Origin: Streptomyces sp. HUAS MG91
Lineage (GTDB): Bacteria; Actinomycetota; Actinomycetes; Streptomycetales; Streptomycetaceae
Length of the DNA: 64,000 bases
Assembly: GCF_040529335.1 (NCBI RefSeq)
Contig: NZ_CP159534.1
Coordinates: 7,378,001 to 7,442,000 of the forward strand
Direction of reading: 5' to 3'
Position 1 is the first letter of the stretch; every line of letters begins with the position of its first letter. Position numbers and translations under genes: made by a program. Positions 1 through 64,000 of the stretch are shown here, in pieces. The notes below the pieces were generated by a model, which had not been told where the DNA came from, did no database searches, and saw only the letters and a program-made list of their open reading frames with translations.

Positions 1-868
1 GATCCTCTACTCCTCCTGCTTCGACGCCAACGGCGGCGTCTTCGAGACCCTGCTCGGCCCCGAGGACGCGGTGATCTCCGACGCCCTCAACCACGCCTCG
101 ATCATCGACGGCATCCGGCTGTCCAAGGCCAAGCGCTTCCGCTACGCCAACCGCGACATGGCCGACCTCGAGGCCCAGCTCAAGGCGGCCTCCGGCAGCC
201 GCCGCAAGCTCATCGTCACCGACGGCGTCTTCTCCATGGACGGCTATGTCGCCCCGCTCGTCGACATCTGCGACCTCGCCGAGCGCTACGACGCCATGGT
301 CATGGTCGACGACTCCCACGCGGTCGGCTTCGTCGGCCCCGGCGGCCGCGGCACGCCCGAGCTGCACGGTGTCATGGACCGCGTCGACATCATCACCGGC
401 ACCCTCGGCAAGGCGCTCGGCGGCGCCTCCGGCGGCTACGTCGCGGCCCGTGCCGAGATCGTCGCCCTGCTGCGCCAGCGCTCGCGCCCGTACCTGTTCT
501 CCAACAGCCTCGCCCCGGTCATCGCCGCGGCCTCCCTGAAGGTCCTCGACCTCCTGGAGTCCGCCGACGACCTGCGCGAGCGGCTGGCCGCCAACACCAA
601 GCTGTTCCGTACGCGGATGACGGAGGAGGGCTTCGACATCCTCCCCGGCGACCACGCCATCGCCCCGGTGATGATCGGTGACGCCGCCGTCGCGGGCCGC
701 ATGGCCGAGCTGCTGCTCGAACGCGGCGTGTACGTGATCGGCTTCTCCTACCCGGTGGTCCCGCAGGACCGGGCCCGCATCCGCGTGCAGCTGTCCGCCG
801 CGCACTCCACCGAGGACGTGAACCGCGCCGTGGACGCCTTCGTCGACGCCCGTGCGCAGCTCGCCTGA
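1..868 (+). CDS. kbl: Glycine C-acetyltransferase (2-amino-3-ketobutyrate CoA ligase), 5' truncated by window
   Basis: PLP enzyme of the cytosol that cleaves 2-amino-3-ketobutyrate with CoA to glycine and acetyl-CoA, the second step of threonine degradation. The frame is open from base 2, so the gene enters from the left; 288 codons are visible of a family length near 400. Seen: DGVFSMDG, the PLP-binding aspartate stretch [11 protein letters not shown], the Schiff-base lysine in [10 protein letters not shown], and YLFSNSLAP. In related genomes it lies downstream of tdh (threonine dehydrogenase), which would be just outside. The related 8-amino-7-oxononanoate synthase is the main alternative, but these motif spellings fit Kbl better. 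Confidence 0.93.
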
Positions 869-889
869 CCGGTTTGGGACAATAAAGGC

Positions 890-1792
890 ATGATCGAAGC
901 GCGGCGGCTGCACATCCTCCGTGCGGTGGCCGACCACCGCACCGTCACGGCGGCTGCCGCCGCGCTCTATCTGACGCCCTCCGCGGTCTCCCAACAGCTC
1001 ACGGCCCTGGAGCAGGAGACCGGCCACAAACTCGTCGAGCGCGGTGCCCGCGGCGTACGGCTCACCCCGGCCGGCGAGATCCTGCTGAAGCACACCAACG
1101 CCGTCCTGGCCCAGCTGGAGACGGCCGAGGCGGAGCTGGCCGCGTACAGCACGGGCGCGGCGGGCACGGTCACCGTCGCCTCCTTCGCGACCGGGATCGG
1201 CCTGGTCGTGGGCCCCGCGCTGGCCCATCTGGCCAGGACCGCACCCGGCATCCGCGTCCGCGTCCAGGACGCCGAGGGCGACGCCAGCCTGCCGATGCTG
1301 CTCGACCGCCGGATCGATGTCGCCGTCGCCGTCGAGTACCGGGGCGCGCCCGGCGCCGACGACGACCGGATCACGCGCGTGCCGCTGTACGCCGAGCCGT
1401 TCGACGCCGTGCTGCCCGTCGCGCACCGGCTCGCGGACGCCGAGTGGGTGCCGGTCGCGGACCTGGCCAAGGACACCTGGATCGGCCCGTACCCCGGGAA
1501 CCCCTGCCACGACGTCGTGGTCCTCGCCTGCGAGCACGCCGGATTCTCCCCGCAGTTCGAGCATCTGTCCGACGACTTCCGGGCGGTCGTCTCGCTCGCC
1601 TCCGCGGGCGGCGGTGTCGCGCTGGTGCCGCGCTCCGCGCTGCGCGGCATGGATCTCGCCGAGGTCGTCGTCCGGCCCATCGACGGCGTGGTGCCGACCC
1701 GCAAGGTCTTCGCCGCGGTCCGGCACGGCGCCGAGACCCATCCGCTGATCCGCCCGGTGCTCGACGCACTGGGGGAGGCCGCGGCGGCCTGA
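890..1792 (+). CDS. LysR-family transcriptional regulator
   Basis: DNA-binding regulator of 300 residues, the normal LysR length. The N-terminal winged HTH (about residues 3-62) contains the run TAAAAALYLTPSAVSQQLTA, and a periplasmic-binding-like effector domain follows from about residue 90 (opening TVTVASFATGIG). It lies 21 bases after kbl on the same strand. A hexamer GACAAT (878-883) ends seven bases before the ATG and AAAGG sits too close to be a good ribosome site, so the message may be leaderless with its own promoter. The target is not evident; threonine/glycine catabolism upstream or an unlinked gene are both possible. Confidence 0.88.
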   Translation: MIEARRLHILRAVADHRTVTAAAAALYLTPSAVSQQLTALEQETGHKLVERGARGVRLTPAGEILLKHTNAVLAQLETAEAELAAYSTGAAGTVTVASFATGIGLVVGPALAHLARTAPGIRVRVQDAEGDASLPMLLDRRIDVAVAVEYRGAPGADDDRITRVPLYAEPFDAVLPVAHRLADAEWVPVADLAKDTWIGPYPGNPCHDVVVLACEHAGFSPQFEHLSDDFRAVVSLASAGGGVALVPRSALRGMDLAEVVVRPIDGVVPTRKVFAAVRHGAETHPLIRPVLDALGEAAAA

Positions 1793-1821
1793 GCACACGC
1801 CCGCAGGGAACGCCTGCACCC

Positions 1822-1835
1822 GGCTCCGCGGAGCC
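1822..1835. terminator. Short perfect inverted repeat between convergent genes
   Basis: GGCTCCGCGGAGCC is self-complementary and lies in the 81-base gap between the LysR gene and the convergent SUKH-4 gene. There is no T-run, so it is only a weak candidate for a bidirectional terminator. Confidence 0.3.
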
Positions 1836-1873
1836 GCACCTTCTGGCCGGACGGCGTCGACACGCGGCGTGCC

Positions 1874-3010
1874 CTACAGTGCCCCGCCCGCCGTGTCATG
1901 GAAGACCTCCGGCCAGTACACGTACTCGTCCAGGTCGTCCGACTCCCGGCAGGCCTCCGGATCGCACGCCGCCAGGGTCGTCAGCATGATCTCGGCGAGA
2001 TGGACGTAGAAGTCGTCGGCGCGGCCCTTGAGGTCGTAGCGCTCCACGACGTCTCTCTCCACCCCGTGCATCCACAGCGCGAGGGCCAGCGTGGAGATGT
2101 CGGCGTTCATCGGCGTCAGCCGGTCGTAGGTGCACGGCGCGTGGTGGACGGCGCCGGTGCGGCCGTCGAGCACCACGTCCACGTCCTGCGGGGTGCTGCC
2201 CAGGTACAGCCACTGGTCGGCGTCGGCCACGGGCGGGCGGTCGGCGACGTCCTCGTACAGGTGCCGCAGTTCCGGATCGCGGGCGGACTCCGCGTGATCC
2301 TCGGCCAGAGTGCGCAGCGGGGCGTCCGGCGACCCGGCGGCGGAGAACGACGGCGCCTCTTTCGGCAGCCCGACCTCGACGAGGAACCGCCGCGTCGGCT
2401 CGTGCACGAGCGCGGACGGCAACTCGTCCGGCGTGAAGCGCCGCACGCCGTCCGGCCCGAACACGTCGTCCAGCGCCCGCGCGGGCAGATCCAGCAGCAG
2501 CCCGCGCCCCGGCGCCGCGATCAGCGCCAGCGGCTTGACGACCGCCACGATCCGCCACAGGTTCGGCAGCCCCAGCGGCCACCGCTCCGGCCCGCTCCCG
2601 GCACCCCAGTCCTGCGCGCCCCAGGCCTCCTCGCGCAAGCCCGAGACCAGCCGCTCGCGCGCCTCCCGCACCACCTCGGGCCCCGCGCGCCCGGCCAGGT
2701 CGGCGAACCGCCCGCACCGTCCGTCGAAGTCCGCGACCGTGCCCACCAGACGGCGCAGCGACTCCATCGAGGGGGCCAGCGGATGCACCTCCGCATGGCG
2801 CGGGTCGTACATGTCGAGGAGGTACACCCGGTCCGAGCCGGGGTCTCTGACCACCTCCTGCTCCAGGGGCAGGAACTGCCCGACCACATCGAGCCCCGCG
2901 ATGTACGGATCGAGTCCCGCGGGATCGAACTTGTCCGGGACGAACTCCACCGCCCGCCGCACGACAGCCCCCGCCGCGCATAACGCCACCAGCGCCGATC
3001 CCTGCCCCAT
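1874..3010 (-). CDS. SUKH-4-type immunity-like protein
   Basis: 378 residues from an ATG at 3010 that has GAGGG five bases upstream; a longer frame reaches 3094 but lacks a ribosome site. The C-terminal half (about residues 190-320) shows the layout of the SUKH-4 family: RRFTPDELPSALVHEPTRRF, then VGLPKEAPSFS, then a strand pair LYLGSTPQDVDVVLDGRTGAV and a region with N-A-D-I-S. SUKH proteins are typically cytosolic immunity factors against polymorphic toxins. No toxin gene is adjacent, so this would be an orphan immunity gene, or a SUKH protein with another role. The N-terminal half, rich in Asp/Arg, is not recognised. The assignment rests on motif reading only. Confidence 0.6.
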   Translation of the reverse strand: MGQGSALVALCAAGAVVRRAVEFVPDKFDPAGLDPYIAGLDVVGQFLPLEQEVVRDPGSDRVYLLDMYDPRHAEVHPLAPSMESLRRLVGTVADFDGRCGRFADLAGRAGPEVVREARERLVSGLREEAWGAQDWGAGSGPERWPLGLPNLWRIVAVVKPLALIAAPGRGLLLDLPARALDDVFGPDGVRRFTPDELPSALVHEPTRRFLVEVGLPKEAPSFSAAGSPDAPLRTLAEDHAESARDPELRHLYEDVADRPPVADADQWLYLGSTPQDVDVVLDGRTGAVHHAPCTYDRLTPMNADISTLALALWMHGVERDVVERYDLKGRADDFYVHLAEIMLTTLAACDPEACRESDDLDEYVYWPEVFHDTAGGAL

Positions 3011-3147
3011 GAAGACCCTCACCCCGTCGTGGACCGTGAACGGCGTCCACCGTAGTGGCGGCCTCTGACAATTCCGCCGACTCCACGTGACCACCGCACA
3101 CGACCCGCGTAACCTGCTCGTTTCATATGTGGGATACCGTGCCGAAT

Positions 3148-3750
3148 ATGAGACGCGAGAGTGAGCCGCCCCGGAGCGGCACCGATGCGGAGGCCGACCC
3201 CGTCGACACCAGACTCGGCGCCCGCCTGTCCGAGCTGCGGGCCGAACACGGCTGGTCCCTCGGCGAGCTGGCGGACCGCAGCGGAGTCAGCCGGTCCACC
3301 CTGTCCCGCGCCGAGCGGGCCGAGATCAGCCCGACCGCGGCCCTCCTCAACCGGCTGTGCGCCGTGTACGGGCGGACCATGTCGCAGCTCCTGAGCGAGG
3401 TCGAGTCCGCGCCGGCCCAGGTGGTGCGCGCCGCCGACCAGCCCGTCTGGCGCGACGACGCCAGCGGCTTCCTGCGCCGCTCGGTCTCCCCGCCGCTCAC
3501 CGGACTGCGCGCCGAGATCGTCGAGGGCACCCTGGAGCCGTACGGCGACATCGCCTACGACCGCCCGCCCGTGCCCGGCCTCGAACAGCACATCTGGGTC
3601 CTCGACGGCCTCCTCGACCTCACGGTGCAGGGCGTCACCCACCGCCTCGCCGCGGGCGACTGCCTCCGCTTCCGGCTGTGGGGCCCCACGCACTTCCACT
3701 GCCCCGGCCCCGACCCCGTCCGTTACGCGCTTGTGGTGGTGCTCCCATGA
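3148..3750 (+). CDS. XRE-family regulator with C-terminal cupin domain
   Basis: About 200 residues. An XRE helix-turn-helix (about residues 22-75, core WSLGELADRSGVSRSTLSRA) is followed by a cupin barrel (about 110-200, with PYGDIAYDRPP, HIWVLDGLLDLTV and the lid motif AAGDCLRFRLWGPTHFHCPG). Such proteins sense small ligands and usually repress neighbouring genes. An in-frame ATG exists at 3127, but TACCGT (3135-3140) ends seven bases before the ATG at 3148, which suggests a leaderless start there. It is divergent from the SUKH-4 gene and its stop overlaps the next start (ATGA), so it is co-translated with the GNAT gene. Confidence 0.88.
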   Translation: MRRESEPPRSGTDAEADPVDTRLGARLSELRAEHGWSLGELADRSGVSRSTLSRAERAEISPTAALLNRLCAVYGRTMSQLLSEVESAPAQVVRAADQPVWRDDASGFLRRSVSPPLTGLRAEIVEGTLEPYGDIAYDRPPVPGLEQHIWVLDGLLDLTVQGVTHRLAAGDCLRFRLWGPTHFHCPGPDPVRYALVVVLP

Positions 3751-4289
3751 CGACCCCGGTCCTGCTGACCCCCGCCGACTTCCCCTCCTGGACGACGCCC
3801 CTGGGCGAGCTCCTGCTGGACGTCGTCGCGGGCGGCGGCTCCCTCGGATTCCTCGACGGACTCACCAGGGACGAGGCGATCGCCTGGTGGCGCGACCTCA
3901 TCCCCGCCGCCACCCGCGGTGACATCGCCGTCTGGGCCGTACGCGACACCGACGGACGCTGCCTCGGCACCGTCACCCTCGGCTTCAGCGCCATGCCCAA
4001 CGGCCGGCACCGCGCCGAGGTGCGCAAACTCATGGTGCACAGCGCCGCCCGCGGCCGGGGCCTCGGCCGCGTCCTGCTCACCACCGCCGAGCGCGCCGCC
4101 GCCGACCGCGGCATCACCCTGCTCGTCCTCGACACCGAGACCGACAGCCCCGCCGAAGGCTTCTACCGCGCCGCCGGCTGGCAGCGGGTCGGCACGATCC
4201 CGGACTACGCGACCGATCCCGCCGGGGTGCTGCGGCCCACGACGCTCTACTACAAGCACCCGGAAAGGCGGACCGGAACCGCGGCCTGA
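3747..4289 (+). CDS. GNAT-family N-acetyltransferase
   Basis: 180-residue acetyl-CoA-dependent acyltransferase, substrate unknown. It has the GNAT core: beta-strand 4 EVRKLMVHSAARGRGLGRVL with the acetyl-CoA loop R-G-R-G-L-G, then TLLVLDTETDSPAEGFYRAAGW, the usual motif B ending. Start chosen at the ATG overlapping the XRE-cupin stop (ATGA); the longer open frame upstream is a shadow of that gene. The XRE-cupin plus GNAT pairing recurs in actinomycetes and suggests a self-regulated small-molecule modification unit, but nothing here identifies the acceptor. Confidence 0.9.
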   Translation: MTTPVLLTPADFPSWTTPLGELLLDVVAGGGSLGFLDGLTRDEAIAWWRDLIPAATRGDIAVWAVRDTDGRCLGTVTLGFSAMPNGRHRAEVRKLMVHSAARGRGLGRVLLTTAERAAADRGITLLVLDTETDSPAEGFYRAAGWQRVGTIPDYATDPAGVLRPTTLYYKHPERRTGTAA

Positions 4290-4424
4290 CAGGGGTCCGG
4301 CGCCTGCGTCTCGTGCCTCTGTTCGGGTAGCGGCATGAATGGGGGACTCCGGGACAGGGGAGGTGCAGGCCAGCACACGCCGACCGCGCACCGGGTCCGC
4401 CGGACCGCCGAGAAGGAGCCGCCC

Positions 4425-5381
4425 ATGTCTGCCGCCGAACCGACGTACACCACCAGCGCGCTCAGTACCGGCGACGGCGCGGCCGTGGCCACGTACACCT
4501 GGCTGCCCGCGGGCGGCAGGCCGCGCGCCTTCGTGCAGATCGCGCACGGCGCCGCCGAACACGGTCAGCGCTACGACCGGTTCGCCCGCCACCTCACCGC
4601 CCACGGCTACGGCGTCATCGCCTCCGACCACCGCGGCCACGGCGCCACCGCCGCGACCACCGGCGGCTACGGCGTCACCGACGACGGCGAGCCCGGCACC
4701 GTCGACGCCTGGGTGTCGATCATCGAGGACCTGAAGGCCATCGGCGACCAGGCCAGGGCCCTGCACCCGGACGTCCCGTTCGTCCTCCTCGGCCACAGCC
4801 TCGGCTCGCTGCTCGCGCGGGACTACGCCCAGCGGTACGCGGACGACCTGGTGGGCCTGATCCTCACCGGGACCTTCCGCTCCCTGCCCGGCGCTGACAA
4901 CGAGGGCTCGATCGCGGACCTGGAGAGCCAGATCGCGCGCGACGGCCGAGCCGCCCCGTCCTCCTACGTCCCCGACCTCTTCACCGCCTTCAACGACCCC
5001 TATGAGCACCGCACCGGTTTCGAGTGGCTCTCGCGGGACGAGGCCGAGGTCGACAAGTACGTGGCCGACGAACGCTGCGGCTTCCCGTTCTCGACCGGCC
5101 TGTCCCTGGACTTCGTGCGCGCGGTGCGCCGCATCAACGACCCCGCGAACCTCGCCCGTATCCCCGCCGACCTGCCGATCCACATCGCCGTCGGCACCGA
5201 GGACCCCTGCAACCAGCGCATGACCCTCGTCCACGAACTCCTCGAAGATCTCCGTTACGTGGGTGTGGAGGACCTGAGCTGGAAGGGCTACGAAGGCGCC
5301 CGCCACGAGATCCTCAACGAGACCAACCGCGACGAGGTCCAGGAGGACCTGACCGTCTGGCTGGACAAACGCGTGCCCTGA
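4425..5381 (+). CDS. Alpha/beta hydrolase (serine aminopeptidase / monoacylglycerol-lipase-like)
   Basis: 318-residue soluble hydrolase. The start is an ATG with AGAAGGAG seven bases upstream. Visible: oxyanion region FVQIAHGAAEHGQRY, SDHRGHGATA, the nucleophile elbow FVLLGHSLGSLLARDY (Ser in GHSLG), an acidic residue near PIHIAVGTEDPCN and the catalytic His in YEGARHEILNE. This is the pattern of the lysophospholipase / monoacylglycerol lipase branch ('serine aminopeptidase S33'). The lid insertion around 'SYVPDLFTAFNDPYEHRTG' is intact. Substrate cannot be told from sequence. Confidence 0.88.
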   Translation: MSAAEPTYTTSALSTGDGAAVATYTWLPAGGRPRAFVQIAHGAAEHGQRYDRFARHLTAHGYGVIASDHRGHGATAATTGGYGVTDDGEPGTVDAWVSIIEDLKAIGDQARALHPDVPFVLLGHSLGSLLARDYAQRYADDLVGLILTGTFRSLPGADNEGSIADLESQIARDGRAAPSSYVPDLFTAFNDPYEHRTGFEWLSRDEAEVDKYVADERCGFPFSTGLSLDFVRAVRRINDPANLARIPADLPIHIAVGTEDPCNQRMTLVHELLEDLRYVGVEDLSWKGYEGARHEILNETNRDEVQEDLTVWLDKRVP

Positions 5382-5428
5382 CCGGCCTCGGCGGGCCGTT
5401 GTCAGTGGGCTTGGCTACGGTTCCTTCC

Positions 5429-5788
5429 ATGCCGGACGCCGACGACGTACGCACCATCGCCCTGTCCCTGCCGGACACGACGGAGAAGATCGCCTGGAGC
5501 ATGCCCACGTTCCGGGTGGCGGGCAAGATGTTCGCCACGCTGCCCGAGGAGGAGACCTCGATCGCCGTGCGCTGCCCCAAGGTGGAGCGCGACGAGCTGG
5601 TGCGGGCCGAGCCGGACAAGTTCTGGATCGCCGACCACGAGGCGTCCTTCGCGTGGGTGCGCGTCCGGCTGGCCGCGCTCGACGACACCGACGAGCTGCG
5701 CGACATCCTCGCCGACTCCTGGCGCCAGGCCGCACCGACCCGACTCGCCGAGTCGCACCCCGAATTGGGCGTGGTCACCGCGGACTGA
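5429..5788 (+). CDS. MmcQ/YjbR family DNA-binding-like protein
   Basis: 119 residues with the complete MmcQ/YjbR fold signature: DVRTIALSLPDTTEKIAWSM at the N-terminus, FRVAGKMFATL, a strand with IAVRCP, and the C-terminal FAWVRVRLAALDDTDELRDI. The family has a CyaY-like fold; its function is unsettled. TACGGT (5416-5421) ends seven bases before the ATG, so the transcript is probably leaderless, independent of the hydrolase upstream. Confidence 0.87.
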   Translation: MPDADDVRTIALSLPDTTEKIAWSMPTFRVAGKMFATLPEEETSIAVRCPKVERDELVRAEPDKFWIADHEASFAWVRVRLAALDDTDELRDILADSWRQAAPTRLAESHPELGVVTAD

Positions 5789-5815
5789 AATCGGCTGGGG
5801 CGGGCGGGGGAGCGC

Positions 5816-7234
5816 GTGACATCATCCGCCCGTCGGGGAGGATCACGCGGCGCCGGGGCGGACGCCGCACGGGCGGGAGGAGCCGGGGCGGGAATGAGGG
5901 GCACAACAGCGCGGGGCCGCAGCGGCGGCCGCGGCATCTGGTCACGGGACTTCGGACTTTTCTTCACCGCACGGGCCGTCGCCAAACTGGGCGACACCAT
6001 GCTGCCCGTGGCGCTCGCCGCCGGACTGCTCCAGTACGGGTACGGAGCGGGCGCCGTCGGCCTCGCGATGGCGGCGTCCGTCGCCTGCTTCGCCGGGCTC
6101 GTCATCTTCGGCGGGGTGATCGCGGACCGCTTCGACACCCGCCTCCTCATGATCGGCGCCGACGCCACCCGCCTGGTCACGCAGTCCCTGGCCGCCGTCA
6201 TGTTCTTCACGGGCCATGTCGTGCTCTGGGAGATCTGCGTCATCGGCGCGGTCAACGGCACGGCGTCCGCGCTGTTCCAGCCCGGCGTCGCCAGCACCGT
6301 GCCCCGCCTCGCCGACGACGTCCAGGCGGCGAACGGCGCGATACGCGTGGCCGAGTCGGGCTCCCAGCTCGCCGGCCCGGCCGTCGCGGGCATGCTCGTC
6401 GCGTTCGTCTCCCCGGGCCTGGTCTTCGCCGCCCACGCGGGCACGTACGCCCTGAGCGCCCTGTGCCTGCTGCTCCTCAGACTCCCTCCGGCGCCCCCGG
6501 ACGACAGCCCCGCGCCGACGGCCACCACGTTCCGCACCGAACTGGTCGAGGGCTGGCGGGAGTTCCGCTCCCGTACCTGGCTCTGGGGCGTGATAGCCGT
6601 CTGGTGCGTGCTCATGATCGGCGCCTTCGGCCCGGCCGTCCCGCTCGTCGCCACCCAGATCACGCAGGAACACGGCCCGCGCGCGTACGGCCTGGTCAAC
6701 TCCGCGCTCGGCGCGGGCACCGTCATCGGCGGCCTCGTCGCCCTGCGGCTGCGCCCGCGCCGGATGCTGCGGGCCGGCTCCCTCGCGCTGTTCTCCTTCG
6801 CCCTGTTCCCGGCGGTGGTCGGCGCGGGTCTGAGCGTCCCCGGGATGATGGCGGGCTGCGTGGTCGCCGGCGCCGGCATGTCCTTCTGGGGCGTGATGTG
6901 GGCGACCAGCGTCCAGACCCAGGTCCCGCGCGACGTCCTCAACCGCATCCACGCCTACGACGTCGCGGGCTCCCTCGCCATGCAGCCCGTCGGCCAGGCC
7001 CTCGCGGGCCCGGCGGCCGCCGCCTTCGGTACGCACCACGTCCTGCTGACGGGCGGCGCGGTCACCCTCGGCTGCGCGGCCGTGCTGCTCCTGATCCCGG
7101 CCGTCCGCGGCCTCGTACGCGCCGACGCGACGCCCGTACGATCCCGTCCCGCCGCCCCCGGAACCCCCCTGCCGGACCTCCCCGGACCCGTGACACAGGC
7201 CCCGCCGCCGGCCGGGACCAGACACACGCCCTAG
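5816..7234 (+). CDS. MFS transporter (DHA/EntS-like exporter)
   Basis: 472 residues with about 12 hydrophobic segments beginning near residue 45 (FGLFFTARAVAKLGDTMLPV). The loop 2/3 region ADRFDTRLLMIGADATRLV and FQPGVASTVPRLADDVQAAN match the MFS_3 / enterobactin-exporter-like branch, generally drug or siderophore efflux. GTG start with GGGGGAG just upstream; an ATG 26 codons later would drop an Arg/Gly-rich tail. The last codon TAG lies in a CTAG that also supplies the stop of the convergent transketolase gene. Substrate unknown. Confidence 0.88.
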   Translation: MTSSARRGGSRGAGADAARAGGAGAGMRGTTARGRSGGRGIWSRDFGLFFTARAVAKLGDTMLPVALAAGLLQYGYGAGAVGLAMAASVACFAGLVIFGGVIADRFDTRLLMIGADATRLVTQSLAAVMFFTGHVVLWEICVIGAVNGTASALFQPGVASTVPRLADDVQAANGAIRVAESGSQLAGPAVAGMLVAFVSPGLVFAAHAGTYALSALCLLLLRLPPAPPDDSPAPTATTFRTELVEGWREFRSRTWLWGVIAVWCVLMIGAFGPAVPLVATQITQEHGPRAYGLVNSALGAGTVIGGLVALRLRPRRMLRAGSLALFSFALFPAVVGAGLSVPGMMAGCVVAGAGMSFWGVMWATSVQTQVPRDVLNRIHAYDVAGSLAMQPVGQALAGPAAAAFGTHHVLLTGGAVTLGCAAVLLLIPAVRGLVRADATPVRSRPAAPGTPLPDLPGPVTQAPPPAGTRHTP

Positions 7235-8151
7235 GCCGGAACCCCCGGGACGCCCACGTCGAGAAAACCGCTGATGCGCTCCCGCAGCGACGCCGCGTCG
7301 AGCCCGTGCGCGGCGACGTGCTCGTCCACCGACCCGTAGCGCCGCAGCTCACGCCGCCCCACTCCCAGCCCGAGCACCCGATGGGGCACATCGGCGAGCG
7401 CGTCGTTCGCGGCCCCCGTGGAGGTGCCCGCCAGGTAGGGCTCGACGAGCACGACATCGGCGGCACTCGCTCCCACGGCCCGCCGCAGCCCGGCCGCGTC
7501 GAAGGGCCGCACGGTCGTCGCGTAGAGGACGCTCACGTCGAGCCCCTCGGTGGCGGCGAGCACCTGGTCCAGCAGCGGCCCCACGGCGACGACGACGCCC
7601 CGCCGCCCCTCCCGCACGGTCAGCAGATGCTGCCCGTCGACGGGCAGGGCCTCCCGGTTGGCCTGCACGGACAGCCGTACGTACACCCGCTCGTCGCCCG
7701 CCCCGATCGCCTGCCGCAGCAGCACCTCGGCCTCGTCGGGATGCCCCGGCACCTGCACGCTCCACCCGTCCAGCGTGTCGAGCAGCGCCACGTCCCCCGG
7801 CGCCATGTGGGTGAAGCCCCCGCCCGACACGTCGTACGAGGCACCGGCGCTCACCAGCACCCCGCCCAGACCCTGATGCCCGAAGTCCAGCTTCACCTGC
7901 TCGAACGGCCGCTCCACGAGAAAGCTCGCGAACGTGTGCAGGACGGGCCGCATCCCGGCGAGCGCGAGCCCGGCACCGGCTCCGACGAGCAGCTGCTCCC
8001 TGATGCCCACGTTGATCACGCGGTCCGGATGACGCCGCTGGGCCTCGAGGAACGGCACGAGGCCGATCTCGGCGAGCACGACGGCGACGCGGGGATCCTC
8101 GTCGAGGATCCGGGAGACGACAGGGGCGAAACGATCACGCATGGTGTCCAC
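7231..8151 (-). CDS. Transketolase, C-terminal subunit (split type)
   Basis: 306 residues carrying the pyrimidine-binding and C-terminal domains of a two-subunit transketolase: DEDPRVAVVLAEIG, the conserved RVINVGIREQLLVGAGAGLA around the catalytic Glu, FASFLVERPFEQVKLDFGHQ, and the C-terminal Rossmann-like domain. Together with the N-terminal subunit encoded 35 bases upstream it would form a thiamin-diphosphate ketol transferase. A full-length single-chain tkt usually serves the pentose phosphate pathway in Streptomyces, so this pair is probably specialised (sugar or secondary metabolism). Order N then C, same strand, one operon. Confidence 0.88.
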   Translation of the reverse strand: MDTMRDRFAPVVSRILDEDPRVAVVLAEIGLVPFLEAQRRHPDRVINVGIREQLLVGAGAGLALAGMRPVLHTFASFLVERPFEQVKLDFGHQGLGGVLVSAGASYDVSGGGFTHMAPGDVALLDTLDGWSVQVPGHPDEAEVLLRQAIGAGDERVYVRLSVQANREALPVDGQHLLTVREGRRGVVVAVGPLLDQVLAATEGLDVSVLYATTVRPFDAAGLRRAVGASAADVVLVEPYLAGTSTGAANDALADVPHRVLGLGVGRRELRRYGSVDEHVAAHGLDAASLRERISGFLDVGVPGVPA

Positions 8152-8186
8152 GGCAGGACGTCCTTTCGGGGTTGCTGTGCGGTGAC

Positions 8187-8900
8187 TCAGAACTTCGGCT
8201 CGACCCGCGCGACGACCGCGCGGGGCCGCCCGGGATGCGGGGCGGTGAAGGCCTCGTACAGGGCGGAGTGATCACGCCCGTCGACGGTCGCTGTGGACCA
8301 GCCGGCCACCTCGAACCGGGCGGCGATGCCCCCGGTCGTGCCGTACGTGGCGGAACCGTTGTCGATCACGACCGTCCGCAGCTGTTCGAGGCCGACGGCG
8401 CCCGCGAAGGCGATGGCCTCGTGGTTGCTGCCCTCGTCGAGCTCGGCGTCGCCGACCAGCGTCCACACCTTGGGCTCCGTACGGCCCTGGGCGCGGAGCC
8501 CGAGCGCGGTCCCCACGGCGATCGGCAGCCCGTGCCCGAGCGACCCGCTGCCGATCTCCGCGCCCGGCACCAGCATCCGGTCCGGGTGCTGCCCGAGCGG
8601 CGAGGCGAACTCCCCGAACCCGCTCAGCCACTCCACGGGCAGGAACCCCTTCGCGGCGAGCACGGCGTAGTAGGCCATCGGCCCGTGCCCCTTGGAGAGC
8701 AGGAAACGGTCGCGCCCCGGATCGTCGACGGTCGCGGGCGTGACCCGCAGCACCCTGTCGTACAGCACCCACAGCACGTCGAGGGTGGAGGTGGCGGAGG
8801 GCCCGTGCTTCTCGTCGCCGGTCATCAGCCGCATGAGGCGGGGGAGGTCGGTGTACTGGTGGGCGTTCTGGTCCGGGGCGCGTTCTGTACTCACTGTCAT
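8187..8900 (-). CDS. Transketolase, N-terminal subunit (split type)
   Basis: 237 residues from the ATG at 8900 (a GTG at 8909 is also in frame). It contains the thiamin-diphosphate domain: LLSKGHGPMAYYAVLAAKGF, GSLGHGLPIAVGTALGLR, and the GDxxx motif VGDAELDEGSNHEAIAFAG followed by TVVIDNGSATYG in the place of the usual N-rich Mg/ThDP loop. Length matches stand-alone N-terminal subunits. A promoter with a MerR-type operator ends almost on the ATG, so the mRNA is probably leaderless. Co-transcribed with the C-terminal subunit. Confidence 0.88.
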   Translation of the reverse strand: MTVSTERAPDQNAHQYTDLPRLMRLMTGDEKHGPSATSTLDVLWVLYDRVLRVTPATVDDPGRDRFLLSKGHGPMAYYAVLAAKGFLPVEWLSGFGEFASPLGQHPDRMLVPGAEIGSGSLGHGLPIAVGTALGLRAQGRTEPKVWTLVGDAELDEGSNHEAIAFAGAVGLEQLRTVVIDNGSATYGTTGGIAARFEVAGWSTATVDGRDHSALYEAFTAPHPGRPRAVVARVEPKF

Positions 8901-8907
8901 ACTCGGC

Positions 8908-8938
8908 ACCCTGCAACCTCAAGCAACCTTGAGGTCAA
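8908..8938 (-). promoter_or_regulatory. MerR-type promoter/operator for split transketolase
   Basis: Read on the minus strand: TTGACC (-35, 8938-8933), a 19-base spacer, and CAGGGT (-10, 8913-8908). The spacer holds the dyad 8916-8935, ACCTCAAG-N4-CTTGAGGT with one mismatch. A 19-base spacer carrying a CCTCAAG/CTTGAGG dyad is the hallmark of MerR-family activation (SoxR/CueR type). Transcription would start at or next to the ATG at 8900. No MerR gene is present in the window. Confidence 0.7.
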
Positions 8939-8993
8939 CCCCGAACCCACGCCCCGCCCCGAAAGGGATGCGCGACCACGGCCCCGAGTGCGG

Positions 8994-8999
8994 TATGGT
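8994..8999 (+). promoter_or_regulatory. Probable -10 element for tRNA-Pro
   Basis: TATGGT lies 45 bases before the tRNA 5' end; no clear -35 was recognised. Confidence 0.35.
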
Positions 9000-9043
9000 T
9001 TCCGTGCGCGTTCGGCCCGGGGAAACCCCAGGTCAGCGAGTAT

Positions 9044-9117
<74 letters not shown>

Positions 9118-9120
9118 CTA

Positions 9121-9136
9121 GTTCGATCTATCGAAC
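9121..9136. repeat. Perfect 7-bp inverted repeat just 3' of tRNA-Pro
   Basis: GTTCGAT-CT-ATCGAAC starts four bases after the tRNA discriminator base. It could aid 3' processing or be a scar of an old recombination event; no second copy (attachment-site repeat) was found in the window by eye. Confidence 0.45.
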
Positions 9137-9325
9137 GTCGCAGGTGAAGGGCCGTTTTCGAACGGCCCTTTTTCTGTTTTGCGGGAGCTTCCGGGTGAGG
9201 CGTCGAAGCTGATCAAGAAGGTAGCCTCACGCAACGGAGTCGATACCTCACGCGTCGTAGAATGCAAGCAGAATGCCAATCCGAAGACTGGCCAAGTCCT
9301 CGTGATTGAGTCGGAGAGCGTGTGA
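9122..9325 (+). pseudogene. Remnant of a coding sequence, probably the C-terminus of a polymorphic toxin
   Basis: An open frame runs from the TAG at 9119 to TGA at 9323-9325. From about 9182 it reads like real protein: LRELPGEASKLIKKV, then SRNGVDTSRVVECKQ, then NPKTGQVLVIESESV. No convincing start codon or ribosome site is present, and the first part passes through the tRNA terminator, so the true N-terminus has been lost. Its stop overlaps the GTG of the next gene (GTGA), the coupling typical of toxin and immunity genes. A/T content is visibly higher than around it. I infer a toxin tail left by rearrangement at the tRNA; the domain itself is not recognised. Confidence 0.5.
9149..9174 (+). 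terminator. Rho-independent terminator of tRNA-Pro
   Basis: GGGCCGTT-TTCG-AACGGCCC followed by a run of T's. Stable stem with a UUCG tetraloop, the standard form of a bacterial intrinsic terminator. Confidence 0.88.
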
Positions 9326-9852
9326 GCCGCGTTCCGCTGGGAGATCCCGTGAGCAGCGTCAAACCTTCATGGTCCGAGCGTGAGTTGCCGGCCTTCTTCA
9401 AGCGATGGCGCACAGAATGGAAAGACGAAACGCTCGGGCCGGGCAGCTACCTCGACTTCGAGGGCGGACTGCGGTTCGTTCTGGCCGCCGCCTGGATGTT
9501 CTGCCCTGAGACGATCGAGTATCGCGGCTGCGTATTCCTCAAGGACCGGTTTCATCGGAGCACTGTCGACGGTTGGTTCTCAGAGCTGGGCGACGATCGG
9601 AAGCGCGTCGAATCCGTCGCCAACCATGTCGAGTTGTGGGACACCTTCCTCAACACCCCGTTGGCGGACGGCGATCAGTTGGGAGAAGAACTGCCCCAAC
9701 TGGCCGTGGCGCTGGGGGAGTGCTGGCAGGGAGTCCTGTCCGCGCGTTACCCGGATCGCGAGATCACTGTCGGTGTGAGCGACGAGGAGGACGGCTCCTA
9801 CGGGCCGACCGTGACCTTCTGGACGTCTTCCACGGAATCCGCCTCCCGGTAG
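9322..9852 (+). CDS. Immunity-like protein of unknown family
   Basis: 176 residues, no signal peptide or membrane segment, rich in Trp and acidic residues (ERELPAFFKRWRTEW, LRFVLAAAWMFCPETIEY, DGSYGPTVTFWTS). The GTG start is coupled to the truncated frame upstream by a GTGA overlap. Small acidic cytosolic proteins placed directly after a toxin C-terminus are usually immunity proteins, so I infer that role; no named family was recognised. If the toxin is indeed lost, this gene is an orphan antidote. Codon use is less G/C-biased than the housekeeping genes nearby. Confidence 0.6.
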   Translation: MSRVPLGDPVSSVKPSWSERELPAFFKRWRTEWKDETLGPGSYLDFEGGLRFVLAAAWMFCPETIEYRGCVFLKDRFHRSTVDGWFSELGDDRKRVESVANHVELWDTFLNTPLADGDQLGEELPQLAVALGECWQGVLSARYPDREITVGVSDEEDGSYGPTVTFWTSSTESASR

Positions 9853-10275
9853 CAGAGGCCGGTCCTGTGCGACCCGGCGCCACCCCGCCGCGGAAAGCGC
9901 AACTCAGGCTCGTCCGGCAAGTTGGCTCGGTGGCCGCTGGGGCCTCAGAGGAAAGCAGGCGGAATGTCCTTCTCGATGCGCAGAGCCGCAGGACGCCTGC
10001 CGACCAACGGTGAACACCTCACTCCACCGGCGCTCGCCACCGACGCCTGACATCTCGGGGAGGGAGAGCCCTTCGGCCGAGGCCCGACGTGCCATGCGTC
10101 ATCAGCCGGTGCGTGTCGGTGTGTTGCACATGCAATAATCACCGGGCCCCTGGGGGGAGGGGCCATGGGGGTGCGCCCAAATTCGGGCGGGTCAGGCGGA
10201 GTTCATACCTCGTCGTACACAGCTGCCCGTACCTCTCTCTGCAGGCTGACATGTATGCGAGAGACGAGGTACGAA
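9853..10275 (+). other. 423-base gene-free stretch
   Basis: No frame with coding character was seen. It contains TTGCACATGCAATAAT near 10122-10137, in which TTGCA-CA-TGCAA is a short dyad overlapping a possible -10, and then a G-rich run before the effector gene. These are candidate promoter elements of the large effector gene; nothing else is recognised. Confidence 0.4.
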
Positions 10276-13200
10276 GTGCGAAGACAGTTCGCGCAAAGGG
10301 GCTTCGCGGCCACCGCGCTGGCGACGGCGGCGGCCGTCCTGGCCGGGTTGATGCACGCTGCTCCCGCGGCGGCCGACGAGCCCGGTGACAACCCGGCGGA
10401 CCCCTACCAGAGGACCGTCCGGATCAGCCTGGGCGCCCAGGCCCGCCAGGACCGCTGCCAGGTGGCGCGGGCCGTCCACTACGGCGGCCCCGAGATGAAG
10501 GCCCTGGCCGGGACCAGGCTCGCGGGCTCCGACGCCGACCTGCGCAAGGTCGTGGCGGACTGGACCTTCGGCGAGCTCGGCCAGGCGCAGGACCGGGACA
10601 AGGCCGCCGGGCTCGACTACCTAAACACCTTCCGGGCCCGCCAGGCCAAGTTGGACGCGGACAACAAGCCCTACGCGGCGACCAATTCGCAGGGCGGGCG
10701 GGACTATCACGCGCCGGAGTTCGGCGGTGACATCGTCGCGTTCACCGTCGGCACCCAGCAGGACCTGTACTACCGGACCTGGGAGAACCCCACGCCGCCC
10801 GCCGGGAAGGCGAGCGTCGACAAGGCCAAGGAGATCTTCGACGACCTGTCCACGCCGGACGACGCCTGGGCGACGGCCTACAAGCCGTTCGCCGGGGACG
10901 AACTGTTCGGCGTCGGCGGCAAGGGCCCCAGCTCCGCCAACGACATAGCGACCTTCCTGCGCTTCGGCGGCTTCCCGACCAAGGCACCCGAGCCGGACTC
11001 CCTGGAGTTCCGCTCGGAGGTCGAGGCACTGAAGGTCGCCTGGGCCGGCTGCGACAGCGCCAACCCCATCGACCACTACCGGGTGCTGACCGGGCCGGTC
11101 ACCCAGGCGTACACGGAGTGGGAGGCCGAGTACGCGGGCCAGGCCCCGATGCGCAAGGCGATCGGCGCCGCCGAGCTGTCCGCCTCCAAGGAGGTGCGGA
11201 CCGCCACCGACGCCATGGTCGAGGCGATCCGGCAGGCCTGGCAGGCCGACCAGATCCTGTACTGGCAGAAGTACTGGGCCGCCCACAAGGACTCCATCAA
11301 CTATCCCAAGCCGGCCGCCTTCACGACGGCATCGGCAAGCCTCAGCAAACTCAAGGTCTCCGTCGTCAGCCAGGTCAAGGTGGCGGACGAGGCCGTGGCC
11401 CGGGCCAAGACCGCCTCGGACACCGTGACCACGCAGCAGACGGCCGCCTGGACCGTGGCGGACAACGCCAAGCTCCCGCGCGGCCGGGGCCTGATGCAGG
11501 CCCAGCAGTCGGTGCAGGTCACCAAGGCCTCGTACGCCGCCGCCCAGGCAGCCGCGAAGACCGCGCTGACCGCGTCGAACGCGGTCAAGGCGACGGCCGC
11601 CGACGCCCAGACGCTGCTCGCCCTCGCCAAGACGCAGTCGCACGCGCTGAACACCGAGTTCCGCAAGGCCGCCGCCCTCGAGGCGATGAACCAGGCGAAG
11701 GCGGCCGCCGCGGCCGCCGACCAACAGGCCAAGGACGCCGCCGCCAACGCGGCGACCGCGAAGAAGGCCCGCGAGACCGCCGAGAAGGCCGAGCAGACCG
11801 CCAGGACGGGCGCCGCGGAGGCCAAGCGGCAACGGGGCATCGCGGAGACCGAGAAGGCCACCGCCGAGCGCGAGCGCGACAACGCGGCCCGCGAACGAAA
11901 GAAGGCCGGCGACGCGGAGGCCCGCGCCCAGACCGAACGGGACGCGGCAGGCCGGGCGCTCGCCTCGGCCCAGACCGCGGGCGCGACGGCGTCCGACAAG
12001 CTCGCCGAGGCCGAGGCCGCCGAGCGGCGCGCCTACGACGCCCGTAACACCGCCGTACGAGCCGAACGCGACCGGGACGCCACCGCCTCGCGGGCCGCTG
12101 CCCTGGAAGCCGCCGCGGCGGCCGCCGAGGGTTCCGACGCCGCGGTGGAGACCCGGCAGGCGGCGACCGAGGCCCGTACCGCCGCGAACAGCGCGGCGTC
12201 CGCCGCGACCCGCGCCCGCTCGGCCGCTGACGACGCGTCCGCCGCGGCCGTGAACGCCCGTGCGGCCGCCACCCGTTCCGACGCCGCCGCCCAGCGTTCC
12301 CGCGCCGCGGCCGAGGCCTCATGGGCCGCCTACACCAAGACCCACCAGGCGGCGCAGACCGCGCACGCGGCGGCGGCCGAGGCCATCGACGCTGCGGGCG
12401 CGGCCAAGCAGAACGCCGACAACGCCGAGGTGGAGGCCAAGAAGGCCCAGGCCGCCGCCATCAAGGCGCGCCAGGAGGCGACCGCCGCGCAGGCCGAGTC
12501 CGTCCGGACCGCGCTCTGGGCGGCGAAGACCGCGGGCTACGCCTACGCCACCGGGCAGGCCGCACAGGCTGCCCGGGATGCCGCGAACGCGGTGGCCAAG
12601 GCGGCCGACACGGCCATCGCCGTGGGCTCCCCGTACCGGGAGACCGACACCTCGGCGGCGTTCGCCGTCCTCGTCGGACAGACCTCCAAGACGCTCGCCG
12701 AGCAGCAGGCCTCGGCGGCCAAGGCCAAGGCCGACGAGGCAAACAAGGCGGCGGCCGACGCGAAGGCGCTCGCCGACAAGGCCGCCGGCGACGCCAAGAT
12801 CGCCCTCCAGGCCGCGGCCGACGCCGCGGGCTACGCGGTCCAGGCGCTCAAGTCCGTCGCCGCGGCGCGTGCCTCGGCAGCGGCGGCGGCCACCGACGCG
12901 GCGGCCGCGAAGAAGGCCGACGCCAACGCCCAGCAGTACGACATCCAGGCCGGCACCGACGCCGTGGCGGCGGGCAACGCAGCCAACGACGCCGAGAGCG
13001 CGGCCGCGCAGGCCGACCGCGAGGCCACCGACGCGGAGCGGGACGCCGCGAGCGCGCGTCAGGCGGCTTCCGCCGCCGAGGCGGATGCTTCCGCCGCCGG
13101 TACCGTCGCCACCGCCGCGGAGTCCGACGCGACCAGGGCGGAGACGGCGGCGTCCAACGCCGACGGCGCCGCCAAGGACGCCGACGCCGCCGCCACCCGT

Positions 13201-14097
13201 GCCGAGGAGGCCGAGCGCAAGCGTCTGGCCGAACTGCGCAAGGAACGCGCCGATGCGGCGCCCGACATGGGCCCCGAGCTGAGCCAGGACGAAGAAGCGA
13301 TCCTGCTTCGCATGTGCGGGCAGGAGTGCGTGGACCAGTACCGGGCGGCCCGCGCCCTCGCGGGCCAGGACCTGCTCGCCTGGGTCAAGGAGAACGGCGG
13401 TGCCATCCTCCTCGACTTCATCGGCTGGACGGACCTCAAGAACTGCCTGACCAAGGGCGACCCCGAGAGCTGCCTGTGGACGCTGGTCAACGCGGTCAGC
13501 GCGGCCATTCCGCTCACCAAGATCCCGGCGGTCGGCAAGGCCATCGTCCGGATCACCGGCGGCGTCGTCGGCTTCTTCGAGAAGTCGGCCAAGGCCAAGA
13601 AGGTCATCAAGAACCTCGAGAAGATCATCGAGAAGGCCAAGAAGGAGCCCGACCTCCCGTCCTGTGTGAAGAAGCCGCTGAAGTCCGCCGCGACGGCCAG
13701 AACGGCGTCGTTCGCCGCCGCGGCATCGGCCGCCGACGGGCCGGACATCTGCGGGTACGACCCGGGCGACGAACTGCCCTTCGAGATCCTGGACAAGATC
13801 GACGAGACCTACGGGCCGGACGTGTCGGACGGCGTCGAGTACCAGTGGCGGCGGATGATGGGCGACTCCAAGGAGGCCAAGGACCACAACATCCCCGGCG
13901 TGGGACGCGACCTGGACTCGATGGCGAAGTACTTCGAGAAGTGGCGCGGCAAGGGAACCCACAAGGACTCGAAAACGGGCAACCCGGTCGCCTACGACGA
14001 GGACAAGGGGTGCATCGTCATCATCACCAGCCGTTTCATCCACGCGTACAAGATGACCGAGGCGGACTTCCTGAGCGGCCGCTACGTGAAGAACTAG
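10276..14097 (+). CDS. Large secreted alanine-rich coiled-coil effector (polymorphic-toxin architecture)
   Basis: 1,273 residues from a GTG with GACGAGG seven bases upstream; an in-frame ATG at 10255 is the main alternative. Layout: Sec signal peptide (about 1-34, ends AHAAPAAA-like before DEP); a globular region with two ALAGT/LRFGG-type helical repeats (35-330); a very long Ala/Lys/Glu/Arg coiled coil (about 345-1010) made of AAAA-A-x-A heptad-like runs; a hydrophobic 'pre-toxin' segment (DFIGWTDLKNCLTKG, AAIPLTKIPAVGKA); and a C-terminal domain of about 120 residues with DHNIPGVGRDLDSMAKYF and VIITSRFIHAYKMTEADF. This matches actinobacterial polymorphic toxins with ALF-like/coiled-coil stalks. 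The tip domain is not recognised; a nuclease of the BECR type is a guess. An immunity-like gene follows. Confidence 0.72.
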   Translation: MRRQFAQRGFAATALATAAAVLAGLMHAAPAAADEPGDNPADPYQRTVRISLGAQARQDRCQVARAVHYGGPEMKALAGTRLAGSDADLRKVVADWTFGELGQAQDRDKAAGLDYLNTFRARQAKLDADNKPYAATNSQGGRDYHAPEFGGDIVAFTVGTQQDLYYRTWENPTPPAGKASVDKAKEIFDDLSTPDDAWATAYKPFAGDELFGVGGKGPSSANDIATFLRFGGFPTKAPEPDSLEFRSEVEALKVAWAGCDSANPIDHYRVLTGPVTQAYTEWEAEYAGQAPMRKAIGAAELSASKEVRTATDAMVEAIRQAWQADQILYWQKYWAAHKDSINYPKPAAFTTASASLSKLKVSVVSQVKVADEAVARAKTASDTVTTQQTAAWTVADNAKLPRGRGLMQAQQSVQVTKASYAAAQAAAKTALTASNAVKATAADAQTLLALAKTQSHALNTEFRKAAALEAMNQAKAAAAAADQQAKDAAANAATAKKARETAEKAEQTARTGAAEAKRQRGIAETEKATAERERDNAARERKKAGDAEARAQTERDAAGRALASAQTAGATASDKLAEAEAAERRAYDARNTAVRAERDRDATASRAAALEAAAAAAEGSDAAVETRQAATEARTAANSAASAATRARSAADDASAAAVNARAAATRSDAAAQRSRAAAEASWAAYTKTHQAAQTAHAAAAEAIDAAGAAKQNADNAEVEAKKAQAAAIKARQEATAAQAESVRTALWAAKTAGYAYATGQAAQAARDAANAVAKAADTAIAVGSPYRETDTSAAFAVLVGQTSKTLAEQQASAAKAKADEANKAAADAKALADKAAGDAKIALQAAADAAGYAVQALKSVAAARASAAAAATDAAAAKKADANAQQYDIQAGTDAVAAGNAANDAESAAAQADREATDAERDAASARQAASAAEADASAAGTVATAAESDATRAETAASNADGAAKDADAAATRAEEAERKRLAELRKERADAAPDMGPELSQDEEAILLRMCGQECVDQYRAARALAGQDLLAWVKENGGAILLDFIGWTDLKNCLTKGDPESCLWTLVNAVSAAIPLTKIPAVGKAIVRITGGVVGFFEKSAKAKKVIKNLEKIIEKAKKEPDLPSCVKKPLKSAATARTASFAAAASAADGPDICGYDPGDELPFEILDKIDETYGPDVSDGVEYQWRRMMGDSKEAKDHNIPGVGRDLDSMAKYFEKWRGKGTHKDSKTGNPVAYDEDKGCIVIITSRFIHAYKMTEADFLSGRYVKN

Positions 14098-14152
14098 CCG
14101 GACCGGAAGCGGATCAGGAACAGGGACAGAGACAGGAAGCGGAGCGGTACAC

Positions 14153-14566
14153 ATGAGGACACGGATCAGGCTCACCCCCGACGAGGGCGGTGAGGCCTTC
14201 GTCGCACGGCTCGCGCCGTCACAGGCGTCGGCGCTGCGCGAGGCGCTGATGCTGCTGCGCTCCGGGGAGTCCGGTGACGCGGTGCTCGCGCTCCGGCTGG
14301 GCGCGGACCGTGCGACGGTGGACGACCTCGTCGACCGGCTCGGGGACGACGGCGGCCGGTCGCGGGACATCCCGTTCTCGGCTTCTGAGCTGCACACTCT
14401 GCACAGTGCCCTGACCGCCGTGGCGACCATGTTCCTGGCCCACGGGCGGTACTTCTCGGAGGAGCCCTTCCACGAGCGGATCGGCTGCTACCGGGAGGAC
14501 GCCGACGCCCTGGCGCTCGGCATCGCGGACGCGCTGATCGAGGCCCGCCCGCAGCCGGGTTCCTGA
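14153..14566 (+). CDS. Probable immunity protein for the coiled-coil effector
   Basis: 137 residues, cytosolic, helical, no recognised family. It begins 55 bases after the effector's stop and ends before a strong terminator, so the two form one unit. Features: RIRLTPDEGGEAFVARLAPS, alternating acidic and Leu/Ala helices, and a C-terminal half HTLHSALTAVATMFLAHGRY. Its position and size are those of an immunity protein; the sequence alone does not prove it. It might instead be a chaperone or adaptor for export of the large protein. Confidence 0.6.
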   Translation: MRTRIRLTPDEGGEAFVARLAPSQASALREALMLLRSGESGDAVLALRLGADRATVDDLVDRLGDDGGRSRDIPFSASELHTLHSALTAVATMFLAHGRYFSEEPFHERIGCYREDADALALGIADALIEARPQPGS

Positions 14567-14583
14567 CCCGCCCCGCCTCCCTA

Positions 14584-14615
14584 GGCTCCACCCCGGCCGG
14601 AACCGGGGTGGAGCC
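14584..14615. terminator. Bidirectional terminator hairpin
   Basis: A 13-base perfect stem (GGCTCCACCCCGG / CCGGGGTGGAGCC) with a six-base loop, located between the convergent immunity-like gene and the STAND-repeat gene. No T-run, which is common for Streptomyces hairpin terminators. Confidence 0.7.
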
Positions 14616-14698
14616 CTCCCGCCGGCCGTGCTCCTCGGGCGCGGCCGGCCCGGTACTCCTCGCGCTCGCGGTCGGCCCCGCTCCGGAGGCGAAGGAGC

Positions 14699-17491
14699 TC
14701 AGTGCTCTTCGAGTCTTTGTTTCCTCAGCTGAAGAAGTTGTGCGAGCGCGCTGGCGTTGCCGGCATCGGCGGCCCTCCGGGCGAGAGAGTCCGCCTCCCT
14801 CCAGTCACCGGCCATGTCGCGCAATATGGCAAACCGCCCCATAGCGTAGGTGTCGCCCATGTCGGCGGCGGTCCGCAGCAGCGATCCGGCGCCATCCGCG
14901 TCACCCCCCGACTCCCGGATGTCCGCGAGTCTCACCAGGGTGCTGGTGCTTCCGGCCTCGGCGGCCAGCTGAGCGAACCGCTCGGCTCCCGTCCGGTCGC
15001 CGGAGAACTCGCGCATCTCGGCGATGCGCGCGAGGGCACTGGTGTCACCGGCATCCGCTGCCAGTTTCGCGAATCGCTCGGCACCTTCGTGATCCCCCGA
15101 GAGCTCGCGGAGATCGGCGAGGCGCGCCACAGCACATGGATTGCCTGCTTCCGCGGCTTGAAGTGCCAGGCGCTCCGCACCCTCCGAGTCTCCGGCCTGC
15201 TCGCGCGCTTCGCTGATCCGCGCGACTGCGCTGGGAATGCCCGCGTCCGAAGCCAGACGGCACAGATGCTCGGCACCTTCATGATCCCCTGCGGCCTGGC
15301 GTATGGCGGAGAGCCGTATCGCTGCGAAGCGATGTCCGGAGTCGACGGCCTTCTGGGCGAGCTTCTCGGCCTCCGCATGCAATCCCGCTGCTTCACGCAT
15401 CTCGGCGAGCCGAACAAAAGCGAAGGACTGTCCGGCGTCGGCGGCCCGCATGGCCAAACGTTCCGCGCCGGTCCGGTCGCCGACTGCTTCTCGCTGAGCC
15501 GCGAGACGGACCAATGCGCTGGCATTGCCCACCCGAGCGGCCCGCTGGTACAGCCGCTGAGCCCCGTTCTTGGCTCCAGCCGCCTCTCGCATCACGGCGA
15601 GCCGCATGAACGCGGAGGTGTCGCCGGCGGCGGCCGCCAACTGACAGAGCCGTTCGGCGCTCTGGTGTGCTTCTGCTTGTTCTCTCAGCTCGGCAAGACG
15701 GACGAGAGCGCTGGTCAGCCCTGCTTCTGCGGCGTCACGGGCGAATTGCTCGGCGTCTTCGCGCTTTCCGGCCGCCTCGCGCAGCTGTGAGAGGTGAGCC
15801 AGGGCGCTCGGGTCTCCTGACTCCGCGGCGCGTCGGGCGAACTGCTCCGCTTCCTCGAACTGCTGCTCCAGTTCCCGTAATCCTGTCAGCCGGAACATCG
15901 CGGCCGTGTTGCCATGATCGGCGGCGCGTTGCAGGAGCCGGTCGCTCTCCTCGGTAGCACCTGCGGTCCCTCTGATCTCCGCCAGCCGAATGAGCGCGTC
16001 GGAGTTGCCCGAAGCCGCCGCCTGTCGCGCAAGTCGCTCGGCCCACTGCATCCGGTTCCTGACCCGGGCGGCATCGGCCAGGTTGGCGAGATCCTTGGGG
16101 CCGAGATGGTCGAGGGCCGCCCGCCAGAACGAATCCGGGGGACACAGCCGCGCGCGACGGCGGCGCCCATGCTGTTCCAAGTAGTCGGCAAGGCGATACG
16201 ACTCGGTCCGGGGGACCGGGCTCGTGGAGGTTGGCGAGGCCGGACGCGGACGGGCCCGGCGCAAGGGTGCGTAGCGGCCGTGGACGGGGCGGGTCACGTC
16301 CGTGAGCGCGAGATCCAGCCAGTCGTCGGACAGCTCGTCGTACTCGGCGTCGTCGAGATAGCCCTCCACGGCGTGCTCCAGGAACGCGACCGGAATGTGC
16401 GCTCCCACCCCGAGGCGCCGGGCGTCCATCGCAGCGTGGAGCAGGGCTCCTACGGCGGTGGAGGCTGACCCGTAGCGGCGCAGGAGCTCAGGGACCCCAG
16501 CGAGGAACTGGGTCAATCGGCCGTTCTCCATGTGCCCCAAGGCATAGGCGAGTTGCTGGTCACCCGCTGCCGCGAGAGACCCTGCTGCCTGTATCGCCGC
16601 TTCGTCGAAGCTGTCCGGCAACTCGATCAACCTCCCCGCCAGCAACTCACGGATTCGCGCATACGAATCCGGGCCACCGGCCTCGGGGAGCGCCATGAAC
16701 GCGTCCGCGTACTCCGGCCAGAGGGTACCCAGGATCAGCACAGGGCCTCGGTCCCCGTCGGTGAGCCGGCTGTGGACCGCTGCCGAGATGCGTTCGCTGG
16801 TCTTCTCGCCGACACCGAAGTACTGCTGAGCGTCGTTGAGCCAGACGACCGTCCGAGGCGCGACCCTGCCGATGTCGGCGAGGACGGCGTCGGTGCGAGT
16901 GGGGTCGAAGGGATGCCAAAGACGCCATCCGGCGGCGGCCAGCGGCTGCACCGCCTCCCAGCACGCCCGGGTCTTGCCCGTGGATGAGGAACCGACGAGT
17001 ACGGCCATCCCACTGCGCCCGTACTGAGCCGCGCTCACCACTGTCGCCAACGCATGGTCGTGTGCGCGCCGAACGTAGGCGGGGAGTACGGCGAGTCGCC
17101 CGTATCTCCTTCCGCCCCTGTCCGTCTGAGCCCCGGAGCCCGCCGCCGGCGGCATCGCGGCTGGATGCACTTCCAAGTCGTGCGGATCCCACAGTCCGAT
17201 CGACTTCCCTGGAGTGCCGACGTCGGGAGGCGTGACGTCACGGCCGTGTACGGCATCGAGGAGCTTCAACAGTGCGGGGGTGTCCAGGTGAAGGGCCTGG
17301 CCCAGCGCGCCGACCGTGTCGCTCGAAGGCGCCGCCGCGTTGGTGCTGAGTGCCTGGTTGACCGTCGTACGACCCAACCCGGCGGCACGGGCCAGTTGTG
17401 TCTGATTGAGCCCGCGGGCCACTCGGCCGGCCTCCAGACGGTGCCTCAGTTCCGCGAGCGCGTCGCGGTTGTGAGCCTCACCAGTGTCCAC
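14699..17491 (-). CDS. HTH + STAND-type P-loop NTPase + 14 TPR/Sel1-like repeats
   Basis: 930 residues from a GTG preceded by AGAGGA at good spacing (an ATG at 17539 is the longer option). Layout: XRE helix-turn-helix (about 14-79, GLNQTQLARAAGLGRTTVNQ); a P-loop NTPase with Walker A GSSSTGKT (167-174) and Walker B VVWLND (215-220), then LILGTLWPEYADAF; helical linker; 14 tandem 32-residue repeats (about 470-925) of the form AGDTSALARLAEMRE...GAERLAxxAAD. HTH plus STAND NTPase plus a superhelical sensor is the architecture of signal-triggered bacterial conflict proteins; here the HTH may act as effector or autoregulator. No nuclease, TIR or protease domain is seen. Divergent from a small membrane protein. 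Function inferred, not shown. Confidence 0.75.
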   Translation of the reverse strand: MDTGEAHNRDALAELRHRLEAGRVARGLNQTQLARAAGLGRTTVNQALSTNAAAPSSDTVGALGQALHLDTPALLKLLDAVHGRDVTPPDVGTPGKSIGLWDPHDLEVHPAAMPPAAGSGAQTDRGGRRYGRLAVLPAYVRRAHDHALATVVSAAQYGRSGMAVLVGSSSTGKTRACWEAVQPLAAAGWRLWHPFDPTRTDAVLADIGRVAPRTVVWLNDAQQYFGVGEKTSERISAAVHSRLTDGDRGPVLILGTLWPEYADAFMALPEAGGPDSYARIRELLAGRLIELPDSFDEAAIQAAGSLAAAGDQQLAYALGHMENGRLTQFLAGVPELLRRYGSASTAVGALLHAAMDARRLGVGAHIPVAFLEHAVEGYLDDAEYDELSDDWLDLALTDVTRPVHGRYAPLRRARPRPASPTSTSPVPRTESYRLADYLEQHGRRRRARLCPPDSFWRAALDHLGPKDLANLADAARVRNRMQWAERLARQAAASGNSDALIRLAEIRGTAGATEESDRLLQRAADHGNTAAMFRLTGLRELEQQFEEAEQFARRAAESGDPSALAHLSQLREAAGKREDAEQFARDAAEAGLTSALVRLAELREQAEAHQSAERLCQLAAAAGDTSAFMRLAVMREAAGAKNGAQRLYQRAARVGNASALVRLAAQREAVGDRTGAERLAMRAADAGQSFAFVRLAEMREAAGLHAEAEKLAQKAVDSGHRFAAIRLSAIRQAAGDHEGAEHLCRLASDAGIPSAVARISEAREQAGDSEGAERLALQAAEAGNPCAVARLADLRELSGDHEGAERFAKLAADAGDTSALARIAEMREFSGDRTGAERFAQLAAEAGSTSTLVRLADIRESGGDADGAGSLLRTAADMGDTYAMGRFAILRDMAGDWREADSLARRAADAGNASALAQLLQLRKQRLEEH
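14714..16090 (-). repeat. In-gene tandem repeats, 96-base period, 14 units
   Basis: The 3' half of the STAND gene encodes 14 consecutive 32-residue units, each containing a variant of A-G-(N/D)-x-S-A-L-x-R-L-A-E-x-R-E then G-A-E-R-L-A-x-x-A-A-D. Units have diverged in DNA, so the array is old or under diversifying change. Boundaries approximate. Confidence 0.8.
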
Positions 17492-17621
17492 GTCGCATCC
17501 TCTGAGTCCCCCCGGCGCCCGTTGTTCGCCGGTGTTCATCTTGAGTCGATGAACCACGGTGAACAGGAGGTACCCGAAAGTCGGCCCCACCACAACAGGC
17601 CGAACACGCGGAGGACCGGAT

Positions 17622-17828
17622 ATGACGGACCGCAACATGATCACCCTCTTGGCCGGCGCACAGGTGATCGTCATCGCGCTGCTCGCCGGAGCGGCTGCCG
17701 GATATCTGGCGCGCCGGGACCACGCGACCTACCCCGCTGCTCTGGCGCGTGCGGCCATGAGTTTCACCGCGACCGTGGCTCTTGCCGCCACGGTGGTTAC
17801 CACCGTGGCCGGCGTCGGCCACACATGA
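17622..17828 (+). CDS. Small two-segment membrane protein
   Basis: 68 residues from an ATG with GGAGG seven bases upstream. Two hydrophobic stretches, ITLLAGAQVIVIALLAGAAA (about 7-27) and MSFTATVALAATVVTTVAGV (about 46-65), are separated by a basic loop YLARRDHATYP. It is divergent from the HTH-STAND gene across about 130 bases that must hold both promoters. No family recognised. Small membrane proteins next to STAND or HTH genes can be regulatory targets or membrane-disrupting effectors; that reading is speculative. Confidence 0.65.
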   Translation: MTDRNMITLLAGAQVIVIALLAGAAAGYLARRDHATYPAALARAAMSFTATVALAATVVTTVAGVGHT

Positions 17829-17884
17829 TGAGCACCGCCGACGCAGCTCACGAACCTGTTCTGGAACATCACGTCCAACACTCC

Positions 17885-18553
17885 TCACAGGGCCGTCACG
17901 GTCGTCGGTGTGGGCTTGCGGGCCAGGAGGCAGGCGTGGGGTCTGTTGGCGCGGCCGCCGGGTTCCTGTTCCAGTTTCGCGGTGACGACGAGCCCGGCCT
18001 CGTTCAGCAGGTCGACCACGCGCTCCAGGGGCAGGAGGTACGACTCGTAGGACACCGGGCGGCCGTAGCCGTGGGTCGGCCGGAGCCGTTCGTCGCCGAC
18101 GTAGTCTCCCCAGAGCAGATGGCCACCGGGTGCGAGCGTGCGGTGGAACTCGGCGAACACGTCCGGCAGCCATCGCGGGGGCGTGTGATGGGTGGAGTAC
18201 CAGGCCAGAATGCCGCCGAGCTCGTCGTCGCTCGTCTCCAGCGCGGTCATCGACCCTTCCGCGAAGCGCAGGTGCGGATGGGCGCGCCGGGCCAGCGCGA
18301 TCATCTTCGGCGACAGATCGATGCCGAAGACGGACGCGCCCAGCCCGGCGAGGTGTGCCGTCACGCGTCCGGGGCCGCATCCCACGTCCGCCACCGGTCC
18401 CGGACCGGCCGTCCGCGTCAGCTCGGCGAAACCAGCCAGCATCGCGCGTGACAGCGGGTCCATCTCGGCCGGCGGCGGGACGCGTTCGACGTAAGCGGTG
18501 GCTACCGTGTCGTACGACTCCCGGACGGCGGTCAGAAAGGAGGGCTCGGCCAT
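17885..18553 (-). CDS. Class I SAM-dependent methyltransferase
   Basis: 222 residues. Motif I VADVGCGPGRVTAHLAGLGA, motif post-I ASVFGIDLSPKMIALAR, motif II LGGILAWYSTHHTPP and motif III APGGHLLWGDYVG are all present, so it should bind S-adenosylmethionine. Substrate unknown. ATG at 18553; TAGGGT ends seven bases upstream on the minus strand, giving a leaderless-type start, and the longer open frame upstream has no coding character. Confidence 0.9.
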   Translation of the reverse strand: MAEPSFLTAVRESYDTVATAYVERVPPPAEMDPLSRAMLAGFAELTRTAGPGPVADVGCGPGRVTAHLAGLGASVFGIDLSPKMIALARRAHPHLRFAEGSMTALETSDDELGGILAWYSTHHTPPRWLPDVFAEFHRTLAPGGHLLWGDYVGDERLRPTHGYGRPVSYESYLLPLERVVDLLNEAGLVVTAKLEQEPGGRANRPHACLLARKPTPTTVTAL

Positions 18554-18648
18554 GCGGGCGACCCTAGACCGGACGACTGACAGTCCGGGCAACTGCCAGT
18601 CCAGGGCGCCGACTTCAGCCGGCCCGCGCGACCGCGGCACAGGGCAGG

Positions 18649-19161
18649 TCAGATGCCGAACGCGGTGGCGTAGCGGACGGTGCCGCTCGGGAGGGGAAGG
18701 CCGGTGTCGAGGCTGAGCGCCATCAGGGCGTCGTCGGGGACGTCGATGGTCAGGCCGATGCCGTGGTCGGAGGCCCGGGTGAATCCGAACCGGGGGTAGT
18801 AGGCGGGGTGTCCGAGGACGACCACGTGGTGCTCGCCCTGCGCCTTCGCCGCGGCCAGGGCCGCGCGGATGGCCGCACTGCCCGCTCCGGTCCGTTGGTG
18901 TTCCGGGCGGACGGCGCACGGGGCCAGGCACAGCGCCGGGGTGGTGCCGATGTGGCAGCGGGTCAGCAGCGCGTGGCCCACCGGGCGGCCGGTCTCGTCG
19001 GCCGCGACGAGGGAGAGGCCCTCGATCCAGGCGGCCGGATCGGCGCGCAGGGCGTCGACGAGGTCGGCCTCGGCAGGGGTGGGGAAGGCCGCGAGATTGA
19101 TGTCGCGGACGGCGGGGATGTCGGCGCCGGTCTCGGCGCGCGTGATCCAGGTGTTGCCCAT
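18649..19161 (-). CDS. GNAT-family N-acetyltransferase (YhbS-like)
   Basis: 170 residues from the ATG at 19161 (another start at 19215 would add 18 residues of low coding quality). Family marks: ITRAETGADIPAVRDINLAAF at the N-terminus, VGHALLTRC, LCLAPCAVRPEHQRTGAGSAAI with the acetyl-CoA loop, and VVVLGHPAYYPRFGFTRAS, which is typical of the YhbS branch. A 21-codon ORF with an excellent ribosome site lies about 80 bases upstream and may be a leader. Substrate unknown. Confidence 0.88.
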   Translation of the reverse strand: MGNTWITRAETGADIPAVRDINLAAFPTPAEADLVDALRADPAAWIEGLSLVAADETGRPVGHALLTRCHIGTTPALCLAPCAVRPEHQRTGAGSAAIRAALAAAKAQGEHHVVVLGHPAYYPRFGFTRASDHGIGLTIDVPDDALMALSLDTGLPLPSGTVRYATAFGI

Positions 19162-19242
19162 GGCGATGGGAGATCCGTTTCGGGAGTCGTGCGTGCGGTT
19201 GCCCCGTGAGCTCACGCTCTCAGCGAGGAGGGGACGGGAAAA

Positions 19243-19308
19243 TCAGGCCACGGCCCGGGACGTGAGGGAGACCCGGACGCTCCGCAGGGTGGCCGTGAGC
19301 GCGGTCAT
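19243..19308 (-). CDS. 21-codon small ORF with strong ribosome site upstream of the GNAT gene
   Basis: Reads MTALTATLRSVRVSLTSRAV followed by A and a stop. Directly upstream on the minus strand is GGGAGGTGAGGTTG, one of the best ribosome sites in the window. The peptide is basic (three Arg) and Ser/Thr-rich. It precedes the YhbS-like acetyltransferase on the same strand and could be a regulatory leader peptide. No known leader family recognised. Confidence 0.5.
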   Translation of the reverse strand: MTALTATLRSVRVSLTSRAVA

Positions 19309-19701
19309 CAACCTCACCTCCCATCGACAACCACTGATCAAACACGGACACCTCAACCATACACAGACAGGCCCCGCACGACCGACGACGAGCGGCCCGA
19401 GGTCCGCTCGGTACCCCACGATCGGCTCGTCGAGCTGGACGAACACCGGCGTACGAGCTTGTGGGCCGCCCGCATAAAAGTGTGGGAAGGGAGCAGAGGG
19501 TCGTAGGAGACGGACTCCATCGACATTCGGCCAGTGGCACGGCTCTTCACGGAATCCGACTCCTCGCGTCACAAGTTGCCCATGCGTGTGTCCTACGGAG
19601 TGATGGCCGGTTCCTGTCGGCCAATTCGCAACGGCACGAGCCCACGATCACGTGGCCCGTGCTCGCGTTGCGGACCGGCGGTTCCAGGAGCGGTGGAAGA
19701 G
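19309..19701. other. 393-base intergenic stretch
   Basis: No complete gene. A plus-strand frame ending with TAG at 19504-19506 reads plausibly as protein (VPHDRLVELDEHRRTSLWAA) but has no start or ribosome site; it may be chance in high-GC DNA or a gene remnant. Promoters of the STAS gene and of the small ORF must lie here. Confidence 0.35.
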
Positions 19702-20400
19702 ATGCAGTGGACCGATCGAACGGCTGCGCACGGGACGATCGTCCTCGGCGTGAGCGGGGATGTCGGCGCGACCAGCCTGGGAGAGCTGCGCCGGCCCGTG
19801 TCCCGGTACCTCGCCCAGGGGCACTTGGCGTTCGTGATGGATCTGAGCGCGGTGCGGTACTTCGACTGGTCCGGGATCAAGGGTCTCGCCGGACTGCGGC
19901 TCCCGGTCACGGGCCGCGGCGGCACGTTCGGTGTGGCCGGGGGAAGTTCGGTGCGCCGCGCGATCGTGTCGAGCCGATTCGAGCACGCTCTCGGTCTCTG
20001 CCCGACGCCGGGAAAGGCCGTGCTGGCCTGCGCGCCGGAGCCCTTCCTGCGCGCCGATCAGAGCGTCTGCGACTGGTGCGGCGCCGTCGTGCCCACCGGC
20101 GAACGCGTCGACGAGATCGTGCGGGACTCGTCCGCCGAGTACCCCGGAGACCCGCTTCTTGAGGGCGCACGCACCGTCGTCGGCTGTGGTCACCGGCACG
20201 TCACGGCCTTGGTCGAGCACTACGGCGCGCGGCCCTACAGCGAAGTCGAGGCCTGGGCGGCACGGGTCGACCGGGTGGTCGAGGACAAGGGCGAGTCCTT
20301 CAGCGGCCTCCCGCTGGCCGATGCCGTCGGCCTTGATCTCGGCCAGCTGCGCCGAGCCCTGGCCTGGCGCGCCGGGCACGACGTTTCGAGCACCGCGTAG
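19702..20400 (+). CDS. STAS-domain protein (anti-sigma-factor-antagonist-like) with Cys/His tail
   Basis: 232 residues from an ATG with AGGAG ten bases upstream. The STAS fold fills about residues 8-110, with the phosphorylation-loop region DLSAVRYFDWSGIKGLAGL keeping the Ser of the D-x-S-G motif. Unlike a minimal antagonist (about 110-120 residues) it has a second half with Cys123-x2-Cys126 (CDWCG) and C-x-H-x-H at 162-166 (CGHRH), a possible metal site, followed by a helical region. Likely a regulator in a partner-switch system controlling a sigma factor; no partner kinase is adjacent. Confidence 0.72.
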   Translation: MQWTDRTAAHGTIVLGVSGDVGATSLGELRRPVSRYLAQGHLAFVMDLSAVRYFDWSGIKGLAGLRLPVTGRGGTFGVAGGSSVRRAIVSSRFEHALGLCPTPGKAVLACAPEPFLRADQSVCDWCGAVVPTGERVDEIVRDSSAEYPGDPLLEGARTVVGCGHRHVTALVEHYGARPYSEVEAWAARVDRVVEDKGESFSGLPLADAVGLDLGQLRRALAWRAGHDVSSTA

Positions 20401-20462
20401 GCCGCGTCCACCGGGGGTGGGGCAGCCGGCGAAGGGGAGCGGGCGGGACGCCGAGGCTCGCT

Positions 20463-21386
20463 TCAGGGCACCAGGACGACCTTTCCCCGATTGGCCCGGG
20501 CCTCGATCGTCGCGTGCGCTCGCGCCGCGTCGGCGAGAGCGAACTCCGCGTGGACCGCGGGCCGCAGCGCACCTTCGCCGAACAGCCGCCACAACTCGTC
20601 CCGCCACCGTGCGTACCGCTGCGGCTGGGTCCTGGCCACCATCGCCACCTGGAAACCGATGGCCGACCTGCCGCCCGCGAGGAGCTCGTACGCGTCGATG
20701 GTGCCGCCGCCCGAACTGTAGGCGACCAGCCGTCCGCCGGGTGCGAGCGCCTTGACGGCAGGGGTGAGCAGGGTGCCGCCCACCGCGTCGAGCACGATGT
20801 CGACCGGATCGCCCCAGCCCGGCTGCCCGTAGGTCACCATGGCGTCGGCGCCCAGCGACCGTACGAAGTCCTCCTTGCCGGAGTCGCCCACGGCGGCGAC
20901 CACGCGGGTGGCACCTCTCGACCGGGCCAATTGCAGGGCGAGATGGCCCACCCCGCTCGCCGCCGCGGTGACCAGGACCGACTCGCCCTGCTCCGGGCGC
21001 GCGGCCTCCAGGGCGCCGAGCGCCACCACACCGCTGCGGACGAGTGCGACGGCGTCCGTGGCGGTGGCGTCCGCCGGAATCGGCGAAGCCATCGCGGAGT
21101 GCAGCAGCGCGTACTCCGCGTATCCGTGTCCGAAGCAGAGGCCGGTGACGCGGTCGCCCGGAACGTATTCGCTCACGCCTTCGCCGACGCGCACCACTTC
21201 ACCGGCCAGCTCTCCGCCGAGCGGGATGGGCTGTGCGCTCTCGCGCGTCTTGCGCACGACGGGGAGCGTGACTCCGATCGCCTCCGTCCTGACGAGCAGT
21301 TCGCCCGGCCCGGGCTCCGGGACGGGGACCTCCTCCTGGAACAACTCTTCGGGTCCGCCCGTGTGTTCGTACCGGATGCGCCGCAT
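20463..21386 (-). CDS. Zinc-type alcohol dehydrogenase / quinone reductase (MDR family)
   Basis: 307 residues. GroES-like N-terminal domain (RIRYEHTGGPEELFQEEVPV), then the NADPH-binding domain with VLVTAAASGVGHLALQLARS and GATRVVAAVGDSGKEDFVRSL. The short form lacks the structural zinc lobe, as in quinone oxidoreductases (QOR). ATG at 21386 with a G-rich ribosome site. Divergent from a MarR regulator across a large dyad, so it is very probably MarR-controlled and responds to quinones or other electrophiles. Confidence 0.9.
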   Translation of the reverse strand: MRRIRYEHTGGPEELFQEEVPVPEPGPGELLVRTEAIGVTLPVVRKTRESAQPIPLGGELAGEVVRVGEGVSEYVPGDRVTGLCFGHGYAEYALLHSAMASPIPADATATDAVALVRSGVVALGALEAARPEQGESVLVTAAASGVGHLALQLARSRGATRVVAAVGDSGKEDFVRSLGADAMVTYGQPGWGDPVDIVLDAVGGTLLTPAVKALAPGGRLVAYSSGGGTIDAYELLAGGRSAIGFQVAMVARTQPQRYARWRDELWRLFGEGALRPAVHAEFALADAARAHATIEARANRGKVVLVP

Positions 21387-21408
21387 GGTCGATCCCCCCG
21401 ACACTCGC

Positions 21409-21467
21409 GAGATTCATTGGTGATTCCAACGGTAATGCATGTTCGTTGGGGTTACCAATGAAATCTC
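21409..21467. promoter_or_regulatory. 59-base dyad operator between quinone reductase and marR
   Basis: Arms GAGATTCATTGGT (21409-21421) and ACCAATGAAATCTC (21454-21467) are inverted copies with a one-base difference, and the inner parts also match (18 of 23 positions for CATTGGTGATTCCAACGGTAATG-type half against its partner), centred on the TGCA near 21438. This looks like two MarR dimer sites in mirror arrangement covering both promoters. Confidence 0.75.
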
Positions 21468-21482
21468 GGTAGGCTGTCGGGC

Positions 21483-21923
21483 ATGACAGAGACCCCGTCG
21501 GCGCCCAGTCGTATTCGCGGCCTTCCGAGCTGGCTCCTCGGCCGGGCCGCCTCCCGCGGGCGCGGGCTGGTCTCGGCGGCGCTCGCGCGGCACGACATGA
21601 AGATGTGGCACCACGTCGTTCTCGCCGCCGTCGCCGATCTGGGTCCCGTCGCACAGGCCGAACTGGGCAGGGCCGTCTCGCTCGACCCGAAGGACATGGT
21701 CGGCGTCCTCAACGATCTCCAGGCCGAGGGCCTCGTCGTCCGCGCCCCGGACCCGGCCGACCGCCGCAAGAACGCGGTGAGCCTCACCGCCGCGGGTGAG
21801 CGGCGACTTGAGGAGTGCACGGACGCGGGGGAGCGGGCCAACGAAGAGCTCCTGGCCCCGCTGTCACCGGCCGAGCGGAAGCAGTTCCTGGAGATGCTGC
21901 GACGAGTCGCCGGAATCGCGTGA
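21483..21923 (+). CDS. MarR-family transcriptional regulator
   Basis: 146 residues with winged HTH: MWHHVVLAAVADLGPVAQAE, LGRAVSLDPKDMVGVLNDLQ, wing VVRAPDPADRRKNAVSLTAA. Dimerisation helices are at both ends. TAGGCT (21470-21475) ends seven bases before the ATG, so the message is probably leaderless and its promoter sits inside the dyad operator: expected autorepression plus control of the divergent quinone reductase. Confidence 0.92.
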   Translation: MTETPSAPSRIRGLPSWLLGRAASRGRGLVSAALARHDMKMWHHVVLAAVADLGPVAQAELGRAVSLDPKDMVGVLNDLQAEGLVVRAPDPADRRKNAVSLTAAGERRLEECTDAGERANEELLAPLSPAERKQFLEMLRRVAGIA

Positions 21924-22125
21924 CCACCGGCCCCCTTCGACCCATGCCGAACGCCGCGACCGGACGCTGACCCACTCGCCGCGACCGGCCCGTCAGGCGC
22001 GCCTCTCCGTATCTGAGAATCAGATCGCTCTCCGCTGAAACAACTGTTGGACAGAACTCCGGGCCCGGCCGAAGGATGGCCACAGCGGCGCCGCGGCATC
22101 GGCCGTCGCGTGAGTGGAGGTCGAA

Positions 22126-23409
22126 ATGCCCAGTGAGCAGACGGACGTTGTGGTGGTCGGCGCGGGTCAGGCCGGCATAGCGATGAGCGAACACCTGGGA
22201 GCGCAGGGCATCCCGCACATCGTCCTGGAACGGGACCGGATCGCCGAGCGATGGCGCTCCCAGCGCTGGGACTCCCTGGTCGCGAACGGGCCCGCCTGGC
22301 ACGACCGGTTCCCGAACCTGGAGTTCCCCGACGTCGCTCCGGACGGCTTCGCCACGAAGGAGCAGGTCGCCGAGTACTTCACGGCGTACGCGGAGAAGAT
22401 CGACGCCCCCGTGCGGTGCGGCGTGGAGGTGACGCGCGTACGCAAGAACCAGGGCCGCCCCGGCTTCCGGGTCGAGACGTCCGAGGGGGATGTCGAGACC
22501 CGGTTCGTCGTCGCGGCGACCGGGCCGTTCCAGCGGCCCGTGATCCCGCCCGTCGTCCCGGACGGCGCGGTCCTCACGCAGATCCACTCCAGCGAGTACC
22601 GCAATCCGGGTCAACTGCCCGACGGTGCCGTGCTGGTGGTCGGCGCGGGCTCGTCCGGTGTCCAGATCGCCGACGAACTGCGCAGGTCCGGCAGGCGGGT
22701 CCTGCTCTCGGTGGGGCCGCACGACCGGCCGCCGCGCCAGTACCGCGGCCGCGACTTCTGCTGGTGGCTCGGCGTGCTCGGCCTGTGGGACCTGACCACG
22801 CCGCCGCAGGGTGCCGCCCACGTCACCATCGCGGTCAGCGGGGCCCGCGGCGGGCACACCGTGGACTTCCGCGCGCTCGCGGGCACCGGCGTCGAACTCG
22901 TCGGGATGACCGCCGCGTACGACGACGGCGTGCTCCGGTTCGCCCCCGACCTCGCCACGAACATCGCGCTCGGCGACGAGAAGTACCTGGGCCTGCTCAG
23001 GGCGGCCGACGCCTACGTCGAGCGCAACGGCCTCGGCCTTCCCGAGGAGCCCGAGGCGCACGTCCTCGGCGCCGACCCGCAGTGCCTGACCGACCCGCGG
23101 CTCGAACTCGACCTGGCCGAGGCCGGTGTCACCTCGATCGTCTGGGCGACCGGCTTCGCCGCCGACTACGGCTGGCTCGACGTCGACGCGTACGACGAGA
23201 ACGGCCGGCCCGACCAGAGCCGCGGCGTCTCCCGCGAGCCCGGCGTCTACTTCCTCGGCCTGCCCTGGCTGTCCCGGCGCGGATCGAGCTTCATCTGGGG
23301 CGTCTGGCACGACGCCAAGTACGTCGCCGACCACATCACGACCCGGCGCGGATACCTCGCGTACCAGCACCCCGACAACAGCGACAACAGCGACCACGGC
23401 AGCAACTGA
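22126..23409 (+). CDS. Flavin-containing monooxygenase-like FAD/NADPH oxidoreductase
   Basis: 427 residues. FAD-binding GxGxxG in VVVVGAGQAGIAMSEHL (about 9-25), NADPH-binding second Rossmann motif VLVVGAGSSGVQIADELR (about 171-188), ATGPFQRPVIPP and the C-terminal IVWATGFAADYGWL. The layout is that of class B flavoprotein monooxygenases of the YUCCA/CzcO-like branch, which oxidise N or S centres or carbonyls. ATG chosen for GGAGG at seven bases. First gene of a five-gene operon with RidA, DUF1028, M20 and a transporter, which implies catabolism of a nitrogen-containing small molecule. Confidence 0.87.
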   Translation: MPSEQTDVVVVGAGQAGIAMSEHLGAQGIPHIVLERDRIAERWRSQRWDSLVANGPAWHDRFPNLEFPDVAPDGFATKEQVAEYFTAYAEKIDAPVRCGVEVTRVRKNQGRPGFRVETSEGDVETRFVVAATGPFQRPVIPPVVPDGAVLTQIHSSEYRNPGQLPDGAVLVVGAGSSGVQIADELRRSGRRVLLSVGPHDRPPRQYRGRDFCWWLGVLGLWDLTTPPQGAAHVTIAVSGARGGHTVDFRALAGTGVELVGMTAAYDDGVLRFAPDLATNIALGDEKYLGLLRAADAYVERNGLGLPEEPEAHVLGADPQCLTDPRLELDLAEAGVTSIVWATGFAADYGWLDVDAYDENGRPDQSRGVSREPGVYFLGLPWLSRRGSSFIWGVWHDAKYVADHITTRRGYLAYQHPDNSDNSDHGSN

Positions 23410-23421
23410 GGAGCACAGAGC

Positions 23422-23868
23422 ATGGCAGGCGCCCCGATCGTGGCCGGCGGGCACACCCGGATCCGGCCGTTCAACACCAAGGACACCTATCCCGAGCAGA
23501 GCCTCGACAACGACCTCTGCCAGGCCGTCGTCGCCGGTGACACGGTGTACGTCCGCGGCCAGATCGGCCAAGACCTCGACACCAGCGAGTCCGTCGGCAT
23601 CGGCGACGCCGAGGCACAGGCCGAGCGGGCCATGGCGAACATCAAGATGCTGCTCGAAGAGGCCGGCAGCCGGATGGAACACCTGGTCAAGCTGACGATC
23701 TACCTCATCGACCCGCGCTACCGCGAGGCCGTGTACCGCACGGTCGGACGGTGGACGAAGGGCGTGTACCCGATCTCCACGGGTGTCGTCGTCTCCGCTC
23801 TCGCACGCCCTGAATGGCTGTGCGAGATCGACGCGATCGCCGTGCTGCCGAAGGAGGAGCGGGCATGA
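23422..23868 (+). CDS. RidA-family (YjgF/YER057c/UK114) protein
   Basis: 148 residues of the YjgF/RidA fold: VAGDTVYVRGQIGQDLDTSE, ERAMANIKMLLEEAGSRMEHLVKLTIYLID, and RPEWLCEIDAIAVLP. RidA enzymes deaminate reactive enamine/imine intermediates; the archetypal arginine near R-P-E-W-L-C-E-I-D-A is in place. Sits 12 bases after the monooxygenase with GAGGAG upstream, and its stop overlaps the next start (ATGA). In this operon it would tidy up imines made by the oxidase. Confidence 0.92.
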   Translation: MAGAPIVAGGHTRIRPFNTKDTYPEQSLDNDLCQAVVAGDTVYVRGQIGQDLDTSESVGIGDAEAQAERAMANIKMLLEEAGSRMEHLVKLTIYLIDPRYREAVYRTVGRWTKGVYPISTGVVVSALARPEWLCEIDAIAVLPKEERA

Positions 23869-24539
23869 CGTTCTCCCTGGTGGTGCGCGACGGTGAACGG
23901 TTCGGCATCGCGGCCAGTTCGTCGAGTCCGGCGGTCGCCGCCCGCGTCGTCCATCTGCGGCCCGGCGTGGGCGCGGCGACCTCGCAGAACATCACCGACC
24001 CCACCCTCGGCACGCACCTGCTCGACGGGCTGGCCGAGCACGGCGACGCGGAGCGCGCCCTGGCCGGGGTGACCGGCGCGCGGCAGCACGAGAAGACCAT
24101 CGCCTACCGCCAGTTGACGGTGCTCGGGCGGTCCGGCCCCGGGTTCGCCCACAGCGGCCCGCACACGCTCGGCACCTATGCCGCAGTCGCTGTCGACGGC
24201 GCGGTCGCCGCGGGCAACATGCTCTCCGGCGAGCACATTCCGCAGGTCCTCGTCGACGCGTACGCCGCCGCCACGGGTGAGCTGGAGGAGCGGCTGATCG
24301 CCGCCATGAAGGCGGCCGTCGCGGCGGGCGGCGAGGAGGGACCCGTGCACTCGGCGGGACTCGCGGTGGTCGCCGACGTCGGCTGGCGGGTGACCGACCT
24401 GCGCGTCGACTGGGCCGACGACCCCGTCGACCGGCTCGGCGACCTCCTCGACGTGTGGCTGCCGCAGCGGGACGACTACGTGCGACGCGGCCTCGACCCG
24501 GCCGCCGCACCCTCCTACGGCGTGCCGGGGGACCGGTGA
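23865..24539 (+). CDS. DUF1028 Ntn-hydrolase-like protein
   Basis: 224 residues of DUF1028: MTFSLVVRDGERFGIAASSS, VGAATSQNITDPTLGTHLLD, AVAAGNMLSGEHIPQVL, PVHSAGLAVVADVGWRVTDLRVDW. The family has an Ntn-hydrolase fold and is usually found in amide- or amine-catabolic operons; substrate not known. Both ends overlap neighbours (ATGA and GTGA), so the operon is tightly co-translated. Confidence 0.88.
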   Translation: MTFSLVVRDGERFGIAASSSSPAVAARVVHLRPGVGAATSQNITDPTLGTHLLDGLAEHGDAERALAGVTGARQHEKTIAYRQLTVLGRSGPGFAHSGPHTLGTYAAVAVDGAVAAGNMLSGEHIPQVLVDAYAAATGELEERLIAAMKAAVAAGGEEGPVHSAGLAVVADVGWRVTDLRVDWADDPVDRLGDLLDVWLPQRDDYVRRGLDPAAAPSYGVPGDR

Positions 24540-25684
24540 ACGGCCGCGCCCTGAAGGCGGCGGCCCGGCAGGCCGTCGACCGGCACGCCGACGAACTCAT
24601 CGCGCTCTCGGAGCAGTTGCACGCCGACCCGGAGACCGCGTGGGAGGAGCACCGGGCCGCCGCCCGCGTCCCCGAGCTGCTCGACCGCGCCGGATTCGAG
24701 GTCACCGCCTCCTACCTCGGGCTCGACACGGCGTTCCACGCGCGGTTCGGCACCGGACCCGTACGCGTCGCGCTGTGCGCCGAGTACGACGCGCTGCCCG
24801 GCCTCGGCCACGCCTGCGGGCACAACCTGATCGCGGCGAGCTCGGTCGGCGCCGCCCTCGCGCTCGCCGCCGTCGCCGACGACGCGGGGCTCACCGTGGA
24901 GGTCTACGGAACCCCGGCCGAGGAGGGCGGCGGCGGCAAGATCGAACTCCTGGAACGCGGTGCCTTCGCCGGTGTCGACCTCGCGATGATGGCGCACCCG
25001 GCGCCGGTGGACGTGGCCGAGGCCCGGCCGTTCGCGGTCAGCCACTCCAAGATCTCGTACACCGGGAAGTCGGCGCACGCCGCCGCCTACCCCGAATCCG
25101 GGGTCAACGCCGCCGACGCCTTCACCGTCGCCCAGGTCGCCATCGGACTGCTGCGCCAGCAACTCCCGCCGTCGGCGCGGGTGCACGGTGTGGTGACGCA
25201 CGCCGGGGACGCCCCCAACGCCATCCCCGAGCGGTCGTCGGGCCGCTGGTACGTACGGGCGGAGACGCTCGCCGAACTCGCCGCGCTCGAACCCCGCGTG
25301 ATGCGCGCCTTCGAGGCGGGCGCCCTCGCCACCGGCTGCGCGCTGGAGATCGAGCCGGAGAGCAAGCCGTACGCGGAGTTCCGCGCGGACGAGACGGCAC
25401 TCGCCCACTACCGGGCCAACGCCGTCGCCCTGGGACGGGAGTTCGCGCCGCCGGGCCAGGCCGCGCGCATGAACCGCGCCTCCACCGACATGGGCAACGT
25501 CTCGCAGGTGGTGCCCGCCATCCACCCCTACATCGGCATCGGATCCCTGCCCGCCACCAACCACCAGCGGGAGTTCGCCGCGCACTGCGTGGGCGGCCCC
25601 GCGCGACGGGCGCTGCTCGACGCGGCCGTCGCCCTGGCGTGGACCGCCGTGGACCGGGCCGTACCCGAGGAGGCAGCGACGTGA
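24536..25684 (+). CDS. M20-family metal-dependent amidohydrolase
   Basis: 382 residues, AbgB/hippurate-hydrolase-like. Metal ligands and base: CAEYDALPGLGHACGHN (His, Asp region), YGTPAEEGGGGKIELL (the catalytic Glu-Glu), AMMAHPAPVD, and GNVSQVVPAIHPYIGIG near the C-terminus; the lid/dimerisation domain begins at SYTGKSAHAAAYPESGVNAA. It should release an amine or carboxylate from an N-acyl or amide compound. GTG start overlaps the DUF1028 stop; its own stop overlaps the transporter start. Confidence 0.9.
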   Translation: MNGRALKAAARQAVDRHADELIALSEQLHADPETAWEEHRAAARVPELLDRAGFEVTASYLGLDTAFHARFGTGPVRVALCAEYDALPGLGHACGHNLIAASSVGAALALAAVADDAGLTVEVYGTPAEEGGGGKIELLERGAFAGVDLAMMAHPAPVDVAEARPFAVSHSKISYTGKSAHAAAYPESGVNAADAFTVAQVAIGLLRQQLPPSARVHGVVTHAGDAPNAIPERSSGRWYVRAETLAELAALEPRVMRAFEAGALATGCALEIEPESKPYAEFRADETALAHYRANAVALGREFAPPGQAARMNRASTDMGNVSQVVPAIHPYIGIGSLPATNHQREFAAHCVGGPARRALLDAAVALAWTAVDRAVPEEAAT

Positions 25685-27027
25685 CCACGACCGAGACCGA
25701 CCACCCCGCCGTGGACGTGCCCACCGACCCGGCCACCCTGCGCAGGAGCGTGGCCGCGGGAGCCGTCGGCGTCTTCGTGCACTGGTTCGACTGGGCCGCG
25801 TACGCCTATCTCGCCGACACCGTCGCGACCGTGTTCTTCCCCGCCGAGGACCGCACCACCGGCCTGCTCGCCGTGTTCGGCGTGTTCGCCGTCTCCTTCG
25901 GCATCCGGCCGGTCGGCGCCCTGGTCCTCGGCCCGCTCGGCGACCGGATCGGCCGCAAGCGCACCCTCTCGCTCGTCATCTTCCTGATGTCGGGCGCGAC
26001 CCTCACGATCGGCCTGCTGCCGGGCTACGACTCGATCGGCATCGCCGCCCCGGTGCTCCTCGTGCTGCTGCGGCTGGTCCAGGGATTCGCCGCGGGCGGC
26101 GAGTTCGGCAGCGCGGCCAGCTTCCTCGCCGAGAGCGCGCCGCGCCGCCGCCGCGGCTTCGGGGTGAGCTGGCTGGAGGTCGGGTCGCTGCTCGGCTTCC
26201 TCGCCGGCTCCTTCGTCTTCCTGCTCCTGTCCACCGGCCTCGACGACGCCCAGCTCACCGCCTGGGGCTGGCGCATCCCGTTCCTCGTCGCGGCGCCGCT
26301 CGGCGTCATCGGAGTGGTCATCCGCAACCGCATCGAGGACACCCCCGAATACCGGGCACTGGAGAGCAACGACACCGTCCCGCGCAGCCCCGTGCGCGAA
26401 CTGCTGCGCTCCCACCGGCGCCAACTCCTCCAGGCGGCGGGCCTGATGACGGCCATGCACGTGCCGTTCTACGCGGTCCTGACCTACCTGGTCACCTACG
26501 AGACGGACCACCTCGGCCAGTCCGCCGACAGCGCGGCGCTGCTCTCCACCGCCATCTCCCTGCTCGGCCTGGTGCTCGTACCGCAGTTCGGCGCGCTGTC
26601 CGACCGGGTGGGACGCAAACCGGTCTTCATCGGGGCGACGGCCGCGCTCCTCGTCCTGTCGACGCCCGCCTTCTGGCTGATGCGGACCGGCCTGACCGGA
26701 ACCTGGATCGCCGGGCTGGCGCTCGGCGCGATCCTGGCGGCGATCCTCGGCACGTACGCGGTGTGGTCGGCGGAGACGTTCCCCACGCGCACCCGGCAGA
26801 GCGGCCTGTCCATCGCGTACAACGTGACGGCCGCCCTGTTCGCGGGTACCGTGCCGTATCTGCTGACCCTGCTCATCTCGGCGACGGGCAGCACGCTGGT
26901 GCCGGGCCCCTACCTCATGGTGTTCGCCGCCGGAGGCCTGATCGCCGCGCTCTCCCTGAAGGAGACCGCCGGCTCGACGCTGCTGCACGCCGAGGACGTG
27001 TCGGTGCCCGGTGAACACACGCCCTAG
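25681..27027 (+). CDS. MFS metabolite:H+ symporter (MHS family)
   Basis: 448 residues, about 12 membrane segments. MHS-type marks: FDWAAYAYLADTVATVFFP, FGIRPVGALVLGPLGDRIGR-KRTLS, RLVQGFAAGGEFGSAASFLA and the second-half repeat FGALSDRVGRKPVF. This family imports carboxylates, betaines and related compounds. GTG start overlaps the amidohydrolase stop, so it should carry the operon's substrate. Confidence 0.9.
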   Translation: MTTTETDHPAVDVPTDPATLRRSVAAGAVGVFVHWFDWAAYAYLADTVATVFFPAEDRTTGLLAVFGVFAVSFGIRPVGALVLGPLGDRIGRKRTLSLVIFLMSGATLTIGLLPGYDSIGIAAPVLLVLLRLVQGFAAGGEFGSAASFLAESAPRRRRGFGVSWLEVGSLLGFLAGSFVFLLLSTGLDDAQLTAWGWRIPFLVAAPLGVIGVVIRNRIEDTPEYRALESNDTVPRSPVRELLRSHRRQLLQAAGLMTAMHVPFYAVLTYLVTYETDHLGQSADSAALLSTAISLLGLVLVPQFGALSDRVGRKPVFIGATAALLVLSTPAFWLMRTGLTGTWIAGLALGAILAAILGTYAVWSAETFPTRTRQSGLSIAYNVTAALFAGTVPYLLTLLISATGSTLVPGPYLMVFAAGGLIAALSLKETAGSTLLHAEDVSVPGEHTP

Positions 27028-27067
27028 AGTCGGGCGCACACCCGTTCCACCGGCACAGAGGCCCCGC

Positions 27068-27985
27068 ATGACGACACCCCCCGGATTCACCCTCGTCCAG
27101 CTGCGCTACTTCCTCGTCGCGGCCGAACGCGGCTCGATGACGGAGGCGTCGGCGGAGCTCCACATCGCCCAGTCCGCGGTGTCCGCCGCCGTCACCGGCC
27201 TGGAGCGCGACCTCCAGGTGCAGCTGTTCATCCGCAGGCGGGGCCGGGGCCTGACCCTGACCCCGGCGGGTGAGCGCCTGCGCCAGCAGGCCCGGGACCT
27301 GCTGGGCCGCGCCCGCGAGATGGAACGGGAGGCGCGCGGCGACGGGCCCGCCCTGTCCGGGCCGGTCAGCGTCGGCTGCTTCGTCACCCTGGCCCCGTAC
27401 TACCTGCCGCGCCTGTTCAGCGAGTGCACGCGCCGCCACCCCGGCATCGAGATCGACGTGGTCGAGGACGAGGCGGACCAGCTCGTCGCGGCCCTGACGG
27501 CCGGGCGCATCGACTTCGCGCTCACCTACGATCTGGGCCTGTCCGCCGAGCCGGAACTGCTCAGCGAGACGATCGCCCGCGCACCCGCCTACGTCATCGT
27601 CGCCGCCGCGCACCCGCTCGCGGACCGGGGCAGCGTGAGCCTCGCCGAACTCGCCGCAGAACCGCTCGTCCTGCTCGACCTCCCGCACAGCCGCGACTAC
27701 TTCCGCGCCCTCGTCACCGCCACCGGCACCGCGCCCGACGTCCGCTACCGCACCCGCAGTTACGAGACCGTCCGCTCCATGGTCGCCAGCGGCCTCGGCT
27801 ACTCCGTGCTCAACCAGCGCCCCGCGACCCGGTCGACGTACGGCGGCGGCGAGATCGCGGAACTCGAACTCCGCGACGCCGGACGCCCGCTGGAGGTCAG
27901 GATCGCCTCGGTGGCCGGGACGGCGCAGTCGGCCCGTGCCCGCGCGGTGCGGGACGTCCTGCGGGAGATCGCCGCGGGAGCCTGA
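27068..27985 (+). CDS. LysR-family regulator of the catabolic operon
   Basis: 305 residues; HTH in about 7-65 (LRYFLVAAERGSMTEASAEL, HIAQSAVSAAVTGLE) and effector-binding domain from about residue 95 (GPVSVGCFVTLAPYYLPRLF). ATG with AGAGG seven bases upstream, 40 bases after the transporter gene on the same strand. Probably controls the five genes before it; a cognate T-N11-A site was not pinned down. Confidence 0.9.
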   Translation: MTTPPGFTLVQLRYFLVAAERGSMTEASAELHIAQSAVSAAVTGLERDLQVQLFIRRRGRGLTLTPAGERLRQQARDLLGRAREMEREARGDGPALSGPVSVGCFVTLAPYYLPRLFSECTRRHPGIEIDVVEDEADQLVAALTAGRIDFALTYDLGLSAEPELLSETIARAPAYVIVAAAHPLADRGSVSLAELAAEPLVLLDLPHSRDYFRALVTATGTAPDVRYRTRSYETVRSMVASGLGYSVLNQRPATRSTYGGGEIAELELRDAGRPLEVRIASVAGTAQSARARAVRDVLREIAAGA

Positions 27986-27989
27986 GCCG

Positions 27990-28601
27990 TCACAGCCCGA
28001 CGCAGCCCGTCACCGCCCGCGCCTGGACCCGGATCAGGCGCTGGGCCTCCGCCCGGGTCAGCCCGGCGTTGCGGCTCACGATGTGCAGGCCGTAGCCGTC
28101 CTCCAGCGCCACCAGATTCCTGGCCAGGTCGCCGACGGGCCCGGTCAGGGTGAACACCCCCGTCGCGGCGCCCACTTCGAGCACGGTCGTGTAGAGGCCC
28201 ACCTCGCTGGAGAACAGGGACGCCATCAGGGCCGCGTGCCCGGCGCTGCGGTCGGCCCTGCCGTGCAGTTCGTAGAGCAGCCCGTGCGTGGCGTCGTCCG
28301 GGGCCGACGGCAGCCCGGAGGCGATCAGCGCCCGCAGCCGCTCCACCGGGTCGGCCACCTCGTCGGTGACCGCGTGCCGTGCCGCCAGGAACCTCTCGAC
28401 CGCGCCCCGGTGCACCTCGATCACCAGCTCGTCCAGCTCCGGGTAGTAGTAGAGGACCGACCCCGCGGACATGCCGGCCTCCGCCGCGATGTCCTTGATG
28501 CGCAGGCCCTCCAGGCCCCGCTCCGCGATGGCCCGGCCCGCCGCGTCCACGAGCGCCTCGCGCCGCGCCGTCTGGTTCTTCGGTCTGCCCAGTTTCCCCA
28601 T
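27990..28601 (-). CDS. TetR-family transcriptional regulator
   Basis: 203 residues. HTH region EALVDAAGRAIAERGLEGLR, IKDIAAEAGMSAGSVLYYYP, ELDELVIEVHRGAVERFLAA; ligand domain follows, ending in a conserved-looking NAGLTRAEAQRLIRVQARAV of the BetI/TetR_C_6 type. Divergent from the aldehyde-dehydrogenase operon and only four bases from the convergent LysR gene end. Probable repressor of the divergent operon. Confidence 0.9.
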   Translation of the reverse strand: MGKLGRPKNQTARREALVDAAGRAIAERGLEGLRIKDIAAEAGMSAGSVLYYYPELDELVIEVHRGAVERFLAARHAVTDEVADPVERLRALIASGLPSAPDDATHGLLYELHGRADRSAGHAALMASLFSSEVGLYTTVLEVGAATGVFTLTGPVGDLARNLVALEDGYGLHIVSRNAGLTRAEAQRLIRVQARAVTGCVGL

Positions 28602-28784
28602 GCGGTTAATTCTCTGTTACGTCGTTCAGTTAAATCAAGCGGATCCCGTTCAGAGCATTGACGTACCTCTGACGCATTGTTTGAATCCAGCATCAAAGAA
28701 CTGGGTCAGGAGAGCCGACTCCGCAAGGACGCGGCCCGGACGACTTCCGTACGGCCGCGCGCCGTACGCAACCGAAGGTCCCCC
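28602..28784 (+). promoter_or_regulatory. Divergent promoter region of TetR and aldehyde dehydrogenase genes
   Basis: A visibly A/T-richer stretch with TTGACG at 28662-28667 as a possible -35, the dyad TTTGA-N8-TCAAA near 28680-28697, and GTTAATTCTCTGTTAC / GTTCAGTTAAATC elements near the TetR start. One of these is probably the TetR operator; which one cannot be decided by eye. Confidence 0.4.
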
Positions 28785-30257
28785 ATGCCGACGCATTCGC
28801 ACTGGCGGCAGCGTGCCGCCGAACTCGCCCCGCGCACCCGCCTCTTCATCGACGGACGATGGACCGAACCGGCCGAGGGCGGCACGCTCGCCACCGTCGA
28901 CCCCGCCACCGGGAAGACCACCGCGGACGTGGCTGTCGCCACCGCCGCCGATGTCGACCTCGCGGTGTCCGCCGCCCGCACCTCCTTCGACGACGGCCGC
29001 TGGTCGCGCGCCGCACCGGCCGAACGCAAGCGCGTCCTGCTGGAGCTGGCCCGGCTGATCGACGTACACGGCGAGGAGCTCGCCCTCTGCGACACCCTCG
29101 ACATGGGCAAGCCCATCGCCGAGTCCCACGGCACCGACGTGCCCGGCGCCGCCGGTGTCTTCGCCTGGTACGCCGAGGCCGTCGACAAGCTCTACGACGA
29201 GGTGGCGCCCGCCCCGCCGGGGAACCTCGCCCTCGTGCGGCGCGCGCCGCTCGGCGTCGTCGGCGCGGTGGTGCCGTGGAACTTCCCGCTCGACATCGCG
29301 AGCTGGAAGCTCGCGCCCGCCCTCGCCGCCGGCAACAGCGTCGTCCTCAAGCCGGCCGAGCAGTCACCGCTCTCGGCCCTGCGCCTGGCCGAACTGGCCG
29401 CCGAGGCGGGGCTGCCCGACGGCGTCCTGAACGTGGTGCCGGGGCCCGGCGGGACGACCGGTCGCGCGCTGGGGCTGCACCCCGGCGTCGACACCCTCGT
29501 GTTCACCGGCTCCACCGCCGTGGCCAAACGCTTCCTCGCCTACTCGGCCGAGTCGAACATGAAGCAGGTGTGGCCCGAGGCGGGCGGCAAGAGCCCGAAC
29601 GTGGTCTTCGCCGACGCCGACCTCGACGCCGCCGCGGAGCGCGCCGCCTGGGGCTTCGCCTACAACGCCGGACAGGTGTGCTCCGCCAACACCCGCCTGC
29701 TCGTCGAGGCCTCCGTCGCCGAGGAGTTCACCGCCCGCGTCGCCGCGCACGCCCGCACCTGGGTGCCCGGCGACCCGCTCGACCCCGCCACCCGGCTCGG
29801 CCCGCTGGTCGACGAGGCGCAGGCCGAGCGGGTGCTCGCCGCGGTGCGCGCCTCGGGCGGCACGCTCGTCTGCGGCGGCACCCGCCCCGACCGCGAGGGC
29901 GCCTTCGTCGACCCGACCGTCGTCACCGGCCTGGGCGCCGACTCCCCGCTCGTGCGCGAGGAGTTGTTCGGGCCGGTCCTCACCGTCCTGCCCTTCCGCG
30001 ACGAGGCGGAGGCCGTGCGTCTGGCCAACGACTCCGCGTACGGGCTCGCCGCGTCCGTGTGGACGCGGGACGTCGGCCGCGCCCACCGCGTCGCCGACGC
30101 CCTCCACGCCGGCACCGTCTCGGTCAACACCGTCGACGCGCTCAGCCCGTTCACGCCCTTCGGCGGCTTCAAGCAGTCCGGCCACGGACGCGACCTCTCC
30201 CTGCACTCCTTCGACAAGTACACGGGCCTGAAGACCACCTGGATCACCTACGGCTGA
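28785..30257 (+). CDS. NAD-dependent aldehyde dehydrogenase (gamma-aminobutyraldehyde / betaine aldehyde type)
   Basis: 490 residues, full-length ALDH. NPWNFP-type oxyanion motif GAVVPWNFPLDIASWKLAPA, nucleotide loop VFTGSTAVAKRFLAYSAES, general base Glu in WPEAGGKSPNVVFADADLD, catalytic Cys in NAGQVCSANTRLL, and the C-terminal SPFTPFGGFKQSGHGRDLS. The PuuC/KauB/BetB branch oxidises amino-aldehydes to acids. ATG at 28785 with AAGG. Upstream of an aminotransferase and an amino-acid permease, which suggests oxidation of the aldehyde formed by that aminotransferase. Confidence 0.92.
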   Translation: MPTHSHWRQRAAELAPRTRLFIDGRWTEPAEGGTLATVDPATGKTTADVAVATAADVDLAVSAARTSFDDGRWSRAAPAERKRVLLELARLIDVHGEELALCDTLDMGKPIAESHGTDVPGAAGVFAWYAEAVDKLYDEVAPAPPGNLALVRRAPLGVVGAVVPWNFPLDIASWKLAPALAAGNSVVLKPAEQSPLSALRLAELAAEAGLPDGVLNVVPGPGGTTGRALGLHPGVDTLVFTGSTAVAKRFLAYSAESNMKQVWPEAGGKSPNVVFADADLDAAAERAAWGFAYNAGQVCSANTRLLVEASVAEEFTARVAAHARTWVPGDPLDPATRLGPLVDEAQAERVLAAVRASGGTLVCGGTRPDREGAFVDPTVVTGLGADSPLVREELFGPVLTVLPFRDEAEAVRLANDSAYGLAASVWTRDVGRAHRVADALHAGTVSVNTVDALSPFTPFGGFKQSGHGRDLSLHSFDKYTGLKTTWITYG

Positions 30258-30307
30258 CCGGCCGGACCCTCAGGAACAGCACGTCACCGACCACGGAAGG
30301 CAGCACC

Positions 30308-31660
30308 ATGACCCTCGACGCCGCAGACCTCGCCCGCCGGGACCGCGCGCACATCATCCACCCCTACCTGCCCGGCAGCGCCACCGAGCGTGTCGTCATG
30401 ACCGAGGGATCGGGCTGCCGGCTGACCGACTCCGAGGGCCGGGGCTACCTCGACGCCACCGGCGGCCTCTGGCTCGCCCAGGTCGGACACGGCCGCGCCG
30501 AGCTGGCCGACGTGGCCCACGAGCAGATGAGCAGGCTGGAGTACTTCACCAGCTTCTGGGAGTTCTCCAACGACCGCGCGATCGAACTCGCCACCCGCCT
30601 CGCCGCGCTCGCCCCCGACCCGCTCAACCACGTGTACTTCACCTCCGGCGGCTCGGAGGGCAACGAGGCCGCGATCAAGATGGCCCGCTACTACCACCAC
30701 CGCCGCGGCGACACGGACCGCACCTGGATCCTGGCGCGCAGCAAGGCCTACCACGGCATCGGCTACGGCGGCGGCTCGGCCACCGGATTCCCGCTGTACC
30801 ACGAGGGATTCGCGCCGATGATGCCGCACGTCTCGCACCTCACCCCGCCGTGGCCCTACCGCACCGAGCTGTACGGCGGCCAGGACCCCACGGACTTCCT
30901 GATCCGGGAACTGGAGGAGCGCATCGCCGAGATCGGCCCCGGCAACATCGCGGCGATGATCGGCGAGCCCATCATGGGCGTCGGCGGCATGCTCGTCCCG
31001 CCGGCCGACTACTGGCCGCGCGTGCGCGAGGTCCTCGACCGGCACGGCATCCTGCTCGTCTTCGACGAGGTCGTCACCGCGTACGGACGGATGGGGGAGT
31101 GGTTCGGCGCCCAGTACTTCGGCGTCACCCCGGACATCATCGTCACCGCGAAGGGCATCACCTCCGGCTACGTACCGCTGGGCGCCCTGCTCGTCGGCGA
31201 CCACGTCGCCGAGGTGCTGCTGCGCGACCACGGCTTCCCGATGGGCTACACGTACAACGGCCACCCCGTCGCCACCGCCGTCGCCCTCGCCAACCTCGAC
31301 ATCATCGAGAAGGAGGGCCTGCTGGCCCGCGCGAAGACCATCGGCGCGACCCTGCACGCCGAACTCGAGGCACAGCTCGGCGATCTGCCGATCGTCGGCG
31401 AGATCCGCTCCGTCGGCATGATGCTCGCCGTGGAACTCGTCGCCGACCGGGACACCCGCGCCCCGCTCCCGCTGAACCCCGACCGGATGCCGCACGACGT
31501 CATCCGCCGCGAGACCGGCGTCATCGTCCGCGACTCCGCCCACAGCCTGGTCCTGTCGCCCCCGCTGATCATGACGGACACCGAGGCCAAGGAGGTGGCG
31601 TCCGCCCTGCGCGGCGTCCTGGCCCGCACCGAGCCGACCGGCGAGATCCGCCCGGCCTGA
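30308..31660 (+). CDS. Class III aminotransferase (omega-amine / omega-amino acid:pyruvate type)
   Basis: 450 residues. PLP fold type I: phosphate-binding TSGGSEGNEAAIKMARYYHH, VFDEVVTAYGRMGEWFGAQY with the PLP-nitrogen Asp, and the Schiff-base lysine in VTAKGITSGYVPLGAL. This branch transaminates putrescine, beta-alanine, taurine or similar amines to aldehydes. GGAAGG ribosome site. Located 50 bases after the aldehyde dehydrogenase, so the two would convert an amine to a carboxylic acid. Confidence 0.92.
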   Translation: MTLDAADLARRDRAHIIHPYLPGSATERVVMTEGSGCRLTDSEGRGYLDATGGLWLAQVGHGRAELADVAHEQMSRLEYFTSFWEFSNDRAIELATRLAALAPDPLNHVYFTSGGSEGNEAAIKMARYYHHRRGDTDRTWILARSKAYHGIGYGGGSATGFPLYHEGFAPMMPHVSHLTPPWPYRTELYGGQDPTDFLIRELEERIAEIGPGNIAAMIGEPIMGVGGMLVPPADYWPRVREVLDRHGILLVFDEVVTAYGRMGEWFGAQYFGVTPDIIVTAKGITSGYVPLGALLVGDHVAEVLLRDHGFPMGYTYNGHPVATAVALANLDIIEKEGLLARAKTIGATLHAELEAQLGDLPIVGEIRSVGMMLAVELVADRDTRAPLPLNPDRMPHDVIRRETGVIVRDSAHSLVLSPPLIMTDTEAKEVASALRGVLARTEPTGEIRPA

Positions 31661-31679
31661 GACACCTGCTCCGACGGCC

Positions 31680-31703
31680 GGGGCCCGGCACCCGCCGGGC
31701 CCC
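31680..31703 (+). terminator. GC-rich hairpin after the aminotransferase gene
   Basis: GGGGCCCGGC-ACCC-GCCGGGCCCC, a 10-base perfect stem with a four-base loop, between the aminotransferase and the permease. It may terminate or attenuate transcription, lowering permease expression relative to the enzymes. Confidence 0.55.
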
Positions 31704-31784
31704 ACCCCGTCCGACACGGAACCCCCCGCAACGCGCCCGCACGCCACTGCTCGCAGTCCCCGACTCCTGCCCAAGGAACTGCCC

Positions 31785-33263
31785 GTGTCCACCAAGCTCA
31801 CCACCGCCGACCCACAGACCGAGACCGCCTCCTCGGGGCTGCGCCGCAGCCTGCGGCGCTTCGACATCACCGCCATGGCCGTGGCCGCGGTGATCTCGTT
31901 CGACACCGTCGGCCAGATCGCCACCGGCGGCGGCGAGGCCGCCACCTGGACGGCCGCGATCGCCCTGTTCTTCCTCGTCCCCTACGCGCTGCTGTTCGCC
32001 GAGACCGGCGCCGCGTTCCCGCAGGAAGGCGGCCCGTACGTCTGGGTGAAGCTCGCCTTCGGCCGGCCGGCGGCCGCGCTCACCACCCTCTTCTACTGGG
32101 TCACCAACCCGATCTGGCTGGGCGGTTCCCTGGTCTTCCTCGCCGCCGAGACCTGGGACGGCTTCGTCTTCCACCTGGGCTCCGGCACCGTCGGCGACTA
32201 CGCCTTCAAGCTCCTCTTCGTGTGGATCGCCATCCTCACCGCGATCGTCTCGCTCAGCCGCGGCAAATGGATCACCACGGTCGGCGCGGTCGTGAAGGTC
32301 CTCTCCCTGACCCTGTTCACCGTCACCGCGATCCTCTACGGAGCCGAACACGGCTTCCAGGGCCTGTCGGAGGCGCGGTTCACCCCGACGACGGCCGGCT
32401 TCCTCGGGCTCGTCCCCATCCTGCTCTTCGCCTACGTGGGCTTCGAGGCGCCGAACGCGGCCGGTGAGGAGATGCACGATCCGCAGCGCGACGTACCCGC
32501 CGCTCTCGGCCGCTCCGCCACCATCGCGGCCGCCTGCTACCTGCTCCCGGTCGTGGCCCTCCTCGCCGTCGTCCCCGCCGACAAGGTCACCGGAATCGGC
32601 GGCTTCATGGAGGGGGTCCGCCTCGTCTTCGGCGTGTACGGCGGCGCGGCCGGCCCGTTGCTCACCTGCACCGCCGTCATGTTCGTCTTCGCTCTCCTCA
32701 CGCAGGGCAGCGCCTGGATGATCGTCAGCGACCGCATGCAGGCGATGGCGGCGGCGGACGGCGGCTTCTTCGCCCGGGGGCTCGGCGCCTTCCACCCCCG
32801 GCTGGGCACACCGGTCCGCACCAATCTGCTCTCCGGCGCGGTGGCCACCGTCTTCATGCTGACCGCGATGCGGTTGGTGCACGGTGACACCGGCGCGGTC
32901 TTCGGCGTGGTCCTCACGGTGGCGGTCACCACGCTGCTGCTGTCCTACCTGGCGATCGTCCCCGCCCTGCTCTTCCTGCGCCTGCGCCGCCCCGAGGTGC
33001 CCCGGCCCTACCGCGTCCCGTTCGGCAACCGGGGGTTCGTCGTGTGCGCGGTGCTCGTCTACGCCTGGATCCTGGTCGGCTCCTGGGCCGCGCTGTTCCC
33101 CGGCGTCCTGGAGTCCCTCTTCGGTATCGACTACGACTTCCAGGACGCCTGGGGCGTCTCCCGCCCCACGTTCGAGACGTTCACCCTGGGCACGATCGTG
33201 GTGCTGCTGCTCGTCGGCGCGGCGGGGCTGGCCGTGGCGCGGCGGGAGCGACAGGAGACGTAG
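31785..33263 (+). CDS. APC-family amino acid/amine permease
   Basis: 492 residues, about 12 membrane segments, GTG start. APC marks: SLRRFDITAMAVAAVISFDT, PYVWVKLAFGRPAAALTTLF, LLFAYVGFEAPNAAGEEMHD (the consensus amphipathic region), RMQAMAAADGGFFARGLGAF and LRRPEVPRPYRVPFGNRGF. Proteins of this group take up amino acids, ethanolamine or polyamines. It completes the TetR / aldehyde dehydrogenase / aminotransferase module as its likely uptake system. Confidence 0.9.
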   Translation: MSTKLTTADPQTETASSGLRRSLRRFDITAMAVAAVISFDTVGQIATGGGEAATWTAAIALFFLVPYALLFAETGAAFPQEGGPYVWVKLAFGRPAAALTTLFYWVTNPIWLGGSLVFLAAETWDGFVFHLGSGTVGDYAFKLLFVWIAILTAIVSLSRGKWITTVGAVVKVLSLTLFTVTAILYGAEHGFQGLSEARFTPTTAGFLGLVPILLFAYVGFEAPNAAGEEMHDPQRDVPAALGRSATIAAACYLLPVVALLAVVPADKVTGIGGFMEGVRLVFGVYGGAAGPLLTCTAVMFVFALLTQGSAWMIVSDRMQAMAAADGGFFARGLGAFHPRLGTPVRTNLLSGAVATVFMLTAMRLVHGDTGAVFGVVLTVAVTTLLLSYLAIVPALLFLRLRRPEVPRPYRVPFGNRGFVVCAVLVYAWILVGSWAALFPGVLESLFGIDYDFQDAWGVSRPTFETFTLGTIVVLLLVGAAGLAVARRERQET

Positions 33264-33267
33264 GGGC

Positions 33268-33708
33268 TCAGCGCGCGGGCTGACCGTACGCGCGCTCCAC
33301 GTGCAGGGTGACGAGGACCCGCCTGTCGCGGACCATCGCGCGGCGGTAGTCGTCCCAGTCCTCGTGCTCGCCGTTGCGGTCGCGGTAGAGGGCGATCAGG
33401 GCCTCGACCGTCTCGTCGTACGGGTCCGTGGCGACGGGCGTCAGCTCGGCGGTGCCCTCGACGACGGTCCAGGCCCACCGGTCCTGGCTGGTGACGTGAT
33501 AGCCGGCCCGGGGATCGCGACGCAGGTTCTTCGTCTTGGCCCGGTCCTCGGTGACGGAGACGCGGATGGTGCGGGCGGCGGGGTCGTAGACGTGCCACAC
33601 GTTGGACAACTGCGGGCGGCCGTCGCGTTTGAGAGTGACCAGGATGCCTTCCTTGATGTCGGCGGCGAGTTGGAGCAGTACGTCGTCGTGCGCCTCGGAA
33701 TCAGCCAT
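33268..33708 (-). CDS. PPOX-class flavin/F420-dependent oxidoreductase
   Basis: 146 residues, split-barrel fold: GILVTLKRDGRPQLSNVWHV, TIRVSVTEDRAKTKNLRRDP, RWAWTVVEGTAELTPVATD and a C-terminal R-V-L-V-T-L-H-V-E-R. This is the usual actinomycete 'PPOX class F420-dependent' group; F420 rather than FMN is likely from KTKNLRRDP but not certain. ATG at 33708; the frame continues upstream without coding quality. Convergent with the permease gene, four bases apart. Confidence 0.88.
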   Translation of the reverse strand: MADSEAHDDVLLQLAADIKEGILVTLKRDGRPQLSNVWHVYDPAARTIRVSVTEDRAKTKNLRRDPRAGYHVTSQDRWAWTVVEGTAELTPVATDPYDETVEALIALYRDRNGEHEDWDDYRRAMVRDRRVLVTLHVERAYGQPAR

Positions 33709-33813
33709 GCCCAGCCCAACGCCTCGCCGCCGTCGGGGATTCCCCTCGTTGCTCCGGAAGAGGCGCGTCACCGGCGGGCGAGGGCATCGGGGAGGTGGCA
33801 TAGGGTCTCTCCC

Positions 33814-34158
33814 GTGCACACGCGACGGGGAGCACTCGGGGGAGCGGTGGTGACCGTCGCGGCCGGTCTCGCCGTCCGGGCCTGGACCGACGGCGCCTTC
33901 GCCAAGTACGCCGGGGACGCCCTCTACACCGTGCTGGTGTGTCACGTCGTGGCTCTGACGGCGCCTCGGCTGCGAGCCGGTGTGGTCGCCGGCATCGGCC
34001 TCGCGTTCAGCTGGGCGGTGGAGTTCTCGCAGATCGCCGGGATCCCGGCGATCCTGCAACCGCTCCTCGGGGCGACGTTCAACCCGCCGGACCTGCTCTG
34101 GTACGCGGTGGGAGCGGGCCTCTACGCGGCAGCGAGGAGCCGACCGGTCCGGCGCTGA
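33814..34158 (+). CDS. DUF2809 / VanZ-like membrane protein
   Basis: 114 residues with three or four membrane helices: GDALYTVLVCHVVALTAPRL, VVAGIGLAFSWAVEFSQIAG and NPPDLLWYAVGAGLYAAARS. The G-D-A/L...E-x-S-Q...D-L-x-x-Y-x-x-G pattern is DUF2809, VanZ-like. Function unknown. GTG start; TAGGGT (33801-33806) ends seven bases upstream, a leaderless-type promoter. Just downstream (about 34174-34233, minus strand) a frame ending GARRYGELAFEVEC may be a gene remnant. Confidence 0.78.
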   Translation: MHTRRGALGGAVVTVAAGLAVRAWTDGAFAKYAGDALYTVLVCHVVALTAPRLRAGVVAGIGLAFSWAVEFSQIAGIPAILQPLLGATFNPPDLLWYAVGAGLYAAARSRPVRR

Positions 34159-34327
34159 GCGGGTCCCGGTGGGTCAGCACTCGACCTCGAAGGCGAGTTC
34201 GCCGTAGCGGCGCGCACCGCGCCGGTCGAACCCATGGCCACCTCGGCGCCGGAGGGGGCGCGCGGTTCGGGGCCGCGTGCCGCCCCGGTACGGTCCGGGG
34301 CGGGATGCGGCGGAACGGCCTGGGGCG

Positions 34328-35101
34328 TCAGTGGGCGCGTACCACCTGGGCGGTGAGCAGGTGTGCGTCGAGCAGGGTGATGTCGGCGGTGCGGTCGGCC
34401 CGGGAGTAGCCGGCCAGCATGCGTTTCGTCATGATCAGGGCTTCCGGTGAGCGTCTGGCGAGCGGCCGGGTCCATGCGGCGACCGTGCGGTCCAGTTCGT
34501 CGGCCGGGGCCACCTTGTGCAGGAGCGAGATCCGGTGCGCGGTGGCGGCGTCGAACGTGTCGCAGGTGAGCATGAGTTCGCGGATCCTCGCGGCGCCGCC
34601 CTCGGAGATCAGGCGGCCCATGGCCCCGCCCCACGCGGGAGGCAGACCGAGGCCCACCTCCGGCATGCGGAACCGGCAGGTGTCCGCGCCCGCGCGCAGG
34701 TCGCAGTACGAGGCCAGCGCGAGACCGGCTCCGACGACCTTGCCGTGGAGCCGGGCGATGGTGATCGCGTGCGTGGTCTCCAGCGCCTGGCACAGCCGGT
34801 GGGCCCTGTCCACGATGCGGCGCAGGGCGGCGCCGCTCGGGTCCTGCTCCATGGCGGCCTGGAACTCGGTGCGGTCCGCGCCCAGGCAGAAGTCCTCGCC
34901 CAGCGAGGAGAGCACCAGGACGCGGATGTCGGGTCTCTCGTGGAGATCGTCCAGCACTCCGATGAGTTCGTCGACGACGGCGACGCCCAGCGTGGGGTCC
35001 TGCCCCTCGGGGGCGAGGCGGACATGGAGCACCGGGCCGTCCTGCTCGACGCGTATCGCTTTGGGGGAGGGCATCGAGAGGAATCGATTCTGTTCTGTCA
35101 T
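34328..35101 (-). CDS. Enoyl-CoA hydratase/isomerase family protein
   Basis: 257 residues of the crotonase fold: oxyanion-hole segment LSSLGEDFCLGADRTEF, helix region ARLHGKVVGAGLALASYCDL and RFRMPEVGLGLPPAWGGAMG. Of the two usual catalytic acids, the one in M-P-E-V-G-L is present. The start ATG overlaps the stop of the P450 upstream (ATGA), so this enzyme is translationally tied to the conservon's second P450, suggesting action on a CoA- or acyl-linked P450 product. Last gene of the conservon operon. Confidence 0.88.
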   Translation of the reverse strand: MTEQNRFLSMPSPKAIRVEQDGPVLHVRLAPEGQDPTLGVAVVDELIGVLDDLHERPDIRVLVLSSLGEDFCLGADRTEFQAAMEQDPSGAALRRIVDRAHRLCQALETTHAITIARLHGKVVGAGLALASYCDLRAGADTCRFRMPEVGLGLPPAWGGAMGRLISEGGAARIRELMLTCDTFDAATAHRISLLHKVAPADELDRTVAAWTRPLARRSPEALIMTKRMLAGYSRADRTADITLLDAHLLTAQVVRAH

Positions 35102-36345
35102 GCGGGGGCAACGTCCAGATTCAGCGGGCGCCGGAACGCCACTCGGGGCGCCCAGGCGGGAGGGCGGACCAGCGTCAGGCGGGGAAGGCGCTGGGTCAGA
35201 TGGCGGAGCAGGGTCTGGGCCTCCAGCCGGGCCAGGGGGGCACCGAGGCAGTAGTGGATGCCCCCGCTGAAGGCGAGGTGGGCGGGTTTGCGCAGCGGGT
35301 CGAAGAGATCGGGGTCGTGGTGGCGCGCCGGATCGCGGTGGGCCGCCGCCACCATGAGGTGCACCATCTCGTCCCGGCGGATCTCGGTCCCTTCGAGCAC
35401 CGTGTCCCGGGCGGCGACCCGGCTGATGACATGGGTCGGCGGGTCGTAGCGGAGCGTCTCCTCGACGAATGCGGGGACGAGATCGGGGCAGGAGGCGATC
35501 AGGTTCCACCGTTCCGGCCGTTCGACGAGCCGGAGCGCGGTCATGGTCAGCAGGGTCGACGTGGTCTCCAGCGCCGCCAGGACGACGAACAAGGCCAGCA
35601 GGTAGACCTGTTCGTCGGCCTCGTCGCGGTCCGGTTCCACGGCGTCCCACGCCTGTATCCACCGGGACACGGGGTCGTCGCCGGGCCGGGCCCGTCTGCT
35701 GCGGACCAGCTCGACGAAGTAGGCCCGCAGTTCGGCCGTGGCCGCGTCCGACCTGGCCAACTGGGTCGCGGAGGGCAGCAGTTCCTGCGTGAAGACCTGC
35801 TCGTGGGTCAGGTCGCGCAGCCGCGGCCAGTCCGCGGCGGGCAGGCCGAGCCAGTGCCCGATGGTGGCGACCGGCAGCTCCTCGCTGACCAGGGTGGCGA
35901 AGTCGGCCTCGCCCTCCCGCAGTTGCTCGGTCAGGTCGTCGAGGAGCCGGACGGTCACCTGGTCGAGCATCCGGCCCATGTCCTGGATGGTGGTGCGGTC
36001 GAACCCGCCGGCGGCCCGGCGGACCCGGGTGTGGTCGGGAGGGTTGAGCGCGGGCAGGGTCCTGCCCATCTCCCGCGAGGAGGGGGCGTTCCAGCGCGTA
36101 CCGGCCCCCTGGCGTTCTCGCCAGCTCGCGTCCGGTTCGATCCACTCGCGACTTCTCAGTATCCGGTCGCACAGGTCGAAGCCGGTGACGAGTGAGCCGC
36201 CCCACGGGGCGGGACTGACGCCGCCCCGGGCAGCGAGTTCTGCGTAGAAGGGGAAGGGGTCGGCCTGTCCCGCGGCGGTCCGCAGTCGGGAGAACAGTGA
36301 GACCGCGGCCCGGCGGTCGTACGGCCGGGTGGAGACAACTCCCAT
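35098..36345 (-). CDS. Cytochrome P450, CYP154-like (conservon P450)
   Basis: 415 residues. Heme loop FSGGIHYCLGAPLARLEAQ with the axial Cys, K-helix ExxR in VEETLRYDPPTHV, and the I-helix written ALETTSTLLT (A-x-E-T-T, near normal). ATG with AAAGGAG at eight bases. Placed directly after a CYP157-like gene and the cvnA-D genes; CYP157/CYP154 pairs are known attachments of Streptomyces conservons. It should be the catalytically normal partner. Electron donors are not encoded nearby; substrate unknown. Confidence 0.88.
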   Translation of the reverse strand: MGVVSTRPYDRRAAVSLFSRLRTAAGQADPFPFYAELAARGGVSPAPWGGSLVTGFDLCDRILRSREWIEPDASWRERQGAGTRWNAPSSREMGRTLPALNPPDHTRVRRAAGGFDRTTIQDMGRMLDQVTVRLLDDLTEQLREGEADFATLVSEELPVATIGHWLGLPAADWPRLRDLTHEQVFTQELLPSATQLARSDAATAELRAYFVELVRSRRARPGDDPVSRWIQAWDAVEPDRDEADEQVYLLALFVVLAALETTSTLLTMTALRLVERPERWNLIASCPDLVPAFVEETLRYDPPTHVISRVAARDTVLEGTEIRRDEMVHLMVAAAHRDPARHHDPDLFDPLRKPAHLAFSGGIHYCLGAPLARLEAQTLLRHLTQRLPRLTLVRPPAWAPRVAFRRPLNLDVAPA

Positions 36346-36438
36346 GGCGGTAGCTCCTTTCTGAGCTTCAGCCGCCATGAATACCCACATGATCGTTCAA
36401 GCATCCAATAACCCACTGTCCTCACAGGGTTACTTAGA

Positions 36439-37833
36439 TCACTCGCCTCTCGTCCACGCCACGAAGCGGCTGAAAAGTCCCCCCTTGCGCTGCGGCTGCG
36501 CCTGGCGGGCCGGAGCGGAACCGGCCGTGGTCTGGCCGCCCTGCGTGACGTAGGCGTCCGCGGGAGCGGTCGCCGCGCCGATGCCGGACGACGCCTGGCC
36601 GGAGTCGCCGAGGGCGAACGGAACGGCCCGCGAGGTGAACCGGACGGGGAGCGTCACCAGCGACCGGCTCCACGGCGAGGGCACCCAGGCCAGGGTCGAG
36701 AAGGGCTGGCGCAGTTCGACGTCCGGCAGCCGCTTGAGCAGCGACTCCACGGCCGTGACCGCGATCATGAACGCCGGGTCCTTGGCCGGGCAGGCGTGCG
36801 GGCCGGCGCCGAAGCCCAAGTGGGCCTTCGCGCTGAGCTGTTCGCGGTGGACGTTCAGCTTGGGGTCGGTGTTGGCCCCGGCGAAGGAGATCAGCACCGG
36901 GTCGTTCGCGCGGATGACCCGGTTGCCCAGCTCGACGTCGTGCGTCGGGTAGTGGGCCGCGTAGTTGGCGATCGGCGCGTAGTTCCACAGCGTGTGGGAG
37001 ACGGCGCTCTCGACCGGCAGCCCGGCCTGCCACTCCTCGCCCAGGTACAGCGCGGTGCTGGTGCCGATGGTGGCCGCCAGGGGCGCCGTACCGCCGGACA
37101 GCAGGGTCACGAGCTGGTGCAGCACCTCCTCGTCGCTCAGCTGGGCCGGGTGCTGCATCAGACGCGTCGTCAGATCCAGTCCGGGGCTGCGGTGCTTGAG
37201 GGCGATCAGCTCGGCGAGCGCGCCGCCGAGGATCTCGTCGGCACCCGGAGTGCCCTCGAAGATGCCGCTGATCCCGGCGATCACCCGGTCGCCGAGCTCG
37301 GGCGGGCAGCCGAACAGCTGGCTGAAGACCAGCAGCGGCAGCGGCTGGGCGTAGGACGCCATCAGCTCCGCCTGGCCGCTGGGGTCGGCGCTGAAGCGGC
37401 CGATCAGGTAGTCGGCGGACTGCTGCGTCAGGCGGACGATCTGGCGCTCGTCGACCGTCGCGAGGCTCTCGGTCACGACCTGGCGCAGCCGGGCGTGCGC
37501 GGCGCCGTCGCTGAACAGCGCGTTCGGACGGTAGCCCATCATCGGCAGGGCCGGGCTGTCGGCCGGGACGCGCCCCTCGTTCAGCGCGTTCCAGCGCCGC
37601 GAGTCACGCACGAAGGACGCCGGGTTCTGCAGGATGTACAGGGCCGCGTCGTAGCTGGTGACCAGCTCGACCTCGACGTCCGGGGCGATGTCCACCGGCG
37701 CGCTGGGCCCGGCCGCGCGCAGGTGCGCGTAGTGGCCGTCGGGGTCCGCGCCGAACGCGGATCCGTAGAGCCGGACGTTCTCGTGCGCGGGGCAGCCCGG
37801 CGGTATGTGCGAGGACTCAGTGGGCTGTTGCAT
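36439..37833 (-). CDS. Cytochrome P450, CYP157-like, lacking the ExxR motif
   Basis: 464 residues. N-terminus IPPGCPAHENVRLYGSAFGA and heme loop GFGAGPHACPAKDPAF with Cys348 are clear. Where the K-helix should read E-x-x-R there is SHTLWNYAP (279-287), so ExxR is absent. Loss of ExxR is a published property of the CYP157 family, and CYP157 genes lie with CYP154 genes behind conservons, as here. The I-helix is also unusual (LLSGGTAPLAATIG). A C-terminal tail of about 60 residues, rich in Ala/Gln/Gly and ending KGGLFSRFVAWTRGE, has a basic-aromatic end that might touch the membrane. Ribosome site weak; likely co-transcribed with cvnD. Confidence 0.87.
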   Translation of the reverse strand: MQQPTESSHIPPGCPAHENVRLYGSAFGADPDGHYAHLRAAGPSAPVDIAPDVEVELVTSYDAALYILQNPASFVRDSRRWNALNEGRVPADSPALPMMGYRPNALFSDGAAHARLRQVVTESLATVDERQIVRLTQQSADYLIGRFSADPSGQAELMASYAQPLPLLVFSQLFGCPPELGDRVIAGISGIFEGTPGADEILGGALAELIALKHRSPGLDLTTRLMQHPAQLSDEEVLHQLVTLLSGGTAPLAATIGTSTALYLGEEWQAGLPVESAVSHTLWNYAPIANYAAHYPTHDVELGNRVIRANDPVLISFAGANTDPKLNVHREQLSAKAHLGFGAGPHACPAKDPAFMIAVTAVESLLKRLPDVELRQPFSTLAWVPSPWSRSLVTLPVRFTSRAVPFALGDSGQASSGIGAATAPADAYVTQGGQTTAGSAPARQAQPQRKGGLFSRFVAWTRGE

Positions 37834-37997
37834 TCCGTGCTCCTAGGGGCCTGGCCGGCGGCCTCGGCCGCGCGTGGGTGGCGATCTCTTGTCGGTGCGG
37901 GTGAGCGGGGTCGGGACGGCGCCCGGCGCCTGTCGTCGAACTCCCCGCCGCCGCGCGGCGTCCGGTACGCGGCAGAGCACGCACCGGACGCCGCGCG

Positions 37998-38014
37998 GCC
38001 GCCCTCCGGGCGGC
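37998..38014 (-). repeat. GC hairpin between cvnD and the CYP157-like gene
   Basis: GCCGCCC-TCC-GGGCGGC, a seven-base perfect stem inside a 202-base gap in the conservon operon. Could be an RNA-processing or partial termination site separating the signalling genes from the P450 genes. Confidence 0.4.
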
Positions 38015-38035
38015 GGGGGAGTGTGCGGACAGGCC

Positions 38036-38596
38036 CTAGGCGAGCAGGGTCATCAGGTGCTCCACCAGGGTGATGAGTGCCTGCCCGGCGGACTCCTCGT
38101 CGCGCACGTCGCAGCCGACGACCGGGGTGTCCGGAGACAGATTCAGCGCCTCGTGCACTTCTTCGAGGGGGTAGTCGGCGGTGCCGTCGAACCGGTTGAC
38201 GCCGATCGCGTACGTCAGGCCGAACCGTTCCACCAGGTCGAGGACCGGGAACGACTCCTCGAGGCGCTCGGGGTCGACGAGGACGAGCGCGCCCAGCGCG
38301 CCGCGCGACAGCTCCTCCCACATCTCCTTGAAGCGCTCCTGCCCGGGGGTGCCGAACAGATAGAGGACGAGACTGTCACTGAGGCTGAGCCGGCCGAAGT
38401 CCATGGCCACGGTCGTGGTCGTCTTGTTCGGCGTGCCCGAGAGGTCGTCGAAGCCGACACTGGCCTCGGTGATCTCCTCCTCGGTCCGCAGCGGCTCGAT
38501 CTCGGAGAGGGCGCCGATGCAGGTGGTCTTCCCGACCCCGAAGTGCCCCACGATGAGGATCTTCACTGCGTGCGAGACGTCTGGATCCAAGTACAA
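38036..38596 (-). CDS. cvnD: Conservon protein D: Ras-like small GTPase
   Basis: 186 residues. P-loop KILIVGHFGVGKTTCIGA, G2/switch I region EASVGFDDLSGTPNKTTTTV, G3 region LFGTPGQERFKEMWEE and the base-specificity motif as VNRFDG. Start taken as TTG at 38596 with GGAG six bases upstream; a GTG (before KILIVG) is an alternative. The CvnC stop lies one base before this start. Partner of CvnA-C in the membrane-associated conservon complex. Confidence 0.93.
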   Translation of the reverse strand: MYLDPDVSHAVKILIVGHFGVGKTTCIGALSEIEPLRTEEEITEASVGFDDLSGTPNKTTTTVAMDFGRLSLSDSLVLYLFGTPGQERFKEMWEELSRGALGALVLVDPERLEESFPVLDLVERFGLTYAIGVNRFDGTADYPLEEVHEALNLSPDTPVVGCDVRDEESAGQALITLVEHLMTLLA

Positions 38597-38597
38597 G

Positions 38598-38984
38598 TTA
38601 CGCTCCGAATCGCTTCTTCCGCAGGCCGTCGAGGACGGCGCTGACCAGCTCCCTGTCGACCCTTTCGGCACTGGGGATGGGCTTGCGGACGAGGATCAGG
38701 CCACCCTCCTCCAGCTGCGCCAGCAGGATGCGGACGATGCCCAGCGGCAGATGGGTGTGTCCGGCCACCTCGGCCACGGACAGGAACCCGTTGGCCACCA
38801 GGTCCAGGACCGTGCGCGCCTCGGGGGACAGGGCGCGCGCGGCGGTGTCGGCGTCGCGGGCGGCCGTCACCAGCGCGGTGTGCGCGTACTGGTGATCCGG
38901 CGGCAGGGCACGCCCGTTCGTGATCACGAAGAGCGGTACTAAGGGAGAGGTGAGTTCCAGTCCCTCGTCGGGCTCCTCAGACAT
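38598..38984 (-). CDS. cvnC: Conservon protein C: DUF742
   Basis: 128 residues: TSPLVPLFVITNGRALPPDH at the N-terminus, then a winged-helix-like region VLDLVANGFLSVAEVAGHTH, LPLGIVRILLAQLEEGGLIL-V-R, the DUF742 signature. Overlaps the end of cvnB by eight bases and is followed after one base by cvnD. Acts with CvnB and CvnD as part of the sensor complex. Confidence 0.93.
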   Translation of the reverse strand: MSEEPDEGLELTSPLVPLFVITNGRALPPDHQYAHTALVTAARDADTAARALSPEARTVLDLVANGFLSVAEVAGHTHLPLGIVRILLAQLEEGGLILVRKPIPSAERVDRELVSAVLDGLRKKRFGA

Positions 38985-39822
38985 CGCCGACTCTCCCTCC
39001 GGGTGCGGAGTGCGCGGTCAGTTCCGGTACCGCCTGGTGCAGGCGGGTGGTGAACTCCTCGATGTCGCAGTCGTGTTCGGCCGACGCGGCGAGGAAGGCC
39101 CCGTCGCCGGCGGCGATCAGGAAGATCCATCCGTGCGAGAACTCGATGACTGTCTGCCGCCACGTCGCGTTCTCGACGGCGCCCGCGAACTGGGACGTCA
39201 CCCGGCTGTAGGCGTGGATGCCGGTCATGGCGGCGGAGATGGTGTCCGCCAGGTCCCGGCTCATCGCGGAGGTCGCCCCGCGCGGCAGTCCGTCCCCGCC
39301 CAGCAGGACGGCGTGCCGGGCGCCGCGTACCTCCGCGACCGCCCGGTCCAGCTCGGGCAGCACGAACCCCGACCCGCCGGTGGCCCCGGGCCGGTCCGCG
39401 GCGCCGGAGCCCGACGCCCCGTACTCGTCCGTCGGGACGCGGGGCGGCGAGGTGAGGTTGTTGCCCAGGCGGGCCACCAGCCGGTGCATGCGGAAGGAGA
39501 TCTGCTGCATGTCGACGTCGGGCTCGGCCGCGGCGGCGAGATAGGCGCCCTGCCCGGCACCGATCAGGAAGATCCAGCCGTGGTCGAACTCGATGACCGT
39601 CTGGCTCCACTCCCCTTCCTTCGCCGAACCGGCGAAGTGCGCGGTGGCCCGGCTGAGGGACTGCATGCCCGCCATGGCGGCCGAGATGGTGTCGACGTCC
39701 TTCGGGTCCAGCCCCTCCGTCGCACCGCGGGGAAGACCGTCGGCGGACAGCAGGACGGCGTGCCGCGCCAGGGGCACGTTCTGCACGATGTCCTGGAGCA
39801 TCCAGGACAGGTCTGGCGTCAT
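38977..39822 (-). CDS. cvnB: Conservon protein B with two tandem Roadblock/LC7 domains
   Basis: 281 residues, twice the usual ~140. Domain 1 (about 1-115) has LSWMLQDIVQNVPLARHAVL, SADGLPRGATEGLDPKDVDT, SQTVIEFDHGWIFLIGAGQG; domain 2 (about 150-270) repeats it: VLPELDRAVAEVRGARHAVL, GGDGLPRGATSAMSRDLADT, RQTVIEFSHGWIFLIAAGDG. A Gly/Ser/Pro linker joins them. Roadblock proteins normally dimerise and regulate small GTPases; a fused pair would be a built-in dimer able to act asymmetrically. ATG overlaps the cvnA stop (ATGA). Confidence 0.93.
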   Translation of the reverse strand: MTPDLSWMLQDIVQNVPLARHAVLLSADGLPRGATEGLDPKDVDTISAAMAGMQSLSRATAHFAGSAKEGEWSQTVIEFDHGWIFLIGAGQGAYLAAAAEPDVDMQQISFRMHRLVARLGNNLTSPPRVPTDEYGASGSGAADRPGATGGSGFVLPELDRAVAEVRGARHAVLLGGDGLPRGATSAMSRDLADTISAAMTGIHAYSRVTSQFAGAVENATWRQTVIEFSHGWIFLIAAGDGAFLAASAEHDCDIEEFTTRLHQAVPELTAHSAPGGRVGDV

Positions 39823-41042
39823 TCGTCTTCAGACCCTTCGGCGGACGGGGTGTCGATCTTGCGGGCCGAGAGGGTGCCCCGCTGGAGGGCGCCCAGGCTG
39901 CGGCCCGAGGCACGCGGCCCTCCCTCGGAGGCCCCGAACGCGGGCCGCCGGGGCGACGCGTCGGGCACGCTCGCGATGGGGGACTGGCGCTCGCCCCGCT
40001 TCGGCAGGCCGTGCACCGTGCGCTTGGGGGGCTCGGCCCGCGTCGGCGCCGGGGGCTCGGGCCGCTCGACGGGCGGCTGCGCCGGGGCGGCCTGACGGAT
40101 CGGGCTGACGGGCGCGTCGGCCCTCGGCGGCGTCTCCTCCATGGTCCACAGCTCCTCGGGCAGCAGCACGACGGCGCGGACACCGCCGTACCGGGAGACT
40201 CCGGTGACATCCACCTTGAAGCCGTACTGGCGGGCGATCAGACCGATGACGGGGAAGCCGAACTTGGGCTGCGTGCCCAGCTGCGACAGGCGGGGAACGT
40301 CGTCACCGGAGAGCAGCGCGGTCGCGCGCTGCCGGTCCTCGTCGCTCATGCTGACGCCCGCGTCGTCGATGACGATGCACAGGTTGTTCTGGATGCGCTG
40401 GAAGGTCACCTCGATCGGTGCGTCCTGCTGCGAGAAGCTCGCCGCGTTGTCGAGGAGTTCGGCCACCGCGAGGGCGACGGGCGCGACCGCGGACGCCTTC
40501 AGCGCGAGTCCGGTCTGCTGCATGATCGCGACCCGGCTGAAGTTGCGGATCTGGCCCTGGGCGCTGCGCACCACGTCGTAGACGCTGGCCGGCCTGTTGC
40601 GCCGGCCGAGGGGCGCGCCGCACATCACGGCGATGCCCTGGGCCTTGCGGGCCATCTGGGCGTTGGAGTGGTTCACGTCCAGGAGGTCGCTGAGGACGGC
40701 GTGTCCTCCGTACCGCTGCTGCACGCCGTGCAGCAGGGTGGTCTGCTCGGCCGCGAGGCTCTGCAGGAAGCTGGCGGCGCCCTTGAGGACCGCCTTGGTG
40801 TTCTCCTCGGCATCTTCCTTCGCGGCGAGGATGGCGCTCTCGCGCTCGGTCCAGATTCTCTGCAACTCGGCAGACGAGCCATGGAGTTGACGTTCCAGAG
40901 TGCTCACCTGCTGACGCAGATCGGCTTCTGACCGCTGCTTCTTCGCCGCGAGCGCTCTACTGCGGATGGTGAGTGCCACGACGGCGGCGACGGATATCGC
41001 CGCTATCACAACCAGGCACCACACCAGTGCGTCTCGTGTCAT
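39819..41042 (-). CDS. cvnA: Conservon protein A: membrane histidine-kinase-like ATPase
   Basis: 407 residues from an ATG with AAAGG; upstream frame lacks a ribosome site. One N-terminal membrane helix (LVWCLVVIAAISVAAVVALT), a coiled coil with EADLRQQVSTLERQLHGSSA, a nitrate-sensor-kinase-like region, then an HATPase domain with N-box VAELLDNAASFSQQDAPIEV and G-boxes DDAGVSMSD and GFPVIGLIARQYGFKVDVTG. No phospho-accepting H-box is visible, as for other CvnA proteins. The Pro/Arg-rich C-terminal tail (about 310-407) is disordered. First gene of the operon. Confidence 0.92.
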   Translation of the reverse strand: MTRDALVWCLVVIAAISVAAVVALTIRSRALAAKKQRSEADLRQQVSTLERQLHGSSAELQRIWTERESAILAAKEDAEENTKAVLKGAASFLQSLAAEQTTLLHGVQQRYGGHAVLSDLLDVNHSNAQMARKAQGIAVMCGAPLGRRNRPASVYDVVRSAQGQIRNFSRVAIMQQTGLALKASAVAPVALAVAELLDNAASFSQQDAPIEVTFQRIQNNLCIVIDDAGVSMSDEDRQRATALLSGDDVPRLSQLGTQPKFGFPVIGLIARQYGFKVDVTGVSRYGGVRAVVLLPEELWTMEETPPRADAPVSPIRQAAPAQPPVERPEPPAPTRAEPPKRTVHGLPKRGERQSPIASVPDASPRRPAFGASEGGPRASGRSLGALQRGTLSARKIDTPSAEGSEDE

Positions 41043-41500
41043 GGAAACCTTTCTCGGCGCATGGCGACAGATGCACTTCGTCAGGGCCCGCGACACGGCC
41101 CAAGAGCGTCACCCGACCGACGATGCACACACGGGGGCACATCGCAAGGAGGCGCGCGGGACGAGTGGATCAAGATCGCGGATGCCGGGATGCTATCACC
41201 GTGATTGACCCTCAGATTCCGCGCGGAAACCGGCCTTTGGGGGCTGGAATTCGCGGGCTCGTCCGCGCGCGGACACCCGTCGGACCGGCCCCGGCCGCGT
41301 CGCCCGGCTGTGCCACCTGGACCAATGCGCGGATTTAGACGGTGCGTTGACAAAAGTCGGCGACGCGGGTCGGTGACGGGGGTCGTGGACACCCCCAGGG
41401 GGTACGGGGTGTCGATGGCGCGACCCGGTCCCGCCCAGAGGCCGTTTCCGGCCAGACGGACGCGGCAAGTTGGCTGGAAAGGCGCGATCGATGAATTCGG
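41043..41500. other. Gene-free stretch between cvnA and the cobalamin riboswitch
   Basis: No convincing gene on either strand. It holds the conservon promoter region, a plus-strand TTGACA at 41347-41352 that could be the -35 for the cbt transcript or a small RNA, and a hairpin GACACCCC-N10-GGGGTGTC at 41388-41413. Confidence 0.4.
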
Positions 41501-41537
41501 TGCCCCGCGACGGGCGGGCCCCGCCCGTCGCGGGGCA
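41501..41537. repeat. 37-base near-perfect palindrome
   Basis: TGCCCCGCGACGGGCGGG is followed, after one base, by its exact reverse complement ending at 41537. Read on either strand it forms an extremely stable hairpin. It stands about 25 bases before the cobalamin riboswitch, upstream of cbtBA. A terminator insulating the riboswitch transcript is likely. Confidence 0.75.
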
Positions 41538-41561
41538 GGCCTCCTTGGCCATGAACGCGAC

Positions 41562-41695
41562 AGACGGTAATCTCGTGCCGTTAGCGACGACGGTCGACGG
41601 AAGCCGGTGAGAACCCGGCACGGTCGCGCCACTGTGATACGGACGCCTCGCGCGCCCGGTGAGTCAGACCCGTGACGGTCGTCCATGTGCACCAC
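41562..41695 (+). ncRNA. Cobalamin riboswitch upstream of cbtBA
   Basis: Contains the conserved core AAGCCGGTGAGAACCCGGCA (41611-41630) followed by CGGTCGCGCCACTGTGA, the B12 box, then a variable arm and GAGTCAGACCCGTGACGGTC. The short CGGGACGCGAACTCCCG hairpin after it (41701-41717) precedes the GAAGGAGG ribosome site of cbtB and is the likely expression platform. Adenosylcobalamin should turn the cobalt transporter off. Boundaries approximate. Confidence 0.9.
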
Positions 41696-41731
41696 CGAGA
41701 CGGGACGCGAACTCCCGAAGGAGGCCCTGCC

Positions 41732-41953
41732 ATGGCGCAGCACGTCGCCCAGCCGACCGCCACCACCCCTGTCATACCGGCCAAGCTGCCGTTGAAGGCC
41801 ATCGCCCCCTGGGCGGCGTTCTTCGGCATCCTGATGCTCGTCCTGCTGTACTTCGTCGGCGCCGAACAGGGTGCCACCTCGGTGTTCAGCGGAGCGGGCG
41901 TCCACGAGTGGGTGCACGACGCCCGCCACCTGCTCGGCTTCCCCTGCCACTGA
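41732..41953 (+). CDS. cbtB: Cobalt transporter subunit CbtB
   Basis: 73-residue single-span membrane protein: APWAAFFGILMLVLLYFVGA, then AGVHEWVHDARHLLGFPCH, with the His-rich C-terminus typical of CbtB and probably binding Co2+. ATG with GGAGG upstream, under a cobalamin riboswitch, and 25 bases before cbtA. CbtAB is a predicted cobalt uptake system of B12-making bacteria. Confidence 0.92.
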   Translation: MAQHVAQPTATTPVIPAKLPLKAIAPWAAFFGILMLVLLYFVGAEQGATSVFSGAGVHEWVHDARHLLGFPCH

Positions 41954-41978
41954 GAAGGCGGAGGAACGTCGCGCTCCC

Positions 41979-42734
41979 ATGAACTCCACCACCGTACGCA
42001 ACCTGCTCGTGCGGGGGATGCTCGCCGGTCTCGCGGCCGGCGTGCTCGCCCTCGTCATCTCCTACTGGCTCGGTGAGCCGCTGGTCGACAAGGCCATCGG
42101 CTTCGAGGAGTCCCACGCCGGGCACTCGCACGGCGACGAGGTCGAACTCGTCTCCCGCGGCCTGCAGTCCACCGCCGGTCTCGCCACCGGTGTCCTCGTC
42201 TACGGCGTCGCCTTCGGCGGCATCGCCGCACTCGCCTACTGCTTCGCGCTCGGCCGCGTGGGCCGCTTCGGCCCCCGCGCGACCGCCCTGCTCCTGTCGG
42301 GTTGCGCGCTGCTGGCCGTCTACGTCGTACCGTTCCTGAAGTACCCGGCCAATCCGCCCGCCGTCGGCAACCCCGACACCATCGGCAAGCGGACCACCCT
42401 GTACTTCCTGATGATGGTGCTCAGCGTCCTGCTCGCGGTCGCGGCGACCATCCTCGGCAAGCGGCTCGCGCCACGCCTCGGCACCTGGTGGGCCACCGTC
42501 GTCGCCGTCCTCGCCTTCGCCGTGGTCATCGGCCTGGCCTTCCAGTTCCTGCCCGTGATCAACGAGGTGCCCGAGCACTTCCCGGCCGCCGTGCTCTGGC
42601 GCTTCCGGCTCTCGGCCCTCGCCATCCAGATCACGCTGTGGACCGGATTCGGGCTGCTCTTCGGCGAGTTGGCCGAGCGCCTGCTCAACCCCAGGCCCGC
42701 CGCGGCCCGCCAGGCGGTCCCGGCAGCGCACTGA
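41979..42734 (+). CDS. cbtA: Cobalt transporter subunit CbtA
   Basis: 251 residues, five to six membrane helices: LLVRGMLAGLAAGVLALVIS, TGVLVYGVAFGGIAALAYCF, LLSGCALLAVYVVPFLKYPA. A His-rich loop HAGHSHGDE (about 46-54) follows the first helix and may bind metal. Co-transcribed with cbtB under the cobalamin riboswitch and closed by a strong hairpin terminator. ATG has GGAGG somewhat far upstream. Confidence 0.92.
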   Translation: MNSTTVRNLLVRGMLAGLAAGVLALVISYWLGEPLVDKAIGFEESHAGHSHGDEVELVSRGLQSTAGLATGVLVYGVAFGGIAALAYCFALGRVGRFGPRATALLLSGCALLAVYVVPFLKYPANPPAVGNPDTIGKRTTLYFLMMVLSVLLAVAATILGKRLAPRLGTWWATVVAVLAFAVVIGLAFQFLPVINEVPEHFPAAVLWRFRLSALAIQITLWTGFGLLFGELAERLLNPRPAAARQAVPAAH

Positions 42735-42768
42735 ACCGGCCGGTCGAGCAGTGGGACCGAGCCGGAAC

Positions 42769-42802
42769 GAGAGGGCCCGCGGAACCGTCCGCGGGCCCTC
42801 TC
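42769..42802. terminator. Terminator of cbtBA / convergent gene
   Basis: GAGAGGGCCCGCGG-AACCGT-CCGCGGGCCCTCTC, a 14-base perfect stem with six-base loop between cbtA and the convergent phosphatase-like gene. Confidence 0.82.
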
Positions 42803-42826
42803 GCGTTCACCGGTGCACCTGTGCCG

Positions 42827-43408
42827 TCACCGGGCCGGCGCCTCGGCGAGAGGCCGGCCGCAGCGCACGTTCCAGCGGCCGCCGCGGCCGCTCAGCTCGG
42901 TGACGGTCAGCGGTGCCACGTCGCAGCGCCAGTACGCCGACAGGGGCGCGCCCAGAGCGTGCACCACGGCGGCCCGCGCCAGCTCGGGCTCCACGACGCC
43001 GATGACGAGTCCGTCGCCGTCGAGCGCGTCCAGCCACCGCGACACCCGCCCGCACACGTCGGCCACCGACTCCCCGCCCCCGGCGCGGAACTCCGGATCC
43101 CCGAGCCACCGGCCCACGTCCTGCGGCGACTCCCCGCTCACCTCGGCCAGGGTCCGGCCGCGCCAGGCCCCCGTGTCCGGAGCGGCCAGCTCGTCCGGCG
43201 CGGCGACCGGGCCGAGCCCCAGCAGCCCGGCGGTCTCCCGGCAGCGCCGGCTCCCGGACACGACGGCCAGGTTGGGCGCCGGCAGCGCGGGGGCCGCGGC
43301 GACGGCGGCCGCCCGGCCGGCGGCGTCCAGCGCGGCCCCGTCGTCGAACCGGGCCTCGCGCAGCGAGGCGTTCAGGGCGGGAGAGACGAACCAGACGCGA
43401 CGGCTCAC
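42827..43408 (-). CDS. Histidine-phosphatase-fold protein lacking catalytic motif
   Basis: 193 residues aligning in layout with the CobC/phosphoglycerate-mutase-like superfamily: ARFDDGAALDAAGRAAAVAA, NLAVVSGSRRCRETAGLLGL, LAAPDTGAWRGRTLAEVSGE, RAGGGESVADVCGRVSRWLD. However the N-terminal R-H-G loop reads VSPALNASLREARF and the second catalytic His region reads VIGVVEPELARAAVV, so both catalytic histidines appear absent. GTG start with GGAAGG. It sits between cbtA and cobF; CobC dephosphorylates alpha-ribazole in B12 synthesis, so a non-catalytic relative in this place may have a regulatory or binding role. Confidence 0.75.
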   Translation of the reverse strand: MSRRVWFVSPALNASLREARFDDGAALDAAGRAAAVAAAPALPAPNLAVVSGSRRCRETAGLLGLGPVAAPDELAAPDTGAWRGRTLAEVSGESPQDVGRWLGDPEFRAGGGESVADVCGRVSRWLDALDGDGLVIGVVEPELARAAVVHALGAPLSAYWRCDVAPLTVTELSGRGGRWNVRCGRPLAEAPAR

Positions 43409-43597
43409 GACACGTTCCTTCCGGGGGACGGGCTTCGGCGACGGGCGGGGCGTCGGTGATCGGTGGACCCGGGAATCGGCCGGGCGAATCTAGCATCCGG
43501 CCCGTTCCCCCCTGGGCGCCGAGGGGAGCCGCCGGGCGGAGCCCGAACAAGGGGCCCGCGGCGGGGACGCGTGCCGTGAACTGCGAGACTGTCCGTC

Positions 43598-44428
43598 ATG
43601 GGCACGCAGAACACGCAGGGCACGGAGCAGCGCACGATCCTCGTCATCGGGATCGGCGCCGGTGACCCCGACCACCTCACCCTTCAGGCCGTGAAGGCCA
43701 TCCGGCGGGCCGACGTCTTCTTCGTCGTCGGCAAGGGTGCCGACAAGTCCGCGCTCACGGATCTGCGCCACCAGATGCTGGAGGAGCACGCCGAGGCCCC
43801 GTACCGCGTGGTGGAGGTCGAGGACCCGAGCCGGAACCGCCGCCCCATGGACCGCTCCGCCTACACGTCCACCATCGAGGACTGGCGGGCCCGGCGCGGC
43901 GACCTCTTCGAGCGGCTGATGCTGGACGAGCTGGCGCCGGGCCAGACCGGCGCGTTCCTCGTGTGGGGCGACCCGTCGCTCTACGACAGCACCCTCGGCA
44001 TCCTCGCCGACATCGAGACCCGCGGCCGGGTCTCCGCGGCCGTCGAGGTGGTCCCCGGCATCACCAGCGTGTCCACGCTCGCCGCGCGCCACCGCATCCC
44101 GCTCAACCAGGTGGGCCGCCCCGTGCACATCACCCCGGCGCGCCGCCTGCCCGAGGTCGGCCGACGCGACGACGGGGACATCGTCGTCATGCTCGACGGC
44201 GGCGAGTCGTTCACCCAGGTCGAGGGCGAGGGTCTGTGGATCTACTGGGGCGCCTACCTGGGAACCCCGGACGAGCTGCTGGTCGCCGGCCCGCTGGACG
44301 AGGTCCGCGACCGCATCCGGCAGGTGCGGTCCGAGGCGCGTGCGCGGCACGGCTGGATCATGGACACCTATCTGCTGCGGAACACGGACGGGCCGGCGCA
44401 GCCGTCCGCCCCCTCCGACCCCGCCTGA
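43598..44428 (+). CDS. cobF: Precorrin-6A synthase (deacetylating)
   Basis: 276 residues. A SAM-dependent corrin methyltransferase fold: TILVIGIGAGDPDHLTLQAV, VWGDPSLYDSTLGILADIE, VVPGITSVSTLAARHRIPLN, GEGLWIYWGAYLGTPDELLV; these spellings are those of CobF, which methylates precorrin-5 at C-1 with loss of acetate in the aerobic cobalamin pathway. The rest of the cob cluster is not in the window. A hexamer GAGACT (43585-43590) ends seven bases before the ATG, a possible leaderless start. Confidence 0.93.
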   Translation: MGTQNTQGTEQRTILVIGIGAGDPDHLTLQAVKAIRRADVFFVVGKGADKSALTDLRHQMLEEHAEAPYRVVEVEDPSRNRRPMDRSAYTSTIEDWRARRGDLFERLMLDELAPGQTGAFLVWGDPSLYDSTLGILADIETRGRVSAAVEVVPGITSVSTLAARHRIPLNQVGRPVHITPARRLPEVGRRDDGDIVVMLDGGESFTQVEGEGLWIYWGAYLGTPDELLVAGPLDEVRDRIRQVRSEARARHGWIMDTYLLRNTDGPAQPSAPSDPA

Positions 44429-44536
44429 CCGCCGGACGCGAGGCGCGGGCCCGGCCCTGTGACACGTACGAGGCCGGCGCCGGAAGATCTCCGACGCCGG
44501 CCCCGTGAAGTCCGCCCGGTCCGTGGGCCCTTGCGA

Positions 44537-44998
44537 TCAGTCCACTGCCTGCCCGCACTTGGCCCGCAGTTCCGCGATGGCGTTCTCGAAGTCCGTGAGG
44601 GACTCGAAGGCGCGGTAGACGGAGGCGAAGCGCATGTAGGCCACCGGGTCCAGCTCGCTGAGCGGTTCCAGCACGGCCAGCCCCACGTCGTGCGTGCTCA
44701 GCTGGGCGCTGCCGGCGGCCCGCAGGTTCTCCTCCACCTGCTGGCCGAGCCGGTCGAGCATGTCCTCCGTGATGGGACGGCCCTGGCACGCCTTGCGGAC
44801 ACTGCTGACGATCTTCGTACGGCTGAACGGCTCGGTCACCCCGCTGCGCTTGACCACGAGGAGCGAGTACGTCTCCAGCGTGGTGAAACGGCGCTGGCAG
44901 TGGGCGCACTGGCGGCGTCGGCGGATCGATGTGCCGTCATCGGTCGACCGGCTGTCGATGACGCGGCTGTCGGGGAGCCTGCAGAAGGGGCAGTACAC
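44537..44998 (-). CDS. nrdR: Transcriptional repressor NrdR
   Basis: 153 residues. Zinc ribbon with C-P-F-C at the start ([17 protein letters not shown]) and [16 protein letters not shown], followed by the ATP-cone [20 protein letters not shown]. NrdR senses ATP/dATP and represses ribonucleotide reductase genes. GTG start with AAGGA nine bases upstream. In Streptomyces nrdR normally precedes nrdJ (B12-dependent reductase); no reductase gene follows here, and it ends without the acidic C-terminal extension I recall for the S. coelicolor protein, so this may be a second NrdR. Confidence 0.92.
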
Positions 44999-45175
44999 CG
45001 TTCGTGTCCTTTCGGATTGCCTCGGACGGTTGGGTGTTCGTCCGGCGTCCGGCCGACCGTGGAGCGACGCCCATCGTAACGTAACTGACCTGCGGCTTTT
45101 CCTGAACTCAACCAAGTCCGCCCGCAGTCAGGGCGCGACTTCCGGGTTCTGCCGGATCCCCGACACCGTGCCGGA

Positions 45176-47494
45176 TCAGGCCGGACCGAGCTCCCCGCGC
45201 ACGGTCCGCGCGGCTGCGACCAGGTTCTCCAGCGAGGAGCGGGTCTCGGGCCGGCCGCGGGTCTTCAGGCCGCAGTCCGGGTTGACCCACAGCCGCTCGG
45301 CGGGAATCGCCTCGAGTCCCGTACGCAGCAGCCCGGCCATCTCGTCCGCGCTCGGCACGCGCGGGGAGTGGATGTCGTAGACACCGGGACCGGCCTCGCG
45401 CGGGTAGCCGTGCGCGGCGAGTTCGCGGGCGACCTGCATGTGCGAGCGCGCCGCCTCCAGGCTGATCACGTCGGCGTCGAGATCGTCGATCGCCTGCACG
45501 ATGTCCCCGAACTCGGCGTAGCACATGTGCGTGTGGATCTGGGTGCCCGGGCGCACCCCGGCGGTGGCGAGCCGGAACGCCTCCGTCGCCCAGTCCAGGT
45601 AGGCGGCACGGTCGGCGGCGCGCAGCGGCAGGGTCTCGCGCAGCGCGGGCTCGTCGACCTGGATGACCGAGGTGCCGTTCGCCTCCAGGTCGTCGACCTC
45701 GTCGCGCAGGGCGAGGGCGACCTGGCGCGCGGTGTCGCCGAGCGGCTGGTCGTCGCGGACGAAGGACCAGGCGAGCATCGTCACGGGACCGGTGAGCATG
45801 CCCTTGACCGGGCGGTCGGACAGCGACTGGGCGTACGACGTCCAGCGCACCGTCATCGGCCCGGGACGGGAGACGTCCCCGGCCAGGACCGGCGGCCGGA
45901 CGTAGCGGGTGCCGTAGGACTGCACCCAGCCGTGCCGCGTGGCGAGGTAGCCGGTGAGCTGCTCGGCGAAGTACTGGACCATGTCGTTGCGTTCGGGCTC
46001 GCCGTGCACCAGGACGTCGATCCCGGCCTTCTCCTGGAAGGAGACGACGTCCCGGATCTCGGTCCTGATGCGCTCCTCGTAGCCCGCGGTGTCGATCCGC
46101 CCCGCCCTCAAGTCGGCACGGGCCGTGCGCAGTTCGGTGGTCTGCGGGAACGAGCCGATCGTGGTCGTCGGCAGCAGCGGCAGGCCCAGATGGGCACGCT
46201 GGGCGGCGGCCCGCGCCGGGTACGGCTGGGAGCGCCGCCCGTCCGCGTCCGTCACGGCTTCGCAGCGAGCGCCTACCGCGGGGTCGCGGGTGAGGGGGGA
46301 GGTGGCGCGGGAGGCGAGGTCGGCCTTGTTGGCGGAGAGTTCCGCGGTGATCGTGTGGGTGCCCCGGGCCAGGCCCTTGGCGAGCGTCACGATCTCGGCG
46401 GTCTTCTGCCTGGCGAAGGCGAGCCAGCGCAGGATCTGCGGTTCGATGTCACGCTCCGCGGACGTGTCCAGCGGGACGTGCAGGAGCGAGCAGGAGGCGG
46501 CGACGTCGACCCGGTCGGCGAGGCCCAGGAGGGTGCCGAGCGTGGCGAGGGACCTCTCCAGGTCGTTGATCCAGATGTTGCGGCCGTCGACGACACCGGC
46601 GACCAGGCGCTTGCCGGGCAGGCCGCCGACCGCGGCGAGCGCCTCCAGGTTGGCGGCCGCGCCGCCGGTGAAGTCCAGGGTGAGACCGTCGACCGGGGTC
46701 CTCGCCAGGACCGGAAGGGCGTCGCCGAGCCGGTCGAAGTAGGAGGCGACCAGCAGCTGGGGCCGGTCCGTGAGGGCACCGAGGGTCCGGTAGGCGCGCT
46801 CGGCGGCGCCGAGGTCGGCCGGAGTGCGGTCCTGGACCAGGGCCGGCTCGTCCAGCTGCACCCACTCGGCTCCGGCGGCGCGCAGGTCGGCGAGGACTTC
46901 CGCGTACACCGGGAGCAGCCGGTCGAGGAGGGTGAGCGGGTCGAAGCCGGTGTCGACGCCGGGCGCGGGCTTGGCGAGGAGGAGATAGGTGACCGGGCCG
47001 ACGAGGACCGGGCGGGGGGACAGCCCCAGGGCGAGGGCTTCCGTCAGCTCCGCGACCTGCCGGGCGGAGTCGGCGGAGAAGACCGTGTCCGGCCCCAACT
47101 CGGGCACCAGATAGTGGTAGTTGGTGTCGAACCACTTGGTCATCTCCAGCGGCGCCACGTCCTGCGTGCCGCGCGCCATGGCGAACAGGCCGTCCAGCGC
47201 GTCGGCGTCCACGGCGGCGCGGTGGCGCTCGGGGATCGCGCCGACCATGACGGTGGTGTCGAGGACGTGGTCGTAGAGGGAGAAGTCGCCGGTGGGGACT
47301 TCGGTGATCCCGGCGGCGGCGAGCGCCCGCCAGTTCTCCCGGCGCAGTCCGGCGGCGGTGGCCCGGAGGACGTCGGCGGTGACCCGGCCCTTCCAGTAGC
47401 CCTCGATCGCCTTCTTGAGCTCGCGGTCCCGTCCCTGACGGGGGTAGCCGTACACGGTGGCCCGTGCTGCCGCGGCTGCGGTCCTGGTGGTCAC
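45176..47494 (-). CDS. metE: Cobalamin-independent methionine synthase
   Basis: 772 residues, full length. It transfers methyl from 5-methyltetrahydropteroyl-tri-L-glutamate to homocysteine. N-terminal domain with [21 protein letters not shown]-terminal barrel with [20 protein letters not shown], zinc ligands in [13 protein letters not shown] and [20 protein letters not shown] with GAAGGAG upstream. A cobalamin riboswitch lies in the leader, so AdoCbl should silence it in favour of the B12-dependent MetH. Confidence 0.96.
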
Positions 47495-47693
47495 GGAGTT
47501 CTCCTTCGAGAGACGTATCCCTGGAATCCCGAGAACCCGAACGCGCGAAGGAGCGACGGCGGAGCGACTCCCGCGCCGCGATGGCACGGCCGTCCGCCGG
47601 ATGTGTACTGCCCCGGTCACCGACCGGGGATGCCCCTGACCCGCCCTCGAGGTCACCGGAATCTCCGCGCACGCGTCGTACGCGCGCGGGCAG

Positions 47694-47872
47694 TCGGCAG
47701 GTCTTCGGACTCGCGGGCGCCTCCCGTGCGTGTCGCCACGTACGGAACTCCTACTGGCCGTCGCTTCCCAGGTCCCGTTCTCCGGAGCCCAGTGCGTATG
47801 ACGGCGGTCGTTCCCACTCACCGCTGCGGGGCAGTCCCGGATTCCCACCGGGTTCCCTCTTACGACGCATCC
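47694..47872 (-). ncRNA. Cobalamin riboswitch in the metE leader
   Basis: On the minus strand: AAGAGGGAACCCGGTGGGAA at the 5' side, then TCCGGGACTGCCCCGCAGCG, GGGAAGCGACGGCCAGTAGG and the closing GAGTCCGAAGACCTGCC, the complete conserved cobalamin core in order. A GC-rich palindromic stretch (about 47668-47690) between it and the metE start can serve as expression platform. Boundaries approximate. Confidence 0.95.
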
Positions 47873-47986
47873 CGCCTGGCGGACGGGGCGAACCAGCTGC
47901 GGGGCACACTCTACGGGCTGCCGGTGCGCACCACGACGCCGATTCCCGATGCGGGGCGCCCCGGACCCGGTGCCGGGGCGCCGGCG

Positions 47987-49447
47987 CTACGGCTGGACGG
48001 GTGGCTGGTAGCCGAGTGTGGTGCCCAGCAGCCACATCAGGCCGAGAACCACCGGGAGTTGGATGACCAGCTGGACCGCGGTGAACCCCACCACGTGTCG
48101 TGCGCGCAGCCCGAGGATGCCCAGGACCGGGAGCATCCAGAAGGGATTGACCAGATTGGGCAGGGCCTCGGCGGCGTTGTAGATCTGCACCGTCCAGCCC
48201 AGGTGGTAGTGGAGGTCGTTCGCGGCGTCCATCACGTACGGCGCCTCGATGATCCACTTTCCGCCGCCGGAGGGCACGAACACCCCGAGCACGGCCGAGT
48301 AGATCCCGACCACGAGCCCGAACGTGGAGCTGGACGCGATGCCGACGAACCCCTCCGAGATGTAGTGCGCCAGCGTGAACCCCTCGCCGTTCGCCGCCTT
48401 CGTCATGATGCCCGCGATCCCGGCGTAGAACGGGAACTGGATCAGGATGCCGCCGCAGGCGGGCACCGCCTTGGCGACCGCGCGCAGGAAGCCGCGGGGA
48501 CGCCAGTGCAGCAGCAGACCCAGCGTCAGGAACAGCAGGTTGTACGTGTTCAGGCTGGAGATGACCTGGATCGGATCGTGCGCGGCCAGCTCGCGCGTCA
48601 GCCAGCCGAGGACCAGCGCGCCGATGAACAACGGCAGCACCGGGCTGTACTCCAGCCATTCGCCCGGCCGCGTCCGGGGCGGCAGCGGTTCGGGCCGGTC
48701 GTCGAGATCCACCCCCAGATCGGGGGCGGTGACCGCGTGCCGCGCGCGCGGCGCCGACAGATAGGCGATGCCCACGCCCATCACGAACACCACCAGCGCC
48801 ACGACCAGCGACTGCCACAGGAAGATCGTCTCCCGGAACGGGATCACGCCGGTCACGCTCAGCAGCTTCGGCGGCAGGCTCGCGGGATTGGCCTGCAACT
48901 GCGCCGCCGAGGAGCTGAGACCCAGCGCCCACAGGCCGCCGATGCCCATGAACGCCGCCGCGGCCGCCGCCCGGTAGTCCAGGGCCAGCTCCCGCCGCCT
49001 CGCCATCGCCTTGGCCAGCAGCGCGGCGAAGACCATGCCGAATCCCCAGTTCACCAGGGACGCCGACAGGCCCATGGCGGCGATGAACGCCACCCCGCCC
49101 CGGCCGGTGCGCGGGATCGCCGCGAGCCGCTCGATCAGCCGGTCGGCGGGCGGCGACGACGCGAGCACGAAACCCGTGACGACCACGAGGGACATCTGCA
49201 TCGTGAACGGGATCAGGTCCCAGAAGCCCGTCGAGAAGGTGTCGGCGACCTCCGTCGGCGCGGCCCCGAAGGCCAGCGCGGCGACGGCCACGACGACGAC
49301 GGCGGCCAGCGCGAAGACGAACGCGTCGGGGAACCACTTCTCGACGAACCCGGCGAACCGCAGCGCCCACCGCGCCAGCAGCCCGTCCCGCCCGCCGTCC
49401 TCCGGCCCCGCGGCGGGCCGGGCGCCGACGCGTGGCGCGGTGCTCAC
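47987..49447 (-). CDS. Short-chain fatty acid transporter (AtoE/TIGR00366-like)
   Basis: 486 residues, 11-13 membrane helices: FVEKWFPDAFVFALAAVVVV, STGFWDLIPFTMQMSLVVVT, SLVNWGFGMVFAALLAKAMA, QFPFYAGIAGIMTKAANGEG, FVPSGGGKWIIEAPYVMDAA. These are characteristic of the AtoE-type short-chain fatty acid transporters. GTG start overlaps the amidase stop (GTGA), so import and amide hydrolysis are coupled; the real substrate might be an amide or its acid. Confidence 0.9.
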   Translation of the reverse strand: MSTAPRVGARPAAGPEDGGRDGLLARWALRFAGFVEKWFPDAFVFALAAVVVVAVAALAFGAAPTEVADTFSTGFWDLIPFTMQMSLVVVTGFVLASSPPADRLIERLAAIPRTGRGGVAFIAAMGLSASLVNWGFGMVFAALLAKAMARRRELALDYRAAAAAAFMGIGGLWALGLSSSAAQLQANPASLPPKLLSVTGVIPFRETIFLWQSLVVALVVFVMGVGIAYLSAPRARHAVTAPDLGVDLDDRPEPLPPRTRPGEWLEYSPVLPLFIGALVLGWLTRELAAHDPIQVISSLNTYNLLFLTLGLLLHWRPRGFLRAVAKAVPACGGILIQFPFYAGIAGIMTKAANGEGFTLAHYISEGFVGIASSSTFGLVVGIYSAVLGVFVPSGGGKWIIEAPYVMDAANDLHYHLGWTVQIYNAAEALPNLVNPFWMLPVLGILGLRARHVVGFTAVQLVIQLPVVLGLMWLLGTTLGYQPPVQP

Positions 49448-50862
49448 GCCGGTGCCCCGGGCTCGCGTGGCGTGACCGGCAGCAGCCCGGCCACACCGAA
49501 CGACTGCTCCAGGCGCGCCGCGTAGGACAGCAGCCGTGCCTCGTCGCCCGGCCGCCCGATCAGCTGGAGCCCGACGGGCAGCCCCGAGGCCGAGAACCCG
49601 CACGGCAACGCCACCACCGGACAGCCCGTCAGGCTGACGAAGAAGGTGATCGCGATCCAGTCGATGTAGGTCTCGGTCGCCACCCCGTCCAGCGTCCGGG
49701 GCGAGGTCCACTCGACCGGGAACGGCTCCAGGGGCGCGGACGGACACACGAGCAGATCGTGGTCCCCGAAGAAGTCGAGGACCCGGTGGAAGAGTTCACC
49801 GCGGGTCCGTTCGGCCTGCTGCAGCCGGGCGACCGACTGGTTCAGGCCGCTCTCGATGTTCCAGACGATGTCCGGCTTGATCCGGTCCCGGTGCGCCGCG
49901 AGCAGTCCGCCGTGCAGGGCGGCGACCAGATGCCCGCGCAGCGCCTGGAAGGCGTCGTAGGCGCCGCTGAAGTCGGGGCACTCCTCGACCACGTCCGCGC
50001 CCAGCGCCTCGATGTGCTTCAGCGCGCCCGCACACACCCGCCTGACCTCCCGCTCGACCGGCAGCACCCCGAGGTCGGGGCTGTAGCCGACCCGGCGCGG
50101 CGCGTCGAAGGTGTCGAGACGGTCGAGGAACGACGCGGGACACTCGGGGCGGGTGAGCGGGTCGTGCGGGTCGGACCCGACCATCGCGTCCAGCATCAGC
50201 GCGAGATCGGGGACGTTGCGGGCCATCGGCCCCTCCACCCACAGCGTGTCGAACGGTGTGGCGGGCCGCCGCCGGGGGATGCGGCCCGGCGTGGGGCGCA
50301 GGCCCACCGTGCCGTTGAAGCCCGACGGGGTGCGCAGGCTGCCGCCGAGGTCGTTGCCGGTGGCCAGCCAGGCGCTGCCCGAGGCCAGCGCCGCGGCCGA
50401 GCCGCCGGACGACCCGCCGACGGAGCGGCCCAGGTTCCACGGATTGCGGCTCGCGCCGAAGAGCGTGTTGTAGGTGTGCCCGCCGGCGAACTCCGGCACG
50501 TTCGACTTCGCGTACGGCACCGCCCCGTTGGACTCCAGGACCCTGACCATCGCGTCGGACTCGGCCGCGACCTCGTCGGTGAGCGGCGAACCGTGCGTGG
50601 TGCGCTGCCCCGCGACGTCGTTGTAGTCCTTCACCGCCACCGGCAGACCGGCCAGCATCCCGCGCTCCGCCGGAGCCCGCCGCTCCAGCTCCCGCGCGGC
50701 GCCGAGCGCGGCGTCGAAGAACCGGATGGGCAGCGCGTTGACCCGCTCGTCGGCCACCTCGGTGTGCGCCCGCAGTTCCTCCAGGACCGCGACCGGCGAG
50801 ACGTCACCGGATCGCAGCAGACGGACCACTTCGCGGGCCGTCATCGTGATGAGACTCGACAT
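49444..50862 (-). CDS. Amidase (amidase-signature family)
   Basis: 472 residues with the Ser-cisSer-Lys triad regions: Lys in GLPVAVKDYNDVAG, the Gly/Ser signature GRSVGGSSGGSAAALASGSA, and TGNDLGGSLRTPSGFNGTVG. ATG at 50862 (a GTG two codons upstream also fits). It hydrolyses a carboxamide to acid plus ammonia. Co-translated with an AtoE-like transporter and divergent from a tandem Lrp regulator, forming a small catabolic unit. Confidence 0.92.
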   Translation of the reverse strand: MSSLITMTAREVVRLLRSGDVSPVAVLEELRAHTEVADERVNALPIRFFDAALGAARELERRAPAERGMLAGLPVAVKDYNDVAGQRTTHGSPLTDEVAAESDAMVRVLESNGAVPYAKSNVPEFAGGHTYNTLFGASRNPWNLGRSVGGSSGGSAAALASGSAWLATGNDLGGSLRTPSGFNGTVGLRPTPGRIPRRRPATPFDTLWVEGPMARNVPDLALMLDAMVGSDPHDPLTRPECPASFLDRLDTFDAPRRVGYSPDLGVLPVEREVRRVCAGALKHIEALGADVVEECPDFSGAYDAFQALRGHLVAALHGGLLAAHRDRIKPDIVWNIESGLNQSVARLQQAERTRGELFHRVLDFFGDHDLLVCPSAPLEPFPVEWTSPRTLDGVATETYIDWIAITFFVSLTGCPVVALPCGFSASGLPVGLQLIGRPGDEARLLSYAARLEQSFGVAGLLPVTPREPGAPA

Positions 50863-50933
50863 GTTCACCTCGTCGGTTCGGCTGTCTTCGGCCTATGACG
50901 GTGCCGTCCAGGGGGAATTCGGGCAACGGACTC

Positions 50934-50960
50934 TTGTCACATGGAGGATGTGGCCATAAT
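50934..50960 (+). promoter_or_regulatory. Promoter of the Lrp-type regulator
   Basis: TTGTCA (-35) and CATAAT (-10, 50955-50960) with a 15-base spacer; the ATG follows eight bases later, so transcription should start at or beside the initiation codon. Confidence 0.5.
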
Positions 50961-50968
50961 TTTGGCCG

Positions 50969-51949
50969 ATGCCCGTATCCGAGGTCCTGAACGAGATCGA
51001 CCGGCAGGTGCTCGCCGCGCTGATGGTCGACGGCCGGGCCGGCTGGCGGACCGTCGCCGCCGCGCTGGGGAAGCCGGAGCGGACCGTCGCCCGGCGCGGC
51101 GCCCGGCTCCTGGACAGCGGCATGGTCGAGGTCAGAGCGCTCACCGACCCGCATCGCAGCGAGGACGCCGACCCGTTCATCGTGCACGGCCAGTGCCGCC
51201 CCGGCGCCGTGTGGACCACCGCGGCCGAACTCGCCCGCCGCCAGGACTGCGTGACCTGCTACGCGCTCTCCGGCCCGCAGCACTTCTACGCCGACATCTG
51301 GTGCCCCGGACGCCGCCAGGCCCAGCTGTTCCTGCACGAACTCGGCGCCACCGGCGGCCTCGCGCACCTCTCCGTCTCACCCGTCCTGGAGTACATCCGG
51401 ACCCTGCACGACTGGGAGCCCGGCATCCTCACCGCCGACCAGGCGCGAGCCGTCCGCACCACCGAGCCGGGACCCTGGCCCCGGTTCACCGAGCGGGTCG
51501 CCCTGGACCGGACCGACCGCGCCGTCGTCCGGGCGGTCACCGAGAACGGGCGCGCCACCTGCGAGGAGATCGCCCGGCAGGCCGGGATCTCGGAACAGAC
51601 CGCGGCCCGCCGGCTCGACCGGCTCCGCGACAGCGGACTCCTCGTGTTCCGGGCCGTGTTCGACCCCGCCCTCATCGGACTGCCCACCGCCGCGCTGCTG
51701 TGGATCCGCCCCAGGCCGGACCGCGTGGAGAGCGTCGCCGCGGCGCTGCGCGCGGAGCCGGCCGTGCGCTACGCGGCGCTCACCCTGGGCGCGCACCAGA
51801 TCGTCGCCGACGTCCGCCTCCCGTCGAAGGACGCCCTGCGCCGGCTCCTGCTCGGCGCACCGTGGCTGGCGGAGACCGACGCCGTCGAGAGCTCGCTCAT
51901 CCTCGACGTCCTGAAACAGAGCCAGGTCCTCAACGGCGCCCTGCGCTGA
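50969..51949 (+). CDS. Lrp/AsnC-family regulator with duplicated domains
   Basis: 326 residues, twice the usual ~150. First HTH about 8-55 (EIDRQVLAALMVDGRAGWRT), first RAM-like domain; second HTH about 178-225 (LDRTDRAVVRAVTENGRATC, EEIARQAGISEQTAARRLDR), second RAM-like domain to the end. Tandem Lrp proteins are common in actinomycetes and often control a divergent catabolic unit, here the amidase/transporter pair. Promoter appears leaderless. Confidence 0.9.
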   Translation: MPVSEVLNEIDRQVLAALMVDGRAGWRTVAAALGKPERTVARRGARLLDSGMVEVRALTDPHRSEDADPFIVHGQCRPGAVWTTAAELARRQDCVTCYALSGPQHFYADIWCPGRRQAQLFLHELGATGGLAHLSVSPVLEYIRTLHDWEPGILTADQARAVRTTEPGPWPRFTERVALDRTDRAVVRAVTENGRATCEEIARQAGISEQTAARRLDRLRDSGLLVFRAVFDPALIGLPTAALLWIRPRPDRVESVAAALRAEPAVRYAALTLGAHQIVADVRLPSKDALRRLLLGAPWLAETDAVESSLILDVLKQSQVLNGALR

Positions 51950-52104
51950 CCCGACGGACACCGCCCGCGCGGAGGCGGATCCTCGTGTTCGTGGACCTCG
52001 GCGAAAAATCTCGTGCGACAGCGGCAACCCGGCGCGGGGTCGTGCGTCGTGAGGGGGTGAAGGGCGCCGACCGGTGTCCTCGCCCCGACCGTGGAGAAAC
52101 GACC

Positions 52105-52518
52105 GTGAACCACCTCGTCCCCGTCCGCAGCGCCGTCCTCGCCACCGGCCTGCTGGCCGCCCTGGCCACGATCCCCGTCGCCCACGCCACCCCCGCGCAC
52201 TCGTCGGCGACCCCGGTGCCCGCGGCGTCCGCCACCAGCGCGCCGACCCCGGCCACCAGCACCCCGCCGACGGCCGAGCCGTCCGCCGCGCCGACCCTGC
52301 CGGGCGGCGGGAAGGATGCCACCGCGTCCGCGGTGCCGAGCGCCGCCGAGGGCACCGAGGCCCCCTCGGCCGTTCCTTCGGCCGCCCCTGCCGAGGACGA
52401 GCTGGCCCATACTGGTGCGTCGAACACCAGCACCACCGTGATGGGCGCCGGAGCCGTCGTCCTCGTCGCCGGTGGGGCGGGAGCCCTCATCGCCGTACGC
52501 CGCCGCTCGCACCGCTGA
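52105..52518 (+). CDS. LAxTG sortase-substrate surface protein
   Basis: 137 residues. Signal peptide (about 1-28, VLATGLLAALATIPVAHA), a low-complexity Ala/Thr/Pro/Ser stalk, and a C-terminal sorting signal: LAHTG (100-104), hydrophobic helix VMGAGAVVLVAGGAGALIAV and basic tail RRRSHR. LAxTG is the form preferred by class E sortases of Streptomyces, so the protein should be anchored to the cell wall. GTG with GGAG upstream. Directly followed by an ECF sigma factor gene. Confidence 0.82.
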   Translation: MNHLVPVRSAVLATGLLAALATIPVAHATPAHSSATPVPAASATSAPTPATSTPPTAEPSAAPTLPGGGKDATASAVPSAAEGTEAPSAVPSAAPAEDELAHTGASNTSTTVMGAGAVVLVAGGAGALIAVRRRSHR

Positions 52519-52538
52519 CCCCGCCCCCGAGGAACCCC

Positions 52539-53228
52539 GTGCACAGCCCCGCAGTCACCCGACTCGCCCCGCGACCCCGGCCGTTCACGCCCGCGTACGG
52601 CCGGATCCGCCCCGGATGGCGGGCGTCGCTGCGCGGGCTGCTGCGCCGCGACCGGTCCACGCTCGAAGCGGCGCCCGGCCCGGACACACCGCGGTACACC
52701 TCCGCGTACGACACCGCGTACCCGTTCCAGCGGCCCGGCCGGCCGCCCACGATCAGCGAGCTCTACCACGCGCACCGGCTGCGCATGGTCCGGCTCGCGG
52801 TGCTGCTCGTGGACGACCTGTCCACCGCCGAGGACGTCGTCCAGGACGCGTTCACCGCCCTCTACCGGCGCCACGGCGAGCAGATCACCGAGGTCGACAA
52901 CGCCCTCGGCTATCTGCGGACCTCGGTCGTCAACACCGCCCGGTCCGTACTGCGCCGACGCCGCACCGCCCGCGCCTGGACGCCGCCGCCGGCCGGTGAG
53001 GCTCCGTCCGCCGAGGACTCCGTCGTCCTCGACGAGGCACACCGCGAAGTGCTCGCCGCACTCGCCCGACTCACCCCGCGCCGCCGCGAGGTCCTCGTCC
53101 TGCGCTACTGGGCCGACCTCAGCGAGGCCGAGATAGCCGCCACCCTCGGCATCAGCAAAGGCGCGGTGAAATCGAACGCCAGCCGCGCGCTGGACGCGCT
53201 CGAAAGGATCCTGGAGGGCCGGATATGA
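52539..53228 (+). CDS. ECF-type RNA polymerase sigma factor
   Basis: 229 residues. An N-terminal extension of about 70 residues precedes sigma region 2 (ISELYHAHRLRMVRLAVLLV, STAEDVVQDAFTALYRR) and region 4 (LTPRRREVLVLRYWADLSEA, EIAATLGISKGAVKSNASRA). GTG with GAGGA. It is 20 bases after the LAHTG protein and overlaps the next gene by ATGA, so the putative anti-sigma partner would be that small membrane protein. Confidence 0.9.
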   Translation: MHSPAVTRLAPRPRPFTPAYGRIRPGWRASLRGLLRRDRSTLEAAPGPDTPRYTSAYDTAYPFQRPGRPPTISELYHAHRLRMVRLAVLLVDDLSTAEDVVQDAFTALYRRHGEQITEVDNALGYLRTSVVNTARSVLRRRRTARAWTPPPAGEAPSAEDSVVLDEAHREVLAALARLTPRRREVLVLRYWADLSEAEIAATLGISKGAVKSNASRALDALERILEGRI

Positions 53229-53668
53229 CGCCCCGAACCCCGCGGGCCGCACCGGCCGACCGCCCGGAGCACCCGACGGAGCGACGGCTGCACGCGGCGC
53301 TCGCCGCCCGCGCCGACAGCATCACCGTCCGCACGCTGCGCCCGGCCGAACCGCCCGGACCGCACCTGCGCCGACTGCCCCTGCTCCACCACGGGCGGCG
53401 CCGGTACGCGCTGGCCCTCGCCGGTCTCGCCACCGCCGCGGCGCTCGTCGTCGGCCTTCTCACCCGGGACACCGAACCGCACCGCACGCCCGTGCCGCCC
53501 GCCGCGCCCTCGGCACCGGCCGACCCCGACCGGGGCTCCACGCCCCCGTCGCCGGCCCCGTCCGACTCGCGGACACCGGGCACCGCGGTGCCGTCCCCGT
53601 CCGGCCCGGCGTACCCGACCAGGCCCGGCGGCACCGGTCCGACGGCGACCCCGAGCACCCCCGGCTGA
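53225..53668 (+). CDS. Single-span membrane protein, possible anti-sigma partner
   Basis: 147 residues: cytoplasmic basic N-terminus (about 1-58, EHPTERRLHAALAARADSIT), one membrane helix YALALAGLATAAALVVGLLT, and a Pro/Ser/Thr-rich outside tail. Topology and coupling (ATGA overlap with the sigma factor) fit an anti-sigma factor, but no zinc-binding anti-sigma motif is seen. No family recognised. Confidence 0.65.
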   Translation: MTPRTPRAAPADRPEHPTERRLHAALAARADSITVRTLRPAEPPGPHLRRLPLLHHGRRRYALALAGLATAAALVVGLLTRDTEPHRTPVPPAAPSAPADPDRGSTPPSPAPSDSRTPGTAVPSPSGPAYPTRPGGTGPTATPSTPG

Positions 53669-53770
53669 GCCGGGACCGGCCGACACCCGCACACCGAGGC
53701 GTGCTTCCGTCCAGGCACACGGCACAGTTGGGGCACCACAGTGTCAGCACAGTGTCTGAGGGAGGAACGC

Positions 53771-55384
53771 GTGCTCGGTCTGGAGCTTGTCGTGCTGTTG
53801 GGGATCGCCGTGCTCGCCGGCTCCGCGCTCGGCGACCGGCTGCGCATCGCCCCGCAGGTGGTGCTCATGGCCATGGGCGTGCTGATCGGCCTGATCCCCG
53901 CGCTGCGGAAGGTCGAACTGCCCTCCGAGGTGGTGCTGCTGCTGTTCCTGCCCGTGCTGCTGGCCTGGGAGAGCCTCAACACCTCCCTGCGCGAGATCCG
54001 CCGCCATCTCACCGACGTCGCGCTGGCCGCCACCGTGCTGGTCATCGCCTCGGCCGCGTCGGTGGCCTGCGTCGCGCACGCGCTCGGGATCGCCTGGGGA
54101 CCGGCCTGGGTGCTCGGCGCCGCCGTCGCGCCGACCGACGCGACGGCCGTCAACGTCGTGGCCCGGCTCCTGCCGCGCAGGGACATCACCCTGCTGCGCG
54201 CCGAGAGCCTGCTCAACGACGGTACGGCGCTGGTCGTCTACGGCATCGCCGTCGGCGTGACCGTCGGCACGGAGGACGTCACCGCCCCGCACGTCGGCTG
54301 GCTGTTCGTCCTCGGCTACGGCGGCGGCGCGCTGATCGGGTTCGTCGCCGGTACGGTCGTGCAGTGGTTCCGCGCCCGGATGGCGCAGGCGGACGCGCTG
54401 CGCGGCCAGGTGCTGTTGCTGCTCGCCCCGTTCTCCGGATATCTCGTCGCGGAGCGGATCGACGCGTCGGGCGTGGTCGCCGTCGTGGTGTGCGGGCTGA
54501 TGCTGAGTCAGAGCGGGCCGCGCACCGTACGGGCCGAGGTCCGCGTCCAGGCGCAGAACTTCTGGCTGGTCGCCACCTACCTGCTCAACGGCTCCCTCTT
54601 CGTCCTCATCGGCGTCGAACTCGACTTCTCGATCCGCACGATGGGCAACGACGAGATGCCCCGCGCGATCGGCACCGGCTTCGCCGTGGCCGGCACGCTC
54701 GTCGCGGTGCGCTTCGCCTACTACTTCGGCGTCGCCGCCTTCTTCAGGATCGCCCGCAGAGGCTCCGCCCGCGCCTCCGGCACGACGTACTCCGGCCGGC
54801 GCCTGACCGTGAGCGCCCTGTCCGGGTTCCGCGGGGCGATCTCGCTCGCCGCGGTCCTCGGTGTCCCTTCCCACCTCGACAGCGGCGAGGCCTTCCCGTC
54901 GCGTCAGCTCATCGTCTTCGTCACCGGTGTGGTGATCGTCGTGACGATGGCGCAGGCCCTGATCCTGCCGGGGGTGGTGCGCTGGGCGCGGATCCCGCGC
55001 GACGGTTCCGTGGCCCGGGAGGAGTGGCTCGCCGAGTCGGCGGCGCTGGAGTCCGCGCTGGCCGCCCTGCCCGACCTGGCCGGCCGCCTGGAGACGGCGC
55101 CCGCCATCCGCGAGGCGATCGAACGCTCCCACCGGCTCCAGGCGGACGCGGTCGCCCAGCGCTGCGCCACGATCCCGGACGACCCAGAGGAGAGCGCCCT
55201 CCACCCGCGGCGCCTGACCGACGACCACACGGCCCTCAGCCTCGCCCTCCTCGCCGAGCGCCGGGCCGTGATCGTCCGGCTGCGGGACACGGGCGACATC
55301 GACGACACGGTCCTGCGCCGCCTCCAGGGCCGCCTGGACACCGAGGAACTGCATCTGCTGGGGCATGTCCCGGTGGGGGAGTGA
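53771..55384 (+). CDS. Na+/H+ antiporter (CPA1 family)
   Basis: 537 residues, 11-12 membrane helices then a cytoplasmic helical tail of about 130 residues. Ion-binding region LGAAVAPTDATAVNVVARLL and ESLLNDGTALVVYGIAVGV, plus FRGAISLAAVLGVPS, are CPA1 signatures. GTG at 53771 chosen for GGAGGAA upstream; another GTG at 53741 lacks one. Exchanges Na+ or K+ for H+ in pH and salt homeostasis. Confidence 0.9.
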   Translation: MLGLELVVLLGIAVLAGSALGDRLRIAPQVVLMAMGVLIGLIPALRKVELPSEVVLLLFLPVLLAWESLNTSLREIRRHLTDVALAATVLVIASAASVACVAHALGIAWGPAWVLGAAVAPTDATAVNVVARLLPRRDITLLRAESLLNDGTALVVYGIAVGVTVGTEDVTAPHVGWLFVLGYGGGALIGFVAGTVVQWFRARMAQADALRGQVLLLLAPFSGYLVAERIDASGVVAVVVCGLMLSQSGPRTVRAEVRVQAQNFWLVATYLLNGSLFVLIGVELDFSIRTMGNDEMPRAIGTGFAVAGTLVAVRFAYYFGVAAFFRIARRGSARASGTTYSGRRLTVSALSGFRGAISLAAVLGVPSHLDSGEAFPSRQLIVFVTGVVIVVTMAQALILPGVVRWARIPRDGSVAREEWLAESAALESALAALPDLAGRLETAPAIREAIERSHRLQADAVAQRCATIPDDPEESALHPRRLTDDHTALSLALLAERRAVIVRLRDTGDIDDTVLRRLQGRLDTEELHLLGHVPVGE

Positions 55385-55488
55385 GGGCCCACCGGAACAG
55401 CCGTCGGGGCAGGCCCCGCACGCCCGCCGGCCCGACGCCGTCGTCCACGGTCCGCCCGCCCCTGCCCGTCACCTGGTGAGGGGCCGCC

Positions 55489-57033
55489 TCAGCCGGCCGT
55501 GTCGGGGAGCGCGGCCGGCTCGGCGGTGAGCAGCGCGGTGATCTCCTGGGCGAGGTGCGGGGAGAGTTCGCCCCAGCCGTCCTTGTAGCCGTAGACGCTC
55601 GCGAGCGTACGGGCCTCGTAGTCGCCGTTCATGATGTCGATGTCGGCGGGCGTGATGAGCGACGGGTGGGCGACACCGACCGCGCCCGACACCTTCAGCA
55701 ACTCCCGGCGCAGCGTGCGCAGATACATGGCGGCCCGGTTGGCCTTCGACGGCGCGTCGACCCCGCGCACCAGCCACGGGGACTGGGTGGCGATGCCGGT
55801 GGGGCACTTGTCGGTGTGGCACTTCTGCGCCTGGATGCAGCCGATGGACAGCATCGCCTCACGGGCCACGTTGATCATGTCGACGCCGAGCGCGAAGGCG
55901 ACGGCGGCGTTCTCGGGCAGCCCCAGCTTCCCCGAGCCGATGAAGGTGAGTTCATCGGTCAGCCCCCGCTCGGCGAACGTGCTGTAGACCCGCGAGAAGC
56001 CCATCCGGAACGGCAGCGACACCGAGTCGCTGAAGATCAGGGGAGCGGCGCCGGTGCCGCCCTCGCCGCCGTCGACGGTCACGAAGTCGACCCCGCGGTC
56101 GCCCCGCGCCATCAGCGTGGCCAGCTCCTCCCAGAAGCTCATCTCGCCGACCGCGCTCTTGATCCCGACCGGCAGGCCGGTCTCGGCGGCGAGCAGCTCC
56201 ACGAAGTCGAGCATCGAGTCGACGTCGTGGAACGCGGTGTGCCGCGAGGGCGACGCGCAGTCCTTGCCCGCGGGGATGCCGCGGATCTCGGCGATCTCGT
56301 CGGTCACCTTCGGCCCCGGCAGCATCCCGCCGAGCCCCGGCTTGGCGCCCTGCGAGAGCTTGATCTCGATCGCCTTGACAGGAGCGCCGGCGACCACGGC
56401 CTTGAGCTTGTCGAGGCTGAAGTTGCCGTCCTCGTCGCGGCAGCCGAAGTACGACGTGCCGATCTGCAGGATCAGATCGCCGCCGTTGCGGTGGTACGGC
56501 GACAGGCCGCCCTCGCCCGTGTTGTGCATCGTGCCGGCCAGCGCCGCGCCCTTGTTGAGCGCCGTGACGGCCGCGCCGGACAGCGAACCGAAGCTCATCG
56601 CCGAGATGTTGACGATGCTCGCCGGGCGGAACGCCTTGGCACGCCCGCGCGGCCCGCCCAGCACCTTCGCGGAGGGCAGCGGCGCCTGCGGGTCGTGCAG
56701 ATCGGGCAGCGGTCCGGCGAACGTGCGCTGCTTCACGTACGCGTGGCCCTGCACGTGCTCGACGTCGTTGTCGGTGCCGAACCCGAAGTAGTTGTTCTCC
56801 TCCTTCGCCGACGCGTAGATCCAGCTGCGCTGGTCGCGGCTGAACGGCCGCTCCTCGTCGTTGGAGGTCACGACGTACTGCCGCAGCTCCGGTCCGATGG
56901 TCTCCAGCAGATACCGGGCGTGGCCGACCACGGGGAAGTTTCTCAGCAGTGCGTGCTTCTTCTGCACGAGGTCGCGGGCGGCCACCACGGCCAGCACGGT
57001 CGCGGCGGCCGCGCCTATGTTCCGAGCACGCAT
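55489..57033 (-). CDS. FMN-binding glutamate-synthase-like protein
   Basis: 514 residues. N-terminal hydrophobic stretch (AAAATVLAVVAARDL) then the GltS FMN/2-oxoglutarate-type barrel: VNISAMSFGSLSGAAVTALN, IEIKLSQGAKPGLGGMLPGP, VDFVTVDGGEGGTGAAPLIF, and the cluster motif SIGCIQAQKCHTDKCPTGIA with C-x5-C-x4-C for a 3Fe-4S centre. It lacks the amidotransferase domain, so it is not a classical glutamate synthase; the natural reaction of this stand-alone group is not settled. ATG with GAGAGGA. Confidence 0.88.
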   Translation of the reverse strand: MRARNIGAAAATVLAVVAARDLVQKKHALLRNFPVVGHARYLLETIGPELRQYVVTSNDEERPFSRDQRSWIYASAKEENNYFGFGTDNDVEHVQGHAYVKQRTFAGPLPDLHDPQAPLPSAKVLGGPRGRAKAFRPASIVNISAMSFGSLSGAAVTALNKGAALAGTMHNTGEGGLSPYHRNGGDLILQIGTSYFGCRDEDGNFSLDKLKAVVAGAPVKAIEIKLSQGAKPGLGGMLPGPKVTDEIAEIRGIPAGKDCASPSRHTAFHDVDSMLDFVELLAAETGLPVGIKSAVGEMSFWEELATLMARGDRGVDFVTVDGGEGGTGAAPLIFSDSVSLPFRMGFSRVYSTFAERGLTDELTFIGSGKLGLPENAAVAFALGVDMINVAREAMLSIGCIQAQKCHTDKCPTGIATQSPWLVRGVDAPSKANRAAMYLRTLRRELLKVSGAVGVAHPSLITPADIDIMNGDYEARTLASVYGYKDGWGELSPHLAQEITALLTAEPAALPDTAG

Positions 57034-57183
57034 GAAACGTTCCTCTCCTCGACTGCTCGACGATCGGCGCCGGAGACGCCCGAGCAGGCCCGATCGTAGA
57101 GGCACCGTACGAAGACGGGCAGGCCAGGGGCTAGCCTGCCGTCCCGGGTGCCCTCATGCCCGGCCTGAGCAAGGAGAACCACC

Positions 57184-57474
57184 ATGACCACCACCGCCCG
57201 CGCGACCGTGCAGCACGAGGACGACCGCGTTCGCGTCACCCGCTGGGACTTCGAGGACGGCCAGAGCACCGGCCGGCACGTCCACGCGTACGACTACGTC
57301 GTCGTGCCCGTCACCGACGGCCGGACCGAGGTGATCGGCGCCGACGGCACGGTCATCCCGTCCCCGATGAAGGCCGGTGAGTCCTACGCCCGCACGGCCG
57401 GGACCGAGCACGAGGTCGTCAATGTCGGCGGCGCCCCGCACTCCTTCGTCGAGATCGAGCTGAAGAAGCCGTAG
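57184..57474 (+). CDS. Small cupin protein
   Basis: 96 residues, single cupin barrel: VTRWDFEDGQSTGRHVHAYD with a His-x-His metal site, GRTEVIGADG and GESYARTAGTEHEVVNVGGA. AAGGAGAACC ribosome site. Function unknown; could bind a small acid or act in dioxygen chemistry. Divergent from the FMN enzyme. Confidence 0.83.
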   Translation: MTTTARATVQHEDDRVRVTRWDFEDGQSTGRHVHAYDYVVVPVTDGRTEVIGADGTVIPSPMKAGESYARTAGTEHEVVNVGGAPHSFVEIELKKP

Positions 57475-57516
57475 AAGACAACGAAATCCGTCGCAAAAAG
57501 TGCGGGCTAGGACGGA

Positions 57517-57522
57517 TATCGT
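57517..57522 (+). promoter_or_regulatory. -10 element of the GNAT gene, leaderless
   Basis: TATCGT ends six bases before the ATG at 57529, so the transcript should begin at or beside the start codon. Confidence 0.45.
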
Positions 57523-57528
57523 GGGCGA

Positions 57529-58152
57529 ATGACTCGCGTTCCTCCGTCCGTCGCCGCCCGCACCGCCACCCCGGCGGACGCCGACGCCATCGTCTCCACC
57601 TTGACCAGCGCCTTCTTCCACGACCCGCTGTGGGGCCCGGTCTTCCCCGACGAGCGGCGGCGCGCCGAGCAGGCCGCGGTCATGTGGCGCCACTACGTCA
57701 CCTCCGCGCTGCGCTACCCCTGGACCCTGGTGACACCGGGCGCGGAGGCCGCGGCCCTCTGGATCCCGCCGGGCGGCACCGAGCTCACCCCCGAAGAACA
57801 GGCCGCCCTGCCGGACCTGCTGATCCGCGCCGCCGGCGAGGACGCCGCCCGGAACATCCTGGCGATCTACGAGCGGCTGGACGCCGCCCACCCCGACGAG
57901 CCCTGCTACTTCCTCACACTGCTCGGGGTCCACGACGACCACCGCGGCAAGGGTCTGGGCATGGGCCTGCTCGCCGAGAGCCTGGCCCGCATCGACGCGC
58001 TCGGCGCGCCCGCCTATCTCGAATCGTCCAACCCCGTGAACATCGACCGCTACCGCGGCGCCGGCTTCGTCCCGCGCGACACGATCACCATGGCCGACGG
58101 CCACGTCGTCACCACCATGTGGCGACCGGCCCGCCCGGCCGGCGACCTATAG
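57529..58152 (+). CDS. GNAT-family N-acetyltransferase
   Basis: 207 residues: ADAIVSTLTSAFFHDPLWGP at the N-terminus, then CYFLTLLGVHDDHRGKGLGM-G-L with the acetyl-CoA loop, and PAYLESSNPVNIDRYRGAGF. This spelling is typical of the actinomycete group related to puromycin N-acetyltransferase; whether it gives resistance to anything is unknown. No ribosome site; leaderless promoter likely. Confidence 0.88.
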   Translation: MTRVPPSVAARTATPADADAIVSTLTSAFFHDPLWGPVFPDERRRAEQAAVMWRHYVTSALRYPWTLVTPGAEAAALWIPPGGTELTPEEQAALPDLLIRAAGEDAARNILAIYERLDAAHPDEPCYFLTLLGVHDDHRGKGLGMGLLAESLARIDALGAPAYLESSNPVNIDRYRGAGFVPRDTITMADGHVVTTMWRPARPAGDL

Positions 58153-58153
58153 T
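58148..58153 (+). promoter_or_regulatory. -10 element of the methyltransferase gene, leaderless
   Basis: TATAGT, which overlaps the stop codon of the GNAT gene, ends seven bases before the ATG at 58161. The downstream gene therefore seems to have its own leaderless transcript. Confidence 0.5.
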
Positions 58154-58160
58154 CGATCTC

Positions 58161-58772
58161 ATGAGTCGTTGGCAGGAACTGACCGGTGGGACCTCCGGCA
58201 GCGAGTACGCCGCACGCTTCGAGGCGCTGGCCCGCAGCGGCAAGGACTTGCACGGCGAGGCCTCGTTCTGCGCGGCCCTGGTGCCCGCCGGGTCCCGCGT
58301 GCTGGACGCCGGCTGCGGCACCGGGCGGGTCATGATCCGACTCGCCGAACTCGGCTACGACTGCGTGGGCATCGACCTCGACGCGTCGATGCTGGACGTG
58401 GCGCGGGCACAGGCCCCCGGACTGCCCTGGTTCCGGACCGACCTCGCCGCGTTCGACCCGGCCCTGCTCGGTGTCGCCGCGGACTTCGACCTCGTGGTCG
58501 CCGCCGGCAACGTCATGCCGCTGCTCACCCCCGGCACGGAGTCCGCGGTGGTCGAACGCCTCGCCGCCGCCCTGCGCCCGGGCGGCCTCCTCGTCGCGGG
58601 CTTCGGCCTCGACGCGGCCCATCTGCCCGTGCCGCCCGGCCTCACGCTGCCGGAGTACGACGCCAGCTGCGCCGCCGCCGGCCTCGACCTCGTCGACCGC
58701 TTCGCCACCTGGGACGCGGCCCCCTACGACGGCGGTGGCTACGCCGTCAGCGTCCACCGCGCCACGAGCTGA
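58161..58772 (+). CDS. Class I SAM-dependent methyltransferase
   Basis: 203 residues. Motif I SRVLDAGCGTGRVMIRLAEL, then CVGIDLDASMLDVARAQAP, DLVVAAGNVMPLL and LRPGGLLVAGFGLD. SAM binding is certain in outline, substrate not. Starts eight bases after the GNAT gene, at ATG 58161; no ribosome site, leaderless promoter TATAGT. Confidence 0.9.
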   Translation: MSRWQELTGGTSGSEYAARFEALARSGKDLHGEASFCAALVPAGSRVLDAGCGTGRVMIRLAELGYDCVGIDLDASMLDVARAQAPGLPWFRTDLAAFDPALLGVAADFDLVVAAGNVMPLLTPGTESAVVERLAAALRPGGLLVAGFGLDAAHLPVPPGLTLPEYDASCAAAGLDLVDRFATWDAAPYDGGGYAVSVHRATS

Positions 58773-58782
58773 ACGGACCGGC

Positions 58783-59163
58783 TCAGCAGGCCTCGTCGCT
58801 CCTGGCCGACAGCGGCGCCCAGGTGTACCGCAGCCGCACCCCGTGATCCTGGAGCCAGGTGGTCTCGCGGTGCCGCAGCTCGTGCGCCGACTCCGGAGCG
58901 ATGGCGCAGGGCCAGCGCACCAGCACCTCGGTGACGTGGCCCGTCTGCACCAGCTGCCGCACCCGGCGCCACCCGGTCCGCCGGACCGGATCCGGCTCCC
59001 CGTACGTATCGGTGACGACCTCGGCGATCGTCAGCCCGCGCTCCTGGGCGAACGCCTGGCCTTCGGTGCGCGCGCACTGCGCGGCCGCTCCCGGCCCGGC
59101 GGGGGACCGGTCCGCGCACACGTACAGGACTACGGGCGAAACGGGTTCGGCGTGGGTGGGCAT
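58783..59163 (-). CDS. Conserved actinomycete hypothetical protein
   Basis: 126 residues from an ATG with AGGAGG five bases upstream. Reads VVLYVCADRSPAGPGAAAQC, GLTIAEVVTDTYGEPDP, RRVRQLVQTGHVTEVLVRWP: an alternating strand-helix layout reminiscent of a serine-recombinase catalytic domain, without the catalytic Ser context or DNA-binding part. Function unknown. Convergent with the methyltransferase and downstream of an ATPase regulator. Confidence 0.65.
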   Translation of the reverse strand: MPTHAEPVSPVVLYVCADRSPAGPGAAAQCARTEGQAFAQERGLTIAEVVTDTYGEPDPVRRTGWRRVRQLVQTGHVTEVLVRWPCAIAPESAHELRHRETTWLQDHGVRLRYTWAPLSARSDEAC

Positions 59164-59233
59164 GGGTGCCTCCTGGGCGTGGCCGGGCCGTGCGGTGCCG
59201 GACGGAACACATGACGTGGGGTCATGGGCGCGG

Positions 59234-59692
59234 TCAGGGGCAGGACGTCAACTCCGCCCAGACGACCTTGCCTTCGGCCCGTGTCGAGCGCGCGGAGCCC
59301 CAGCGGTCCGCGATCTGCTGCACGAGGAACAGGCCCCGTCCGCTCTCCTCGCCCGGGTCCGCGTGCCGCCCCGGCGCGGCGACCGGGACCCGGCCGCCGT
59401 CGTGCAGCTCGATCCGCAGCAGCCGCTCGTCGCCCGTCAGGGTGAGGCCGCAGACGACGTGTCCACTGTCGGTGTGCAGCACCGCGTTCGTCGTCAGCTC
59501 GGAGACGAGCAGCACCGCGTCGCAACAGGTGTCCCCCGGCACCTTCCACGCGCGCAGCCGGTCGCGCACGGTGTCCCGGGCGGATCTCGCGCTGGTGCGC
59601 AGCGCGGGCAGGCCGAACCAGTACTCCCGGCGCGGCGCGGTCGTCTCTAAGGCGGAGGACGGGGCCGGTGCGCCGGGCGGGAGCAGAGTCAC
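59234..59692 (-). CDS. Anti-sigma-factor-like ATP-binding protein (HATPase_c_2)
   Basis: 152 residues from a GTG with GGAAGG eight bases upstream; the frame stays open for 53 further codons. RsbW/SpoIIAB-type ATPase: AWKVPGDTCCDAVLLVSELT with N-box TTNAVLHTDSG, LRIELHDGG and ESGRGLFLVQQIADRWG. In Streptomyces such genes stand beside an HTH (DUF5753) and a DUF397 gene, the WhiJ-like arrangement linked to development, as here. Confidence 0.88.
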   Translation of the reverse strand: MTLLPPGAPAPSSALETTAPRREYWFGLPALRTSARSARDTVRDRLRAWKVPGDTCCDAVLLVSELTTNAVLHTDSGHVVCGLTLTGDERLLRIELHDGGRVPVAAPGRHADPGEESGRGLFLVQQIADRWGSARSTRAEGKVVWAELTSCP

Positions 59693-60008
59693 GAAGATCG
59701 CCTTCCAGGGCCTGCCGAGGGGCGGCCGCGGTGTGGGGGTACGGGCAGCAGCTGGAGCGGTGAGAGGCGGACGACGGGACGGACGCCCTGCGACAAGGTG
59801 CCGGTGAAGGCACCGGCAGCACGCGCCCCGTGCGGGCCGAGTGCTCCTCAAGAGCTGCGACGTGACCGCTCACGCGTCAACTATGCGCGTGATCGTACTC
59901 GGGCTGCAACCGACTCCCTGATAATTTCAGCGCGGCGGTATCGATCTGGCGTCATCATCAAGTCACTGTCAGAATGGTGATGTTGATGTCACCTCAGGAA
60001 GGTTGGGC
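59693..60008. promoter_or_regulatory. Divergent regulatory region of the WhiJ-like trio
   Basis: 316 bases without a gene. Contains the dyad GGTGATGTTGATGTCACC (59976-59993) directly before the HTH gene's ribosome site, placed to block its translation start or promoter, and on the minus strand TTGCAG...CATAGT (about 59908-59880), a possible promoter for the ATPase gene with an 18-base spacer. Confidence 0.5.
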
Positions 60009-60875
60009 GTGAGCGAAGCCCGTTCCGGCACCAGTGCGCCGACGGTCCTGCGCATGATCCTCGGCCGTCGGCTGCGGGACATGCGAGTGGGCGCGGGCGC
60101 CTCGCTGGAGGACGCGGCACGAGCCCTGCGCGTGAAGACCCTGACGATCCGTCGGCTGGAGAAGGCCGAGGTCGCCCTGAAGCCTCTCTACGTGGAGAAG
60201 CTGCTGGAGACCTTCGGCGCCGACCGCCAGGAGATAGAGGAGTTCGTCGGCCTGGCCGAGCGGGCCAATGAGCCCGGCTGGTGGCACTCCTACCGCGACG
60301 TCGTCCCCAGCTGGTTCACCGCCTACGTGAGCCTGGAGACGGACGCCAAGACGCTGCGCACTTACGAACCCCAGTACGTGACGGGCCTGTTGCAGACCCC
60401 GGAGTACGCGCACGCGGTGCTGCGCGGCGGCCTGCCGAACGGCAGCGACGAGGAGCTGGCGCGCCGCGTGGAGCTGCGCCTGCGCCGCCAGGGCCTGCTG
60501 GACCGGGAGGACGCCCCCACGCTGTGGGTGGTCATGGAGGAGGCCGTCCTGCACCGGATGGTCGGCAGCCCCGACGTGATGCGGGAGCAGATCGAGCGAC
60601 TGCTCGACATGTCCGAACTCCCGCACGTCAGCATCGACATCGTGCCGTTCGCCGCGGGTGCCCACATAGGGGCGTGCGCGCCGTTCACGTACTTCCGGTT
60701 CGAGGAGCCCGAACTGCCCGACATCGTCTACAGCGAACTGCTCTCCGCCGCCGTCTATCTGGACCAGCGCGAGGACGTCGTGGCCCATCTGGAGGCCCAT
60801 TCCCGGATGGCGTTGATGACCTCGTCCGACGACAGCAGAGCGCTTCTGAACCACATGCGCAAGGAGTACTCGTGA
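60009..60875 (+). CDS. XRE-family regulator with DUF5753 domain (WhiJ-like)
   Basis: 288 residues from GTG 60009 with GGAAGG six bases upstream. HTH about 18-70 (MRVGAGASLEDAARALRVKT), then DUF5753: VPSWFTAYVSLETDAKTLRT, YEPQYVTGLLQTPEYAHAVL, SIDIVPFAAGAHIGACAPFT. Hundreds of such paralogues occur in Streptomyces, some acting in development and antibiotic control. Overlaps the DUF397 gene (GTGA), with which it normally works. Confidence 0.93.
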   Translation: MSEARSGTSAPTVLRMILGRRLRDMRVGAGASLEDAARALRVKTLTIRRLEKAEVALKPLYVEKLLETFGADRQEIEEFVGLAERANEPGWWHSYRDVVPSWFTAYVSLETDAKTLRTYEPQYVTGLLQTPEYAHAVLRGGLPNGSDEELARRVELRLRRQGLLDREDAPTLWVVMEEAVLHRMVGSPDVMREQIERLLDMSELPHVSIDIVPFAAGAHIGACAPFTYFRFEEPELPDIVYSELLSAAVYLDQREDVVAHLEAHSRMALMTSSDDSRALLNHMRKEYS

Positions 60876-61123
60876 CGGTCACCGGCGACGACGTGTACAA
60901 CGGGATGCCGGCCGGCGATCTCGGCGAGCAGGGGTGGGAGCGCCCCTGGAGCGGGCCGAACGGCGGGCAGTGCGTCGAGACGAAGAAGCTCGCCGACGGC
61001 CGTGTGGCCGTACGGCAGTCGACGGACCCGGCCGGGCCGGCGCTGATCTACGCACCGGAGGAGATCGCCGCGTTCGTCCGCGGGGTCAAAGAGGGCCTGG
61101 CCGATCACTTGGCCGCCGGATGA
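60872..61123 (+). CDS. DUF397 protein
   Basis: 83 residues: GWERPWSGPNGGQCVETKKL, GRVAVRQSTDPAGPALIYAP, EEIAAFVRGVKEG, the complete DUF397 pattern. These small proteins are antagonists or partners of the adjacent DUF5753 HTH regulator. GTG start overlaps that gene's stop. Confidence 0.93.
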   Translation: MTVTGDDVYNGMPAGDLGEQGWERPWSGPNGGQCVETKKLADGRVAVRQSTDPAGPALIYAPEEIAAFVRGVKEGLADHLAAG

Positions 61124-61205
61124 TCCGGCTGTGGGCACCAGGGATGCCGGCACCGGTCCCGATCCGGGCCTGCGGGCCGACAGACACACGCACGAAAGGG
61201 CGAAC

Positions 61206-62021
61206 ATGACCACCAGGCAGGTCGGCCGCGACCTCGACACGAGCAGGCCGCACTCGGCCCGGATGTACGACTACTTCCTCGGCGGCAAGGACCACTTCGA
61301 GATCGACAAGGAAGCGGCCCTGGTCGCGGCCGAGGCCCACCCGGGGATCTATCTGACCGCCCGCGAGAACCGGGCGTTCATGCACCGGGCCACCCGGGTC
61401 CTCGCCCAGGAGCACGGCATCCGCCAGTGGCTCGACATCGGTACGGGCATTCCGACCGAGCCCAATCTGCACCAGGTCGCCCAGTCCGTCGCGCGCGACG
61501 CCCGTGTCGTGTACGCCGACAACGACCCGCTGGTCCTGAAGTACGCCGAGCGCCTGATGCGCAGCACCGTCCAGGGCCGCACGGCCTACGTCGAGGCCGA
61601 CGCCACCGACGCCGACGCGCTGATGAGCGCCGTGGAGGATGCGGGGGTCCTGGACTTCAGCCAGCCCATCGCGCTCTCCCTGAACGCGCTGATGCACTTC
61701 ATCACCGCGCCGAGCGACCCGTACGCGATCATCCGCCGCCTGCTCGAACCGCTCCCGGTGGGCAGCGCCCTGGCCATGAACCACTGCACCCCCGACTTCG
61801 ACCCCGTCACCTGGAACAAGGTCGCGGAGGTCTACACGAAGTCCGGCTCTCCGGTGGACTTCCGCTCGCACGCCGACGTCCTGCGCTTCTTCGACGGACT
61901 CGACCTGATCGAGCCCGGCCTCGTGTGCTGCCACCGCTGGCGGCCCGACGCCCCGGCCGACGGGACCGAGCCCACGGACGCCCAGATCAGCCTGCTGGCG
62001 GGAGTCGGCATCAAGCGCTGA
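61206..62021 (+). CDS. SAM-dependent methyltransferase (DUF574/PF04672 type)
   Basis: 271 residues: DTSRPHSARMYDYFLGGKDH, QWLDIGTGIPTEPNLHQVAQ, VVYADNDPLVLKYAERLM, IALSLNALMHFITAPSDPYA. This is the S-adenosyl methyltransferase group that is expanded in Streptomyces; substrate unknown. GAAAGG upstream of the ATG. Frequently located next to WhiJ-like HTH/DUF397 pairs, so it may be an output of that switch. Confidence 0.92.
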   Translation: MTTRQVGRDLDTSRPHSARMYDYFLGGKDHFEIDKEAALVAAEAHPGIYLTARENRAFMHRATRVLAQEHGIRQWLDIGTGIPTEPNLHQVAQSVARDARVVYADNDPLVLKYAERLMRSTVQGRTAYVEADATDADALMSAVEDAGVLDFSQPIALSLNALMHFITAPSDPYAIIRRLLEPLPVGSALAMNHCTPDFDPVTWNKVAEVYTKSGSPVDFRSHADVLRFFDGLDLIEPGLVCCHRWRPDAPADGTEPTDAQISLLAGVGIKR

Positions 62022-62030
62022 CCCGCCGCC

Positions 62031-62507
62031 CTAGTCCGCCCGGACCGGGTGCTTGCTGAGGACGGACACCCGGTTGAAGGCGTTGATGGTGATCGCCACC
62101 CAGATCACCGCGGAGATCTCGTCGTCGGCGAGGTGCCGACGGGCGTCGTCGTACGCGGCCGACTGGAGGGCGGCGTCCGCGGGGTGGGTCGTCGCCTCGG
62201 CGAGTGCCAGCGCGGCGCGCTCGCGGTCCGTGAAGACCTCGGTGTCGCGCCAGGCCGCCAGCACTCCGAGCCGCTGCGTCGTCTCGCCCGCGCGCAGCGC
62301 CGCCCGCGTGTGCACGTTCAGGCAGTAGGCGCAGCCGTTGAGCTGGGAGACCCGCAGGTTGACGAGTTCCACGAGCCTGCGGTCGAGGCCTGCCTCGGCG
62401 GCCGTGGCCCGCACCGCCTCCGCGGTCTCGACGAGCGAGTGGTACGCCTTGGGGCTCTGCTTGTCGACGAAGACCCGCCCGTCCCGGGGCGCTGTGTCGG
62501 CGCTCAA
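62031..62507 (-). CDS. AhpD-like carboxymuconolactone-decarboxylase-family protein
   Basis: 158 residues from a TTG with AAGGAG six bases upstream; a longer frame to 62576 has no ribosome site. Redox motif C-x2-C-x3-H in NGCAYCLNVHTRAALRAGET, and ALALAEATTH. Peroxidase/alkylhydroperoxidase role likely. Divergent from a pirin gene across a dyad, consistent with joint control by an oxidant- or electrophile-sensing repressor. Confidence 0.9.
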   Translation of the reverse strand: MSADTAPRDGRVFVDKQSPKAYHSLVETAEAVRATAAEAGLDRRLVELVNLRVSQLNGCAYCLNVHTRAALRAGETTQRLGVLAAWRDTEVFTDRERAALALAEATTHPADAALQSAAYDDARRHLADDEISAVIWVAITINAFNRVSVLSKHPVRAD

Positions 62508-62577
62508 CTCTGACTCCTTCGGGGGCTGTCGCGGGGCGTGGTCGGCGCCGCGCGGGTGAGGACGTATGATCACCACC

Positions 62578-62603
62578 CATATAGTTGAATCTTAACCTAT
62601 GTG
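62578..62603. promoter_or_regulatory. Imperfect palindrome between AhpD-like and pirin genes
   Basis: CATATAGTTGAATCTTAACC continuing TATGTG is palindromic at 18 of 26 positions, centred between the divergent genes in an otherwise GC-rich gap. TATGAT at 62565-62570 may be a -10 for the pirin gene. Probably a MarR/HxlR-type repressor site; no such regulator is adjacent. Confidence 0.5.
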
Positions 62604-62618
62604 GGGTGGGTGGCTGCC

Positions 62619-63554
62619 ATGAGCAGCAGTGTCGAGGTTCTGACCGCACGGGACGTACCGCTCGGCGGGCCGCGTTCCATGACCGTGCGCCGTACGCTGC
62701 CGCAGCGGGCGCGGACGCTCATCGGCGCCTGGTGCTTCGTCGACCACTACGGCCCGGACGATGTGAGCGTCACCGGGGGCATGGATGTCGCGCCCCACCC
62801 GCACACCGGTCTACAGACGGTGAGTTGGCTGTTCAGCGGTGAGATCGAGCACCGCGACAGCCTCGGCAGCCACGCCATGGTCCGGCCCGGCGAGCTGAAT
62901 CTGATGACCGGCGGTCACGGGATCAGCCACACGGAGGTCTCCACTCCGTCGACGACGGTGCTGCACGGCGTCCAGCTGTGGGTGGCCCTGCCGGAGTCGG
63001 ACCGGCACGCCGACCGGGACTTCCAGCACTACGCGCCCGACCCGGTCACGGTCGACGGAGCGCGCATCAGGGTGTTCCTGGGCGAACTGGCCGGCTCCGT
63101 CTCGCCGGTGCGCACCTTCACCCCGCTGCTCGGCGCCGAACTCGTCCTCGCGCCCCTCGCGCACGTCACCCTCACCGTCGACCCCCCCTTCGAGCACGGC
63201 CTCCTGGTCGACCGCGGCGCGGTACGGCTGGCCGGATCGCCGCTCGCGCAGGCCGAGCTGGGATACGCGCCGCCCGGGCACGACACCCTCACCCTCACCA
63301 ACGACACGGACATGCCCGCCCGGGTGATCCTGCTGGGCGGTCCGCCGTTCGGCGAGGAGATCATCATGTGGTGGAACTTCATCGGGCGGACGCACGAGGA
63401 CATCGCGCAGGCACGTGCGGACTGGATGACCGGCATCGAGGCCGACGCCGGTACCGGAACCCGTTTCGGCGAGGTGCGGGGCTACGACGGGGACCCGCTG
63501 CCGGCCCCGGAACTTCCCTCGGTGCCCCTTAAGCCGCGGGGGCGGGTGCGCTGA
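62619..63554 (+). CDS. Pirin-family protein
   Basis: 311 residues, bicupin. N-terminal cupin with the metal site in DVAPHPHTGLQTVSWLFSGE and HRDSLGSHAMVRPGELNLMT, GGHGISHTEV; C-terminal pirin domain with GGPPFGEEIIMWWNFIGRTH. Some bacterial pirins show quercetinase activity or bind metabolic enzymes. ATG at 62619 preferred over GTG 62601, which lies at the edge of the operator-like palindrome. Confidence 0.92.
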   Translation: MSSSVEVLTARDVPLGGPRSMTVRRTLPQRARTLIGAWCFVDHYGPDDVSVTGGMDVAPHPHTGLQTVSWLFSGEIEHRDSLGSHAMVRPGELNLMTGGHGISHTEVSTPSTTVLHGVQLWVALPESDRHADRDFQHYAPDPVTVDGARIRVFLGELAGSVSPVRTFTPLLGAELVLAPLAHVTLTVDPPFEHGLLVDRGAVRLAGSPLAQAELGYAPPGHDTLTLTNDTDMPARVILLGGPPFGEEIIMWWNFIGRTHEDIAQARADWMTGIEADAGTGTRFGEVRGYDGDPLPAPELPSVPLKPRGRVR

Positions 63555-64000
63555 TCTGCGAGGACGCCCGACTCGCCTGAAACGCGCTCTGAGTTGATGC
63601 CTGTTCGCGTTCGCCAAGGGTCACCAACGCTACGCGGGGATCCTCTGTATGGGCGCCGGGGCGGAGGTTGGGAGTGCAGAGTGTGACCTTGTGCGGGCAG
63701 GTTCAGTAAACACAATGCCTGACCCAATGCTGACTTCTCTGATGGAGTGTCAGCTCGGCCCTGTGCGCATGCGGTCCAGAGCCCCGTTGCGGTATCGCCA
63801 GCTGAGCCCGCAACTCCCATGCTGGCTCGTGCCTTGGCTGAGGGAGGCGGGGCACGTGGGCTCCGGAGTTTGAGGGCAGGCCCGCTCGCAAGCGGGCCGG
63901 TTGGAGACGCTCAACAACCGGAGCGGGCTCTTACCTGTCCCCGGCGGTGCGGGCGCAGGCAGGTCACTTGGGGCTTCGCGCTGAATGAGCTCATCCGCGA
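63555..64000. other. Gene-free tail of the window
   Basis: No frame with coding character on either strand; short frames (for example 63649-63873) have unbiased codon positions. Two hairpins lie near the end. A gene may begin beyond 64000. Confidence 0.5.
63879..63898. terminator. GC hairpin near window end
   Basis: GGCCCGCT-CGCA-AGCGGGCC, an eight-base perfect stem with a tetraloop, followed immediately by a second, looser dyad CCGGTTG...CAACCGG (about 63896-63922). Either a terminator for a gene outside or part of a structured RNA. Confidence 0.5.

Follow-up and report, generated by a model that had tools for sequence, protein, structure and literature searches.

A predicted STAND-like switch protein and a divergent two-helix membrane peptide form a conserved accessory cassette around a shared inverted repeat in Streptomyces

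Comparison of homologous loci shows that two divergent genes in the window (the whole 64,000-nucleotide stretch of Streptomyces sp. HUAS MG91 DNA that was analysed) are a conserved accessory two-gene cassette, in which a large NTPase protein faces a small membrane protein (Table 1). We lean, with slightly better than even confidence, towards reading the pair as an NLR-like nucleotide switch whose head would bind one dedicated operator and control the membrane peptide, most likely for use in conflict or defence.

Table 1 Features of the cassette, in positions of the window.
Feature	Position	Strand	Basis
Protein of 930 aa: HTH, NTPase, winged-helix-like region, 14 x 32-residue Sel1-like repeats	14699-17491	minus	
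Sel1-like alpha-alpha repeats, 14 in tandem, 32 residues each (residues 479-926)	14714-16057	minus	
NTPase and C-terminal helical/winged-helix-like region (residues 129-476)	16064-17107	minus	Alignments and model
XRE-type HTH head (residues 12-80)	17252-17458	minus	Pfam below cut-off, modelled helices, head alignment
Operator dyad TGTTCACCGTGGTTCA-N9-GATGAACACCGGCGAACA, read in NTPase sense	17523-17565	no strand	
Two-helix membrane protein of 68 aa, conserved loop AGYLARRDHATYPAAL-R	17622-17828	plus	

The NTPase protein is counted from a GTG at 17491, although its reading frame is open up to 991 aa from ATG 17674, and an alternative start at ATG 17539, giving 946 aa, falls within the operator dyad. 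An earlier note, made from the sequence alone, had described an XRE HTH, a Walker A motif (GSSSTGKT), a Walker B motif (VVWLND) and 14 repeats of exactly 32 residues in this protein, all of which were borne out. The head scored below the Pfam cut-offs (HTH_31 22.6 bits, HTH_3 20.8 bits), yet five N-terminal helices were modelled (pLDDT 87–93 per block), and it aligned with the HTH heads of eight other partner proteins at 34–48% identity. Walker A occupies residues 167–174 and Walker B residues 215–220, with the Walker B strand modelled at residues 214–218. In an alignment of 53 rows (A3, the window protein and 52 homologues) the Walker B consensus is VVWLNE, and S169, S170, G172, K173, T174, W217 and N219 are invariant. 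GxP, the STAND motif of the helical domain that comes after the NTPase, is found at residues 332–334, its glycine invariant in both A3 and the 45-row alignment A6, its proline invariant in A6 and conserved in at least 90% of the A3 rows. Foldseek searches with the modelled core returned the ZAR1 resistosome as the top match (E 4.7e-5) and Apaf-1 as the third (E 3.4e-4), and the predicted structure places a winged-helix-like region C-terminal to the NTPase.

Every one of the repeat units has the same length, with a mean pairwise identity of 0.44, compared with a mean of 0.11 and a maximum of 0.13 in 200 within-unit shuffles. The self-match was 0.46 at an offset of 32 residues and did not exceed 0.14 at the remaining offsets between 28 and 37; no tandem repeat was found at the DNA level. 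The predicted structure shows this half as tandem alpha-alpha units in a superhelix, Sel1/TPR-like. In agreement with the earlier note, the modelling supports a switch of STAND/AAA+-like type whose sensor half would be a Sel1-like superhelix. No PADLOC model did better than E 0.017 for the window pair, which speaks against a pure defence claim; the two best matches of the NTPase protein (E 0.017 and 0.047) covered its HTH region only.

The membrane protein starts at an ATG (17622) preceded by GGAGG and contains two hydrophobic stretches, and the start codons of the divergent genes are separated by 130 bp (17492–17621), as had been estimated from the sequence. Most invariant columns of the peptide family are in the loop (AGYLAR-D-ATYPAAL-R); residues 25–45 are net positive in all 19 members of the A1 set and in 22 of 25 members of A2, and prediction places this charged and strongly conserved loop on the cytoplasmic side. 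When 25 peptides were searched against Pfam none exceeded the cut-off (best DUF6112, E 0.0048), and SLATT families were absent from the sequence-level matches up to E 1. The best PHROG match (E 0.0061) was to a family of unknown function and the best match among PDB sequences had an E value of 1.1. A resemblance to ATP-synthase subunit c was dropped, no such family having appeared in the Pfam scan. A tblastn search of plasmids with one small peptide and the low-complexity filter gave no match.

Between the two genes, a conserved inverted repeat of ca. 43 bp is present in the gap of 69 of the 70 cassettes examined. Mismatches to this operator, out of 34 positions, numbered 0–11 in the window and 67 loci, and 4 in L029; the fewest in 340 Markov-shuffled gaps was 12. 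Six loci lacking an intact XRE head had 14–16 mismatches, as did L055 and L056, which have the head but a different membrane neighbour, and weaker versions were found beside XRE-headed partners with other cores (L090 with 7 mismatches, L097 and L098 with 9 each). Ungapped matches with 11 mismatches also occur elsewhere in four of the fetched loci (L103, L116, L153, L162), presumably by chance, and therefore only better matches count singly. The operator matches a single place in the 8.6-Mb host genome. Across 38 loci, the distance between heads correlated with that between operators after removal of core distance (partial r 0.30, with 5 of 2000 permutations as high), the equivalent value for the core given the head being 0.07. 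In 43 of 68 cases a TTGAC stands 27–29 bp upstream, and the operator covers part of where the −10 element of the regulator gene's promoter would be expected, a position from which control of both divergent promoters is possible. Taken together, the comparative evidence supports the predicted binding of the XRE head to a single dedicated dyad. DNA binding and the membrane peptide had been offered as alternative outputs of the protein; the conserved dedicated operator suggests that they are parts of one pathway.

A neighbourhood survey of the kind proposed in the earlier note found the membrane gene divergent from and adjoining the NTPase gene at 68 of 79 homologous loci, drawn from the best 80 of 140 matches. 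In 150 Streptomyces genomes, 20 of 22 XRE-headed matches were flanked by the membrane gene, compared with 3 of 46 matches without the head, and of these three exceptions two possess another HTH-like head and the third is a piece of a disrupted gene that had an XRE head. These counts contradict a chance neighbour, and the 3 of 46 likewise rejects the NTPase core as the common factor: across these loci, the membrane peptide tracks the head and not the core. The core family itself is sporadic (51 of the 150 genomes, with up to 10 candidates scored per genome in the core search and up to 40 in the peptide search). Since the membrane gene is linked and the locus accessory, the homologues are not the core-locus genes without a membrane partner that the earlier note had considered; the linkage is real, and the system sporadic and partly plasmid-borne. 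A phage origin was rejected, as no match was found among 50,697 phage records. In 25 relatives only portions of the flank at 18650–21400 found a match, and there is therefore no clean empty site. Clustering of neighbours at the 79 loci gave no further cluster in more than four loci, except one of mostly NTPase-opposite-strand ORFs (17 loci); as far as this clustering reached, the neighbourhoods are otherwise unrelated. Its coding filter retained 620 of 12,767 ORFs and picked up 20 peptide genes along with 43 of the 79 NTPase genes, and less common partners could thus have escaped.

The system is carried on 89 plasmid records, one copy adjoining IS21 and Tn3 genes, which raises the question of a toxin-antitoxin-like addiction pair, in which the HTH head represses a membrane toxin and plasmid carriage ensures retention. 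A small two-helix protein opposite a divergent repressor-like HTH, together with an operator over the regulator's presumed −10 region, would suit such a pair; we nevertheless regard it as very improbable, as many copies sit on chromosome-sized or non-plasmid contigs, simple addiction has no need of a 930-aa sensor, and membrane genes at three loci (L083, L085, L087) have no recognisable divergent regulator. A simple repressor-held toxin is further weakened because in one genome (G094) a seemingly intact membrane gene adjoins a frameshifted head.

Relatives of the peptide divergently adjoin NACHT, NB-ARC-TPR, TIR-NB-ARC (TIR_2), SpoIIE and GGDEF proteins. Our count of 37 peptide matches excludes the weaker profile matches (E above 1e-11), several of which adjoin unrelated or co-directional genes. 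The NACHT family was matched in 111 of 150 genomes and, among the matches listed, as compared by eye with the peptide matches, the peptide adjoins three HTH-headed proteins (G121, G083, G047) and an N-terminally cut one (G119:C404), whilst two that reach the head region (G074, G012) have neither a visible HTH head nor the peptide. That all partner heads are HTHs was not supported: a second group, EIN-L, gave an hhalign probability of 0.5% against the XRE heads (6 vs. 9 sequences), matched Pfam NNH6 weakly in two of six cases (best E 0.0037), and has its own conserved ACAAC/GTTGT repeats within the gap. The EIN-L head is no sure marker of the peptide, which accompanies 8 of 24 matches and was absent at the two inspected loci L196 and L197.

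This partner range bears on another reading, unlikely in our view, in which the peptide is a receptor or anchor whose cytoplasmic loop holds or regulates the sensor head, the operator serving only to autoregulate the pair. A single membrane family adjoining many sensor cores is what an anchor for the heads would produce, and the highly conserved, mostly positively charged loop would fit the same role. Against this, the partner heads form sequence groups with no detected relation, both head groups looked at keep their own dyads in the gap, and two loci (L026, L030) retain head and operator with the peptide absent.

Among known systems, the STAND transcription regulators MalT, AfsR and GutR combine a DNA-binding domain, a STAND-type NTPase and a TPR-like sensor, and AfsR acts mainly on a single tiny neighbour gene, afsS. 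The window protein shares this predicted architecture, but differs in its N-terminal XRE HTH, in its two-helix membrane neighbour, divergent across a dedicated dyad, and in that both its head and the membrane family also turn up with sensor cores of unrelated kinds. The likeness prompts the alternative of an ordinary STAND regulator with a house-keeping or developmental target and no conflict role, to which the signalling rather than killing domains of some partners (SpoIIE, GGDEF) and a sibling core (L073) joined to an AfsR-like portion with BTAD, Trans_reg_C and NB-ARC also point. We consider it somewhat unlikely given the sporadic and plasmid-borne distribution, the single operator place in the host genome, the lack of a further widely conserved neighbour in the clustering, and sibling cores with a Trypsin_2 head (54.8 bits, cut-off 27.6; PADLOC matches including Avs1b, E 1.2e-8) or a Peptidase_C14 caspase head (42.1 bits, cut-off 21.4).

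Avs and bNACHT are bacterial NLR-like defence NTPases. These and the ternary conflict systems (Kaur et al. 2020, PMC7159879) resemble the window system in their nucleotide switch, superhelical sensor, exchangeable N-terminal domains (trypsin and caspase heads on its sibling cores) and sporadic, accessory occurrence, but the window protein carries an HTH as its head, with a dedicated operator, and the effector would therefore be called by transcription and not fused or assembled; no vWA/MoxR partner was seen. In the same source, SLATT/2TM proteins are pore-forming effectors of nucleotide-signal conflict systems, and the window peptide is similarly small, two-helix and predicted to act on membranes, but has a short conserved loop and is paired with an HTH and operator. 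HTH-DUF397 pairs, as outlined there, also link an HTH protein with a small partner, within mobile gene neighbourhoods, but their small partner domain contains beta-strands and often occurs in multiple copies, whereas the window has a membrane hairpin and an HTH that forms part of a 930-aa sensor.

Returning to the nucleotide switch that we favour, the cassette would be self-contained: the 14-unit superhelix would sense a ligand, the P-loop core would change or assemble upon the trigger, as is usual for the class, and the head, which comparative genomics suggests binds the four-arm dyad between the genes, would control the 68-aa membrane protein as its output, the level of which would change and lead to action on the membrane. 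Defence or conflict is the likeliest use of the pair, because sibling cores bear trypsin and caspase heads and the peptide family sits beside TIR-NB-ARC, NACHT and NB-ARC-TPR proteins. A broader proposal, which we hold tentatively and with less than even confidence, is that the peptide family, of ca. 65 residues, is a shared output of plug-in NLR-like sensors, called up transcriptionally upon an invader. Each sensor type (this core, NACHT alone or with LRR-like or HEAT repeats, NB-ARC-TPR, TIR-NB-ARC, GAF-SpoIIE, GAF/PAS-GGDEF) would bind its own dyad in a shared divergent promoter, and induction of the effector in place of fusion or assembly would make this a transcriptional inflammasome-like switch.

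If true, immune-type nucleotide switches would be linked to gene regulation via one dedicated promoter and a shared membrane peptide, which would account for the purpose of HTH heads on NLR-like bacterial proteins. The 43-bp dyad and the 65-aa hairpin provide a sequence handle with which to find unannotated systems, and plasmid SAP1 of the well-studied S. avermitilis has a natural pair (SAVERM_RS40900 with SAVERM_RS00150), a small natural case in which repressor, activator and anchor models may be separated.

The small membrane gene is a true partner of the NTPase gene that it faces. The features that the earlier note had read from this pair in the window were all found: a 930-residue protein with an XRE HTH head, a P-loop NTPase and 14 tandem units of exactly 32 residues each (residues 479–926), its start codon separated by 130 bp from that of a divergent gene for a two-helix membrane peptide. 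The repeat units share a mean pairwise identity of 0.44 vs. 0.11 in shuffles, and there is no tandem repeat at the DNA level in this region. Pfam gave only sub-threshold matches to the pair (including HTH_31, HTH_3 and AAA_16), NCBIfam nothing above its cut-offs and PADLOC a best E-value of 0.017.

Features of the NTPase locus (window positions)
Feature	Position	Strand	Details
tRNA-Pro(ggg)	9044–9118	+	
Coiled-coil protein gene	10165–14097	+	1310 aa
ORF	14153–14566	+	137 aa
NTPase gene	14699–17491	minus	930 aa, GTG start at 17491
Putative operator (inverted repeat)	17523–17565		~43 bp
Small membrane gene	17622–17828	+	68 aa, GGAGG ahead of start

On the 3′ side of the NTPase gene lies the gene for an alanine-rich coiled-coil protein, which has a signal-like stretch at its N-terminus and a short, distinct part at its C-terminus. 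The 137-aa ORF follows it, and by eye the two look like a polymorphic-toxin/immunity-style pair; the former had no match in Pfam, NCBIfam or PADLOC, the latter only a sub-threshold one to HTH_29 in these databases. The tRNA gene, ~5.6 kb from the NTPase gene, may be an integration site for an island.

The earlier note had proposed surveying the co-occurrence of the two genes. Using a profile built from 19 relatives, the small gene was found divergently upstream of the NTPase in 68 of 79 homologous loci from named genomes, 80 top-scoring candidates having been retained out of 140. Of the 11 loci lacking a match, one (L065) is truncated by a contig end, five also lack the XRE head (L073, L076, L077, L080, L082), L071 has only a remnant of the head, behind a different N-terminus, and in L026 and L030 head and operator are present with the small gene undetectable. 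The last two, L055 and L056, have the head, with a different membrane protein upstream in place of the small gene. This divergent ORF combines a single hydrophobic stretch with a coiled coil of repetitive sequence (AAWAAGQRQADAAW...), and is possibly an alternative membrane partner of the headed NTPase. Across 150 genomes, 20 of 22 matches with the XRE head (those beginning at query residue ≤30) have the small gene beside them vs. 3 of 46 without the head (Fisher p = 4e-12, where rows are matches, some from one broken gene, and genomes are non-independent). Both headed exceptions have altered N-termini, L165 a partial head and L166 a different one, and of the three unheaded matches beside a small gene, one is a piece of a headed gene that is broken and two are genes whose HTH-like head is of another type.

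The gap between the genes carries a conserved element and putative dedicated operator, TGTTCGCCGTGGTTCG-N9 to N11-GATGAACACCGGCGAACA, whose arms are inverted copies (on average 11.4 of 16 positions match vs. 4.7 when shuffled), with GTTC twice per consensus arm. It occurs in the window and 67 loci with 0–11 mismatches of 34, the best match in 340 Markov-shuffled gaps having 12. Counting L029 (4 mismatches) and the first cassette of L061 (12), both initially excluded by an E-value filter, the operator is kept in 69 of 70 cassettes, the L061 cassette being the exception; as the consensus was built from the same loci, this figure describes conservation and is no independent test. Support beyond conservation comes from the shuffled control, from absences, with best matches of 14–16 mismatches in L055, L056 and the six loci that lack an intact XRE head, and from head–operator co-variation across 38 loci (partial r 0.30, with 5 of 2000 permutations as high). 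In the host genome a degenerate operator pattern allowing ≤3 mismatches matches a single place. A TTGAC pentamer lies 27–29 bp upstream of the dyad, in the regulator's sense, in 43 of 68 gaps and is absent from the window's own; from its position, the dyad would overlie the regulator's own −10 region.

Sibling cores without the XRE head bear various other N-termini, among them a Trypsin_2 domain above cut-off (L117, whose PADLOC matches include Avs1b, E-value 1.2e-8), a fused Peptidase_C14 caspase domain above cut-off (L080), a fused AfsR-like BTAD/Trans_reg_C/NB-ARC part (L073) and, by eye, HTH-like heads (L082, L107, L112, L120). Those of L071, L121 and L178 appear nuclease-like by eye, with no family assigned: their N-terminal Q-x-K strand motif recalls restriction-endonuclease folds, their N-terminal domains have no Pfam match, and L121 and L178 none in PADLOC. 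In these swapped heads the sibling cores resemble conflict NTPases, for which PMC7159879 describes exchangeable heads on a constant switch-plus-sensor.

The NTPase family is large and accessory. At least 2294 proteins among 7989 scored candidates match at E ≤ 0.001. With residues 1–477 as query, 51 of the 150 genomes sampled from the genus have a match, as do 89 plasmid records, 46 of them over ≥80% of the query; no phage record does. Named plasmid copies include those on S. avermitilis SAP1 and a plasmid of Streptomyces sp. NBC_00148, both with the small membrane gene and an operator at 4 mismatches; the latter has IS21 and Tn3 genes nearby and a gene of the SCO6880 family, a family of conjugation type. 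Barring ORFs mostly opposite the NTPase gene, no further neighbour recurred in more than 4 of the 79 loci in a filtered view.

The peptide also accompanies other sensors. A broader profile built from 25 relatives, whose additions were picked by sequence (partners were seen before alignment and had no role in the choice), found it in 58 of 150 genomes at the level of the genus and in 23 of 246 at that of the class. Reading individually the loci of the 37 genus matches at E ≤ 1e-11, we found 31 facing a divergent gene of sensor or regulator type: 16 window-type cores (some broken), one HTH-TPR protein and 14 others, two of these being a head end only (G063, cut by the contig, and the remnant at G096:C1). 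Pfam matches above cut-off identify NACHT (L090, L102, L097), NB-ARC-TPR (L086), TIR_2-NB-ARC (L092), SpoIIE (L088, L094, L100), GGDEF with GAF/PAS (L101) and NPHP3_N (L091) partners; L089 and L093 are NACHT partners by their 64–66% identity to L102, and a leucine-rich C-terminus in L090 is indicated only by a sub-threshold LRR_4 match. Outside the 37, class-level or weaker peptide matches adjoin NB-ARC-TPR (L145, L152), SpoIIE (L146), NACHT-HEAT (L138) and HTH-TPR with sub-threshold NACHT (L148) proteins. A second group of partners, with a GRPW-RG-C-EIN-L head assigned to no known DNA-binding fold, has its own conserved ACAAC/GTTGT repeats in the gap to the peptide gene (L088, L092, L094, L095, L100, L101, L123, L128, L146). 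Weak peptide matches also lie directly downstream of, and co-directional with, 820–890-aa proteins beginning with another HTH-like stretch (IAALAGVSRPTVTAWE...; L132, L133, L150, L159), perhaps a further pairing of the family. Every single part belongs to a known kind; the combination, in which several NLR-like sensors would be served by one membrane-hairpin family through head-specific dyads, was not found in a limited literature search (parts of PMC7159879, PMC8195603 and PMC10907252), and we do not claim its absence from print.

Six of the 37 peptides have no such partner (G074, the second copy in G094, G095:C38, G134, G099:C69, G126). Two observations speak against a head that purely represses a lethal peptide: a seemingly intact peptide gene adjoins a frameshifted head (G094, L172), and peptides occur without a recognisable divergent regulator at L083, L085 and L087. 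It is therefore more likely that the trigger leads to activation, or that the peptide is non-lethal by itself. The positive-inside rule and the net loop charge predict a peptide with its loop inside. Beyond the pairing, operator, modularity and accessory distribution, which comparison of the loci establishes, we infer a switch in which the superhelix would sense a trigger, the NTPase would then change state, the head would leave or engage the dyad, and the peptide would be produced and act on the membrane.
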